NCBI GenBank assembly: GCA_017510725.1
Contig: JAFWMD010000025.1
Span: 1-47,197, forward strand
Origin: Mogibacterium sp.
Lineage (GTDB): Bacteria; Bacillota; Clostridia; Peptostreptococcales; Anaerovoracaceae
DNA length: 47,197 nucleotides
Direction of reading: 5' to 3'
Position numbers and translations under genes: made by a program. Positions 1 through 47,197 of this stretch are shown one piece after another; the stretch's first letter is position 1, and every line of letters starts with the position of its first letter. A model generated the notes under the pieces. The model was not told where the DNA came from. It saw only the letters and a list, made by a program, of their open reading frames with translations, and did no database searches.

Positions 1-166
1 CTGATCCGAAGTCCTTATTACTAAGTCTTTTTTCGAGTTCTCCATCAAGTATCTCATCATACGATAACCTGGGAATGATGTCCGTTAGAAGCCTGATGAG
101 CTCTTTGTTTTTGGGATCCACATCTATCAGAATTTTCTGACCATCATGTGTTATAAACTTCTGCAT
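1..166 (-). CDS. hypothetical protein, N-terminal part (cut by window edge)
   Basis: An open frame enters from the window edge; 55 codons are visible. It starts at an ATG (166-164) preceded by AGAGGTG five bases upstream, a good ribosome binding site. The visible part is charged and hydrophilic, beginning MQKFITHDGQKILID, with no signal peptide or membrane segment. I do not recognise the family. It lies 39 bases downstream of exonuclease III on the same strand with no terminator between, so it is probably the next gene of that operon. The reading is supported by the start context and position only. Confidence 0.55.
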   Translation of the reverse strand, partial: MQKFITHDGQKILIDVDPKNKELIRLLTDIIPRLSYDEILDGELEKRLSNKDFGS

Positions 167-205
167 TCTGACACCTCTTTTATTCATGGGTGCTTGATGT
201 CAGCA

Positions 206-964
206 CTAAATGTCCATTATCACAGATACCGGGCAGTGATCGCTGCCGTATATGTCTGTCAGTATTACTGCATCCTCAAGTTTTTCCGTAAGGCGGTCGG
301 AAATGATGAAGTAGTCTATGCGCCACCCTGCGTTCCTCTCTCTGGCCTTCATGCGGTATGACCACCATGAGTAGGTCACCGTTTCCGGATAGAGATAACG
401 GAATGTATCTGTAAATCCTGCACCGAGCAGCTCAGTCATTTTACCGCGTTCCTCATCCGAGAAACCGGCATTGCCTCTGTTAGGGCCCGGATTCTTGAGG
501 TCTATCTCGTTATGAGCTACATTGAGATCTCCACAGTATATTACCGGCTTTACGCTGTCGAGTTCGCTCATGTATTCTCTCATGGCATCCTCAAACTCGC
601 ATCTGTAATCTATGCGTGCGAGGCCATCCTGTGCATTAGGAACATAGCAGCAGATGAGGTAGAACTCCGGATATTCAAGAGTGATTACCCTGCCTTCATC
701 ATCATGCTCTCCCTTTATTCCGTAGGCAACCGAAAGAGGCTCTCCCAGTGTTTTCTTTGCGAATATCGCTGTGCCTGAGTATCCTTTCTTAACTGCGCAG
801 TTATAGTACTCAAAATAGCCTTCCGGATGGAAGTCGGCCTGGCCTTCCTGCATCTTTGTCTCCTGAAGGCAGAAGAAGTCCGCATCCAGGTCATTGAATA
901 TCTCTTCAAATCCTTTTTTCAGAACGGCTCTGAAGCCGTTGACATTCCAGCTGATGAATTTCAT
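206..964 (-). CDS. xth: exodeoxyribonuclease III (AP endonuclease)
   Basis: Predicted exonuclease III / class II AP endonuclease of the EEP superfamily, acting in base-excision repair in the cytoplasm. The 252-residue protein has the full family length. It starts MKFISWNVNGFRA, has the metal-binding LQETK motif near residue 35, the catalytic DLNVAHNEIDL segment around 147-157, and the C-terminal GSDHCPV motif that holds the catalytic Asp-His pair. The ATG follows GGAGAAAG. It sits 18 bases after the GH25 muramidase gene, so it is probably cotranscribed with it. Clostridial genomes often carry one such enzyme (ExoA/Xth), so the name is secure while the exact symbol is a convention. Confidence 0.95.
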   Translation of the reverse strand: MKFISWNVNGFRAVLKKGFEEIFNDLDADFFCLQETKMQEGQADFHPEGYFEYYNCAVKKGYSGTAIFAKKTLGEPLSVAYGIKGEHDDEGRVITLEYPEFYLICCYVPNAQDGLARIDYRCEFEDAMREYMSELDSVKPVIYCGDLNVAHNEIDLKNPGPNRGNAGFSDEERGKMTELLGAGFTDTFRYLYPETVTYSWWSYRMKARERNAGWRIDYFIISDRLTEKLEDAVILTDIYGSDHCPVSVIMDI

Positions 965-982
965 GCTCTTTCTCCGATCGTA

Positions 983-2095
983 TTAATCTATTGCGAATGG
1001 TACTGCCATCCAGTCCTTATACTTGCCTCTGCCGCGCACTATGGCATAGCCGGTACCGGACTCGGTGTTTTTTACGAACGACAGTATGTAATCCCTGCCC
1101 TGACGCAGCCTTTTGTCTCCGAGTGTGACGGTGACTTTAGGTTTTGCCCTGCGATTTTTCAGTTTATAACTCTTCTCGTCAAAGTCGACCCTGCAGTCTC
1201 CTATAGAAGACTGATTCTTTTTCCCTTTTGCAAATGTGTTGTAGACCCTGCCCGGCTCTATGTACCAGACATCATGATCGACGTTGCCTTCAATGCCTCC
1301 GACAGCAGCATCCTCTGCACATTGCCAGTAAAGATAATTACCCGTCACATCGCAGGCCCCTCCGTACTGGGCTGCCCATATGACTGCCTCATCGTCAAGC
1401 AGCGCAGAATCCATGTAATTGGTCAGCATGTCATAGTTTGCGTAGACTGCGGATTCGTATCCTGCTTTCTCCACTCTTCGGCAGAATGCAAGAACCACAT
1501 CGTGGTACATCGAAGATGCAGGCATCTCGCCGGCTTCCACTTTCTGCTGCAGTCTGCCGCCGTCATACAGTTCGTAGTCAATAACGAGCGGCATTTCTAT
1601 GTCATAGCGTTTTACCAGCTTCAGAAGATATTCGGCTTCCTCAATGGCTTCGGCTTCATTAAGTGCCTGTGAGAAGAAATATGCTCCGCACATTACACCT
1701 GCCTTGCCGGCTTTCTTCATGTTTGTCCTGAAGTCCGCATCTTCCTTGAGTTCTCCGGTCTCGGAGCTTCTGTACCCTGCACGGATGAAAACAAAGTCGG
1801 CTCCGCTGGACTTTACCTTTTTCCAGTTTATTTCATCCTGATACTCTGAAATATCGATACCGTGCACAACAATGCAATCCTGAAAGCGCTCCGCATGTGT
1901 CAGTCCCTCATCGCTGAGCTTTATGCGTGATATGCTTCCTATGTAAAAAATCAGCTTAAGTATCCCCGCCAATACGAGCATTACAATCAAAGCTACTGCT
2001 GCCAGGCGGAGAGTTGACATGAAAGATCTTTTCTCTTGTTTAATGTCCTTAACGTCCTTTTTTACTATCTCTTGTTTTACTTCTTTATCTGCCAA
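983..2095 (-). CDS. membrane-anchored GH25 family muramidase (lysozyme)
   Basis: Predicted peptidoglycan hydrolase of glycoside hydrolase family 25. After a charged cytoplasmic tail rich in Lys and Glu comes one hydrophobic segment (about residues 31-53), then a GH25 domain: GIDISEYQDEINW, FIRAGYR, AYFFSQA and the DYELYDG motif with the expected catalytic acidic residues. The last 70 residues form a small beta-rich extension (VTVTLGDKRL ... GRGKYKDW), perhaps a wall-binding module. The start is uncertain. A GTG at 2104 is in frame, but AGAGGTG lies six bases before a TTG at 2095, which I prefer. The stop of the upstream PLP enzyme lies just ahead, so translation is probably coupled. Substrate (own wall or foreign) cannot be told. 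Confidence 0.85.
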   Translation of the reverse strand: MADKEVKQEIVKKDVKDIKQEKRSFMSTLRLAAVALIVMLVLAGILKLIFYIGSISRIKLSDEGLTHAERFQDCIVVHGIDISEYQDEINWKKVKSSGADFVFIRAGYRSSETGELKEDADFRTNMKKAGKAGVMCGAYFFSQALNEAEAIEEAEYLLKLVKRYDIEMPLVIDYELYDGGRLQQKVEAGEMPASSMYHDVVLAFCRRVEKAGYESAVYANYDMLTNYMDSALLDDEAVIWAAQYGGACDVTGNYLYWQCAEDAAVGGIEGNVDHDVWYIEPGRVYNTFAKGKKNQSSIGDCRVDFDEKSYKLKNRRAKPKVTVTLGDKRLRQGRDYILSFVKNTESGTGYAIVRGRGKYKDWMAVPFAID

Positions 2096-2106
2096 TTGGC
2101 ACACCT

Positions 2107-3153
2107 CTAAAACTCATCCGCATGCATGAATGACATGAGCTCACGCTCAAGCTCAACTCTGTGATGCTTCGTATAAATGCCCGGTAGTCCTCCGGTGTGC
2201 ATGAATATAACGTCAGAGCCCTTTTCGATGGTTCCTTTTTTTGCACCATCTACTACAGCCTCGAACGTCTTGCCTGTGTAACATGGATCAATGATTATTG
2301 CCTCCTTGCGGGCAAGGTAGTACATGACATCGCGCACCTCATCGACGGCGTTGTTGTATGCACCGTGGATGTAACGTGTTGTAAAGTTGAAATCGTCAGG
2401 TGTTATGCCCCAGCTGCCGCTGTATTCAGGGAAGAAATCGCATACCCTCTTATAGTATTCGCAGAGAGCTTCGCGAAGAGCTTTCTCATTGCCTTCCTCA
2501 TCAGCCGGATCCTCAGCATAAGGCAGTACATTTATGCCCACTAGCCTGAGAGATGATCCGCGCTCTTTGAGTCCGATCAGCATCCCAAGGTATGTGCCCA
2601 TGCTTCCGACCGTGACATATACTGACGCATTACCGATTCCAAGCTCCCTGGCCTGTTTATCGAGTTCCATTGCGCACTCCACATAGCCGAGCATTCCTAT
2701 CTCGTTGGAGCCGCCCATCGGAACATAATATACTTTTTCACCTTCGGCTGTGTACTTGTCTATTACAGCCTGTCTGCCTGTTTCCATGTCCTTTACAAAG
2801 TAGACAAGACAGCCCAGCATTCCGTCCAGAAGCAGATTTGCACTTATCTCTCCCGGATACCTGTCCTCAGTGACTATGGCGCATTTAAGGCCGTATTTTG
2901 CAGCTACAGCAGCTGTCAGTCTGCCGTGGTTGGTCTGGGCGCCGCCTTCGGTAATAAGCATGGTAGCACCCTTATCCTGCGCATCCTTCAGGAAGTATTC
3001 CAGTTTGCGGAGCTTGTTGCCTCCCGTTGCAAGATTGGTAAGGTCATCTCTTTTGCAATATACATTTATACCGAGGTCCTCTGAAACATTTTCAAGGCGC
3101 TCCAGAGGTGTCGGCAGGTGCAGTATTTCTACTTTTTCGTGTCCGAATAACAT
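2107..3153 (-). CDS. PLP-dependent D-cysteine desulfhydrase / ACC deaminase family protein
   Basis: Fold-type II PLP enzyme of the D-cysteine desulfhydrase/ACC deaminase family. Visible motifs are TNLATGGNKLRKLEYF, with the PLP lysine in GGNKLRK, then EGGAQTNHGR, and a glycine-rich phosphate-binding loop near VTVGSMGTYLG. The family releases H2S, ammonia and pyruvate from D-cysteine or deaminates related small amino acids; the actual substrate is not clear here. The frame is open to 3231, but the ATG at 3153 follows AAGGAG with correct spacing and gives a 348-residue protein that begins MLFGHEKVEILHLPTPLE like the family, so the longer start is rejected. It is first in the operon with the muramidase and exonuclease genes, and divergent from the aminotransferase. 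Confidence 0.85.
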   Translation of the reverse strand: MLFGHEKVEILHLPTPLERLENVSEDLGINVYCKRDDLTNLATGGNKLRKLEYFLKDAQDKGATMLITEGGAQTNHGRLTAAVAAKYGLKCAIVTEDRYPGEISANLLLDGMLGCLVYFVKDMETGRQAVIDKYTAEGEKVYYVPMGGSNEIGMLGYVECAMELDKQARELGIGNASVYVTVGSMGTYLGMLIGLKERGSSLRLVGINVLPYAEDPADEEGNEKALREALCEYYKRVCDFFPEYSGSWGITPDDFNFTTRYIHGAYNNAVDEVRDVMYYLARKEAIIIDPCYTGKTFEAVVDGAKKGTIEKGSDVIFMHTGGLPGIYTKHHRVELERELMSFMHADEF

Positions 3154-3320
3154 AATAACTCCTTTTTCTGAAAAATCTCCGGTCCGACATCTCATTGTAG
3201 CATAACGGGCCTTCTGCTGAAATAAATACATTCAGGTACAACGCATTGTGTTACAATAGTAACGAAAGGTATTCACAGCCTTACAAATATATTATTAAAT
3301 CGTTATAAAGGAGAACAGCT

Positions 3321-4514
3321 ATGGTAAATGAAAAATATTATGGCTATGGCACAGCGCCTAGCATCATCCGCGAACTCTTCGCCTACGGACTGGAGCAGGC
3401 AAAGAAACTCGGAAGAGACAAGGTCTATGACTATTCGCTGGGCAACCCGAGCATACCTGCTCCTAAAAAGGTAAATGACACCATCAAGAAACTTGTTGAT
3501 GAAGAAAGTTCCATCCTGCTTCATGGCTATTCAATGGCTCCAGGATTTGAGAGTACAAGAGAAGCTATCGCAGCAAACCTGAGAGAAAGATTTACTACTA
3601 ACGCACAGGCAAGCGAGCTCTTCATGACATGCGGATGCGCACCTGCGCTTGTTTCTGTAGCGTGTGCGCTCACCACCAAGCCGGATGACAACTTCGTTGT
3701 AATCGCACCTTATTTCCCTGAGTACAACGTATTCTTCAAAGCCGGCGGCGGCAAAGTCAGAAGAGTAGATCCTGATATTCCTGATTTCCAAATCAACCTG
3801 GAAGCGCTTGAAGCTACAATCAACCATGACACAGTAGCTCTCGTAATCAACTCCCCTAACAATCCTTCCGGAGTAGTTTATACAAGAGAGACTCTCGAGA
3901 AGATCGCTGCTGTCCTCAAGAAAAAAGAGGTCAAATACGGTCATCCTATCTATATCATCGCTGACGAGCCTTACAGAGAACTCGTTTACGGCGATGCTGT
4001 CGTAACTTTCATCCCTGAGGTATATGACAATACCATCGTCTGCTATTCATGGTCCAAGAGCCTGTCGCTTCCTGGCGAGCGTATCGGATATGTTTACGTT
4101 CCTGCTAAGTGTCACAACCAGCACGGAGTACTCAGCGCAGTTGCCGGTGCGGCCAGAGAGATCGGTTCTGTCTGCCCTCCGACACTCATTCAGAGAGTCG
4201 TTCAGGAATGCGTTGACTGCATGCCTGACCTCGTAGCATATGATGAAAACAGAAACGACCTGTACAATGGCCTGACAGAGATGGGCTATGAATGTGCTAA
4301 ACCAGACGGAGCATTCTACCTCTTCATGAAAGCTCCTAACGGTGATGACATGGCGTTCAGCGAAGCTGCAAAGCTCGAAGAAAATATCCTGATCGTTCCT
4401 GGCACAGGCTTCGGCTGCCCGGGTTATCTGAGACTTGCATACTGCGTATCCAATGAAACGATCAAGAATTCAATGCCTGGATTCAAGCGTCTGATTGAAA
4501 AATACGGTAAATAG
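3321..4514 (+). CDS. pyridoxal phosphate-dependent aminotransferase, class I/II
   Basis: Aspartate-aminotransferase-like enzyme (fold type I), 397 residues. Motifs seen: INSPNNPSGVVYTRE (substrate and cofactor Asn), IADEPYRELVYG (the Asp that pairs with the pyridine nitrogen) and SWSKSLSLPGERIGY with the Schiff-base lysine, followed by the C-terminal LRLAYCVS carrying the arginine that binds the substrate carboxylate. It starts at an ATG after AAAGGAG. It is a single gene, divergent from the PLP desulfhydrase-like gene, and ended by a strong hairpin shared with the convergent lon gene. The amino-acid specificity cannot be read from sequence. Confidence 0.93.
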   Translation: MVNEKYYGYGTAPSIIRELFAYGLEQAKKLGRDKVYDYSLGNPSIPAPKKVNDTIKKLVDEESSILLHGYSMAPGFESTREAIAANLRERFTTNAQASELFMTCGCAPALVSVACALTTKPDDNFVVIAPYFPEYNVFFKAGGGKVRRVDPDIPDFQINLEALEATINHDTVALVINSPNNPSGVVYTRETLEKIAAVLKKKEVKYGHPIYIIADEPYRELVYGDAVVTFIPEVYDNTIVCYSWSKSLSLPGERIGYVYVPAKCHNQHGVLSAVAGAAREIGSVCPPTLIQRVVQECVDCMPDLVAYDENRNDLYNGLTEMGYECAKPDGAFYLFMKAPNGDDMAFSEAAKLEENILIVPGTGFGCPGYLRLAYCVSNETIKNSMPGFKRLIEKYGK

Positions 4515-4546
4515 CCTGTTCTACCTATATAATATTATCGTAAATC

Positions 4547-4580
4547 AAAGACCGGTACGTCAATATACGTACCGGTCTTT
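4547..4580. terminator. bidirectional hairpin between aminotransferase and lon
   Basis: A perfect 14-bp inverted repeat, AAAGACCGGTACGT and its complement, with a six-base loop. It lies between two convergent genes (stops at 4514 and 4597) and is followed by short T-rich runs on both strands, so it can act as a terminator in either direction. Confidence 0.75.
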
Positions 4581-4596
4581 CGTCTTATCTGATCAT

Positions 4597-6894
4597 TTAT
4601 GCCTGTTTCCCCTCTGCAGCGAGTATGCCTACTGCCATGAGAACTTCTCCTACCTTTGAAACTGTTCTGATCTCGATCTTTTCCTTGACTTCATCAGCCA
4701 CATCCTTAAGGTCGTATTCATTTTCTTCAGGTATGAACACCTTTGTGATGCCCGCCCTTTCAGCAGCCATCAGCTTTTCAGGAAGACCGCCTATTGGTGT
4801 TACTGCACCTCTCAGAGCAACTTCTCCCGTCATTGCGATGTGAGGATCGACCACGCATCCAGTCACCAGTGACGACAATGCGGTAGTCAGCGCTATACCT
4901 GCTGACGGACCGTCTTTTGGCACAGCTCCTTCAGGCACATGGATGTGAAGATCGTTATTGCTGAACATGTCAGCTTTATCAGGGAAGAGTGTTTTCACGA
5001 GGCTTACCGCTATCCTTGCGGATTCCTTCATGACATCACCAAGCTGGCCTGTTATGATGATCTCACCCTTTCCTTTTGTGAACATGGTCTCGATATATAA
5101 TATCTCACCGCCTACAGGCGTCCATGCGAGTCCGGTTACGACTCCCGCTTTAGGTTCAGGAAGTATCCTGCTGTGCTGCACAGGCCTTGCATCTATCTCT
5201 TCATCAACTACATCCGGCGTGACAGTCAGCATGCGGTCCGGTTCACTTGCAATCTTAACCGCCAGAACACGGCACAGTGTGTCTATGCGCTTTCTGAGTC
5301 CGCGCACTCCGGCTTCCATAGTGTAGTCCGAAATGATCTTTCTGAGCGCATCATCAGTGATCTCCATTTTGTGTACATCTATACCCATGGCCTCCATCGA
5401 CTTCGGAACCAGGTGCTCACGCGCTATGGAAAGCTTTTCTATTGGTGTATATCCGCTGAACTGTATGACTTCCATGCGGTTCAGAAGCGGTTCAGGGATA
5501 GTATCCGTCGTGTTTGCAGTACAGATGAACATCACGTCTGACAGATCGTAAGGAACGTTCATGTAATGATCCGTGAATGTACTGTTCTGCTCAGGATCCA
5601 GTACTTCCAGCAGAGCGCTTGCAGGACTTCCGTGATATGATGCCGAAAGCTTATCGACCTCATCGAGCACCATTACCGGATTTGAAACACCACTCTTTTG
5701 GATGCCATCCATTATACGCCCCGGCATCGCTCCTATGTAAGTTCTGCGGTGACCGCGGATATCCGATTCGTCATGGATCCCGCCCAGGCTTACCCTCACA
5801 TATTCACGCCCCAGAGCCCTTGCAATGCTCTTTCCTATACTTGTTTTGCCTGTTCCCGGTGCACCTACGAAGAGAAGTATCGATCCTGACTGCTCTTTCT
5901 TCAGATCCATTACCGCTATCTGCTGTATAATGCGGTCCTTTACCTTGTTTAGCCCGTAATGGTCCTCATCAAGGACCTTGCGTGCATTATCAAGATCTAT
6001 ATAAGAAGCCTCTTCTTTTTTCCATGACAGACCGGTCACAAAATCCAGATAATCATAAAGCATTCCGGATTCTGCGCTCTGACTGCCTTCCTGTTTGAGC
6101 CTGTTGAGGACTTTTTCAGCCTCTTTCCTTGCAGTCTCGTTCATCCCTGATTCCGCGATCTTCTGCTCAAATTTCCGTATATCAGTAATGTTCTCCGGAT
6201 GCATCTCATCGAGTTCTTTCTGCAGATGCTCCATCTGACGCTTTATGGCCTGCTCACGATACATCTTCTGATGTTCTTCCTGCTGTGATGTAATCGCCTC
6301 ATTGGTGATGCGGCCTACCTCCATGAAGCCATACAGGGCCTCTTCAATAAGCTCTGCTCTTTTCAGGCGGCTGTCCTCGGCAAGAATCGCATACCTTTCC
6401 GCATTCGAAATATCCATCCATGGCGACATGACACATGCTGCCCTTTCGAGCGAATCGATCTGCCTGAGCCAGTATTCTGCTGAATCAGCCCACTCGAATC
6501 CTGATGCAAACCTGCGCATCTCCTCAAGCATGCCGTCAAGCTTTTCTTTCTCAACGCTCCTGCTCATATCGTCTATGTCGTTTCTTCTGCTCATTGTGAG
6601 CCTTATGGAATCATCCGCTCCTATCTCGATATTATCAACGTCTACACGGTAAGCGGTATGAATAACGACATAACCCTGATGGTTTATTTCCTTTATTTCT
6701 CCGGATATTCCAACAGGATAGAAACTCTCCGGAGTAAGATCCCGGTAGCTTTCATTATCTCTGGCTACTATCAGGACCACTCTCTCACCTACTGCGAGCC
6801 CCTTATCACCCGCGTTCCTTCGCACCTGATCAATGTTGAAGTATATATTCGCGTCAGGCGCGAGTATCATGTTATATACAGGTACTACTATCAT
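4597..6894 (-). CDS. lon: ATP-dependent protease Lon (LonA type), first copy
   Basis: Full-length LonA-type protease of 765 residues: N-terminal substrate-recognition domain, coiled-coil linker (about 190-270), AAA+ module with Walker A GAPGTGKTS and Walker B VMVLDEVDK, and C-terminal peptidase domain with the catalytic serine in PKDGPSAG and the lysine in TGEVALRGAVTPIGG. It degrades misfolded and regulatory proteins in the cytoplasm. It starts at an ATG after AAGGAG. Its N-terminal domain differs clearly from that of the second Lon in this window (27128-29449), so this is a paralogue rather than a recent duplicate. It lies directly downstream of dnaJ, separated by a GC-rich hairpin, so heat-shock readthrough from the hrcA promoter is possible. 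Confidence 0.95.
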   Translation of the reverse strand: MIVVPVYNMILAPDANIYFNIDQVRRNAGDKGLAVGERVVLIVARDNESYRDLTPESFYPVGISGEIKEINHQGYVVIHTAYRVDVDNIEIGADDSIRLTMSRRNDIDDMSRSVEKEKLDGMLEEMRRFASGFEWADSAEYWLRQIDSLERAACVMSPWMDISNAERYAILAEDSRLKRAELIEEALYGFMEVGRITNEAITSQQEEHQKMYREQAIKRQMEHLQKELDEMHPENITDIRKFEQKIAESGMNETARKEAEKVLNRLKQEGSQSAESGMLYDYLDFVTGLSWKKEEASYIDLDNARKVLDEDHYGLNKVKDRIIQQIAVMDLKKEQSGSILLFVGAPGTGKTSIGKSIARALGREYVRVSLGGIHDESDIRGHRRTYIGAMPGRIMDGIQKSGVSNPVMVLDEVDKLSASYHGSPASALLEVLDPEQNSTFTDHYMNVPYDLSDVMFICTANTTDTIPEPLLNRMEVIQFSGYTPIEKLSIAREHLVPKSMEAMGIDVHKMEITDDALRKIISDYTMEAGVRGLRKRIDTLCRVLAVKIASEPDRMLTVTPDVVDEEIDARPVQHSRILPEPKAGVVTGLAWTPVGGEILYIETMFTKGKGEIIITGQLGDVMKESARIAVSLVKTLFPDKADMFSNNDLHIHVPEGAVPKDGPSAGIALTTALSSLVTGCVVDPHIAMTGEVALRGAVTPIGGLPEKLMAAERAGITKVFIPEENEYDLKDVADEVKEKIEIRTVSKVGEVLMAVGILAAEGKQA

Positions 6895-6931
6895 TTTTTA
6901 CTCCTTATTTACCCTTTTTAGATATAAGAAT

Positions 6932-6959
6932 GGCGCATCACAGAGAATTGCGATGCGCC
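6932..6959 (-). terminator. hairpin between dnaJ and lon
   Basis: Perfect 8-bp stem GGCGCATC/GATGCGCC with a 12-base loop, between dnaJ and lon. The following tract is only moderately U-rich, so it is probably a partial terminator or an mRNA 3'-end stabiliser. Confidence 0.5.
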
Positions 6960-6984
6960 TCTTCTGTAATTGTTTTTATTGCAG

Positions 6985-8142
6985 TCAGAATTTCATCTTG
7001 CTGAATCTTTCCTTCTTCGGATACGACTCGCTGTTGATCTTCTGTGCCATCTCCTCGATGGCCTTTTTCTCCTTGCGGTTAAGATGCGTCGGAACTTCAA
7101 CCACAACCTTCACATACAGATCGCCCTTTCGGCCCGTCCTTACATTAGGAACACCTTTACCCTTTAATCTGAACGAGGATCCTGTCTGTGTACCAGGCGT
7201 TATGGTATAGCTGTAGCTTTCACCGAATCCCGGAACCTGTACCTTGCCGCCGAGAGCAGCCATGTCGAATGTGATCGGCATCTCAAGATAAAGGTCGTCT
7301 CCTCTTCTCTTGTAGGTACTGTGCGGTCTCACGTTTACAACGATGTAGAGATCGCCGTCCGGTCCTCCGTTGATGCCAGGCTCACCCTGACCTCTGACTG
7401 TTACGATGCTGTCAGTATCGACTCCCGCCGGAATGTCTACTTTGATCTTAACGGTCTTGCGGTTGACTCCTGTGCCTCCGCAGTCTGTGCAAGGTGTCTC
7501 TATCATCTGACCGGTGCCTCCGCACTTAGGGCAGGTCGTAATGTTCTGGAACCTTCCGAAAGGCGTGTTGCTTACCTGGGAGATCTGGCCGCTTCCGCCG
7601 CACTGATCGCATGTCTTTTTTGATGTGCCAGGTTTTGCTCCGCTTCCGCCGCAGGTCTTGCACTTGACATTCTTTGCTATCTCTATCTGCTTGCTGCAAC
7701 CGAAGAGCGCATCGGTGAAATCGATGGTTATGGTCTTCTGCAGGTCTCTGCCCTTCTGAGGGCCTCCTCTTCTTGAGGATCTTCTGGATCCGCCCATTCC
7801 TCCGAACATATCGAATATGTCGTCGAAATTCATGCCGGCTCCGCCGAATCCGCCTCCGAAGTTTCCGAATCCGCCGAATCCGCCGAATCCGCCCTGACCT
7901 GCTCCGAAATTAGGATCTACGCCTGCAAATCCGAACCTGTCATATTTGTCCTTCTTGTCGGGATCTGAGAGAACTTCGTAAGCCTCGTTGACTTCCTTGA
8001 ACTTATCCTCTGCCTCCTTGTCACCGGGATTCTTGTCAGGGTGATACTTCATGGCGAGCTTATGATAAGCCTTTTTTATTTCAGCATCCGATGATCCCTT
8101 ATTGACCCCGAGGACCTCGTAATAATCCCTTTTATCTGCCAT
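6985..8142 (-). CDS. dnaJ: chaperone DnaJ
   Basis: Full-length type I J-protein, 385 residues, co-chaperone that stimulates DnaK ATPase and delivers substrates. Domains in order: J domain with the HPD motif ([10 protein letters not shown]), a Gly/Phe-rich linker ([13 protein letters not shown]), a zinc-binding domain with four CxxCxGxG repeats ([32 protein letters not shown]) and two C-terminal substrate-binding domains. Last chaperone gene of the hrcA-grpE-dnaK-dnaJ operon, 90 bases after dnaK; a hairpin in that gap may lower its expression relative to dnaK. Confidence 0.98.
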
Positions 8143-8178
8143 ATAGGTAATTACCTTTCTTAGTTTATTTCGATCCTC

Positions 8179-8221
8179 AAAAACTCATTTGCGGGAGTAT
8201 GACCCCCGCTCACGAGTTTTT
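8179..8221 (-). terminator. dnaK-dnaJ intercistronic hairpin
   Basis: Two-part hairpin: outer stem AAAAACTC/GAGTTTTT and inner stem GCGGG/CCCGC, read toward dnaJ. The right arm ends in five U. It resembles a weak intrinsic terminator or a processing site that would leave more dnaK than dnaJ message. Confidence 0.5.
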
Positions 8222-8232
8222 TATTTTTGATC

Positions 8233-10134
8233 TTAGTCGTCAACTACTTCGTAGTCAGCATCTACAGTTCCGTCGTCAGGAGCCGAATTTCCACCCATGT
8301 TGCCAGAGTTGAATCCTGCGCCGCCCATGTTAGGATTGAATCCGCCCATGTTGTTAGGGTCGAATCCCTGTCCGCCTGCAGCGCCCTGCTGTGCAGCCTG
8401 AGCTTCCTGATAGATCCTTGTTGAGATCGGATAGAACGCATTTGTGAGTGCCTCCATCTTTGCCTTCATGTCGTCAACATTACCTGCGTCGACTGCCTTC
8501 TGGAGCTCATCCTTTGCCGCTTCAACTGCAGCCTTCTCAGACTCTGTGACCTTGTCGCCGAGTTCCTTGAGCTGCTTCTCGATCTCGAAAATCATGCCCT
8601 CGGACTGGTTCTTTGTCTCAACTGTCTCTTTCTGCTTCTTGTCCTGCTCTGCGAACTGCTCAGCTTCTTTGATCTTTGCATTGATCTCTTCGTCGGTCAG
8701 CTTTGTGGAAGAAGTGATAGTGATCTTCTGCTCTTTTCCTGTAGCCATGTCCTTAGCGCTTACGTTTACAATACCGTTAGCGTCGATATCGAATGTAACC
8801 TCGATCTGAGGGATTCCGCGAGGAGCCGGTGCAATGCCTGTAAGCTGGAATCTGCCGAGTGTAATGTTGCCGGCAGCCATTTCTCTCTCACCCTGCATTA
8901 CGTGAATGTCTACTGCAGTCTGATTATCCGCTGCTGTAGAGAAGATCTGGCTCTTCTTTGTAGGAATAGTTGTATTTCTCTCGATAAGTTTTGTAGCAAC
9001 TCCGCCGAGTGTCTCGATGGAGAGTGACAGCGGTGTAACGTCGAGGAGCAGAATATCGTTGACTTCACCTGTAAGTACGCCTGCCTGAATAGCAGCTCCG
9101 ATAGCTACGCACTCGTCAGGATTGATGCCCTTGAACGGCTCCTTGCCTGTTACGCTTTTTACTGCTTCCTGGACTGCAGGGATTCTTGTGGAACCGCCTA
9201 CAAGGATAACCTTCTCGAGGTCAGCAGAAGTAACTCCGGCGTCCTTCATTGCCTTGTGCATAGGCTCGATGGTTCTGTCTACGAGGTTCTTTGTCAGCTG
9301 CTCGAATCTTGCTCTTGTTACGTCCATATCCAGATGGAGCGGACCGTTTGCGTTTGCAGCGATGAACGGCAGGTTGACCTTTGTAGTCTGCGCTGTCGAG
9401 AGCTCCTTCTTTGCCTTTTCAGCAGCCTCTTTGAGTCTCTGAAGAGCCATCTTGTCCTGTCTGAGGTCGATGCCGTTCTCTTTCTGGAAGCTGTCTGCAA
9501 GGAAGTTCATCAGTGCGTTATCGAAGTCATCACCGCCGAGGTGTGTATCACCGTTTGTAGCGAGTACTTCGAATACGCCATCACCGAGCTCGAGAACGGA
9601 TACATCGAATGTGCCGCCGCCCAGGTCGTAAACCAGGATCTTGTGGCTTCCTGTATCCTTATCGAGTCCGTAAGCCAGTGATGCAGCTGTAGGCTCGTTG
9701 ATGATTCTCTTTACTTCGAGACCTGCGATCTTGCCGGCATCCTTTGTAGCCTGCTTCTGAGCGTCACTGAAGTAAGCTGGAACTGTGATAACAGCCTCTG
9801 TTACCTTTTCGCCGAGATATGCTTCAGCATCAGCTTTCAGCTTCTGAAGGATCATTGCGGAGATGTCCTGCGGTGTGTAATCTCTTCCGCGAAGATTTAC
9901 TGTGTAGTTTTCACCCATGTGTCTCTTGATGGAAGCTACTGTACCTTCAGGCTCCGTGATAGCGATTCTCTTTGCTGTTTCACCGACGAGTCTCTCGCCG
10001 CTCTTTGTGAAAGATACTACCGAAGGTGTTGTTCTCATACCTTCAGCGTTTGTAATAACTGTAGGCTCTCCGCCTTCAAGTACTGCTACGCAGCTGTTGG
10101 TGGTGCCCAGGTCGATTCCGATAACTTTGCTCAT
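8233..10134 (-). CDS. dnaK: molecular chaperone DnaK (Hsp70)
   Basis: Hsp70 chaperone, 633 residues. N-terminal ATPase domain with [13 protein letters not shown], the phosphate loop [13 protein letters not shown] and [10 protein letters not shown]; the conserved linker [19 protein letters not shown]; the beta-sandwich and helical-lid substrate domain; and a Gly/Asn/Met-rich tail ending DADYEVVDD. The frame extends to 10155, but the ATG at 10134 follows AGGAGGA with good spacing and gives the family start [10 protein letters not shown]. Works with GrpE and DnaJ from the same operon, whose expression is controlled by HrcA at the CIRCE site upstream of hrcA. Confidence 0.98.
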
Positions 10135-10170
10135 TTTATTTCCTCCTGTATTCAAATAGGTTTATTAACA

Positions 10171-10752
10171 TTATTTTTTGTTGACTGCTACCATCGATGG
10201 CCTTACGACCTTGTCTTTCAGCTTGTATCCCTTCTGAAGGACCTTTGTTATGGTGCCGTCTTCTTTTTCTTCGATGGTCTCTGTCATGACCGCGTTATGA
10301 ACGTTAGGGTCAAACTCTTCATCCATCGCTTTTATCTCTTCAAGGCCTGCATTGCCAAGTGCCGTCTTCAGCTGTTCGAATATCAGCTGCATACCCTTTG
10401 CATAGCCCTCGTCTTCTGTCTCTGTATCAAGTGCTCTTTCAAAATTGTCGAGTACAGGAAGCAGGTCTCCGACTATCTTTTCATTGGCATACGCGTGAAT
10501 ATCCGACTTTTCCTTTGCGACTCTTTTCCTGAAGTTCTGGAACTCGGCCATCAGCCTCATGTAACGCTCAGATTCGGCTTCCTCAGCCTTCTTCGCTTCC
10601 TCTTCGGCCTTCTTTGCCGTTTCTTCCTTTTCCGCTTCTGATTTTTCAGCAGCTTCGCCTTCAGCCTTCTCTTCAGCTTCTTCAGCCTTTACTTCTTCAG
10701 CTTCATCCGTGCTGTCTTCGATCGGGATCTGCTTGTTCTTGTCTTCTGACAT
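10171..10752 (-). CDS. grpE: nucleotide exchange factor GrpE
   Basis: Nucleotide exchange factor for DnaK, 193 residues. A long, very acidic and Ala/Lys-rich N-terminal arm (about 1-60) predicts coiled coil or disorder. It is followed by the GrpE core ERYMRLMAEFQNFRKRV, DLLPVLDNFERAL and the C-terminal LQKGYKLKDKVVRPSMVAV signature that forms the beta-wing contacting DnaK. Second gene of the operon, 23 bases after hrcA and 36 before the dnaK start. Confidence 0.97.
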   Translation of the reverse strand: MSEDKNKQIPIEDSTDEAEEVKAEEAEEKAEGEAAEKSEAEKEETAKKAEEEAKKAEEAESERYMRLMAEFQNFRKRVAKEKSDIHAYANEKIVGDLLPVLDNFERALDTETEDEGYAKGMQLIFEQLKTALGNAGLEEIKAMDEEFDPNVHNAVMTETIEEKEDGTITKVLQKGYKLKDKVVRPSMVAVNKK

Positions 10753-10775
10753 CAGTAATATTTCCTTTCATGCGG

Positions 10776-11849
10776 TTATTTATCTAATTTCTTCTGCTTC
10801 TTATCGCCTGCATTACCGTCCCCGGTGCTGCCAGGAAGTCTGAAGCTCTCACTCAGGTTATTAGTGAGATATTCCATAATGGATGTGATCTCGTCGTATT
10901 TCATTCTTGTCGGTCCTATTACTCCGATCTTGCCGACGAGCTTGCCGTCCACATGGTATGTCGCCGTGATAAGTGTGCAGTCCTTCATGGTGTCGTTCTC
11001 TTCACCTATGGTGACGACAACGCCTTCACCCCTTGCGAGCATCTTCTGCGTGAACCAGTCCTTGCGGGCGAAGAGTTCCATAAAGTCTCTCGCGCGGTCA
11101 ATGCTGGTATATTCAGGCAGATTGAAGATGTTCGTCATACCCTCCATATACAGATTGACGTTCAGCATGTCTTCGAGCGTCCTGAGGAAACTCGGCATTA
11201 CGCTTCCTTTCAGTGTACTCAGTGCTTCAATGTCTGAACCCACATCGTGAATAATCTCTCCCTTGAGAACATCATCCAGAGTGCGTCCCTTGTAACTGAC
11301 CGTCATGTTTTTGCTCAGAAGCTCGAGCGCTTCCTGTGTATAAGGCACATTCAGTCTTAATGTAGTATTCGTAACATTTCCGCTATCGCCCACTATCATA
11401 AGTATCAGCGTGCGTTCATCCACAGGCAGGAGCCTGATAAAACTGATAGTCTCTTCGTTGGTGGCCGGTGTCATCGCGAACGATGCCAGATGTGTGATCT
11501 CTGAAAGAAGTTCCGCAGCATGTCTGATGGTTCTGTCGAACTCATCCCTGCTCGCCGACAATCTGTCGTTGATCATGCGCTTATCCTTGGCGCTGAGGTT
11601 CTTCTTTTTCATCAGCTCATTTACATACAGTCTGTATGCCTTGTCTGATGGAACTCTGCCCGCCGATGTATGAGGATGAGTCAGATAACCCATTTCCTCC
11701 AGGTCGGACATCTCATTTCTTATGGTCGCAGGGCTGACACCAAGGTCATATTTCTTTGCGATTGATCTCGATCCGACCGGCTCGGCGTTCTCTACATAAT
11801 CTGTTATGATCGCCTGCAGTATCTGTAATTGTCTTTCGCTCAGATCCAT
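10776..11849 (-). CDS. hrcA: heat-inducible transcription repressor HrcA
   Basis: Repressor of class I heat-shock genes, 357 residues. N-terminal winged helix: LSERQLQILQAIITDY, EPVGSRSIAKKYDLGVSPATIRNEM, LEEMGYLTHPHTSAGRVPSDKAYR. The C-terminal part is the usual GAF-like HrcA domain, ending in EITSIMEYLTNNL. The start is set at 11849 because GGGAGG lies just upstream; the longer open frame to 11885 would run into the operator. It binds CIRCE; two perfect copies are in this window, one before its own operon and one before hsp20. Family knowledge is that GroEL modulates its activity; groEL is not in the window. Confidence 0.97.
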   Translation of the reverse strand: MDLSERQLQILQAIITDYVENAEPVGSRSIAKKYDLGVSPATIRNEMSDLEEMGYLTHPHTSAGRVPSDKAYRLYVNELMKKKNLSAKDKRMINDRLSASRDEFDRTIRHAAELLSEITHLASFAMTPATNEETISFIRLLPVDERTLILMIVGDSGNVTNTTLRLNVPYTQEALELLSKNMTVSYKGRTLDDVLKGEIIHDVGSDIEALSTLKGSVMPSFLRTLEDMLNVNLYMEGMTNIFNLPEYTSIDRARDFMELFARKDWFTQKMLARGEGVVVTIGEENDTMKDCTLITATYHVDGKLVGKIGVIGPTRMKYDEITSIMEYLTNNLSESFRLPGSTGDGNAGDKKQKKLDK

Positions 11850-11878
11850 GTCTTGCCTCCCTGAATTTTTTCTTTTTG

Positions 11879-11905
11879 TTAGCACTCATCAAGTGAGAGT
11901 GCTAA
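11879..11905 (-). promoter_or_regulatory. CIRCE operator of the hrcA operon
   Basis: A perfect CIRCE element: TTAGCACTC, nine-base spacer, GAGTGCTAA. It begins 12 bases downstream of the -10 box, so it spans the start of the transcript, the usual place for HrcA to block initiation or clearance. Confidence 0.98.
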
Positions 11906-11916
11906 TCACAAGACAT

Positions 11917-11945
11917 AATATACTCGCAAGATACCATGTTGTCAA
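11917..11945 (-). promoter_or_regulatory. sigma-A promoter of hrcA-grpE-dnaK-dnaJ
   Basis: Consensus -35 TTGACA (11945-11940), 17-base spacer, -10 TATATT (11922-11917) on the minus strand, immediately upstream of the CIRCE operator. Confidence 0.93.
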
Positions 11946-11960
11946 TACATTTTTTCAAAT

Positions 11961-11981
11961 AAAAAAGCGCCCGAAGGCGCT
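11961..11981 (-). terminator. terminator of the ATP-grasp/esterase operon
   Basis: Stem AGCGCC/GGCGCT closed by a TTCG tetraloop on the minus strand and followed by a run of six T. It ends the transcript coming from the esterase gene before the hrcA promoter begins. Confidence 0.92.
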
Positions 11982-11989
11982 GATAATTT

Positions 11990-12724
11990 TTACGGTTGAC
12001 CGAGAATGTTGCTCATGAAATACGGCAGCTGTTTTCTCCACCAAGGCCAGTCATGATTAACGTCGTAACCCCAGTAATCAGCCCAGTGAGGTATTCCCTT
12101 TCCTTCAAATGCCTCGTGCAGTTTCTGCAGGTCTACTCTCATCTCGTCTTCCCATGCACCCTGTCCGCAGCAGAAGATAATATTGCTCTGTCTGTAGAGG
12201 TCCATCCACGGATGATGCTCAGGCATGTTAGGAATGAATTCTATCGGAGAATTCGCATATGTAAGATCATCCTTGTAGCCGTGGAAGAAATAATTGGTAT
12301 CGAAGAGCCCGCTCATCGCGATAACGCCTCCGAACAGGTCAGGACGGCGGCAGAAGAAGTTCATTGCGTGGGTAGCACCCATGCTGCAGCCTGTAGTGAT
12401 CGCACGCTCGTCTCCGAGATACTGAGGTACGAGTTCATCAGTTACATAGCGGAACCATCTCTCCTGCAGCTCGAGTCTTTCGCGCTCGTTCCTGCCTTCT
12501 GCAGACCAAGTCTCTTCATCTATGCTGTCAACGCAGAGAACTCTCAGCTTGCCGGCCTCGATCCACGGTGCAATTGTATCGATCATTCCGAAATTGCGGA
12601 AGTCGTATGTGTGACCGTTCTGTGGTCCAAAAGCTACGCAGAGCCTGCCGCTGTCTCCGAAGATAGCGTGCTCCATCTCTCTGTCCATTATCCAGCTGTA
12701 CTCTTTCTTGTAGTAATCGTTCAT
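11990..12724 (-). CDS. putative esterase, alpha/beta hydrolase fold
   Basis: Alpha/beta hydrolase of the putative esterase family (esterase D-like), 244 residues, no signal peptide. The nucleophile elbow is TTGCSMGATHA with Ser114; a histidine in NHDWPWW (His224) is the likely catalytic base; an acidic residue in CCGQGAWEDE may complete the triad. It lies 49 bases downstream of an ATP-grasp ligase on the same strand and shares its terminator, so the two probably act in one pathway. The ligase would form an amide or ester-type product and the esterase could trim, transfer or recycle it; that is inference. Substrate unknown. Confidence 0.75.
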   Translation of the reverse strand: MNDYYKKEYSWIMDREMEHAIFGDSGRLCVAFGPQNGHTYDFRNFGMIDTIAPWIEAGKLRVLCVDSIDEETWSAEGRNERERLELQERWFRYVTDELVPQYLGDERAITTGCSMGATHAMNFFCRRPDLFGGVIAMSGLFDTNYFFHGYKDDLTYANSPIEFIPNMPEHHPWMDLYRQSNIIFCCGQGAWEDEMRVDLQKLHEAFEGKGIPHWADYWGYDVNHDWPWWRKQLPYFMSNILGQP

Positions 12725-12773
12725 TAAATTTCCCCTTTTACCTTTATATATTGTTCTTTTTTATTGTTGATAT

Positions 12774-13967
12774 TTATGCCCGTTCAATTACAAAGTTATT
12801 GAATTCCTCAACCTCTTCAAATGTCTTGAACACTGCAGTGTAAAACTGATTTCCCATGGCTCCGGACAGTACATCAGGCATGCGCTCACACATCTTCATG
12901 CAGTCTCCGTATTTCTTCAGCACTTCTTCATGGCTGTGTTTGTACTGATGGATGTCCTTTCTGGATGCATATGCGCAGTACTGATCTCCTCCGATATCAG
13001 GCAGACGGCGCTCATTGTAAGCTACCATCTCAGCCCAGATCTCATATACGTCGGTGTTGTGAGCGTAATCCATCATATCAGGAGTGTATCCGCCTGCCGG
13101 TCTCATATTGGCTTCCAGACCTACGAAGTCCCCTACTTCGCCGAGATTCTTCCTGGCCTGTGTAAGACGGAAGAATTCAAAGTGTACGAATCTGCTTCTT
13201 ACTTTGAAAGCCTTGATAGTTGCACGTCCGTATTCACGCAGCTGTGCAGGTACCTCCGGAGTGGTGTAATATGTAAGCTCCAGTCCCTTGTTGACAAGGT
13301 CCGCTATCGATGGCGGGAACCAGTTTGAGCTCTCGAAGAGCACCTCTCCCTGTGCATTCACGATCGCATCGTATGAGTAAATATAACCATATACGAACTC
13401 TTCCATTACATATGGATGCTGCGGAAGGTTATTGTAGAACCACTCGAGATCTGCGTCGCTTTCAAGTTTCCACGTGTCTGCAGCACCTACTCCGATGTCA
13501 GGCTTAACGATGACAGGAAAACCACCGATCTCATCGAGGAACCCGCGCGCCGCTTCAATAGTTGTGACCTTGTGGTTGCGTGCAGTAGGAACACCAGCTT
13601 CCTTATAAAAAGGCTTCATCGCAGATTTGCTCTTCCACATTGCAAGCTCTTCAGGCTGCACGCCCGATCCGATATTAAAGTCTTTTCTCAGCCTGGCATC
13701 CTGCTCCAGCCAGTATTCGGAGTTGGATTCGAGCCAGTCGATCTTTCCGTACTTGAAATCCAGAAATGCAACGGCACGATACATGGAATCGTAGTTCTCC
13801 ATGTTATCCACTTTATAGTATTCTGTCAGAGCTGCTTTAAGAGGCTCCTCGAGCATCTCATATGGTGCGTCTCCAATACCGAGTACGTTGATACCGTTCC
13901 TCTTGAGCCTGTCGCAGAACTGCCAGTATGTGTGCGGAAAATTCGGTGATACAAAGATGAAATTCAT
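12774..13967 (-). CDS. ATP-grasp domain carboxylate-amine ligase-like protein
   Basis: Protein of 397 residues with an ATP-grasp fold. The N-terminal preATP-grasp domain starts MNFIFVSPNFPHTYWQF. The ATP-binding part shows GGFPVIVKPDIGVGA (adenine-contacting lysine), YVMEEFVYG, and the Mg-binding GLEANMRPAGGY around residues 285-296. ATP-grasp enzymes join a carboxylate, via an acyl-phosphate, to an amine, thiol or other nucleophile; this one resembles biotin-carboxylase/CPSase-like ligases of unknown substrate. Cotranscribed with the downstream esterase. The start has a GGGGAGAGGG-type ribosome binding site. Role in amino-acid, peptide or cofactor modification cannot be decided. Confidence 0.75.
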   Translation of the reverse strand: MNFIFVSPNFPHTYWQFCDRLKRNGINVLGIGDAPYEMLEEPLKAALTEYYKVDNMENYDSMYRAVAFLDFKYGKIDWLESNSEYWLEQDARLRKDFNIGSGVQPEELAMWKSKSAMKPFYKEAGVPTARNHKVTTIEAARGFLDEIGGFPVIVKPDIGVGAADTWKLESDADLEWFYNNLPQHPYVMEEFVYGYIYSYDAIVNAQGEVLFESSNWFPPSIADLVNKGLELTYYTTPEVPAQLREYGRATIKAFKVRSRFVHFEFFRLTQARKNLGEVGDFVGLEANMRPAGGYTPDMMDYAHNTDVYEIWAEMVAYNERRLPDIGGDQYCAYASRKDIHQYKHSHEEVLKKYGDCMKMCERMPDVLSGAMGNQFYTAVFKTFEEVEEFNNFVIERA

Positions 13968-14076
13968 TGTTCCCTCTCCCCTTTCTTTATGTTTTTATGA
14001 AACCTGTCTGTACATGACAAGGTCTCATCTGTCTGCAAACTCCCATATTGCGGATAATTATACTCGAATACCGCAT

Positions 14077-14111
14077 AAAAAAAAAGGGCGGGACTGTATG
14101 TCCTGCCCTTT
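14077..14111 (-). terminator. terminator of the adhesin gene
   Basis: Stem AAAGGGCAGGAC/GTCCCGCCCTTT with one mismatch and a five-base loop, followed on the minus strand by about nine T. It lies directly after the adhesin stop codon. Confidence 0.9.
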
Positions 14112-14127
14112 AGGCGTTTACAGCGGA

Positions 14128-17100
14128 TCACTCTTCTTCCTCTTCCTCGTCTTCCCTGCGACGTTTAAGTATAAAGAAGAGCAGTCCCATCATTACTCCT
14201 GCCAGTAGGATCAGTATGTAAGGGAGATAATTGTTTTTTACTCCGGTAGGAGCAACCAGATCTTCCCTGTTATTTATGATCGAAATGGTGTATTCAGTTT
14301 TCTGATCGCTGTCGTCTGTGTCAAGCACACCGGCATAACCGTCTGTATTGTCTATGTGTACTTCTCCCAATGGACTGATCGTGAACTTCACATCTCTTGA
14401 ATTAGCAGAAGAAGGAAGAATATATCCCTGAGGTGATTCGTTCTCTGTCAGATAGTATGTCCCGGCAGGGAGATTCTGATCCACACCATAAACTATACCG
14501 TCTTCCAGTGTTTCAACGTCTTCGAAGCCTTTGATAGCATAGTAATTTTTTCTTAAGCCGCCTGCGGTGCTTATCTGCTTATACAGTGCAAAATGTGCTC
14601 CGCTCAGAGGCCCGTTCGTATCCGCAGCGATTTTGACTGCCTTCAGCGTGAACGGCTTGTTTTTAACAGTAAGTACTTTGGAGTCCTCACTGTATTCATA
14701 TTCAAATGCATCCGTATCACTCGCTTTAATGGTGAATGCTGAGCCATTGACTTCGATACTTATTTCAGGACTGATCGCAGAATAACCCTTAGGCATTCTG
14801 GTTTCTTTCAGCTTGTAAGTGCCGTTTGACTCAAAGTATGCTGTTGTTACAAGCCCATCCTCCGAAGAAGTGTAATGGCCGGCAACCGTACCATCACTTT
14901 TTTCGAGTGTAAACATAGCACCTGCAAGTCCTCTTCCGGATAAATCCTCCACCCTTATCTCAAGTCCTCCGGTTCGGGTATTTGTAACAGTATCTGTACG
15001 GTATAAATCGCCCTCTTCTGAATCACCCTGTGCATATGAAGCAGCATATTCAAGGTTATCTACGGATGTTCCGTCCTTCTTTGTGCCGCTCAGTGTAATA
15101 TGAGAATCCCTGTCAATTATCCTTACTCCGCCGGAATCTGTCTTTTCGACCTCCCGGACGCGGTAATCACTGAATTTTGCACCGGTCTTCAGTGATGGAA
15201 TGAACCATGTAGTATAGTTGCTGCTGTTTATTTTCTTAATAGATCCTGAAACAAGATCTTCCTCACTGACACCGTCGTTGTCGCTGTCGATAAACAGAGC
15301 AAAATATGTATCACCATGTGATCTCATGAAATCTGCATCTGACCACCGCTTGTTGGCGCGTATTCCGTAGCCCTTCTGGTTGTGGACTTCGATTTTTGGA
15401 TGACTGTTGTCGCGGATGGTTCCTGAATTCTGCGAATCACTATCGCCTACTATATAGGATCCCTCCACACGCTTATAGCAATCATATTTTTTGCCGCCTT
15501 CTGTCCACGACCTTTTGCCGTATCCTACAGGGATATCATCGTCATCTTCGACTACCTTGAAGCTGGTACCGACAAGAAGCCCCCTGATCTCTATACTGTA
15601 GCCCGCAGGAAGCTTATCTGCAGCGCCGCTTGAGGTTGTTGTGAACGTGATCTTAGCCCGGTCGCTGTCAGACAGTGAATCAACCGAGCTCCAGCTGGTT
15701 GGTACAAATCCGCTGTCAGGGTCGAATCTGCAGTACTTGCCTTTCGGATCCTTTACATAGTATTCACCCATGCTGTAATAAGGCAGTTTACCCGGATCAT
15801 CCCCCAGATAAAGTCTCAGCTTGAATCCCGTATCGTCCTGCTTGCGCTGTATCTCTTTTCCTGACTTATCGAAAAGGCGTTTGGTGATTGTAAGCGTTCT
15901 GAGACTGGATTCGTTGACATGATTGCTGAATATTATCCGCGGTCTTCCTACTACCGTTCTGCTTTCAGAAGAGTAATCAGCATAAGTGATATCGCCTGTT
16001 TTGTGTGTTGATGTTTTTTCCGGATCTCCATCATTTATCAGCGTGCTGTCATACATGGAAGTATCGACTCCGCACTCAGTAACCCTGTACTTGACTGAGT
16101 TGCCAGGGAACCTGACAGATGCGGTCTGCCCCGGTTTCAGATAGTAGACATTATTATATCCTTTACCGCCGATCGTAGCATGATCTTTGTATTCCACGTT
16201 AGCGTTAGTGTTCTTATATCTCACAGGAATACCGTCCTCAGCGCCAAGCAGCTTTTCCCCGTCTCCTGTGTCATAATAAATCTGGAATGGGAATTTGACG
16301 CTCGCATAGTCCTGCTTATCAGTACCGGTGATTTCCTTGCTGAGCTGAACTTCTCCCGGTGTAACAGTCGACAAATTGAAGCGCATACGCAGGTTGGACG
16401 CTCCGGCTCCTCTTTCCATGAAGAACATACGCACATCATGGCTTGAGTAGTCCCTGAACACACGGCATTTTTTCCCGTCTACGGTCTTTTCCTGGAATAT
16501 ACCGTCTGCATACTCAGTAACTTTACTGGAATTGACATTCAAACCGTTTCTTTTGGCATAATTCTGTCTGAACAGATCATAAAGGGTCGTTTCTTCTTTG
16601 TTTACTACTACCCTTCCGGTGCTGTAGTTGACCGATCCGCCAAGAGCACTGTGTATTCCGCCAAGATCTATTACGAGTTCACCGTCAACATAAAGCCAGA
16701 AGTCATCGTCTCCGACGAATTCGAAAATGATATCATGGCCCCACGCATCATGTCCTCCCGGAGTCTGCATGAAGCTTCCTTCTACCTCCATGCCGAAGTA
16801 TGAATTCGGAGTTTCCTGCAGGCTGTAAAGCGTCTCATTTTTGCGAGGAAAATTATCAGACAGGTTATTACCATAAATATCAGTCAGGTTTCTGGCATTA
16901 TCCGAGTATGATGCTTTTGAACTGCTGAGGTTGTTATATGGCATAAACTGCCCATGCGTGTGCGTTTTTTTGTTTCCGTCAGGTATGGTGCCAAGCTCCT
17001 GATAAACACTGAACTCATTCCCGTTAAGGTGGGCAAAGTTCTCGGTACTGTCGAACTGATAGTATCCGCTTCCGTCATAAATACTCTGAACAAACAGGTG

Positions 17101-18078
17101 ATTGACAGCTACAGCGTCTTCAAACAGTTCGCCGAGCGATCTGCCGGTCTCAGTCGCAACAGGATAGTTGTCTTTCAGATCTGTCGAAAGGAGATTCTTC
17201 TGCGCTGATTTCTCTGTGAAAAGCTGCGTTCCCATGACATTGTACTGTTCCCATGTCGTAGGTGAAGTTCCTCCGCCGCCGGTCTTTATGCTCCCGTTGA
17301 AGTCCACCATCTTCATGGTGAGCCCAAGAGAATCGTGATCTACAGTTTTGACTTTTGTATATCCTGAATCATCAGCTGACATAAGGGCAAAATAGAATGT
17401 CTCCGCCTGAGCCATCGGGCAGGAAGCAATTCTCTTTATGCCATTCTGTGTATCAATCTTAAGGCCGGCATAGTCATACTGCCTGTCGTCCCACGACAGT
17501 ATGGTCGTATAGTAATCGCCGTCACGCCTGCCGTTAAGCTCTATGCCCTTAGGGTCATCAGCAAAGACCTGATCTCCGCTTATCTGCGGAGCTAAGTATT
17601 TGCCGCTGGACGGATTATGAAAGTCGTAGGAATCATCAGGTATTGCAGTTCCCGGCTCGTAATTTTCCGTGAAATCCCACAGCAGTGTATTGCTCTGAGT
17701 ACCTATCCAGACGATATCATCACCTGACTCATATACACGCACGAGGTTCCCGTCCTGGTCGACAGCATAAAACTCATACTCTTTGTCTGTCTCGTTCCAT
17801 AAACGGGTATAGATGATCACCTGGCAGCCATCATGCATGTTCTCCCGGTCAGAAACACTTATCTTTCTGGCGTAATACTCTACAAAATCATCGTCCCCAT
17901 AGACCGAGTCTTCAGCCATATTGAGCCACGATGCAGACGTTGATGCGACCGCTTTAAAAGCATTGCTGCTGAATGCTATCGCCCTGGAACCTGCACCTAT
18001 CAGCTTAATTTTGCCCTTATTCGAACCGGTCCCCGGTTCTACGGTAAATACACAGTTTTTATCAAATTCGGCTGTCAT
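14128..18078 (-). CDS. wall-anchored adhesin, C-terminal part (fibro-slime and Cna_B/SpaA domains), frameshifted
   Basis: Main body (1316 residues from the first ATG) of a large surface protein. The reading frame is open further upstream to 18228 and continues sensibly there (FWNRTLYIAKDASIAKW), overlapping the N-terminal fragment in another frame, so the true gene starts at 19141. Domains: a fibro-slime/PA14-like module with GDDDFWLYVDGELVIDLGG near residue 455; Cna_B-like repeats from about 725 and 905; two SpaA-type prealbumin-like domains at about 1035 and 1143 (GLAGAMFTLEKSDG, LSGAHFALY). The end is a sorting signal: APTGV near 1274, a membrane helix, RRR and a tail of glutamates. Expected location: covalently on the cell wall, as an adhesin or pilin-like stalk. 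Confidence 0.8.
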   Translation of the reverse strand: MTAEFDKNCVFTVEPGTGSNKGKIKLIGAGSRAIAFSSNAFKAVASTSASWLNMAEDSVYGDDDFVEYYARKISVSDRENMHDGCQVIIYTRLWNETDKEYEFYAVDQDGNLVRVYESGDDIVWIGTQSNTLLWDFTENYEPGTAIPDDSYDFHNPSSGKYLAPQISGDQVFADDPKGIELNGRRDGDYYTTILSWDDRQYDYAGLKIDTQNGIKRIASCPMAQAETFYFALMSADDSGYTKVKTVDHDSLGLTMKMVDFNGSIKTGGGGTSPTTWEQYNVMGTQLFTEKSAQKNLLSTDLKDNYPVATETGRSLGELFEDAVAVNHLFVQSIYDGSGYYQFDSTENFAHLNGNEFSVYQELGTIPDGNKKTHTHGQFMPYNNLSSSKASYSDNARNLTDIYGNNLSDNFPRKNETLYSLQETPNSYFGMEVEGSFMQTPGGHDAWGHDIIFEFVGDDDFWLYVDGELVIDLGGIHSALGGSVNYSTGRVVVNKEETTLYDLFRQNYAKRNGLNVNSSKVTEYADGIFQEKTVDGKKCRVFRDYSSHDVRMFFMERGAGASNLRMRFNLSTVTPGEVQLSKEITGTDKQDYASVKFPFQIYYDTGDGEKLLGAEDGIPVRYKNTNANVEYKDHATIGGKGYNNVYYLKPGQTASVRFPGNSVKYRVTECGVDTSMYDSTLINDGDPEKTSTHKTGDITYADYSSESRTVVGRPRIIFSNHVNESSLRTLTITKRLFDKSGKEIQRKQDDTGFKLRLYLGDDPGKLPYYSMGEYYVKDPKGKYCRFDPDSGFVPTSWSSVDSLSDSDRAKITFTTTSSGAADKLPAGYSIEIRGLLVGTSFKVVEDDDDIPVGYGKRSWTEGGKKYDCYKRVEGSYIVGDSDSQNSGTIRDNSHPKIEVHNQKGYGIRANKRWSDADFMRSHGDTYFALFIDSDNDGVSEEDLVSGSIKKINSSNYTTWFIPSLKTGAKFSDYRVREVEKTDSGGVRIIDRDSHITLSGTKKDGTSVDNLEYAASYAQGDSEEGDLYRTDTVTNTRTGGLEIRVEDLSGRGLAGAMFTLEKSDGTVAGHYTSSEDGLVTTAYFESNGTYKLKETRMPKGYSAISPEISIEVNGSAFTIKASDTDAFEYEYSEDSKVLTVKNKPFTLKAVKIAADTNGPLSGAHFALYKQISTAGGLRKNYYAIKGFEDVETLEDGIVYGVDQNLPAGTYYLTENESPQGYILPSSANSRDVKFTISPLGEVHIDNTDGYAGVLDTDDSDQKTEYTISIINNREDLVAPTGVKNNYLPYILILLAGVMMGLLFFILKRRREDEEEEEE

Positions 18079-18133
18079 TTTAAGCGACGAATCATCTATT
18101 CTGAGATATTCACCACCTGCCGTGAGTGCATAC

Positions 18134-19141
18134 TTATCCCCTCTGATACTGTGGAATGTCCACTTTGCAATAGAAGCATCCTTCGCAATATAAAGTGTAC
18201 GGTTCCAGAAACCACTCTGAAGCTGATGCTAACGAAGTCGTGACCGTAAACGCACTATTATTATTAAGTGTATCAGTAAAATACTTTACGGTCCCACTAT
18301 CATCTGTATAGGACAGATAGAAACCTTCGCTCTCATAGCTGTCACTGCCCGTATCGCATGCATCAGCAAGTTCACTGAGTGACTGTATCATTTCCGGATT
18401 TACCTCAGCAGGTTCCGGTCCCTGAACGATCACATATACTGAGAAACTGTCTGCCGTAAATGTGACTTTTCCCTTTTCCACGGAAGCTTTACAGACGAAT
18501 TCAGGTTCAGCCTGTGATCCGTCGTTGTTTTCCGGAATGTGATATACATCTACTTTGGTTCCGTTTTCTATTTCTGCAAGACTTTCATCGCCTATGCTGA
18601 CTTTGATTTCTGTCTCAGGCTCCCATTCATCTGCCTTGCTGTCATTACCATCAGAGAAAATAGTGATATCGTAAGCAGTTATAGTCTGATGTCCATCTAC
18701 ACCGGCCTCTGCAGGTTCAGCAGTCACAGCTGCGTCTTCAGGCATTTTTCCCGTAAGTACTACGGACGCAGTGTCATCATTTACATCAGCTTCTATAGTC
18801 TGCCTGACGATTTGCTTTTCACCAGCTGACTCAGCAGCAGCGCTTTCAGAAGCTGCAGTCTCATCCGTATCTGAAGCAGTATCCGCTTTTTCTTCTGTAT
18901 CTGAAGCGGTATCCACCTTCTCTTCTGCCTCTGAAGGAGTATCCACCTTCTCTTCCTCATCTGCAGGAAGATCCATGTTCTCTGCAGCTTCTGCAGCAAC
19001 ACTGTCCGTATTCTCCCCGGCATTTTCTGCAAGCACAGAAAATGCCGATCCTGTCATCAGCATCGTCAAAGCAAGTATCAACACTGTCAGTCTGCGGATA
19101 ATCTTCATTTTTATTCTCAATTTATATTTCCTTTTACTCAT
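18134..19141 (-). CDS. wall-anchored adhesin, N-terminal part (frameshifted fragment)
   Basis: N-terminal fragment (335 residues) of the adhesin. It begins with a signal peptide: basic start MSKRKYKLRIKMKIIRR, hydrophobic LTVLILALTMLMTG, cleavage likely after VLA near residue 38. A Glu/Asp/Ser/Ala-rich stretch follows with three 10-residue repeats, then a beta-rich domain with DITIFSDGND, EWEPETEIKVSIGDE and FTADSFSVYVIVQG, typical of the first domain of clostridial Cna_B proteins. The last roughly 30 residues are out of frame: the sensible continuation is in the frame of the downstream fragment, reached by a +1 shift somewhere between 18228 and 18134. GGGAG precedes the ATG. Either a real inactivating indel, a phase-variation event or a sequence error. 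Confidence 0.75.
   Translation of the reverse strand: MSKRKYKLRIKMKIIRRLTVLILALTMLMTGSAFSVLAENAGENTDSVAAEAAENMDLPADEEEKVDTPSEAEEKVDTASDTEEKADTASDTDETAASESAAAESAGEKQIVRQTIEADVNDDTASVVLTGKMPEDAAVTAEPAEAGVDGHQTITAYDITIFSDGNDSKADEWEPETEIKVSIGDESLAEIENGTKVDVYHIPENNDGSQAEPEFVCKASVEKGKVTFTADSFSVYVIVQGPEPAEVNPEMIQSLSELADACDTGSDSYESEGFYLSYTDDSGTVKYFTDTLNNNSAFTVTTSLASASEWFLEPYTLYCEGCFYCKVDIPQYQRG
18867..18956 (-). repeat. three tandem 30-bp repeats in the adhesin N-terminus
   Basis: Three consecutive 30-base units (18867, 18897, 18927) differing at a few positions. They encode an acidic decapeptide of the form EEKxDTxSxx. Copy number could change by slippage without breaking the frame. Confidence 0.85.
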
Positions 19142-19259
19142 CTTACAGGCTCCCGTCCTCTTTCAGAGCCTTGCAGAAATCAGTTCAAACTTTTTTAATT
19201 ATACCACATAGAAACGCAGATAATTGGCTGTTTTAGACATACTCCTGAAAGAATCCGGC

Positions 19260-19297
19260 AAAAAAAAAGCACTGTACCCTTTGGTATCAGTGCTTTT
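19260..19297 (-). terminator. terminator of tRNA-Val
   Basis: Stem AAAAGCACTG/CAGTGCTTTT with an inner TACC/GGTA stem and a long T tract on the minus strand, starting four bases after the tRNA CCA end. Confidence 0.93.
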
Positions 19298-19300
19298 ACC

Positions 19301-19376
19301 TGGTGGCCCATATTGGACTTGAACCAATGACCTACAGGTTGTCACCCTGTCGCTCTCCCAACTGAGCTAATGGACC
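19301..19376 (-). tRNA. tRNA-Val (anticodon GAC)
   Basis: Complete 76-base cloverleaf on the minus strand with encoded CCA. The acceptor stem GGTCCAT pairs with ATGGGCC (one G-T pair), the D arm is GCTC...GAGC, the anticodon stem ACAGG/CCTGT encloses loop GTGACAA (anticodon GAC), and the T arm is ATTGG-TTCAAGT-CCAAT. It has its own promoter and terminator, so it is a single-gene transcription unit. Confidence 0.95.
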
Positions 19377-19388
19377 GCTACGACAAGG

Positions 19389-19417
19389 ATTGTAGCACAT
19401 CCGTTTTGCCGTTGCAA
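19389..19417 (-). promoter_or_regulatory. promoter of tRNA-Val
   Basis: -35 TTGCAA (19417-19412), 17-base spacer, -10 TACAAT (19394-19389) on the minus strand, 12 bases before the mature tRNA 5' end. Confidence 0.88.
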
Positions 19418-19449
19418 GTGTCATCTGAGGATATCTTCAAATGCTTCTA

Positions 19450-20220
19450 TCAATTCTTTCTGTCTGCTCCTGCGCAGAAGTAAGGTACTGCCACAAGAAG
19501 GATACCGCCTATCATGTTTCCCAGCGTGACAGTCAGGAGGTTATAGCAATACCCTCCCATGGTGATCGCCTCATTGCCGCCGTTGTTAAAGAGCGAAAGC
19601 GTCAGCAGTGTCATGTTTGCGACACTGTGCTCAAAGCCTGTTGCAAAGAATGCCAGCAGGCACCAGAAAATCATGATTAGTTTGCCGGATTCTGTCTTGC
19701 ACCTGAAACCGCTCCAGACGGCAAGACATACAAGCATATTGCAGAGAATGCCTCTTGCGAGCAGCGGTATGAAACCCGCACTCATCTTAGCCGCAGCAGC
19801 GCCTGTCATGGCACCAAGTGTGGCATCGCTGTAAAGACCGGTTGCATTGAACAGCACTGCAAGCAGCACGCCGCCGGCAAGATTGCCAAGCCAGCATACC
19901 AACCAGAGTTTGATTGACTCTCCGGCAGTGACTGTTTTTTTGAATATTCCGGCAGCCATGACAAGATTGTTGCCTGTAAAAAGCTCTGCTCCGGCGATTA
20001 CCACCAGAGACAGGGCGACTCCGAAGCAGCATCCCATCACAAGTTTAGTATATGGAGCCCCTTGCAGTGCCCCGCTCAATGTAAACACCAGAAGTACGCC
20101 AAAGCCTATATACATTCCGGCAAGTACTGAAAGCACAAAGTACCCGGCCGGATTGTTTTTTAGGAGGAGACTTTTGGCTGCAGCGCCGTTTGCTACTGCA
20201 GTGAATTCTTCCCTGAACAT
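19450..20220 (-). CDS. formate/nitrite transporter (FNT) family channel
   Basis: Pentameric small-anion channel of the FNT family, 256 residues, six hydrophobic helices. Family motifs: AELFTGNN, and GFEHSVANM carrying the central pore histidine. Members carry formate, nitrite, hydrosulfide or lactate; in a fermentative anaerobe formate is the likeliest, but hydrosulfide (FNT3) is also possible and the sequence alone does not decide. AAAGGGG precedes the ATG, and a TATAAT box in the 53-base gap after the RNase H gene suggests its own promoter. Confidence 0.92.
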   Translation of the reverse strand: MFREEFTAVANGAAAKSLLLKNNPAGYFVLSVLAGMYIGFGVLLVFTLSGALQGAPYTKLVMGCCFGVALSLVVIAGAELFTGNNLVMAAGIFKKTVTAGESIKLWLVCWLGNLAGGVLLAVLFNATGLYSDATLGAMTGAAAAKMSAGFIPLLARGILCNMLVCLAVWSGFRCKTESGKLIMIFWCLLAFFATGFEHSVANMTLLTLSLFNNGGNEAITMGGYCYNLLTVTLGNMIGGILLVAVPYFCAGADRKN

Positions 20221-20273
20221 TTTCTGACCCCTTTCTGTTAGCTATTATACTCTTCTCTTTCAGATGTAATCTT

Positions 20274-21629
20274 TTATATACCAAGGGCTTTTTTTGCAAG
20301 CTTGTCCGCAAGTTCATTGTACTTGTTGCCTGCATGAGCCTTGACTTTCACGAATTGTATATTGATTCTCCTTCTGGCCTCCGCTACATAGTCACGGTAA
20401 CCCTGAGTAAGCAGGTTGTTGGCTTTCCAGCGTCTGTCAGCCCAGGCTCCTATCCCCTCATAGTCATGATAGATCTCTACTGCCTTCACACCATTTGCAA
20501 TGCAGTGATCGATCGCGAGCTTTGCGCCCATGATCTCTCCCGCAACGTTTCTCTGCTGAGCCGCATCTTCATCATCAAAAGCAGCATTAAGCTCTGTCGT
20601 CTCACTTTCACCGTTCCTGTCTGTTTCGACTATGACGACACCGCAGGAGAACCTCCCGCTCGCATTGTCGTAGCTTCCGTCAACATAAGCGCGCACTCCT
20701 TCAGAAAACTTCTCTGCTGCAGCCTCTGCCCCGTCTGTCAGGCCAAGATAAGCCATCGCTTCCGCCGGATCTGCGAAACTCTTGTATTCAGCACCTGCGA
20801 ATCCATCAACCTGTGCCTTGCAGTCATCCCAGTTCATGAAAAGACCTGTCGTTCTGCCTTTTCTCACAGCATATACCTTCTTCGCCATTTCCGCGGTCTC
20901 CTTAATGCCTTCTTCTGCCCTGACTGGTTTATGCCCTGTCTCAGGGTTCTCATCAAACTTTTTGAGGAACGTCTTCCTGTGTATAGGGGTCTTACCCAGA
21001 GTTCTGAGCCCCTCGTAGTGCCTGGCAGTTCCGTAGCCCTTATTGCCGGCAAAGTCATATCCCGGATAGACTCTGTCCATCTCTGTCATGAATGAGTCCC
21101 TGGCAACCTTGGCAACTATTGAAGCTGCTGCTATGCAGAGGCATTTCTCATCGCCTTTAATAATTGACTCAGTCGGCATCCCTGCATCCAGTTTCACTGC
21201 ATCGATCAGGAGCATGTCCTGCGCGTGTGCCTCACCCCCAACGGAAAGCAGACCGCGTTCATCAAGCATGCTCCTTACTGCTGCGATCGCCCTCTTCATT
21301 GCGGTCTTAGTGGCCTCAAGAATGTTCAGCTCATCTATCTCATTGTTGTCTGCAATGCCTATGCCCCATGCAACTGCTCTGTCCTTTATTATTTCTGAAA
21401 GCTCCTCACGTTTTTTTGCTGAAAGCTTTTTTGAATCGTTAATGCCGGGAACGTCAAAATCCTCAGGCAGAATAACGCAGGCAGCGTATACCGGCCCGGC
21501 AAGAGGTCCTCTTCCGACCTCATCGATCCCGGCGATATACCTGTAGCCCGCAGCCCTGAGCTCATCCTCATGAGCCTTCATCTCAGCCAGTTTAGCTATG
21601 TCTCTTTCCAGTCTTTCCTGTTTAGTCAT
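20274..21629 (-). CDS. rnhB: fused ribonuclease HII - viroplasmin-like - ribonuclease HI protein
   Basis: One 451-residue frame with two complete RNase H enzymes. Residues 28-230 are RNase HII: AGIDEVGRGPLAGPVY (Asp36, Glu37), INDSKKLS, LLIDAVKLD (Asp143), with no visible loss of active-site residues. Residues about 251-296 match the RNase H1-associated viroplasmin-like RNA/DNA hybrid-binding domain (KKVYAVRKGRTTGLFMNWDDC). Residues about 311-451 are RNase HI: AYVDGSYDNASG (Asp317), EIMGAKLAI (Glu365), HDYEGIGAW (Asp389) and NELADKLAKKA (Asp442). It should remove both single ribonucleotides and R-loop hybrids. No clear Shine-Dalgarno precedes the ATG. Downstream of rbgA. Confidence 0.93.
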   Translation of the reverse strand: MTKQERLERDIAKLAEMKAHEDELRAAGYRYIAGIDEVGRGPLAGPVYAACVILPEDFDVPGINDSKKLSAKKREELSEIIKDRAVAWGIGIADNNEIDELNILEATKTAMKRAIAAVRSMLDERGLLSVGGEAHAQDMLLIDAVKLDAGMPTESIIKGDEKCLCIAAASIVAKVARDSFMTEMDRVYPGYDFAGNKGYGTARHYEGLRTLGKTPIHRKTFLKKFDENPETGHKPVRAEEGIKETAEMAKKVYAVRKGRTTGLFMNWDDCKAQVDGFAGAEYKSFADPAEAMAYLGLTDGAEAAAEKFSEGVRAYVDGSYDNASGRFSCGVVIVETDRNGESETTELNAAFDDEDAAQQRNVAGEIMGAKLAIDHCIANGVKAVEIYHDYEGIGAWADRRWKANNLLTQGYRDYVAEARRRINIQFVKVKAHAGNKYNELADKLAKKALGI

Positions 21630-21638
21630 TTCTATTAT

Positions 21639-21698
21639 GTAAAGTTATCTTTACGTCTTAAGTATATAAAGCATTCTTTACCGTAAAGCTTACTTTAC
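21639..21698. repeat. three short palindromes between rbgA and the RNase H fusion
   Basis: Three copies of a 16-base palindrome of the form GTAAAG-N4-CTTTAC at 21639-21654, 21666-21681 (one end ATAAAG) and 21683-21698; the last overlaps the rbgA stop. Each can form a small hairpin in RNA or a dyad protein site in DNA. Confidence 0.8.
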
Positions 21699-22535
21699 CT
21701 TTTCTAATGTGATTCTGCCGATTTTTCCGCCTCTGAACTCATCGAGCACTGTGCGCCCGGTCCTCTCGTAGTCTATCCTTTTGCCCGACATTAAAAAGCC
21801 GCGTTTTATGGCGATATTGTCCATGTTTTCTATGGTCTCTTCCGAGATCTCATCGAGCTTATATCGTTCTTTCAGCAGATTCGGATAATTCTCTCCCAGA
21901 ACTCTTATGAGTTCGAAACCGAGATCCTGCACGCCCAGGATGTCATCCTTGATGCTTCCGCAGAACGCAAGATTCAGTCCTACATTCGGGTCCTCAAACT
22001 TAGGCCATAGTATGCCCGGCGTATCTAAAAGCTGCATGCCGTTTGAAAGTGTCAGCCACTGCTTGCCCTTAGTAACTCCTGGCTTGTCCCCTGTCTGAGC
22101 AGATCTCTTGCCGGTAAGGCGGTTGATAAGCGAGGATTTGCCTACATTAGGCACTCCTACGATCATGATGCGAAGAGGCCTCTTTATGGACCTTTCCTCA
22201 TTTCTCTTCTGCTGCTCAGCTTCAAGAGCCTTAAGGAGCTTCTTAATGTTTTCTCCGGACTGCAGGTTGAGTGCCATCACGCGTCTCACGCCCTTTCCTC
22301 CCGAGAACTTTTCAGCCCAGGCTTCAGTCTCTGCATCATCTGCCAGATCGGCCTTTCCGAGCACGATTATGCGTGGCTTTCCGGAAATCAGTTCGTCGAT
22401 GATCGGGTTTCTGCTGGACACGGGAATACGGCTGTCGACTATCTCTATAACGAGGTCCACAGCCTTCAGGTTTTCCTGTATTAATTCACGGGTCTTCTTC
22501 ATGTGACCCGGATACCAGTTAATATTGTCTATCAT
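21690..22535 (-). CDS. ylqF: ribosome biogenesis GTPase RbgA (YlqF)
   Basis: Circularly permuted GTPase for late assembly of the 50S subunit, 281 residues. It starts INWYPGHMKKTRELI as the family does; the G motifs appear in permuted order: G4 LGKADL, then G1 VGVPNVGKSSLINRL and G3 DTPGILWP, followed by the C-terminal RNA-binding domain. It lies downstream of rplS, separated by a terminator. There is no visible Shine-Dalgarno. A TATAAT box ends eight bases before the ATG, so the message may be leaderless or nearly so. Confidence 0.95.
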   Translation of the reverse strand: MIDNINWYPGHMKKTRELIQENLKAVDLVIEIVDSRIPVSSRNPIIDELISGKPRIIVLGKADLADDAETEAWAEKFSGGKGVRRVMALNLQSGENIKKLLKALEAEQQKRNEERSIKRPLRIMIVGVPNVGKSSLINRLTGKRSAQTGDKPGVTKGKQWLTLSNGMQLLDTPGILWPKFEDPNVGLNLAFCGSIKDDILGVQDLGFELIRVLGENYPNLLKERYKLDEISEETIENMDNIAIKRGFLMSGKRIDYERTGRTVLDEFRGGKIGRITLEKVK

Positions 22536-22560
22536 GTTTTTTATTATACATTATTCAGTG

Positions 22561-22602
22561 AAAAGAAAAATGCATACCCTTGACAAGGTCTCAGGTATGC
22601 AT
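22561..22602 (-). terminator. terminator of rplS
   Basis: Perfect 9-bp stem ATGCATACC/GGTATGCAT (22570-22602) with a 15-base loop, followed on the minus strand by TTTTCTTTTC. Confidence 0.9.
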
Positions 22603-22610
22603 GGTGATCA

Positions 22611-22952
22611 CTATTCAGCGCTTCTGATTCTGGCTGCTTTACCGGTTCTCTGACGCATGTAGTTGAGCTTAGCTCTTCTGACTCTGCCTCTTCTGACTAC
22701 CTCGATCTTCTCGATCTTTGGCGAGTGCAGCGGGAATGTCTTCTCAACGCCGATTCCGTTTGACAGCTTTCTTACTGTGAATGTCTCGTTAACGCCGCCG
22801 TGCTGTCTCTTGAGTACATAGCCTTCGAAAACCTGGATTCTTTCTCTCTGACCCTCGATGATCTTTACGTGTACTCTGAGTGTGTCGCCGACCTTGAACT
22901 CAGGAATGTCGTCCTTTTTGTAATCCATTGTGATCTGATCTAAAATGTTCAC
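22611..22952 (-). CDS. rplS: 50S ribosomal protein L19
   Basis: Ribosomal protein L19 of the large subunit, 113 residues, at the 30S-50S interface. Motifs: [48 protein letters not shown] and [14 protein letters not shown]. Single-gene transcript with its own promoter, a roughly 100-base structured leader and its own terminator. Confidence 0.98.
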
Positions 22953-23055
22953 GTTATTCTCTCCTTCCTCTCAAGACGTTCTTGGAGCTACCGACCTTAT
23001 GCCGTCTCCAGAGGACCGCCCGTAATAACTAGTGGCTGCCGGCAAGCCGACAGCC
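22953..23055 (-). promoter_or_regulatory. structured 5' leader of rplS (candidate L19 autoregulatory leader)
   Basis: About 100 untranslated bases between the promoter and the rplS start. The RNA would begin with a strong 10-bp hairpin (23034-23055, GGCTGTCGGC/GCCGGCAGCC). A second part offers competing pairings: TGGAG with CTCCA, or GAGACG with CGTCTT close to the GGAAGGAG ribosome binding site. This resembles ribosomal-protein leaders that bind their own product. I cannot match it to a known L19 leader class by eye. Confidence 0.5.
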
Positions 23056-23060
23056 ATAAT

Positions 23061-23089
23061 AGAATACTATAAGGAAGCTGGTATTGCAA
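23061..23089 (-). promoter_or_regulatory. promoter of rplS
   Basis: -35 TTGCAA (23089-23084), 17-base spacer, -10 TATTCT (23066-23061), starting 17 bases after the xerD-like stop codon. Confidence 0.8.
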
Positions 23090-23105
23090 GCACTTTTTTC
23101 TTTTT

Positions 23106-23984
23106 TTATGCTCTTGGATGACAGCTTCTGAATACCTCTCTTACGCGGATGTCGATCACTGACAGATAAGCGATGCCAACCGACATGTCTTCGAAGCCCA
23201 TAAGTTCCTGCAGCGTCCTGAGATCGCCGCCATTCTGCAGAATGTGTACAGCAAAACTGTCACGGAGTATCTGAGGTGTCATGCGAGACTCGATGCCGAG
23301 CACCTGGCCGTAGTCTTTAAGGATCTTCCAGATACCCTGCCTTGTCAGCGGTTCACCTCTGAAGTTCACGAAAACGAAATCGTCGTCGCCATGTGCCTTA
23401 CCTCTGATTGCATCATATGATTTGTCCAGATAATTCTTCATTGCAGCCGAAGCATAGCTCCCAAGCGGGACAATCCTGCTTTCGTCATTTACATCCCTTA
23501 GCGTAACGAAATTCATCCGCAGATTTATGTCGCTGAATCTCAGCCTGACAACCTCTGTTACCCTTGCACCTGTGCCATACATGAACTCGAGAAGAGCCTT
23601 ATCGCGAAGGCCTTTAGTGTCATCGTCAGGCAGATCCATAAGTTTTGCAGCCTCTTCTATTGTCAGATAATCTATCTGGCGCTTATCGGTCTTGATGGCC
23701 TTGATCCTGTTGAAAGGATTCTCTTTGATGATCCCTTTTGTAATGAGATACTCATAATACACCCTGAGTGCTGATACCTTCCGGTTTATGGTCGGCTTGG
23801 ACTTGTTCTCGTTGCTGAGCTGGAGTACATAGGATATGGCATCGTTGTCAGTGCATTTCTCGAGACTGTCTGTACCGCGCCCCGCAAGGAACTTTTCGAA
23901 TGCTTTCAGATCTCTCTCATAGGCTATGAGAGTATTAGCAGCCTTACGTTTTTCGTTTTTCATATAATCAATGAATTCACGCAT
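23106..23984 (-). CDS. XerD-like tyrosine recombinase with altered active site
   Basis: Tyrosine recombinase of the XerC/D family, 292 residues, the usual length. N-terminal SAM-like core-binding domain (FIDYMKNEKRKAANTLIAYERD) and a C-terminal catalytic domain that aligns with E. coli XerD to its last residues (HPRA). Of the six active-site positions, Arg141 (GTGARVTE), Arg241 (LRD) and Tyr273 (AYLS) are kept. The beta-hairpin lysine position is Val165, the His of HxxR is Gln238 and the His/Trp is Phe264. It may be a divergent or inactive Xer. It is 11 bases after the Nudix gene with AGGAGGG before its ATG. No phage or integron genes surround it. Confidence 0.85.
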   Translation of the reverse strand: MREFIDYMKNEKRKAANTLIAYERDLKAFEKFLAGRGTDSLEKCTDNDAISYVLQLSNENKSKPTINRKVSALRVYYEYLITKGIIKENPFNRIKAIKTDKRQIDYLTIEEAAKLMDLPDDDTKGLRDKALLEFMYGTGARVTEVVRLRFSDINLRMNFVTLRDVNDESRIVPLGSYASAAMKNYLDKSYDAIRGKAHGDDDFVFVNFRGEPLTRQGIWKILKDYGQVLGIESRMTPQILRDSFAVHILQNGGDLRTLQELMGFEDMSVGIAYLSVIDIRVREVFRSCHPRA

Positions 23985-23995
23985 CTCTGTCCCTC

Positions 23996-24532
23996 CTATA
24001 GCTCTCCGGCCTGTCTGGCAAAGAGCAGTCCTATTATCGTCTTTGCGTCCTTTATCTCGTTTCTCATGATCATGTCGATGAGCTCATCAGGGTAAAACTC
24101 GTAAATCTCAATGCATTCACTGTCATCCCAATGCTTCTCGCCCAACGTAAGATCCCTGCATATGTATATATGCAGTGTCTCTGCCGAATACCCGCATGTG
24201 GGGTAGAACGTAAGCAGTTTTTTTACTGAACCTGCGGTATAGCCCGTCTCTTCCTGCAGCTCCCTCACTGCAGTAACTTCTGGTATTTCACCCGGATCCG
24301 CCTTCCCAGCCGGGAGTTCAAACAACGCTTTCTCAAAAGCCTTTCTGTACTGGCGCTCCATAACAACTTTACCTTCACCGGTTATTGCCACCAGAATCGA
24401 GCCCCCGCTGTGCTCTACAATATCCCTTGCGGACACGCCGCCATTTACTGTTTCAACCATGTGTTTACGGATCCTGAAAACCGGTCCTTCATACACTATC
24501 TCGCTGCTTATCGTCTTTTCTTCGAATATCAT
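23996..24532 (-). CDS. Nudix hydrolase, ADP-ribose pyrophosphatase type
   Basis: Nudix family enzyme, 178 residues, cleaving nucleoside diphosphates linked to another moiety; the length and context fit ADP-ribose pyrophosphatase (NudF-like). The Nudix box is complete: GKADPGE, seven residues, RELQEETGY, preceded by LP in FELPAG. The family residues around KVVMERQYRKAFEKALFELPAG also fit NudF. It starts at an ATG after AAAGGTG and is upstream of the xerD-like gene, a pairing common in Clostridia as I recall it. Confidence 0.9.
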   Translation of the reverse strand: MIFEEKTISSEIVYEGPVFRIRKHMVETVNGGVSARDIVEHSGGSILVAITGEGKVVMERQYRKAFEKALFELPAGKADPGEIPEVTAVRELQEETGYTAGSVKKLLTFYPTCGYSAETLHIYICRDLTLGEKHWDDSECIEIYEFYPDELIDMIMRNEIKDAKTIIGLLFARQAGEL

Positions 24533-24587
24533 GGCACACCTTTACAATAATCTTATTATCTATTAAGGTTATTTTAGCACCATAATG

Positions 24588-24950
24588 TCATATCAGAAAC
24601 AGATTTTTTGCCAATTCCCAAATAAATACCTGCCTCCATTTTCGCCATGTATTTTCATGAGCCATGTCACTGTATGGGACATTGTAGCTGATGCAATCCA
24701 GGGTGCTCTGCCTGTATTCTGCAGGGATCCTTATCAGAGCCCTTCTTATGCAGCTGAGTCTCCATTTTGCTTTATCCAGCACTTCAGCGTCTCTTATAAC
24801 TTCCTCATCATCCATGAAGAAAACGAGCTCATCGTCTCCCGCAGTATAATTGCTGACTGCCTCCAGCTTTCTCAGTCTGTCAAGATCCTTGATCAGCCAG
24901 ATACATTGGTAATAAACTGCCTTAGGCACACTGTACTGATTTTTTCTCAT
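24588..24950 (-). CDS. hypothetical protein with sigma-region-4-like C-terminus
   Basis: Protein of 120 residues with no clear family. The start is ATG 24950 behind GAGGAGG; a longer frame to 24980 lacks this. The N-terminal half (VPKAVYYQCIWLIKDLDRLRK) is helical. The C-terminal half (IPAEYRQSTLDCISYNVPY, AHENTWRKWRQVFIWELAK) resembles the helix-turn-helix end of sigma-70-like or phage late-gene regulators (RinA/ArpU type). I recall small proteins of this kind near IS21-type transposases in gut Clostridia, but no transposase is here. The gene stands alone, with dyad and direct repeats upstream. Function unknown; possibly DNA binding. Confidence 0.6.
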   Translation of the reverse strand: MRKNQYSVPKAVYYQCIWLIKDLDRLRKLEAVSNYTAGDDELVFFMDDEEVIRDAEVLDKAKWRLSCIRRALIRIPAEYRQSTLDCISYNVPYSDMAHENTWRKWRQVFIWELAKNLFLI

Positions 24951-24971
24951 ATATTGCCTCCTCTTTATAAA

Positions 24972-25056
24972 TGTCTGCACATATTTTATTGATATGTGCC
25001 GGACAATTTATGAAGGTTCTGTGAGGAGGTCATTTAGTGTCGGAATGGGGTCATTT
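24972..25056. repeat. inverted repeat and paired direct repeats upstream of the orphan gene
   Basis: 24972-25005 is an imperfect inverted repeat: TGTC and GCACATAT arms matched by ATATGTGC and GACA around a seven-base loop. Further upstream GGTCATTT occurs twice (25028 and 25049), 21 bases apart, two turns of the helix, on the plus strand. This could be an operator region or a remnant of a transposon end. Confidence 0.55.
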
Positions 25057-25084
25057 TTTGCAGGATTTCGTGTTTTTCGGAAAT

Positions 25085-25107
25085 AAAAAAGGACGCCGGA
25101 GGCGTCC
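25085..25107 (-). terminator. terminator at the end of the tig-clpP-clpX-lon operon
   Basis: Stem GGACGCC/GGCGTCC with a three-base loop followed by TTTTTTATTT on the minus strand, ten bases after the PHP gene stop. Confidence 0.93.
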
Positions 25108-25116
25108 TGCTGATTC

Positions 25117-25950
25117 CTATGGTCTGTGAAATATGTCGTAGTTTCTGTTCTCTTTTGAATGAAAGTCTGATCCGCGGGTGATCATCAGTCCATGCTCCTT
25201 TGCATATGCAACTAGCAATTCTGACTGCTCAGGACTCGCTGACGGGTGAAAGCACTCAATGCCATCGATTCCATACTCAATCATTCTGTCCATTATCTTG
25301 TACATCCTCGGCTTGAAGTCTTCAAAACTTTCATTCGCCCGGCGCTGCTCCATTGGATGAGCCAATACGGCAAGTCCTCCAGCGTTCTGTATGACTTTGA
25401 CAACCTCCTGTGACGACAATGTAACTTTTTTTATGGCTTTGAGATCCGGTTCTTTAAAAACAGTAGCAAAGGCTTCCCTTACATCTTTTACTATGCCCTT
25501 CTGCACCATAACTGTTGCAAAAGTAGGCTTTCCCACATAGCGGCCGTTATTTACACTCCATATTTCTTCCGGTGTTATTCCATAGCCTCTTTTATTCAGA
25601 CAATCCCTGAATTTTTCGTTCCTGTTTCTTCTTTCCTCCGTTACATAGATAAGAGTGTCCATAAACGCTTCATCATGAGGATCAACTCCATACCCGAGTA
25701 TGTGGAGATCCTTGCCGAGAACGTCCTCTGAGTCAAATTCAATTCCATAGATAAACTGCAATCCAAGAGACTCTGCGTACGGTGCACCCGCCACAGATCC
25801 TCCAATTCCGTCATGGTCTGTAATTGCAAGCAGCTCATAGCCCTCTGCGGCACGCATATCAATCAGTTCCTGTGGTGTCAGTTCACCATCAGAGAAACGG
25901 GTATGCATGTGAAGATCCTTTTTAAGGTCTGACTCTATGAGAGCCCGCAT
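25117..25950 (-). CDS. PHP-domain phosphoesterase (nucleoside 3',5'-bisphosphatase / RNase AM-like)
   Basis: PHP superfamily metal-dependent phosphoesterase, 277 residues. Metal ligands are seen in DLHMHTRFSDG, ITDHDGIGG, AVLAHPME, ECFHPSAS and RGSDFHS. It resembles the YciV/RNase AM group, which degrades 5'-phosphorylated short RNAs and 3',5'-nucleoside bisphosphates. The open frame reaches 26046 inside hpt, but the ATG at 25950 follows AAGGAT, clears the hpt stop by 28 bases and gives the family-like start; the longer one is rejected. Last gene of the operon. Confidence 0.85.
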   Translation of the reverse strand: MRALIESDLKKDLHMHTRFSDGELTPQELIDMRAAEGYELLAITDHDGIGGSVAGAPYAESLGLQFIYGIEFDSEDVLGKDLHILGYGVDPHDEAFMDTLIYVTEERRNRNEKFRDCLNKRGYGITPEEIWSVNNGRYVGKPTFATVMVQKGIVKDVREAFATVFKEPDLKAIKKVTLSSQEVVKVIQNAGGLAVLAHPMEQRRANESFEDFKPRMYKIMDRMIEYGIDGIECFHPSASPEQSELLVAYAKEHGLMITRGSDFHSKENRNYDIFHRP

Positions 25951-25978
25951 GTCATCCTTATTGAATTCTTCTGATATC

Positions 25979-26524
25979 TTACAGTGAGTCAACGTCGTCC
26001 TCTTCAAGGTATGAAATATATGGCAGATCCCTGTATTTCTGGTCAAAGTCCAGTCCGTATCCGATTACAAAAAGATCATCGATCTCAAAGCCTACATAGT
26101 CTGCATGGAAATCTGCAGTCCTGCGCGACTCCTTATTAAGCATCGTGCATACCTTTACGCACTTAGGTCCTCTCTCTTCGAGTTTTCCCAGTACATACTT
26201 CAGAGTGTTGCCTGTGTCAACAATGTCTTCAACAACGATGATGTTGGCATTATACATGTTGATCTCAGGATCGAATTTGATCTTTACTACACCGGAGCTC
26301 GACTTGGAAGCACCATAGCTGCTTGCAGAAATGAAATCGAGCTTGGTCTTGACCGTAAGATTTTTCATGATATCTCCGATCCACAGAATCGATCCCTTAA
26401 GCGTACAGAGCAGGATGACTTCCTCGCCCTCAAAATCCTTATCAATCTGTGCGGCGATTTCCTTTGCCCTTTTTGAGATCTGTTCCTCAGTGAAAAGGAT
26501 CTTACCTAATCTTTCGCTTGCCAT
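25979..26524 (-). CDS. hpt: hypoxanthine phosphoribosyltransferase
   Basis: Purine salvage enzyme converting hypoxanthine or guanine plus PRPP into IMP or GMP, 181 residues. Motifs: LCTLKGSILWIGDI, SSYGASKSSSGVVKI and the PRPP-binding loop VVEDIVDTGNTL; the C-terminal FVIGYGLDFDQKYRDLPYI is the family signature. The start has GGGAGG. It lies 17 bases after engB. Joining a protease operon is not usual in Bacillus but gene spacing here supports cotranscription. Confidence 0.97.
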   Translation of the reverse strand: MASERLGKILFTEEQISKRAKEIAAQIDKDFEGEEVILLCTLKGSILWIGDIMKNLTVKTKLDFISASSYGASKSSSGVVKIKFDPEINMYNANIIVVEDIVDTGNTLKYVLGKLEERGPKCVKVCTMLNKESRRTADFHADYVGFEIDDLFVIGYGLDFDQKYRDLPYISYLEEDDVDSL

Positions 26525-26541
26525 ATTGCCTCCCTGATCTC

Positions 26542-27123
26542 CTAAAGTAGAGATACTATTACTTCGAGCAGTTCTTCATCACCGGTTTTTTTCAGTGCTG
26601 AAACCGGTATCACCTTGTCTTCTCTGCTCATCCCCAGCGTCTGTCTTATCGTCTTTATGCAGGCTGCCTTCTGGTTGTTACCGACCTTATCAGCCTTTGT
26701 CGCGACGACTATGCCGTCGAGACCATAATACTTGAGATAATCATACATCTGCACATCCTGAGCGCTCGGTTTATGTCTGATATCTACGAGCTGCACTACT
26801 TTGCGCAGATTTCTTCTGTTTTCAAGGTAGCCTTCTATCATGGCTCCCCATTTCTCACTCTCAGACCGGCTCACCTTCGCAAACCCATATCCGGGCAGGT
26901 CAACTATCCTGAACAGATCATCACATCTGTAGAAGTTGATCGTCCTGGTCTTGCCCGGGCTTCCTGAGACCCTGGCAAGAGCCTTTCTGCCTGTGATGAG
27001 ATTCAGCAGCGATGATTTCCCGACATTGGATCTCCCTGCGAAAGCAATCTCAGGAATATCCTCCGGCGGATATTGCGACGCCTTTACGGCGACGGCTTCG
27101 AGTTCGGCTTTATTTATCTTCAT
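26542..27123 (-). CDS. engB: ribosome biogenesis GTPase EngB (YsxC)
   Basis: Essential-type small GTPase for 50S assembly, 193 residues. G1 AGRSNVGKSSLLN, switch region GKTRTINFYRC, G3 DLPGYGFAKV, G4 TKADKVGN, G5 VSALKKTG. It starts four bases after the lon stop codon, so translation is probably coupled. The lon-engB order is conserved in Bacillota. Confidence 0.97.
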   Translation of the reverse strand: MKINKAELEAVAVKASQYPPEDIPEIAFAGRSNVGKSSLLNLITGRKALARVSGSPGKTRTINFYRCDDLFRIVDLPGYGFAKVSRSESEKWGAMIEGYLENRRNLRKVVQLVDIRHKPSAQDVQMYDYLKYYGLDGIVVATKADKVGNNQKAACIKTIRQTLGMSREDKVIPVSALKKTGDEELLEVIVSLL

Positions 27124-27127
27124 GTAC

Positions 27128-29449
27128 TTATTGTATCACTATCGGAATAACTTCTTCAAAGTCTGATACCGGTATAAATTCGATTTCCTTACGTACTGAT
27201 GCAGGTATTTCCTCGAGATCCGGCTCATTCTCCTTAGGTATAATGATCCTGCGGATTCCCTGCCTGTATGCTGCAAGCGATTTTTCCTTAAGTCCGCCTA
27301 TTCTGAGCACCTTGCCCCTCAGCGTTATCTCTCCGGTCATGGCGACCGTCTTATCAGCCTTGCGGTCGGTAAGGAGAGAGAACAGCGCACTGCACATGGT
27401 TATACCTGCAGAAGGACCATCCTTAGGTGTAGCCCCTTCCGGAATATGTATCTGTATGTCGTAATCCTTGAATACATCCTTGCCGATCCTGTATTTTCCG
27501 GATATAGACTTGATGTATCCGAGAGCCGTTGTAGCGGATTCTCTCATAACGTCGCCCATCTGACCTGTCAGGATGAGCTTGCCGGTGCCAGGCATTTTGA
27601 CTGTCTCTATCGTGAGTGTGACTCCGCCGACGGTAGTCCATGCCATACCTGTTGTGACTCCGACTTCAGGCTCGAGCGATCCGATGTCCTCTATGAATAT
27701 TCTCTTGCCAAGATATGATTTTAGATTTCTTGGAGTTACGTTGTTTTTCTTCTGCTTTCCGCTTACGATGTTGCGTGCAGCCTTGCGGCATGCATTTCCG
27801 ATCTCTCTTTCGAGATTTCTTACTCCCGCCTCACGTGTGTAATACTCGATGATGTCACGGATCGCAGCAGCAGTGATGCTGAACTGGTTCTTTCTGAGAC
27901 CATTCTCCTTCATCTTCTTAGGCACCAGGTACCCGGTCGCAATGTGTACCTTCTCCTCTTCCGTGTAGCTGGTGAGTTCAATTACTTCCATCCTGTCGAG
28001 CAGAGGCGCCGGTATTGTTGCAGTCGTGTTGGCAGTTGTAATGAACATGACATCTGAAAGGTCGAATGGTATCTCTAGATAGTGATCCGTGAACGTGCTG
28101 TTCTGCTCAGGATCGAGCACCTCAAGAAGTGCCGATGCAGGATCTCCCCTGAAGTCGCTTCCTATCTTGTCCACTTCGTCGAAGAGGAAAAGCGGATTGT
28201 TTGTGCCGCTCTCACTGATGCCATTGATGACTCTGCCAGGGATGGCACCGATATACGTGCGCCTGTGACCTCTTATCTCAGCCTCATCCCTTACTCCGCC
28301 CAGGGACATCCTTACAAACTCCCTGTTTGTCGCTCTTGCAATCGATTTGGCTATGGAAGTCTTTCCTACTCCCGGAGGGCCTACCAGACAGATGATCGGT
28401 CCTTTATTGTTTTTTGTGAGATGCTGAACTGCAAGGCATTCAAGAATTCTCTCCTTGACCTTCTCAAGTCCGTAGTGATCTTCGTTAAGGATCTTCTCCG
28501 CCTTGTTGATATTGCGGTTGATCTTATTAGCCTTGTGCCACGGCAGATCGAGTATGGTCTCGATGTATGTGCGGGACACATTGGCATCAGGACTCATCGG
28601 ACTCATCTTTGTGAACTTGTCGATCTCCTTGCGCAGCTTGGTATCGGTCTTCTCATCGAGCTTTAACTCATCAAGTTTTTCCTTCCACTGGCGGGCTTCG
28701 TCATCGGTATCCTCGTCTTCGCCGAGCTCCTCCTTGATGACCTGGAGCTGTTCCCTCAGATAGTACTCTCTCTGACCGCGGTTCATGTTCTTGACAACAC
28801 GGTTGTTTATCCTTTTCGCGATCGAAAGAATGTTGTTTTCCTTGCCAATGATATCGACCAGATGGCCTACCCTGAGTTTGACCGAATCGATTTCGAGCAG
28901 TGTCTGCTTGATATCGAACGAAACATCTACCTCATTCGCTATGAGACTGCAGAGGAGTGACGGATCATCGATGTCATCAATCAGTGTTCTGCCGGCAGAT
29001 TCGCCCTGGCCGGTCAGCTCGAGGTACTTCATGTACAGCTGTCTCAGTACCCTGATATTTGCCTGCATGCTGATATCATCAGTATCATTGTCGTAGTCTT
29101 CCGCAACAGTATAATCACACATGAGAAGGTCTCCGGCCTCATAGATGTCTTCGATCCTTACTCTCTGTTCAACTACAACAAGAATGCGGACATAATCCTC
29201 ATTCTTTTTTACAACCTGCCTTACGCGTACGATAACACCCGTCATGTAGCAGTCGTCCATCTTAGGAGCGCTCACAGACGGGTCTCTCTGTGCTGACACT
29301 ACAATATATTTGTCGCCGTTCATCGCTAGATCAACGGCGGCAAGTGACTTATCTCTTCCAATATCGAATCCCACTATAGTCCCCGGGAAGAACGTCTGCC
29401 CCCTGAGAGGGATATACGGGACTCTCTTTATGCTTTCCATTCCGCCCAT
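27128..29449 (-). CDS. lonA: ATP-dependent protease LonA, second copy
   Basis: LonA protease, 773 residues: N-terminal domain starting YIPLRGQTFFPGTIVGFDIGR, coiled linker REYYLREQLQVIKEELGED, AAA+ domain with GPPGVGKTSIAKS and FLFDEVDKIG, and a peptidase domain with the catalytic serine in PKDGPSAG and lysine in TGEITLRGKVLRIGG. Its ATG overlaps the clpX stop by one base (TAATG), giving translational coupling. Its place between clpX and engB makes it the orthologue of the usual LonA; the copy at 4597-6894 is the extra one. Confidence 0.97.
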   Translation of the reverse strand: MGGMESIKRVPYIPLRGQTFFPGTIVGFDIGRDKSLAAVDLAMNGDKYIVVSAQRDPSVSAPKMDDCYMTGVIVRVRQVVKKNEDYVRILVVVEQRVRIEDIYEAGDLLMCDYTVAEDYDNDTDDISMQANIRVLRQLYMKYLELTGQGESAGRTLIDDIDDPSLLCSLIANEVDVSFDIKQTLLEIDSVKLRVGHLVDIIGKENNILSIAKRINNRVVKNMNRGQREYYLREQLQVIKEELGEDEDTDDEARQWKEKLDELKLDEKTDTKLRKEIDKFTKMSPMSPDANVSRTYIETILDLPWHKANKINRNINKAEKILNEDHYGLEKVKERILECLAVQHLTKNNKGPIICLVGPPGVGKTSIAKSIARATNREFVRMSLGGVRDEAEIRGHRRTYIGAIPGRVINGISESGTNNPLFLFDEVDKIGSDFRGDPASALLEVLDPEQNSTFTDHYLEIPFDLSDVMFITTANTTATIPAPLLDRMEVIELTSYTEEEKVHIATGYLVPKKMKENGLRKNQFSITAAAIRDIIEYYTREAGVRNLEREIGNACRKAARNIVSGKQKKNNVTPRNLKSYLGKRIFIEDIGSLEPEVGVTTGMAWTTVGGVTLTIETVKMPGTGKLILTGQMGDVMRESATTALGYIKSISGKYRIGKDVFKDYDIQIHIPEGATPKDGPSAGITMCSALFSLLTDRKADKTVAMTGEITLRGKVLRIGGLKEKSLAAYRQGIRRIIIPKENEPDLEEIPASVRKEIEFIPVSDFEEVIPIVIQ

Positions 29450-30720
29450 TATGCTTCCTTTTCCGTATGTAAAGGTTTGCCGTCCTTCGCTTCGCCCCTG
29501 AGAATAAGTACAGGCTCCGCCTCGCCTTTCACGACATCAGCGGTAATGATGCATTTATCTACCTCAGGTCTGGAAGGCAGTTCGTACATTATATCAGTCA
29601 TCATCTTCTCGAAGATGCCTCTGAGGCCTCTGGCTCCGGTATTAAGTGCCAGCGCCTTCGCAGCTATAGCGCGTACTGCATCCTCCTCAACGATGAGATC
29701 CACATCATCCATCGCAAACAGTGTCTGATACTGCTTCACAAGAGAGTTCTTAGGTTCAGTGATTATCCTCACCAGAGCTTCCTCGCTGAGCTCACTGAGG
29801 GCTACAGTAACAGGAAGTCTTCCGATGAGTTCAGGAATGAGTCCAAACTTCAGAAGATCCTCAGGCTGTGCATTCAGAAGGATATCCGCCTCATTGAGGT
29901 CTACCTTCTTTTCCTCTTTATTGAAGCCGATGACCTTGTTTCCGAGTCTGACCTTGATTATCTTGTCGAGTCCTGTAAATGCTCCTCCGCATATGAACAG
30001 AACGTCCTTGGTATCAAAGTGTATGAACTCCTGATTAGGATGCTTCCTTCCGCCCTGAGGAGGAACGTTGGCAACGGTTCCCTCGATTATCTTGAGGAGA
30101 GCCTGCTGCACGCCCTCTCCGCTGACATCCCTGGTGATGGATGTGTTTTCAGATTTGCGCGCGATCTTGTCGATCTCATCTACATATATGATTCCCTTCT
30201 GGGCTCTTTCGAGGTCGCCGTCGGCAGCCTGATAAAGCCTCAGCAGGATGTTCTCAACGTCTTCACCTACATATCCTGCTTCTGTCAGTGATGTGGCATC
30301 GACTATTGCGAAAGGCACGTCAAGTATACGTGCCAGCGTCTGAGCAAGCAAAGTCTTACCGCAGCCTGTCGGCCCCAGCATGAGGATGTTGCTCTTCTGC
30401 AGCTCCACCTTATCAACATCGCTGTTCTTGTATCTTTCGAGATGCCTGATCCTTTTGTAGTGGTTGTATACCGCTACGGCAAGACTCTTCTTTGCAGGGT
30501 CCTGCTCTATCACATACTGATCGAGTTCGGATTTGATCTGCTCAGGAGTCGGAAGTTTCTTTGAACGCTTCCTCGGGACCGGTTTGATCTCTTCATCCAT
30601 CATTGATTTGATCAGATCGACGCATTCGTTGCATATATAGACATCAGGTCCGACCATCATGCTTCGGACCTGAGATGTTGTTTTACCGCAAAATGAACAT
30701 TTTGCTTCGTTATTCGGCAT
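29449..30720 (-). CDS. clpX: ClpXP unfoldase subunit ClpX
   Basis: AAA+ unfoldase that feeds proteins to ClpP, 423 residues. N-terminal zinc-binding domain CSFCGK...CNECVDL; Walker [14 protein letters not shown]; Walker [12 protein letters not shown]; a ClpP-docking IGF loop appears as IGFNKEE; sensor 2 [12 protein letters not shown]. It overlaps clpP by 11 bases with an AGGAG site inside clpP. Confidence 0.98.
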
Positions 30721-31303
30721 TTGTGCTCCTCTCGATGACCTTGTCGACCAGTCCGTAGGCTGCAGCGTCGGCTGCGGTCATGTAATTGTCTCTATCCGTA
30801 TCCTTTTCGATGACGGAAAGTTCCTGACCCGTAGCATCCGCAAGGATGTGGTTCAGTTTGTCCTTGATGGCAAGTATGTGATCGGCGTTGATCTTGATAT
30901 CCGACGCCTGACCCTGGAATCCGCCAAGAGGCTGGTGAATCATAATCTCAGCATTAGGCAGTGCGTATCTCTTGCCTTTTGTTCCGGCGGCAAGAAGAAC
31001 AGCGCCCATGCTGGCTGCCATTCCAACACAGATGGTGCTGATGTCAGGCTTTATGAATCTCATTGTGTCGTATATCGCTAGCCCGGCAGTTACCATGCCG
31101 CCAGGAGAGTTGATATATATATTGATATCCTTGTCCGGATCCTGCGCCTCAAGGAACAGGAGCTGAGCAACGACAACACTTGCCGTATGCTCAGTTATCT
31201 CTTCGTCTATGAATATGATCCTGTCGATCAGGAGCCTGGAATATATGTCATAAGTTCTTTCTCCCTGGCCCGTCTGTTCGACTACATAAGGTACATAATT
31301 CAT
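30710..31303 (-). CDS. clpP: ATP-dependent Clp protease proteolytic subunit
   Basis: Serine protease of the ClpXP complex, 197 residues. Catalytic triad Ser98 in [10 protein letters not shown], His123 in MIHQPLGG and Asp172 in DTDRDNYM. The oxyanion-forming INSPGG motif is present. Second in the tig-clpP-clpX-lon order, 22 bases after tig. Confidence 0.98.
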
Positions 31304-31325
31304 ACTGTTCTGTCCTCTCGTATGA

Positions 31326-32630
31326 TTACTCTTCTGTCTTTGCTTCTACCTGCTTTGCATTGTCAAACAGCCAGTCGATAGCCTTCTTTGTCTGTGCATC
31401 CTCTCTGAAGTAGTTTTCAGTCTCGGATCCTGCCATCTCCTTAACCTGGTCGACATCCATTCCGTACTGCTTTCCGAAGTCCTCCATGAGCTCGCGGATT
31501 TCTTCCTCAGCGACCTCAAGGTTTTCCATTCTGATAACGTTCTTGAGAAGTACTCTTGTTCTGATTCTCTTCTCAGCATCAGGCTTTGTCTCTTCTCTGA
31601 GCTCGTCTACTGTTTTGCCTGTCCACTCGAGGTACTGCTTGAGTCCGAGGCCCTGAGCAGAGAGACTCTGGTTCATGTCATAAAGCATGTTTTCGATCTC
31701 GTTCTGGATCATGACAGCCGGAACTTCAATCTCATTCTTTGTATACAGCTGCTCGAGAACTCTGTCCTTCATTACAGAAAGATCTGTCTCTGCTGCCTTC
31801 TCCTGGAGTTTCTTCTTGAGATCTTCCTTGTACTCGGCAAGTGTCTCGAAATCGCTTACATCGCTTGCGAGCTCATCATCGATTTCCGGAAGGATCTCTT
31901 TCTCGATTTCGTGAACCTTGCACTTGAAGAGTGCAGGCTTTCCTGCAAGTTCCTCTGCGTGATAATCTTCAGGGAATGTGACCTCTACGTCGACTTCATC
32001 GCCGGCTTCCTTACCCTCGAGCTGCTCTTCGAAACCAGGGATGAACTGTCCCGAACCGAGCTTGAGCTCATAATTATCAGCTTTTCCGCCGCTGAATGCT
32101 TCGCCGTCAACGCTTCCATCAAAGTCGATCACTACTGTATCGCCATTTTCTGACTTGCGGTCTTCTACGATTTCCATTCTTGCCTGGCTCTTCTGAACTC
32201 TCTCGAGCTCTTCCTGGACTTCCTTGTCACCGATTACTGTCTCAACCTTTTCGATCTCGAGTCCCTTGTAGTTCTCAACTTCGATTTCAGGGAAGATCTG
32301 TACGGATCCGGACAGCACTACAGGCTCGTCAGCCTTTACCTCAGGGGATTCAAATGATGGCTGTGAAATGACTTCGAGATCCATGTCCTTAACAGCTTCA
32401 TAATAGTTCTTCTCAAGCAGATCGTTGAGTGCCTCGTCCCAGAATACGTCGTGGCCATAGTGACTTTCGATAATCTTCCTAGGTGCCTTGCCCTTGCGGA
32501 ATCCGTCAATCTGGAATTTTCCTCTGTTTGCCAGATATGCCTTGTTAAGTGCGTCCTTAAACTCTTCTGCCGAGAATTCGATGTTGAATTTTACGACTCC
32601 GTTTTCCTTTGAAACCTGTGTAGCCTTCAT
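31326..32630 (-). CDS. tig: trigger factor (ribosome-associated chaperone)
   Basis: Ribosome-bound chaperone and prolyl isomerase, 434 residues. N-terminal ribosome-binding domain with the signature [20 protein letters not shown]-type PPIase domain (about 150-240, [32 protein letters not shown]); C-terminal helical chaperone domain. GGAGG precedes the ATG. Its linkage to clpP-clpX is common in Bacteria. Confidence 0.97.
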
Positions 32631-32677
32631 TTGAATTGTTCCTCCGTTTTATATTTATTCTTGTTTATTACTTTTAT

Positions 32678-33289
32678 TTATTCAAACGCTCTCTGGAGCT
32701 TGGATCTGTCCTCCGTCTCCAGACCGTATTTGTTCTGTATCCTGCGCGCGAGTTCCATGAAATCTTCTTCACTGCCGTAATACCACTCTACTTCGAGTTC
32801 GGATACCGGCACCAGATGTCCGTCAATGTGGTGTATGACTCCCTCATCCACGGATATGCAGCTTATAGACCTGCCTGTATCGACCTTGAACTGCTTTCTC
32901 TCAAAATCCATTGAAATGGTAGGTTTAAGAGGCTTATCGCCTGCAGCATCAAGAAGCACATCATAAGCATCACTCGAGATGAAGATCCCGATGTTCGGAT
33001 TCAATGCAAAGCGGTCATCATTTACAACGAGGTTGAACTCCTCGCGTCTGTGAAGGCCATCTTTGACATTTACATCCCACTTTATGGTGACTGTACACCT
33101 GTCATCTTCCTGGCGGATCCTGTAAGCGATTCCCTTTTTTCTGAAATCGAAATCTTCCGTATCAAAATACGCTGCATGCATATCGATGGTTTCTACTTCC
33201 TCGATACCAACATTTCTGGATGCTGCAGTCTCAACTATGCTGTCAAATACGGATGTATCGTCCAGACGGTATTTGAATTCTGTCTCCAT
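32678..33289 (-). CDS. CYTH domain protein (triphosphate tunnel metalloenzyme)
   Basis: CYTH/TTM family protein, 203 residues. The diagnostic ExExK motif is at the start (METEFKYRL). Alternating charged beta strands such as AYRIRQEDDRCTVTIKWD and REEFNLVV fit the tunnel barrel that binds triphosphates with divalent metal. Family members act as inorganic triphosphatase or thiamine triphosphatase; the substrate here is not known. It is first in the long operon, 47 bases before tig. Confidence 0.85.
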   Translation of the reverse strand: METEFKYRLDDTSVFDSIVETAASRNVGIEEVETIDMHAAYFDTEDFDFRKKGIAYRIRQEDDRCTVTIKWDVNVKDGLHRREEFNLVVNDDRFALNPNIGIFISSDAYDVLLDAAGDKPLKPTISMDFERKQFKVDTGRSISCISVDEGVIHHIDGHLVPVSELEVEWYYGSEEDFMELARRIQNKYGLETEDRSKLQRAFE

Positions 33290-33355
33290 ATAACTCCTCC
33301 GTCGCTCTGCGCTTCATTCTTTCCTTTCCGGAGCGCGTAACGCACAAGCCTATAG

Positions 33356-33384
33356 ATTGTACTAGAAAACTCGCTATTCTTCAA
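33356..33384 (-). promoter_or_regulatory. promoter of CYTH-tig-clpP-clpX-lon-engB-hpt operon
   Basis: -35 TTGAAG (33384-33379), 17-base spacer, -10 TACAAT (33361-33356) on the minus strand, overlapping the end of murI. No CIRCE or other repeat is seen near it. Confidence 0.7.
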
Positions 33385-34174
33385 GTTTTAACAGATGAAT
33401 CTTGAAATCAGTATCCTTAAACAGCCTGTCAGTCATTGCAATGAAGTTATCTGACATGTCACTGGCATAATATCTGTCGGTGAATTCAGAGCCCGATGCA
33501 AGCATGTCTTTTTCCTTAAGTATCTCCGCGGCTTCCCTGATGACCTCAGCAGAAGAGCTGTACATGCGAAGATTCGGATAAAGGCTTCTGATGTGTCCGG
33601 ACACCAGTGGATAGTGTGTGCAGCCAAGGATCAGATCTTCGAAGCCCCCTTCTTTTACGAAGTCATCCATGTAATGACTGACCGTGAGCTTCATTATTTC
33701 AGTATCTGTGAGTCCGTCCTCTATAAGAGGTACTATGGCAGGGCACGCCTCACTGTACACCTCAATGTCCGGGCTCATTGCTCTGAGCTCTTTTCCATAC
33801 ACATCGCTGCCTATGGTCGCTTTAGTTGCGATGACTCCTACTTTTTTGCATCCGTCGCCTACCACCTTTTTGACCGTAGGTTCGATAACGCCGATTATCG
33901 GAATAGCCGGATAGCGCTTCCTAAGGGCATCAAGCGCGACCGCAGTCACGGTGTTGCAGGCTATGATTATCATTTTGGTGTTGCGGGCTACCAGATAGTC
34001 AACATTCTGTTTGGCAAACTTCACAATTGTCTCAGGTGATTTGGATCCGTAAGGAGTTCTGGCTGTATCCCCCAGATAAATTACTCTTTCTTCCGGTAAT
34101 TGTCTGTGAAGCTCCTGTACGGATGTAAGACCGCCAAGTCCCGAGTCAAATACTCCAATTGGTCTGTTATCCAT
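33374..34174 (-). CDS. murI: glutamate racemase
   Basis: Makes D-glutamate for peptidoglycan, 266 residues. Motifs: GVFDSGLGGLT, YLGDTARTPYG, catalytic Cys73 in IIACNT and Cys185 in LGCTHYPL. The ATG lies one base after the stop of the upstream MBL nuclease, behind AGGAGGG, so translation is coupled. Confidence 0.97.
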   Translation of the reverse strand: MDNRPIGVFDSGLGGLTSVQELHRQLPEERVIYLGDTARTPYGSKSPETIVKFAKQNVDYLVARNTKMIIIACNTVTAVALDALRKRYPAIPIIGVIEPTVKKVVGDGCKKVGVIATKATIGSDVYGKELRAMSPDIEVYSEACPAIVPLIEDGLTDTEIMKLTVSHYMDDFVKEGGFEDLILGCTHYPLVSGHIRSLYPNLRMYSSSAEVIREAAEILKEKDMLASGSEFTDRYYASDMSDNFIAMTDRLFKDTDFKIHLLKLEE

Positions 34175-34175
34175 C

Positions 34176-35813
34176 CTATCCCTCCTGAGAACCGTATTTA
34201 TTGAGGATAGCTTCTATCTCTCTTCTCATCTTGTTAAGGTCCTTATTGGCGCCGCCTTCGCTTCTGTTTATGAGTTTCATGAGTTCATCACCGGCCCTCC
34301 TGAGATCCCTGTATGCAGGCGAAGCATTCGATGAAGCCCTGTGATCATCTCCGGAATTACTGAAAGACTGTTTCCTTATGACCGGAATGACCTGAGCTCT
34401 GTGTACGAGTTCGTCAGCTGCCAGATCCCAGACCTCCCCGCTGTATGGAGCTATCGCCGGCTTGCCCGTATCCATCGAGGCTAACTCAGCAAGGGTTTCA
34501 GTGACTTTATCTTCGCCGTGATTGATGAAAATCCTCGTGCCCGGTTTCACCTTTTTTAGCCATGTGCGAAGATGAGGTTTATCAGCATGACTGCTAAAGG
34601 AGTCTATTCTGAGTATCTCAGCCTTTACTGCTATTTCTTCACCGAAGAGTTTGACTGCTGAATCACCAGCGAGCAGCTTGGCTCCAAGAGTACCTGCACT
34701 CTGATATCCAACAAAGAGGATAGTACACTCAGGTCTCCAGAGATTATGCTTCAGATGATGGCGAATCCTGCCGGCTTCGCACATCCCCGATGCCGAAAGG
34801 ATGATCTTTGGCGTCGTGTCATCATTTATAGCCTTTGACTCATCTGTAGTGACCGAAATCTTAAGGTCAGGGAATGTTACAGGATTTATGCCGGCCCTAA
34901 GCAGCTCAATCGCTTCTTCATCGTAGTATTCGTACATTCCTGTACTGTATATATTTGTAGCTTCTACTGCAAGCGGGCTGTCAACCACTACCGGGAAGCC
35001 GTCATGGCCTTTGATCAGACCTTCATCTTTTATTATCCTAAGGTAATACAGGAGTTCCTGCGTTCTTCCGACTGCAAATGACGGTACCACGATGTTGCCG
35101 CCACGGTCCAGAGTAGTCTGTATGATCCTGGTAAGCTGTGACACATAGTCAGGAGCCTCAGGATGTGTGCGGTCTCCATATGTGGATTCGCAGACAACAT
35201 AGTCAGCATGAGGAGGATCCTGAGGAGCGCGTATGAGCGGCTTTTCAAGGTTGCCCAGATCTCCCGAGAAGAGAATAGTCCTTTCAGTCCCATTCTCGTT
35301 TATCGTAAACAGCACACTTGCCGATCCGAGAAGATGACCTGCGTCAGTATAGCTGATCTTTACTCCGTCAAACAGTTCCACGTCAGTTCCATAGCCTGCC
35401 GTTTTGAACAAGGCCATGGTGCTGAGCACATCTTCCATTGTATACAGTGGAGTGTGTTCACCATCCTCATCAGCGCGCTTGCCCTTACGGTTTCTCCACT
35501 GCGCTTCCATTTCCTGAATATGTGCGGAATCTTTCAGCATGATATCACACAGCTGCCTTGTAGCCTCCGTTGAATAAATCGGGCCTCTGTAACCGCTGGC
35601 AACAAGGAAAGGCAGCTTACCCGTATGGTCAATGTGAGCATGTGTCACTACTATTGCATCTATATCTGATGGAGCTACTGGGATCTCGATGTTTTCGAAC
35701 AGATCCACTCCCTGTTCCATTCCACAGTCCACTATTATGTTTTTACCGCATACCTCAAGCAGTGAGCATGAGCCTGTGACTTCATGTGCGGCTCCGATAA
35801 AGGTTATTCTCAT
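34176..35813 (-). CDS. MBL-fold beta-CASP RNA nuclease (CPSF-like)
   Basis: Metallo-beta-lactamase fold protein with beta-CASP domain, 545 residues, of the group related to eukaryotic CPSF73 and often annotated as RNA-specific exonuclease. Metal ligands are in HAHIDHTGK, DAGHLLGSA and SGDLGNLE; the beta-CASP part has VPSFAVGRTQELLYYL, ILSASGMCEAGRI and SSHADKPHLRTW, and ends IFINHGED. The frame opens upstream to 35888, but ATG 35813 follows GGAGG and matches the family start MRITFIGAAHEVTGSC. It is the first gene of a pair with murI, divergent from hsp20. Confidence 0.9.
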   Translation of the reverse strand: MRITFIGAAHEVTGSCSLLEVCGKNIIVDCGMEQGVDLFENIEIPVAPSDIDAIVVTHAHIDHTGKLPFLVASGYRGPIYSTEATRQLCDIMLKDSAHIQEMEAQWRNRKGKRADEDGEHTPLYTMEDVLSTMALFKTAGYGTDVELFDGVKISYTDAGHLLGSASVLFTINENGTERTILFSGDLGNLEKPLIRAPQDPPHADYVVCESTYGDRTHPEAPDYVSQLTRIIQTTLDRGGNIVVPSFAVGRTQELLYYLRIIKDEGLIKGHDGFPVVVDSPLAVEATNIYSTGMYEYYDEEAIELLRAGINPVTFPDLKISVTTDESKAINDDTTPKIILSASGMCEAGRIRHHLKHNLWRPECTILFVGYQSAGTLGAKLLAGDSAVKLFGEEIAVKAEILRIDSFSSHADKPHLRTWLKKVKPGTRIFINHGEDKVTETLAELASMDTGKPAIAPYSGEVWDLAADELVHRAQVIPVIRKQSFSNSGDDHRASSNASPAYRDLRRAGDELMKLINRSEGGANKDLNKMRREIEAILNKYGSQEG

Positions 35814-35924
35814 GGCAGGACCTCCGCAAATTACATAATTATACGTATATATAATACCATAAACACATTGTATGTACTCCTTTTTCACAGCAAAATCACA
35901 AACCGGAAAATTTTTAAAAAAATG

Positions 35925-35951
35925 TTAGCACTCACTATTGACGAGTGCTAA
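35925..35951 (+). promoter_or_regulatory. CIRCE operator of hsp20
   Basis: A second perfect CIRCE: TTAGCACTC, nine-base spacer, GAGTGCTAA. It overlaps the -35 box of the hsp20 promoter rather than the transcription start. Confidence 0.97.
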
Positions 35952-35966
35952 CAAAAGTGCTATAAC
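35938..35966 (+). promoter_or_regulatory. sigma-A promoter of hsp20
   Basis: -35 TTGACG (35938-35943), 17-base spacer, -10 TATAAC (35961-35966). The -35 lies inside the CIRCE element, so HrcA should compete with RNA polymerase. The predicted 5' untranslated region is about 75 bases. Confidence 0.88.
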
Positions 35967-36047
35967 ATACTTGTCAGATGAAAGCGGCAGTTACAGAGCC
36001 GCACCCGAACAAGTTAAAAACATCTTATATATAAAGGAGGCAATACT

Positions 36048-36497
36048 ATGTTTTATCCAAAACTTTTCAACGATGATATCTTTGATGACTTTTTCGACTT
36101 TCCAAGATTCAGAATGCCTGCAGAGGCAGAACACAAGCTTTACGGAAAGCATGCGGCAGGTCTCATGAAGACCGATATCCGCGACAAGGACGGAAATTAT
36201 GAACTCGACATCGATCTGCCGGGCTTCAAGAAGGATGAAATCTCACTTACTCTTGACAACGGTTATCTCGTAGTCGGAGCATGCAAGATGCTGAATGAAG
36301 AAGAAAAGGACGACAAGGGCAAGCTGCTCCGTCAGGAACGTTATTCAGGAGCAATGCAGAGAAGCTTCTATGTTGGCGAAGGCATTGATGAGAACGATGT
36401 AAAAGCCAAGTTTGAAGACGGAGTCCTGCGTCTCACCTTCCCTAAGGAAAAAGAACCTGAACTCCCTGAAAAGAAGACCATAATGATCGAAGGTTAA
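36048..36497 (+). CDS. hsp20: Hsp20/alpha-crystallin family small heat shock protein
   Basis: ATP-independent holdase, 149 residues. A Phe-rich N-terminal arm (DDIFDDFFDFPRFRM), the alpha-crystallin domain (about 43-140) with ELDIDLPGFKKDEI and FEDGVLRLTFPK, and a C-terminal IMI tripeptide that serves as the IxI oligomerisation motif. AAAGGAGG precedes the ATG. Monocistronic; promoter with CIRCE upstream and a strong terminator downstream, so it should be in the HrcA regulon with the dnaK operon. Confidence 0.97.
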   Translation: MFYPKLFNDDIFDDFFDFPRFRMPAEAEHKLYGKHAAGLMKTDIRDKDGNYELDIDLPGFKKDEISLTLDNGYLVVGACKMLNEEEKDDKGKLLRQERYSGAMQRSFYVGEGIDENDVKAKFEDGVLRLTFPKEKEPELPEKKTIMIEG

Positions 36498-36541
36498 TTT
36501 AAAAAATCTCCACCTCTCATATAATTCCTTCAGACGTTATT

Positions 36542-36580
36542 TCAAAAAGCAGACCCGGATCATATCCGGGTCTGTCTGTT
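36542..36580. terminator. bidirectional terminator between hsp20 and the DUF5662-like gene
   Basis: Stem of about 12 bp (core AGACCCGGAT/ATCCGGGTCT) with a three-base loop, T-rich on the plus side and five T on the minus side, between convergent genes. Confidence 0.9.
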
Positions 36581-37129
36581 TTATTCTTCTTTCAGCCACT
36601 TCCTGACATATTCGAATGCGGCATCTTCACCATCGTCTTTAAGCACGCGCAGCATTTCTTCCAGCTCAGCAGCTGTTTCAGGATGTATGAGCGGTCCTAC
36701 TCTTTTTCCGGTACCTTTTTTATAGTAGTCATATGCCGAAGCATCCGTATATTTGTCTCCGAGATAGATCCGGCATGCAGCTATCCTGTCACAGAACATC
36801 TCCGCGACATACCGCTTAGGCATTCTGTTGCCTCCAAACCCGACCGTGCCGTCATCGTTTATGAGGTAGTCTATCCAGTACTCAAAGTGATGCTTGTTGC
36901 GTCCCTTGTGGTGCAGCCAGGCCATCGAATGACCGGTCTCTTCCCTTTCCTTGTTATTCGGGCTGCGGTTGCCCTGATAATACTTTGCACCGCGCCAGAA
37001 TTCTACCGGAGAGTACTTGCTCAGGTCGTGCATCAGCCCCTGTCTGTAAAGGCCCAGCCTGAAGCAGTATTCTCTGACCAGCTTTCTATGTTCTTTTACT
37101 GTTTTGAAGTGATCTATCGGATGCATCAT
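36581..37129 (-). CDS. DUF5662-like protein
   Basis: Protein of 182 residues resembling the DUF5662 family, of unknown function. It is rich in His, Asp and Trp in conserved clusters: YRQGLMHDLSKYSP, TGHSMAWLHHKGRNKHHFEYW and EMFCDRIAACRIYLGDKY. The HD and HH pairs suggest a helical metal-binding protein distantly like HD hydrolases; that is inference. Two ATG codons stand in tandem; AAGGTG fits the second (37126) slightly better. It converges on hsp20 and shares its terminator. Confidence 0.75.
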   Translation of the reverse strand: MMHPIDHFKTVKEHRKLVREYCFRLGLYRQGLMHDLSKYSPVEFWRGAKYYQGNRSPNNKEREETGHSMAWLHHKGRNKHHFEYWIDYLINDDGTVGFGGNRMPKRYVAEMFCDRIAACRIYLGDKYTDASAYDYYKKGTGKRVGPLIHPETAAELEEMLRVLKDDGEDAAFEYVRKWLKEE

Positions 37130-37165
37130 TCACCTTCACTTAATATTTCTATAATTATCTTTAAC

Positions 37166-37290
37166 TTTACTTAATTTATTGTGATTACTATAATAGCAAC
37201 AGTCAACATCGCAAACCACAATTCATATATTATTCTCTTTGGAAAACGCCTTACCTCCCTCTTTGAAAAGGCGTTTTTCTTTTTTATTTT
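37166..37290 (+). ncRNA. candidate small RNA with anti-Shine-Dalgarno loop
   Basis: An intergenic stretch with a full transcription unit but no credible ORF. Promoter: TTTACT (37166-37171), 17-base spacer, TATAAT (37189-37194). The predicted RNA starts near 37201 and ends about 85 bases later at an intrinsic terminator: stem AAAACGCCTT/AAGGCGTTTT (37243-37277) then a long T-rich tract. The terminator loop contains ACCTCCCTCT, complementary to AGGGAGGT-type ribosome binding sites, like the UCCC loops of trans-acting sRNAs in Bacillota. Its end meets the 3' end of the convergent LysR gene; on the minus strand the same hairpin has a poorer T run. Confidence 0.55.
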
Positions 37291-38153
37291 TCAAAATATT
37301 TCAGAGTGTAATCCAGAAATTTTCTGGACGCTCCGGTCATGTGTTCCCTTGAAGGAAAAGCCACGCCGAAAGTGATTTTCTGAGGCGGATCAAGAGGCAT
37401 TTTAACAAGATGTTCATTCCAGAATTGCGCGGACAGCTCGTTTACAAAACTTATGCCAAGACCCATTCTTACCATGGCAAGCGTAGCCGGAGTATCGTAA
37501 GTTGTGTATTTTATCTCAGGATGGACATCATTTCTTTCAAGAATCTCGAGTATCTCCATCTCCTTGCCCCAGGATCCCATAATAAAGTCATCATTCTCAC
37601 ACTCTGCCAGAGGAAACATTTTTGCGTCTGCAAGTCTGTGATCTTCCGGAACAGCGGCTATGATATTTGTTTTGGTAAGAGATATCCACTCATAAGGCAT
37701 CGGTTCGGAGTAAGCCAGAAAAGCCAGATCAGCCTCATTCTGTTCAAAATGATGGAAAATGTCTGACTTTATGGATTCCATGAGGCTTATCTGTATACCC
37801 GGATAGTCATTTTTAAAACGTCTCACTATTTCAGGAAGCCATGTTGTAGCTATACTCGGGTATGATGCTATAGTAAGCTTTCCTTTTGTTATTCCCTTAA
37901 GCTCGGCTGCAAAAGTATATAGCTCCTCTTCATGTGTAAGATATGATCTTACGAGAGGAAGCATCTCTCCGCCTTCTGCCGTGATCTTCATACCCTTCTG
38001 CGAACGCATGAAGAGTGTGATTCCAAGCTCCTTCTCCAATGCAGTAATCAGCTGGCTTATAGCTGATGGAGTGTATCCAAGTGAATCCGCAGCAGCTTTT
38101 ACACTGCCCTTGTCAGCAGTTTCTACAAATGCTCTGAGTCTTGCAGTTTCCAT
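37284..38153 (-). CDS. LysR family transcriptional regulator
   Basis: LysR-type regulator of 289 residues. N-terminal winged helix-turn-helix METARLRAFVETADKGSVKAAADSLGYTPSAISQLI..., then a periplasmic-binding-protein-like effector domain from about residue 90. It follows the TRAP operon terminator and has its own promoter. It could regulate the TRAP genes or itself. Effector unknown; a carboxylate from the neighbouring pathway is a reasonable guess. Confidence 0.92.
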   Translation of the reverse strand: METARLRAFVETADKGSVKAAADSLGYTPSAISQLITALEKELGITLFMRSQKGMKITAEGGEMLPLVRSYLTHEEELYTFAAELKGITKGKLTIASYPSIATTWLPEIVRRFKNDYPGIQISLMESIKSDIFHHFEQNEADLAFLAYSEPMPYEWISLTKTNIIAAVPEDHRLADAKMFPLAECENDDFIMGSWGKEMEILEILERNDVHPEIKYTTYDTPATLAMVRMGLGISFVNELSAQFWNEHLVKMPLDPPQKITFGVAFPSREHMTGASRKFLDYTLKYFEK

Positions 38154-38193
38154 TGTTCCTCCTTCCGCATAATCATTTAAACCAGTAAAGTCT

Positions 38194-38208
38194 TTAAGTA
38201 TTTCTTAA
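38194..38208 (-). promoter_or_regulatory. possible LysR binding site upstream of the first LysR gene
   Basis: Perfect inverted repeat TTAAG-N5-CTTAA containing the T-N11-A pattern of LysR operators, just downstream of the predicted promoter. Short and AT-rich, so weak evidence. Confidence 0.35.
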
Positions 38209-38216
38209 TACATATG

Positions 38217-38246
38217 ATTGTAGCACATTATTTTGATGACGTACAA
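38217..38246 (-). promoter_or_regulatory. promoter of the first LysR gene
   Basis: -35 TTGTAC (38246-38241), 18-base spacer, -10 TACAAT (38222-38217) on the minus strand, overlapping the T tract of the TRAP operon terminator. Confidence 0.65.
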
Positions 38247-38285
38247 AAAAAGAGAGAGCCGCCGGGGCCTGATGCTCCGGCGGCC
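38244..38285 (-). terminator. terminator of the shikimate/TRAP operon
   Basis: Perfect stem GCCGCCGG/CCGGCGGC followed by TCTCTC and seven T on the minus strand, 17 bases after the dctP-like gene. Confidence 0.95.
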
Positions 38286-38301
38286 ATAGTTATTATGAAT
38301 T

Positions 38302-39336
38302 TTATTTCTGGTATTTATCGATGCATTCGATAAATGTGTTGTAGACTTCGGAATCTACTTTCTCCTTAATGCTTTCGCGTACTCCTGCACTTTCCTCAAC
38401 GATTTCTTTATAAGTCTTCTCATCGATCTTGAGTATCTGTGTACCGCTTTCTTCAATGGTCCTGACTCTGTCAGCGATTCTGTCATCAGATGCCTGGCGT
38501 GCATATTCCGTTGCCGTGGCTGCTGCCTCCCTGAGAATACGCTGATTCTCTTCCGGCATGCCCTTAAAGAACTCATCGTTCATGATCAGCGTTATCAGAT
38601 GAGGCAGATGATTGGTCTCTACCACATAATCCTGCTGCTCATAAAGCCTGTTTGATACGATGACCTCATAAGGGTTCTCCTGTGCATCGATAGTGTGCTG
38701 CTGAAGACCGATGTATACCTCAGCGAAACTCATAGGTGTCGGATTGGCTCCTATGGATTTCCAGAACGCCAGATGGAACGGGTTCTCCATGGTACGAATC
38801 TTCTGTCCTTTGAAGTCACCTATTCCCTTAACAGGCTTGTTGGTACTCATTATACGGAATCCCTGATCAGCGATTCCAAGGAGCTGATATCCGCCCTTTT
38901 CATACACGCTGCTTATGAGGCTGCTGAATTCAGCATCGTCAAGCACTTCTCTGCACTCATCAAGGTTCTCGAATGCACACGGCACATCGAATATCGCAAG
39001 ATCGGGCATGAAGGTAACCTGAGGAGCAGTGTTCTGCACTACGAACGGGATATCTCCATCCTTGCAGGACTCAAGCAGTTCACGGTCTCCACCAAGCGTT
39101 GAGTTGGCATAAACCTGAATCTTTATGCTTCCGCCAGAAAGTCTGTCGACTTCTTCTGCAAACTTTTCGGCATATATCTGAGTTACTGTATCTTCCGGAC
39201 TCGCCGTAGCAAGCGGATAAGCATATCTCTGTTCTCCGTCATTTTTGCCACATGCAGTCATCATCATTCCTATAAGCAGAATACTGATAAGAATTGCTGC
39301 AAGGCGGATGTGTTTATGATTGTTTATTCTTTTCAT
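38302..39336 (-). CDS. TRAP transporter substrate-binding lipoprotein (DctP family)
   Basis: Extracytoplasmic solute receptor of a TRAP transporter, 344 residues. Lipoprotein signal: KRINNHKHIRLAA, hydrophobic stretch, lipobox MTAC with Cys lipidation. The DctP fold has YANSTLGGDRELLE, FRIMSTNKPVKG and GQKIRTMENP, whose arginine is the usual clamp for a substrate carboxylate. The frame extends to 39378, but ATG 39336 follows TAGGAGGTG. It is last in the order Q-M-P. The context suggests quinate, shikimate or a similar hydroxylated ring acid as ligand. Confidence 0.93.
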   Translation of the reverse strand: MKRINNHKHIRLAAILISILLIGMMMTACGKNDGEQRYAYPLATASPEDTVTQIYAEKFAEEVDRLSGGSIKIQVYANSTLGGDRELLESCKDGDIPFVVQNTAPQVTFMPDLAIFDVPCAFENLDECREVLDDAEFSSLISSVYEKGGYQLLGIADQGFRIMSTNKPVKGIGDFKGQKIRTMENPFHLAFWKSIGANPTPMSFAEVYIGLQQHTIDAQENPYEVIVSNRLYEQQDYVVETNHLPHLITLIMNDEFFKGMPEENQRILREAAATATEYARQASDDRIADRVRTIEESGTQILKIDEKTYKEIVEESAGVRESIKEKVDSEVYNTFIECIDKYQK

Positions 39337-39346
39337 GACACACCTC

Positions 39347-40636
39347 CTAAAGCAGCAGCAGCGAGAACGCCGGTACAAATGTGAACAGAAGCAGTGCTAC
39401 CAGGAAGAGTCCTATCATAGGCATCGCCTTTCTGGCGATTTCCATGACCGGAACGTCCGTAAGTGCGCTGGCTACGAACAGGTTGACTCCGATAGGCGGA
39501 GTTACGAATCCTATAGCCAGATTTACTACCATGATCACACCGAACTGGATAGGATCCATTCCGATACCCTGCGCAATCGGCAGCAGGATTGGTGTAAGGA
39601 TCAGTATCGCAGGTGTCGTATCCATGACCATGCCCACAATAAGCAGGAACACGTTTATGACAAGCAGTATGATTACCTTACTCGAGAAGTTTCCGAGTAT
39701 GAACGAGCTTACCGTCTGAGGCACCTGCATGAGAGTCAGCACTCTTGAGAAAGCCGTGGATGCTGCCAGAATAAACAGTATCGGAGTAAAGGTCTTGATG
39801 GCTTCAACGAGGATGCCCCAAAGATCCTTTATCTTTATCTCCTTGTAGATAAACAGGCTGACTATCAGTGCATAATATACCGATATTACAGCTGCTTCAG
39901 TCGGAGATGTAATGCCCGAATAAATGCATCCAAGAACGATCACCGGGCTTAATATTGCCCAGAAGCTCTCCTTGAACACCTTGCCGAAGCCCTTTTCATG
40001 GAGCTTTCCTATCTCTGCTTCTATCCTGACTTTATCCTCTCCGTTCTTCTTGCAGTAGAACACTGAGTACCCCATCAGGAGAGCTGCTATAACAAGCCCC
40101 GGAATGATGCCTGCAAGGAACAAGTCACTTACAGACGCGCCGGATGCCATTCCGTACATGATGAACGGGATGCTCGGCGGGATAATTACACCGAGTCCGC
40201 CGGCGACCGCTACGACAGATGTCGAGAATGTCTTGTCGTAGCCCAGCCCGATCAGGATCGGGATAGTCATGCTGCCTACGGCAGCAACGGTCGCCGGAGC
40301 TGATCCGGAGATCGCGCCGTAGAACAGGCATGTTACTATGACTGCACAAGGCATTCCGGCAGTGAATCTGCCGAAGAAGTAAGCAAATATGTCAAATATC
40401 TTTCTTGATATGCCTCCCTTTGCCATGATGATGCCTGACAGAACAAACATCGGCACCGCAAGCAGCGGGAAGCTGTCGAGTCCGCCGAACATCGCTCTGA
40501 TGAGATACTTTGCTCCCACTGTGAACGACGGATCGAATATATGAGGCAAAACAGCTGTTATTCCAAGCGTTATGCCTACCGGTATTGCTATTACAAGGAA
40601 TACCACGAACAGTATGAACAATAATCCTACCGGCAT
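39347..40636 (-). CDS. TRAP transporter large permease (DctM family)
   Basis: Membrane permease of the TRAP system, 429 residues, about 12 hydrophobic helices. Family features: the N-terminal LLFILFVVFLVIAIPVGITLG, GGLDSFPLLAVPMFVLSG, and the C-terminal AIGFVTPPIGVNLFVA. It couples Na+ gradient to uptake of the solute held by the DctP-like receptor. AAAGGAG precedes the start; two bases from the dctQ stop and ten before dctP. Confidence 0.95.
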   Translation of the reverse strand: MPVGLLFILFVVFLVIAIPVGITLGITAVLPHIFDPSFTVGAKYLIRAMFGGLDSFPLLAVPMFVLSGIIMAKGGISRKIFDIFAYFFGRFTAGMPCAVIVTCLFYGAISGSAPATVAAVGSMTIPILIGLGYDKTFSTSVVAVAGGLGVIIPPSIPFIMYGMASGASVSDLFLAGIIPGLVIAALLMGYSVFYCKKNGEDKVRIEAEIGKLHEKGFGKVFKESFWAILSPVIVLGCIYSGITSPTEAAVISVYYALIVSLFIYKEIKIKDLWGILVEAIKTFTPILFILAASTAFSRVLTLMQVPQTVSSFILGNFSSKVIILLVINVFLLIVGMVMDTTPAILILTPILLPIAQGIGMDPIQFGVIMVVNLAIGFVTPPIGVNLFVASALTDVPVMEIARKAMPMIGLFLVALLLFTFVPAFSLLLL

Positions 40637-40638
40637 GA

Positions 40639-41214
40639 CTACTCCTTTCCGGCCTCTGCCGCTGCTGCGGCCTGGCCTGCTTCGATGAATGAATCAGGAG
40701 TATTGCGTTCAGGATGAGCAGGGTCATAGACCTCCATTCCGAGTGAGACCTTGAGCTCGATTATCCATCTCTGGATTATCCTGAATGCTACCAGTATGAA
40801 CGATACGAAAGGCGCTGCCTGTATATAATACATCGGTATTCCAAGAGCAGGACTCACCTGTCCGCTCTCAACCGCTGACATCATATATGAAAAAGCGAAC
40901 GGTATCATGTAAAAGAAAAACGCCAGCTCTATCGTATGATTGACCACTTTGATGATCGCCTTCGTTCGCCTCGAGAACTTTGCCACGAACTGTTCTATCT
41001 TGATCGAGATGCACCTCTTACTGCAGTAGCTGACACTCAGGAAGCCTGCCCATATGAACAGATATCTCGTGAGCTCCTCAGTCCACGACAGCGAAGCTTT
41101 AAGTGCAAATCTTGAAAACACCTGTACTCCCATGATCACTGCCATTGCAAGAAGCAGCAGAGTAAGCAGGAATTCTTCCAGATTATGATCAAGCCATTTT
41201 ATTGCTTTTGTCAT
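40639..41214 (-). CDS. TRAP transporter small permease (DctQ family)
   Basis: Small membrane subunit, 191 residues, four hydrophobic helices (about 14-34, 46-66, 86-108, 128-150) and the family segment LSWTEELTRYLFIWAGFLSVSY. The C-terminus is Ala/Glu-rich. First gene of the TRAP trio, following aroD after an 80-base gap that holds a strong hairpin. Confidence 0.93.
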   Translation of the reverse strand: MTKAIKWLDHNLEEFLLTLLLLAMAVIMGVQVFSRFALKASLSWTEELTRYLFIWAGFLSVSYCSKRCISIKIEQFVAKFSRRTKAIIKVVNHTIELAFFFYMIPFAFSYMMSAVESGQVSPALGIPMYYIQAAPFVSFILVAFRIIQRWIIELKVSLGMEVYDPAHPERNTPDSFIEAGQAAAAAEAGKE

Positions 41215-41236
41215 GGCTCTTTTCCTTTCTATATAG

Positions 41237-41281
41237 CATGCCCCGCCCCGGAGGGACGTATGTCGTCAGAAGCGGGGCATG
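41237..41281 (-). promoter_or_regulatory. hairpin between aroD and the TRAP genes
   Basis: Perfect 10-bp GC-rich stem CATGCCCCGC/GCGGGGCATG around a 25-base loop. No T tract follows, so it is not a normal terminator; it may protect the upstream mRNA from decay or tune expression of the TRAP genes. Confidence 0.55.
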
Positions 41282-41294
41282 TATAAACAATTAG

Positions 41295-42056
41295 CTAGAG
41301 CGCTCCGTGCAGGAGAGTGAGTACCTGCTTGAGATCCTCTACTCCCATCTGACCAGGTGCAGATGCCTTTGCAGCTGCACCGAATGTCAGTGCTGAACCG
41401 AACACTTCACCGGCAAGACGGCTGATAACGCCGGTTCCTGCCATTGACATAGTGATGATCGGACGATCAGCATACTCGTTTGCCATTTCTTCTGTTGCAG
41501 CAAGCAGCGTAAGAACATCTTTCTTATTCTGCGGCATAACAGCGATCTTAGGGATGTCTGCACCAAGATCCTGCATCTTGCGGAGACGGCCTACGATGTC
41601 GTCCTTGTCAGGAGTCTTGAAGAAATCGTGGTTGGATGCTACTACCTTTACGCCTGCAGCATGAGCTCCGTCGATGATCTTCTTAACGATCTCGTCGCCT
41701 GTGAAGACTTCTACGTCTACCATGTCAACATATCCTGTCTGAGCAGCCTTGATGTTGATGTCAGCATACACTTCATCCTCAATGGCCTTCTCTCCGCCTT
41801 CCTTCGAAGTACGGAATGTCATCAGAATAGGCATGTCTCCGAGAACCTCGCGAAGGCCCTTCATAACATCCTCGAGAGCAGCGAAGTCGAATACGTTCTC
41901 GAACCAGTCAATCCTCCACTCCACTACGTCTGCAGGGAGCTTTGTTATGGCTCTGGCTTCATCGAGGATAGCTTCCTTTGTTACTCCTACGATAGGCACG
42001 CAGATCTTTGGCATACCTTCACCGATAACAACGTTTCTGACCTTAACAGTGTTCAT
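41295..42056 (-). CDS. aroD: 3-dehydroquinate dehydratase, type I
   Basis: Type I dehydroquinase, 253 residues, interconverting 3-dehydroquinate and 3-dehydroshikimate through a lysine Schiff base. The catalytic residues are at the canonical positions: His143 in VVASNHDF and Lys170 in DIPKIAVMP; also VVEWRIDWF and MTFRT. Its neighbours (a YdiB-like dehydrogenase, MFS and TRAP transporters, LysR) argue for quinate/shikimate catabolism rather than only aromatic synthesis. GAAAGGAAGG precedes the ATG. Confidence 0.97.
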   Translation of the reverse strand: MNTVKVRNVVIGEGMPKICVPIVGVTKEAILDEARAITKLPADVVEWRIDWFENVFDFAALEDVMKGLREVLGDMPILMTFRTSKEGGEKAIEDEVYADINIKAAQTGYVDMVDVEVFTGDEIVKKIIDGAHAAGVKVVASNHDFFKTPDKDDIVGRLRKMQDLGADIPKIAVMPQNKKDVLTLLAATEEMANEYADRPIITMSMAGTGVISRLAGEVFGSALTFGAAAKASAPGQMGVEDLKQVLTLLHGAL

Positions 42057-42090
42057 AATTTCCTTCCTTTCTGTTAAGCATGCTGGAGTA

Positions 42091-43302
42091 CTATTTTTCT
42101 GCAGCCTCGAGCATCTTTTTGTAATTCATGTTTACGAATACTCCGAGCAGTGTTCCTACTGCTGTCAGCACGATGTTCATTATCATTACTCCGGACGGAG
42201 TCATCGATGCAGCAGCTGTAAGAAGTGTGTAGTTGCACAGAGATGAAGCAATCATTACGAGGGCTGTAACTGTTCCCTTGATCTTAGGGAAGAGCATGTT
42301 GCATACGGACGTTGCGATCTGCAGAAGTCCGCCTGCTCCGAACCAGCCGAGTACGAATGCGCCGATCTTGAGAATTCCCTGCGAAGGAGCCATAAGTACT
42401 GCAACCATCATGAGTGCGCAGATTGCAGGATAGATCATTACGAATCTTACGTCCTTGATCTTGCTTGTCAGCAGAGCTGTAATTACGAGACCGATCATAG
42501 TTCCGATAGCGTAGAACGACTGCATAGCCTGCGGCTCAGCCCAGCCAACGACATCCTTTGCGAAGTTCTGTGCGCAGTTGAGCCAGAGCTGGAATGTACC
42601 TGTGCATGTGAATCCGATGAGGATCATAGCGATCGAACCAGCAGAGAAGTTAGCGTGCTTGATGCTCTGGAGAAGTCCTTCCTTTTTCTCTTCAGCCTTC
42701 TTGTCTGTATCAGGCAGAGGGAAGAAGAGGATCAGTGCCATGAGCACGAGGTAGCAGATACCTACTGCGTAGAACAGAGTGTTGTAACTTACCATTCCGG
42801 TAGCTGTCTGGCCTACTGTGATTCCAAGGAAGAATGGCAGCAGGAACTGTGAACCGGAGATAGCGAACTTGATACCCATTGTTGCAACGCCAGGAGCCTT
42901 GTTGATGATCTCAGCAACAGCTGGATAGATTCCTGTGTCGAGGAATGAGTTTGCGATTCCGCCTATGATAGCGCAGATGTAAGCGATCCTGTATCCTGCG
43001 CCGCCGCCTGCGTTGAACGCCATAGCGAGTCCGATCAGATAAACTGCATACGAGAATCCGCCGATAGCTGTCGATACTCTGCGGCCGAGCTTGTCCGAAA
43101 GAGGACCTGCGAACGGAAGTGCGATAAGTCTTCCGAGTCCGAGAGCAGCTGCGATAGCTGTGATAGCCATTGCTTCAACATTCCAGCTTGCAGCAAGTGC
43201 ATCTTTTATTACTGCCTGTCCGAGAACGGAGCAGCCAATACCGTGAAGGAAATAGTTCAGATAGAGAACTATTACACTTGGTAAATATTTTTTGTTAGTC
43301 AT
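42091..43302 (-). CDS. MFS transporter, YdiN/YdiM-like
   Basis: Major facilitator of 403 residues with about 12 membrane helices. The N-terminus IVLYLNYFLHGIGCSVLGQ, the loop GLGRLIALPFAGPLSDKLGRRV and ANSFLDTGIYPAV resemble E. coli YdiN/YdiM, carriers encoded beside ydiB and aroD. It lies between the YdiB-like gene and aroD in one transcript. I infer transport of quinate, shikimate or a reduced product; import and export cannot be separated. Confidence 0.88.
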   Translation of the reverse strand: MTNKKYLPSVIVLYLNYFLHGIGCSVLGQAVIKDALAASWNVEAMAITAIAAALGLGRLIALPFAGPLSDKLGRRVSTAIGGFSYAVYLIGLAMAFNAGGGAGYRIAYICAIIGGIANSFLDTGIYPAVAEIINKAPGVATMGIKFAISGSQFLLPFFLGITVGQTATGMVSYNTLFYAVGICYLVLMALILFFPLPDTDKKAEEKKEGLLQSIKHANFSAGSIAMILIGFTCTGTFQLWLNCAQNFAKDVVGWAEPQAMQSFYAIGTMIGLVITALLTSKIKDVRFVMIYPAICALMMVAVLMAPSQGILKIGAFVLGWFGAGGLLQIATSVCNMLFPKIKGTVTALVMIASSLCNYTLLTAAASMTPSGVMIMNIVLTAVGTLLGVFVNMNYKKMLEAAEK

Positions 43303-43349
43303 GATTTTTTCCTCTCATTTTCCATTAAAGAATACTTTTCGTTTTTAAA

Positions 43350-44228
43350 TTAGTCGTCATAGCTTATGCCGAGAACTTCCTTCATGTGCTCGATCGGCAT
43401 TGGCTTGCCTGTCCAGAGCTCAAATCCTGCTGCTCCCTGGAAGAGCATCATTCCGAGTCCGTTCATTGTCTTGCATCCGACTTCCTTAGCCATCTTTCTC
43501 ATCTTTGTCAGAAGGCATCCGTAAGGAACGTCTACTACGATGAGCTCAGGTCTGAAGAAGCTCTTGTCAGGAACTACAGAAACGTCTTCGAGCGGCTTCA
43601 TGCCTGCGCCTGTAGCGTTTACGAAGAGGTAGCTGTCTGCCATCTCTCTGCGAAGAGCTTCAGTATCTGCGAGGTCAAACATCTGAGCCTTGCAGTTTGT
43701 TCTCTCGTTGATCTTCTTTACTGTTTCTTCTCCAACTACATAGAACTTGTCCTTGATGTTGAAAATTGAGATCTCTGCTACTCCGTCGAGTGCAGCCTGG
43801 ATCTCGATAGCTGTAGCAGCACCGCCTGCTCCTACGATCGTCATCTTCTTACCGATAGGATCGATGTTGTTATCCTTAAGAGCTGCCATGAATCCGATAC
43901 CGTCTGTGATGTATCCCTTGAGGTAGCCATTGTCATTGACGATAGTGTTTACTGCTCCGCAGAGTTCAGCTGCAGGGTCGAGTTCGTCAAGATACTGACC
44001 TACCAGAGTCTTATTAGGCATGGAAACGTTTGAACCTCTCATCTTGAGAGTGCGGATAGCCTTTACAGCATCTTCGATCTCATCGGCGCCTACTTCGAAT
44101 GCGAGGTATGCATAGTCAGCACCTACTTCTGCGAAAGCTTCGTTCTGCATAGCAGGTGAGCTGGAATGACGAATTGGATAAGCCATGAGTCCGATAAGTT
44201 CGGTATGTCCTGTGATTCTTTCTGCCAT
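43350..44228 (-). CDS. ydiB: quinate/shikimate dehydrogenase, YdiB-like
   Basis: Shikimate dehydrogenase superfamily enzyme, 292 residues, much closer to YdiB than to biosynthetic AroE: ELIGLMAYPIRHSSSP, KMRGSNVSMPNKTL (catalytic Lys73), LCGAVNTIVNDNGYLKGY, then Asp109 in ITDGIGF. The nucleotide loop is VGAGGAATA, and the AroE NADP-binding NRT motif is replaced by NIKD (157-160), suggesting NAD use. Expected reactions: quinate to 3-dehydroquinate and shikimate to 3-dehydroshikimate. AAAAGGAG precedes the ATG. First gene of the operon, divergent from the LysR gene. Confidence 0.93.
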   Translation of the reverse strand: MAERITGHTELIGLMAYPIRHSSSPAMQNEAFAEVGADYAYLAFEVGADEIEDAVKAIRTLKMRGSNVSMPNKTLVGQYLDELDPAAELCGAVNTIVNDNGYLKGYITDGIGFMAALKDNNIDPIGKKMTIVGAGGAATAIEIQAALDGVAEISIFNIKDKFYVVGEETVKKINERTNCKAQMFDLADTEALRREMADSYLFVNATGAGMKPLEDVSVVPDKSFFRPELIVVDVPYGCLLTKMRKMAKEVGCKTMNGLGMMLFQGAAGFELWTGKPMPIEHMKEVLGISYDD

Positions 44229-44411
44229 TGTTTTTCTCCTTTTATTAATATGAGTTTTTTATGATCGTTATTCAGGCACTTTTGTATGCCTCTCCCGGTA
44301 ATGTCTCCGATTCACCACAAGCCAGAAGACAACTTTGTTAAAACAATAACTATTTCTTGTTTACATTTTAACAATGCTTTTTGATGCAGTCCAATGCCAT
44401 ATATCGCAAAA

Positions 44412-44434
44412 AATGATAGCTTGACGCTATCATT
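44412..44434. promoter_or_regulatory. LysR operator palindrome between aroE/ydiB and lysR
   Basis: Perfect inverted repeat AATGATAGC-TTGAC-GCTATCATT containing a centred T-N11-A. The TTGACG at its centre can serve as -35 for the plus-strand LysR gene with TATGAT at 44446-44451 (19-base spacing). This is the expected autoregulatory and activator site of a divergent LysR system. Confidence 0.75.
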
Positions 44435-44519
44435 CGAACTTAGTCTATGATATATTTTTTTAAATATTTCAATAATTAATATACCAGTTGTGAGAACTTT
44501 GATAACAAGGAGACCGAGC

Positions 44520-45428
44520 ATGACTTTGAATCAGCTTAAATACTTTCAGGCAGTTGCCAGGCTGCAGAACTTCAGGGCAGCAGCTGAAGAGTTGTATATA
44601 TCGCAGCCTTCCCTTTCCAGATCAATAGATTCCCTTGAAGATGAACTGGGCGTAGTTCTGTTTGAACGTGCAGGCAGAGGCATTTCATTGACCGGAAGCG
44701 GAAGACTTTTTCTTGAGTACACCAACCGTATTCTTGAGGAGTGCGATATCGCTGTATATAAAATGAAGGAAATATCTACTTCCGGAGGCCGTATAGATAT
44801 AGGCTACGTTTTCCCTCTGGCTAACTATTACATTCCTCACAAGGTGCGTTCTTTCCTAAGTATTCCGGGCAACGAACATGTGACATTCGGTTTTACGCAG
44901 AACCGGACGTCTTCAATAATAAGAGAAATAAAAAACGGCAAGCTTGATGTAGGATTCTGCGCGTACTCTGAAAATGAAGAAGAGCTTGAATTCGTTCCTA
45001 TCATTAAGCAGGAAATGGTGATCATAACTTCCAATGAACATCCGCTTGCCTCAAAAGATAAGCTTTCCATAAGCGAACTGGGACGTTATCCGGTGATTGG
45101 ATATGACCGCGTGTCAGCTCTGGGCGGGTATACTAAACGGCTTTATCGCAGCCTGGGCATAAAGCCGGATATCCTGTGTGAATGCTCTGATGAAAACTCC
45201 ATCCAGGCATTAGTCCGCGAGCAGTTCGGTATAGCCCTGGTCGCAAAAGTAGATATTCTTAATGATAAGTATCTGAAGATACACAGCGTGTCAGATGCTG
45301 ATCTTACTCACTATGTAAATGTCGTATGGCAGAAGAACCATTACCTGATGCCTGCTACTAAACGCTTTATTGATTTCATGATCAGCGAATCCGAGCTTGA
45401 TCAGGCATCGCTGAAAGCAATTACATAG
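44520..45428 (+). CDS. LysR family regulator (QuiR-like)
   Basis: LysR-type regulator, 302 residues, divergent from the quinate/shikimate operon. DNA-binding part MTLNQLKYFQAVARLQNFRAAAEELYISQPSLSRSI..., effector domain from about residue 90. ATG 44520 follows AAGGAG; an upstream in-frame ATG at 44490 lacks this. By position and pathway it corresponds to QuiR of Listeria, a shikimate-responsive LysR activator of qui operons; orthology is inferred from context, not tested. Probable targets are the ydiB-like operon and the flavin reductase. Confidence 0.92.
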   Translation: MTLNQLKYFQAVARLQNFRAAAEELYISQPSLSRSIDSLEDELGVVLFERAGRGISLTGSGRLFLEYTNRILEECDIAVYKMKEISTSGGRIDIGYVFPLANYYIPHKVRSFLSIPGNEHVTFGFTQNRTSSIIREIKNGKLDVGFCAYSENEEELEFVPIIKQEMVIITSNEHPLASKDKLSISELGRYPVIGYDRVSALGGYTKRLYRSLGIKPDILCECSDENSIQALVREQFGIALVAKVDILNDKYLKIHSVSDADLTHYVNVVWQKNHYLMPATKRFIDFMISESELDQASLKAIT

Positions 45429-45474
45429 GCAGATGATATTGATTTCATCTATCTGATACCTTCAGGCTATCAAA

Positions 45475-45516
45475 AACGGGCAATAAAGATATTTTTCTTT
45501 TGCCCGTTATTTTTTT
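45475..45516 (+). terminator. terminator after lysR
   Basis: Stem AACGGGCAA/TTGCCCGTT followed by ATTTTTTT. The reductase gene starts 50 bases later, so its promoter must overlap this hairpin (TATAAG at 45521-45526 is a candidate -10) or it depends on readthrough. Confidence 0.88.
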
Positions 45517-45565
45517 ATCATATAAGTACCACAAGGCAGCAGATAACCACCGGAGGGAGTACAAA

Positions 45566-47197
45566 ATGAAGAAGGATTATCCAAACATTTTTGAACCTAT
45601 CACAGTAAGAAAGACTGTTTTCAAGAACAGAGTAGTCATGACCCCGATGGGCACAAACTACGCTGATCCGGACGGCGGCATCAATGATGATCACATCAAC
45701 TACTACAAACTCAGAGCAAAAGGCGGTACAGGCCTCATCATCGTAGAGAACGTCTGCGTGGACTTCCCTACAGGTTCCAACGGAACAAGCCAGCTCAGAC
45801 TCGACCATGACATGTTTATGCCGAAGCTCTACAAGCTGACAGAAACAGTCCATAACGAGGGCGGACTTATCGCAGTACAGATCAACCATGCAGGAGCATC
45901 TGCTTCATCTGCACGTACAGGAGTTCCGACTGTATCATCATCTACAGTACCGTCAAAGCTCGGCGGCGAAGCACCTCGTCCGCTTGAGAAAGATGAAATC
46001 GAAGCTATAGTAAAGAAATACGGCGAAGCTGCAAAGCGTGCAGTTCAGGCTGGATTCGATGCAATCGAGGTCCACTGCGGACACTCTTACCTCATCAGCC
46101 AGTTCCTCTCGCCTATCTATAACAAGAGAACTGATGAGTTCGGCGGAAGTGCTGAGAACAGAGCACGTCTTGCCAGAATGGTCATCGACGAAGTCAGAAA
46201 GCAGGTTGGACCTTTCATTCCTATCCTCGCAAGAATCAGTGCAGATGAGTTCCTCGAGGGCGGAAATAACCTCGACGACTGCCTTGAGTACCTGCAGTAC
46301 TTCGGAGACGAAGTAGACGTATATAACGTATCTGCTGCTCTTAACCCATCCCTGCAGTATCAGATCGACAGCAACTGCTATCCTGACGGCTGGAGAGCAT
46401 ATCTCGCAAAGGCTGTAAAAGAAAGATTCGGCAAGCCGGTAGTCACAATGGGCAACATCAGAAGTCCTAAGGTAGCTAACGACATCCTCGAAAGAGGCGA
46501 CGCTGATTTCATCGGTATCGGCAGAGGCCTGATCGCTGACCCTGACTGGGTAAACAAAGCTGAATTCGGCGAAGAGTGCGACATCAGAAAGTGCATCAGC
46601 TGCAACATCGGATGCGCAGGCAACCGTATCCAGAACAACAGACCTATCAGATGCACTGTAAACCCTGCAGTCATTGAAGGCGAAGAATACAAGAAGCTCA
46701 AAGTCAACAAGCCATGCAACGTTGTAGTTATCGGCGGCGGTACAGCCGGTATGGAAGCAGCATGCACAGCTGCTGAGGTCGGATGCACAGCATTCCTGAT
46801 CGAAAAGGCTGATCATCTTGGCGGACTTGCTTATGAGATCTCGAAGTTCCCTGACAAGAGCAGACTGAGAGACTTCCCTGACTACCTCGAGAGAAGGATC
46901 AAGAAGCTTCACAACCTGCACGTGTTCCTGAACACCGAGGCGACTCCTGAGTTCATCAGAACACTTAACCCGGATATCATCGTGAACTCCACAGGTTCAC
47001 TGCCGCTGATCCTCCCTATCCCTGGGCTCAAGGAAAACGTAGGCAAGGGCAAGGTCCAGACAGTTCTCGGCGTTATCGACAATCTGGACAACTATCCTGA
47101 GGACTGCACAGGCAAGAAGGTCGTTGTTATCGGCGCCGGCGCCGTAGGACTCGATGTAGTGGAATTCTTCGCGCCTAGAGGAGCGGACACCACGGTA
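45566..47197 (+). CDS. NADH:flavin oxidoreductase / 2-enoate reductase family (runs off window)
   Basis: The frame starts at ATG 45566 behind GGAGGGAG and is open to the window end: 544 residues of a family that is usually about 640-680 long. It has the old-yellow-enzyme FMN barrel (about 5-340; VVMTPMGTN, EVHCGHSYLISQFLSP, GIGRGLIADPD), a 4Fe-4S cluster motif Cys343-x2-Cys346-x3-Cys350-x12-Cys363, an FAD-binding VVIGGGTAGMEAA near 389 and a second nucleotide site VVIGAGAVGLDVVEFF near the end. This layout matches 2,4-dienoyl-CoA reductase, BaiCD/BaiH and 2-enoate reductases, which reduce C=C bonds next to a carbonyl or carboxylate with NAD(P)H. Next to quinate/shikimate genes, 3-dehydroshikimate (an enone) is a plausible substrate; that is inference. 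Confidence 0.93.
   Translation, partial: MKKDYPNIFEPITVRKTVFKNRVVMTPMGTNYADPDGGINDDHINYYKLRAKGGTGLIIVENVCVDFPTGSNGTSQLRLDHDMFMPKLYKLTETVHNEGGLIAVQINHAGASASSARTGVPTVSSSTVPSKLGGEAPRPLEKDEIEAIVKKYGEAAKRAVQAGFDAIEVHCGHSYLISQFLSPIYNKRTDEFGGSAENRARLARMVIDEVRKQVGPFIPILARISADEFLEGGNNLDDCLEYLQYFGDEVDVYNVSAALNPSLQYQIDSNCYPDGWRAYLAKAVKERFGKPVVTMGNIRSPKVANDILERGDADFIGIGRGLIADPDWVNKAEFGEECDIRKCISCNIGCAGNRIQNNRPIRCTVNPAVIEGEEYKKLKVNKPCNVVVIGGGTAGMEAACTAAEVGCTAFLIEKADHLGGLAYEISKFPDKSRLRDFPDYLERRIKKLHNLHVFLNTEATPEFIRTLNPDIIVNSTGSLPLILPIPGLKENVGKGKVQTVLGVIDNLDNYPEDCTGKKVVVIGAGAVGLDVVEFFAPRGADTTV

Follow-up and report, generated by a model that had tools for sequence, protein, structure and literature searches.

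The qui operon of Listeria is induced by shikimate through the regulator QuiR and leads to the formation of protocatechuate. A qui-type operon of this genus (NZ_LR134402.1) resembles the locus described here in its reductase (57% identical), quinate/shikimate dehydrogenase (SDH, 63%) and 3-dehydroquinate dehydratase (AroD, 59%), and in its divergent LysR regulator. However, its reductase, SDH and AroD genes lie in this order on one strand, TRAP genes are lacking, and the genus possesses a dehydratase-type protein, Lmo2234 (PDB 2g0w; the name QuiC2 occurs in the title of a reference), which is absent from the genome type studied here. In Klebsiella pneumoniae, an operon adjoining leuABCD shows the run reductase-SDH-MFS-AroD-LysR (reductase 52%, SDH 61%, AroD 50%), although this species belongs to another phylum, its operon has no TRAP genes and its MFS transporter is just 27% alike. 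The reductase there is annotated as an FAD-dependent oxidoreductase only. The ydiN-ydiB-aroD genes of Escherichia coli likewise place MFS, SDH (49%) and AroD (56%) in a row, but neither a reductase nor TRAP genes are present within the 13 kb examined. On the megaplasmid pMP1046A of Ligilactobacillus salivarius, LysR, SDH (59%) and AroD are accompanied by a C=C-reductase-type flavoprotein in the reductase slot; this protein is, however, of the FMN_bind/FAD_binding_2 kind, belongs to the fumarate/urocanate reductase family and is unrelated to OYE, and a dehydratase-like PF01261 gene and an SDR lie inside the operon.

As operons of the type reductase-SDH-(MFS)-AroD are also found in Listeria and Klebsiella, the kind is already known, and the TRAP-bearing, dehydratase-free and chorismate-free form reported here is a variant of it.

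Layout of the locus

The window, i.e. the whole stretch of 47,197 nucleotides of DNA from a gut Mogibacterium that was analysed, contains the following features near its end:

37284..38153, minus strand: LysR-type regulator b (Pfam HTH_1 and LysR_substrate), adjoining dctP
38258..38284: possible terminator just beyond dctP, a G+C-rich inverted repeat (11-pair stem, 10 G-C pairs, loop 5)
38302..39336, minus strand: DctP, TRAP substrate-binding lipoprotein (PF03480, E 1e-72)
39347..40636, minus strand: DctM, TRAP large permease (PF06808 / TIGR00786, above cut-off)
40639..41214, minus strand: DctQ, TRAP small permease (PF04290)
41295..42056, minus strand: AroD, type I 3-dehydroquinate dehydratase (PF01487, E 3e-79; TIGR01093 above cut-off)
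42091..43302, minus strand: MFS transporter (PF07690), a remote YdiM/YdiN relative
43350..44228, minus strand: SDH of the YdiB/Listeria type (NF001313 above cut-off)
44414..44432: putative palindromic LysR-type operator TGATA-N9-TATCA upstream of SDH, position conserved in relatives
44520..45428, plus strand: LysR-type regulator a (Pfam), AAGGAG before its ATG, divergent from the SDH operon
45454..45472: second putative TGATA-N9-TATCA operator, exact match, upstream of the reductase
45478..45505, plus strand: hairpin and subsequent T run in the gap separating LysR a from the reductase (from alignment)
45566..47197, plus strand: Fe-S flavoenzyme of the OYE/2,4-dienoyl-CoA reductase type (PF00724 and Pyr_redox_2), cut by the contig end

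The gene set of the initial annotation (SDH, AroD, MFS, TRAP trio, divergent LysR and reductase) is borne out in existence and position by Pfam and TIGRFAM/NCBIfam profile matches, and the locus thus has the SDH, dehydroquinase and LysR regulator of a qui-type operon. The MFS transporter had been called YdiN-like, of which the family stands but the likeness is only remote (28% to YdiM, 26% to YdiN). SDH and AroD are the sole PF08501 and PF01487 matches in the window genome, and the best solved relative of SDH is 3tnl, followed by YdiB-type chains. For DctP, the ATG ahead of a lipoprotein-like signal was picked as the start, the longest open reading frame starting at 39378. LysR b is absent from the earlier annotation; relatives of more than 60% identity occur in 8 of 80 related loci, and it is kept in part of the Mogibacterium-type loci.

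The TRAP importer was initially regarded as an unusual addition. This view has to be given up, as DctM is present in 55 of the 80 related loci and is therefore common in the clade, even though no TRAP genes were found in the examined loci of E. coli, Listeria, Klebsiella, Blautia and Cetobacterium. The nearest solved chains to DctP are SiaP-type (sialic-acid) TRAP receptors, from which no ligand is deduced here.

The operator motif occurs as exactly two exact matches in the window, with 0.08 expected, and none of 100 shuffles reached two. Of the 39 exact sites in the 80 loci, at least 36 precede SDH or the reductase. Allowing one mismatch, just 2 of the 40 loci that are not of the Mogibacterium type have the operator ahead of each arm. 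Judging from these sites, the SDH operon and the reductase are apparently co-regulated, via an operator sequence common to both. The stem of the hairpin at 45478..45505 is preserved by paired changes in relatives (alignment judged by eye), and the fold z-score of 45429-45565 is -3.1; the terminator scan did not list this hairpin. The possible terminator at 38258..38284 is called on position and G+C content only, as the scan gave 4 such sites against a shuffle mean of 6.2.

The reductase and its association with SDH

The reductase reading frame starts with the ATG at 45566 and leaves the contig at its last position. A complete copy (L049) has 664 aa from the equivalent ATG and is 99% identical over the part in common. 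All 59 relatives aligned that exceed 600 aa retain a tyrosine and four cysteines (CX2CX3CX12C; Cys 365, 368, 372 and 385), one gene having been entered twice in this alignment, as L040 and L051. With the domains seen in the complete copy, the protein shows the OYE barrel, the cysteine motif and the FAD/NAD(P) domain of the Fe-S flavoenzyme class, for which CX2CX3CX11-13C is the definition given in section 8 of PMC11574389. The bai operon (BaiCD/BaiH) shares this enzyme class and the logic of oxidation, elimination and reduction, as described for bile-acid 7-dehydroxylation in the same section of that paper. However, the complete copy reaches 456 bits against the cut-off of 825 of the BaiCD model NF041087 (407 for the truncated window copy), and is therefore not a BaiCD. 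Bilirubin reductase (BilR) is likewise rejected, with 358 bits against a cut-off of 750 (NF045599).

In a search that was not seeded from SDH, the reductase (E<=1e-140) was detected in 6 of 391 genomes of the class, the window genome included, and all six also possess SDH (E<=1e-80, 11/391 positive), a co-occurrence with p ~1e-10, relatedness ignored. In five of these genomes the reductase lies at most 1.4 kb from an SDH gene; in the sixth, an aroD is 3.8 kb away. In G460 the order is SDH-type II dehydroquinase-reductase, the type II enzyme taking the aroD slot, and G330 has tandem reductase-SDH-MFS units without AroD; these variants in gene order preserve the reactions.

Where an SDH locus is flanked by 9 kb or more on each side, the reductase is present in 38 of 44 cases and missing from six (AroD and the other locus genes were counted by tblastn). 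Neighbourhood, co-occurrence and the operator common to both arms all support its earlier placement in a quinate/shikimate module. It is not tied to this module everywhere, since two Paenibacillus plasmids examined carry the reductase (56-58% identity) with no SDH or AroD within 8 kb. The presence of reductase and transporter is also associated (Fisher p 0.016, relatedness ignored), a result that carries no weight, as 5 of the 38 double positives (L070, L072, L073, L076, L089) have their transporter match only in a neighbouring second cluster.

A proposed reductive route and its alternatives

I consider it rather probable that the locus is a module for the reduction of plant ring acids, in which quinate and shikimate are converted to 3-dehydroshikimate and the ring C=C is then reduced. 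The TRAP and MFS transporters would import quinate or shikimate and perhaps export the product. SDH would oxidise the C3 hydroxyl, AroD would act on 3-dehydroquinate by eliminating its C1 hydroxyl, and C1=C2 of the 3-dehydroshikimate so formed would be reduced by the Fe-S flavoenzyme with NAD(P)H. Reduction of the C3 ketone, by SDH or a further dehydrogenase, may follow and give a trihydroxycyclohexane carboxylate; no clear dedicated dehydrogenase for this last step was found in the window, and an SDH2-type gene is present in just 15 of 80 loci. Two electrons would be disposed of per quinate or shikimate, and a LysR regulator would govern the two arms by way of their common operator. Of the candidate substrates, I infer that 3-dehydroshikimate would best account for the reductase, and its turnover is the activity proposed here. 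Among the matches listed in the literature, with few subscription journals covered, none links a flavin ene-reductase to 3-dehydroshikimate, which is weak evidence of absence.

Alternatively, the reductase may act on hydroxycinnamates such as caffeate, freed together with quinate from chlorogenic acid, while SDH and AroD take the quinate half. Reduction of enoates is known for this enzyme class, the same-slot flavoprotein of L. salivarius has vinylphenol and urocanate reductases among its relatives, and two hydrolases, one CocE/NonD and one SGNH/GDSL, adjoin the Listeria operon. However, no esterase is present among the locus genes of the window, and none was recognised in a partial look at the recurrent neighbours (3 clusters and 7 single genes by Pfam; clusters 8-39 by eye, first 60 residues), while the bare reductase-SDH-MFS units of G330 fit a substrate made by SDH. 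I therefore regard hydroxycinnamates as an unlikely substrate.

It is less likely still that shikimate itself, also an enoate, is reduced rather than the ketone. The gene linkage would be identical, and the G330 units lacking AroD would fit, but SDH and AroD would then be needed for quinate alone, and by the known chemistry of the class a doubly activated enone is an easier substrate than an enoate.

Similarly improbable is assimilation, in which imported quinate or shikimate would feed chorismate and the aromatic amino acids via shikimate, with the reductase as a side function. A chorismate mutase-shikimate kinase gene lies within the locus DNA in 28 of 80 loci (DAHP synthase in 5), so that assimilation is likely in many relatives, and in PMC10054779 a rumen OTU is predicted to convert quinate to chorismate. 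In the window's genome type, however, chorismate synthase and shikimate kinase were not found in five of six locus genomes (G000, the window genome, and G135, G148, G150 and G151), which makes assimilation unlikely there and lets the route in the window genome look catabolic. The sixth distinct genome, G152 (L065), combines the locus with both genes, and G082, of the same genus and with only weak SDH matches, has both as well. DHQ synthase is a weak marker, having missed two genomes with shikimate kinase and 3 of 14 control genomes. Assimilation, rejected as the main role in this genome type, would moreover leave the reductase unexplained.

The initial annotation saw no dehydroshikimate dehydratase with the locus, which holds for the window's genome type but not for some relatives. 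None is found by Pfam among the window's locus genes, so that the protocatechuate-forming set of a qui-type operon is not seen, and a protein query with Lmo2234 found no such dehydratase in any of six Mogibacterium-type genomes. The 97%-complete sibling G135 has no PF01261 protein and therefore no QuiC-type dehydratase. (The name 'dihydroshikimate' appears for the dehydratase's substrate in PMC8706239.) With a completeness of 84.5%, the window MAG encodes two PF01261 proteins, both of other kinds, and none of the six members of this family in G000, G148, G150 and G151 resembles the Lmo2234-type dehydratase (best BLASTP E 0.58). An Lmo2234-like PF01261 gene with another OYE does occur in 7 of 80 loci, a dehydratase is present in 5 of 59 reductase loci, and in Blautia, Clostridium thailandense and one further genome a protocatechuate-type dehydratase cluster adjoins the reductase-bearing locus; the reductase is therefore not confined to dehydratase-free genomes. 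Given these searches by protein query and Pfam family, a hidden dehydratase in the window's genome type is rejected, and an ordinary protocatechuate route with the dehydratase merely missing from the assembly is very improbable.

Possible role in the gut

Forage, coffee and fruit commonly contain quinate and shikimate, which are converted to cyclohexane carboxylates that give rise to hippurate in the host. It is nearly as likely as not that gut anaerobes dehydroxylate dietary quinate reductively, in the manner of bile acids, with oxidation by SDH, elimination by dehydroquinase and reduction of the ring C=C by a dedicated 3-dehydroshikimate reductase. Having lost the chorismate pathway, most members of the Mogibacterium group that were examined would use this route for dissimilation only, and it could be the missing first stage toward cyclohexane carboxylates and host hippurate. 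The locus offers one reductase subfamily a specific and testable substrate, and a non-aromatising route would explain how quinate and shikimate could serve anaerobes as electron acceptors; if true, the locus genes would be markers for the microbial share of hippurate formation. The locus is also present in cultured gut Blautia, Coprococcus comes and Pseudobutyrivibrio.

The window locus and its reductase gene

Every member of the gene set listed in the initial annotation is found in the window, which spans contig C88 in full; the parent MAG measures 2.4 Mb (84.5% complete, 5.7% contamination). The following features are central to the analysis:

43350-44228, minus strand, YdiB-like quinate/shikimate dehydrogenase (SDH)
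44414-44432, TGATA-N9-TATCA site upstream of SDH, exact match
44520-45428, plus strand, LysR regulator
45454-45472, TGATA-N9-TATCA site upstream of the reductase, exact match
45478-45505, hairpin followed by a T run
45566 (ATG) to the contig end, plus strand, truncated gene of the OYE-type Fe-S/FMN/FAD reductase

A full-length copy of the reductase is present in the related locus L049, and the OYE barrel, the FAD/NAD(P) domain, a tyrosine aligning with that of FadH and the four cluster cysteines are all intact. In the alignment, N282, Q288 and D290 are invariant in the reductase subfamily (59/59); the corresponding positions hold His, Met and Ala in 9/9 members of a second OYE type (about 641 aa), and His, Thr and a gap in FadH. 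Speculatively, these residues could mark the substrate site. Five more PF00724 matches are located on contigs C12, C28, C55 and C72 of the window's genome, and four of them, when aligned, share 26-34% identity with the reductase.

Distribution of the reductase and of the shared site

A scan of genome contigs gave 119 SDH relatives, of which the best 80 loci, many truncated by contig ends, were searched by tblastn. Besides SDH (80/80), these carry AroD, the type I 3-dehydroquinate dehydratase (75), the reductase (59), an MFS transporter at >30% identity (63), the TRAP genes DctM (55) and DctP (53), a chorismate mutase-shikimate kinase fusion (>45%; 28, e.g. L072 19711-20499), an SDH2-type gene (>40%; 15), the second OYE (8) and an Lmo2234-like dehydratase (7). 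Among the 44 loci flanked by 9 kb or more on both sides, 38 have the reductase, the L089 copy being fragmented. Carriers include Blautia, Coprococcus comes, Pseudobutyrivibrio, Petralouisia, Absicoccus, Cetobacterium and Clostridium thailandense. Loci with SDH copies at 94-100% identity, here called Mogibacterium-type, are for the most part from MAGs of the ruminant gut whose titles read Mogibacterium sp. or uncultured Clostridiales.

Independently of this SDH seeding, the reductase was searched against 391 genomes of the window's class, inferred to be Clostridia. At least 6 genomes, the window's among them, have the reductase (E<=1e-140) and at least 11 have SDH (E<=1e-80); further carriers are possible, as scoring was confined, in each genome, to the best 3 reductase candidates and at most 6 SDH candidates. 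All 6 reductase-positive genomes are also SDH-positive (p = 9.7e-11, related genomes not being independent). The two genes lie within 1.4 kb of each other in G199, G330, G423, G460 and the window, whereas in G461 the reductase is 3.8 kb from aroD and the SDH match lies elsewhere, inside a dehydratase/second-OYE cluster. In G460 the place of AroD, between SDH and reductase, is taken by a type II dehydroquinase (PF01220), a non-homologous enzyme catalysing the same step (L163 6757-10563), and G330 has two tandem copies of a reductase-SDH-MFS unit without AroD (L161 6497-16193).

The window contains exactly two TGATA-N9-TATCA sites against 0.08 expected, and none of 100 shuffles had two. Over the 80 loci (1.37 Mb) I found 39 exact sites, at least 36 of which precede SDH or the reductase, since such a site occurs in the 300 bases ahead of SDH in 20 loci and ahead of the reductase in 16. 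Both sites are exact in 11 of the 19 Mogibacterium-type loci (L049-L066, L071), which are close relatives and not independent, and 18 have both with one mismatch allowed. Outside this type, an exact site precedes SDH in 7/60 loci and the reductase in 1/40, and both occur in 2/40 with one mismatch allowed. Directly after the second site, between LysR and the reductase, the hairpin retains its pairing in relatives through paired base changes (alignment, by eye; fold z -3.1). It is absent from the terminator-scan output and is possibly a terminator or attenuator; the reductase may have its own promoter or depend on attenuated read-through.

Chorismate pathway, dehydratase and proposed reaction

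A genome search of the window's genome (G000) recovered one SDH and one AroD, and no chorismate synthase. Among 25 genomes surveyed (that of L125 lying outside), chorismate synthase is present in 19 and was not found in 6, all Mogibacterium-type (G000, G135, G148-G151); these are 5 distinct genomes, because G149 (L051) and G135 share a 274,294-base contig. Shikimate kinase was likewise not found in these 5, and is present in 5/5 other genomes tried. Both genes accompany the locus in a sixth Mogibacterium-type genome, G152 (L065, SDH 94%), and occur in the same-genus G082, where SDH matches are weak only. The fusion gene near the loci hints that other families possess an assimilatory branch, which has no counterpart in most Mogibacterium-type genomes seen.

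The Lmo2234-like dehydratase query matched 4/23 genomes (G153, G154, G160, G161) and 0/6 of the Mogibacterium type. QuiC and AsbF dehydratases are PF01261 members; G135 (97% complete) has no PF01261 protein, and none of the six in G000, G148, G150 and G151 resembles the dehydratase. Dehydratase and reductase are co-present in 5/59 reductase loci (L070, L072, L073, L076, L108). In Blautia, Clostridium magnum, C. thailandense and others, a second cluster close to the SDH locus combines the Lmo2234-like PF01261 protein, the second OYE (some 32-36% identical to the window reductase), a second SDH and mostly an MFS (L070 12047-19057; L104 1660-7119; L112 8648-14575; L162 13736-18715); the PF01261 gene and second OYE occur together in 7/7 loci having the former.

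The reductase is very likely linked to quinate/shikimate metabolism in the window's genome. As its class reduces activated C=C bonds, 3-dehydroshikimate and shikimate, the pathway intermediates having one, would be the candidate substrates, and I consider 3-dehydroshikimate a fairly probable one. In the proposed scheme, modelled on bile-acid dehydroxylation as described in PMC11574389, quinate to 3-dehydroshikimate would yield one NAD(P)H and reduction of ring and ketone would use two, therefore consuming a net one NAD(P)H per quinate, and also one from shikimate. Such a route might serve as an electron sink heading to cyclohexane carboxylates.

Related operons on plasmids

Searching a plasmid collection with the reductase gave 29 records at 1e-60; of the best 15 compared, 8 are 52-58% identical and the next 7 among the matches listed at most 32.5%. 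Gene content was examined for six of these eight (H1, H2, H4, H5, H7, H8). The order is reductase-SDH-AroD in Listeria (H4, H5) and reductase-SDH-MFS-AroD in Klebsiella (H7, H8; SDH in two pieces in H8), so that this kind of operon is known and widespread. In H6 (L. innocua) an SDH match adjoins the reductase, judging from coordinates. In contrast, the Paenibacillus reductase (H1, H2) stands alone within 18 kb.

The L. salivarius pMP1046A operon (L179 4551-9644) encodes a LysR, a dehydratase-like protein (68% to the Blautia dehydratase), an SDR, a flavoprotein of the fumarate/urocanate-reductase type, SDH and AroD, the flavoprotein and SDR standing where window-type loci have the OYE. Bacteria of this type reduce quinate and shikimate. 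That a second, unrelated family of C=C-reductase flavoproteins occupies the slot in quinate/shikimate reducers argues for C=C reduction as the function under selection.

On the two Paenibacillus plasmids (loci L175 and L176) the reductase relative (56-58%) adjoins a phosphotransferase-family gene, without SDH or AroD, and possibly has a different substrate. Just past the Listeria operon (L173 12869-15414) lie a CocE/NonD and an SGNH/GDSL hydrolase, both possible esterases acting on conjugated ring acids.
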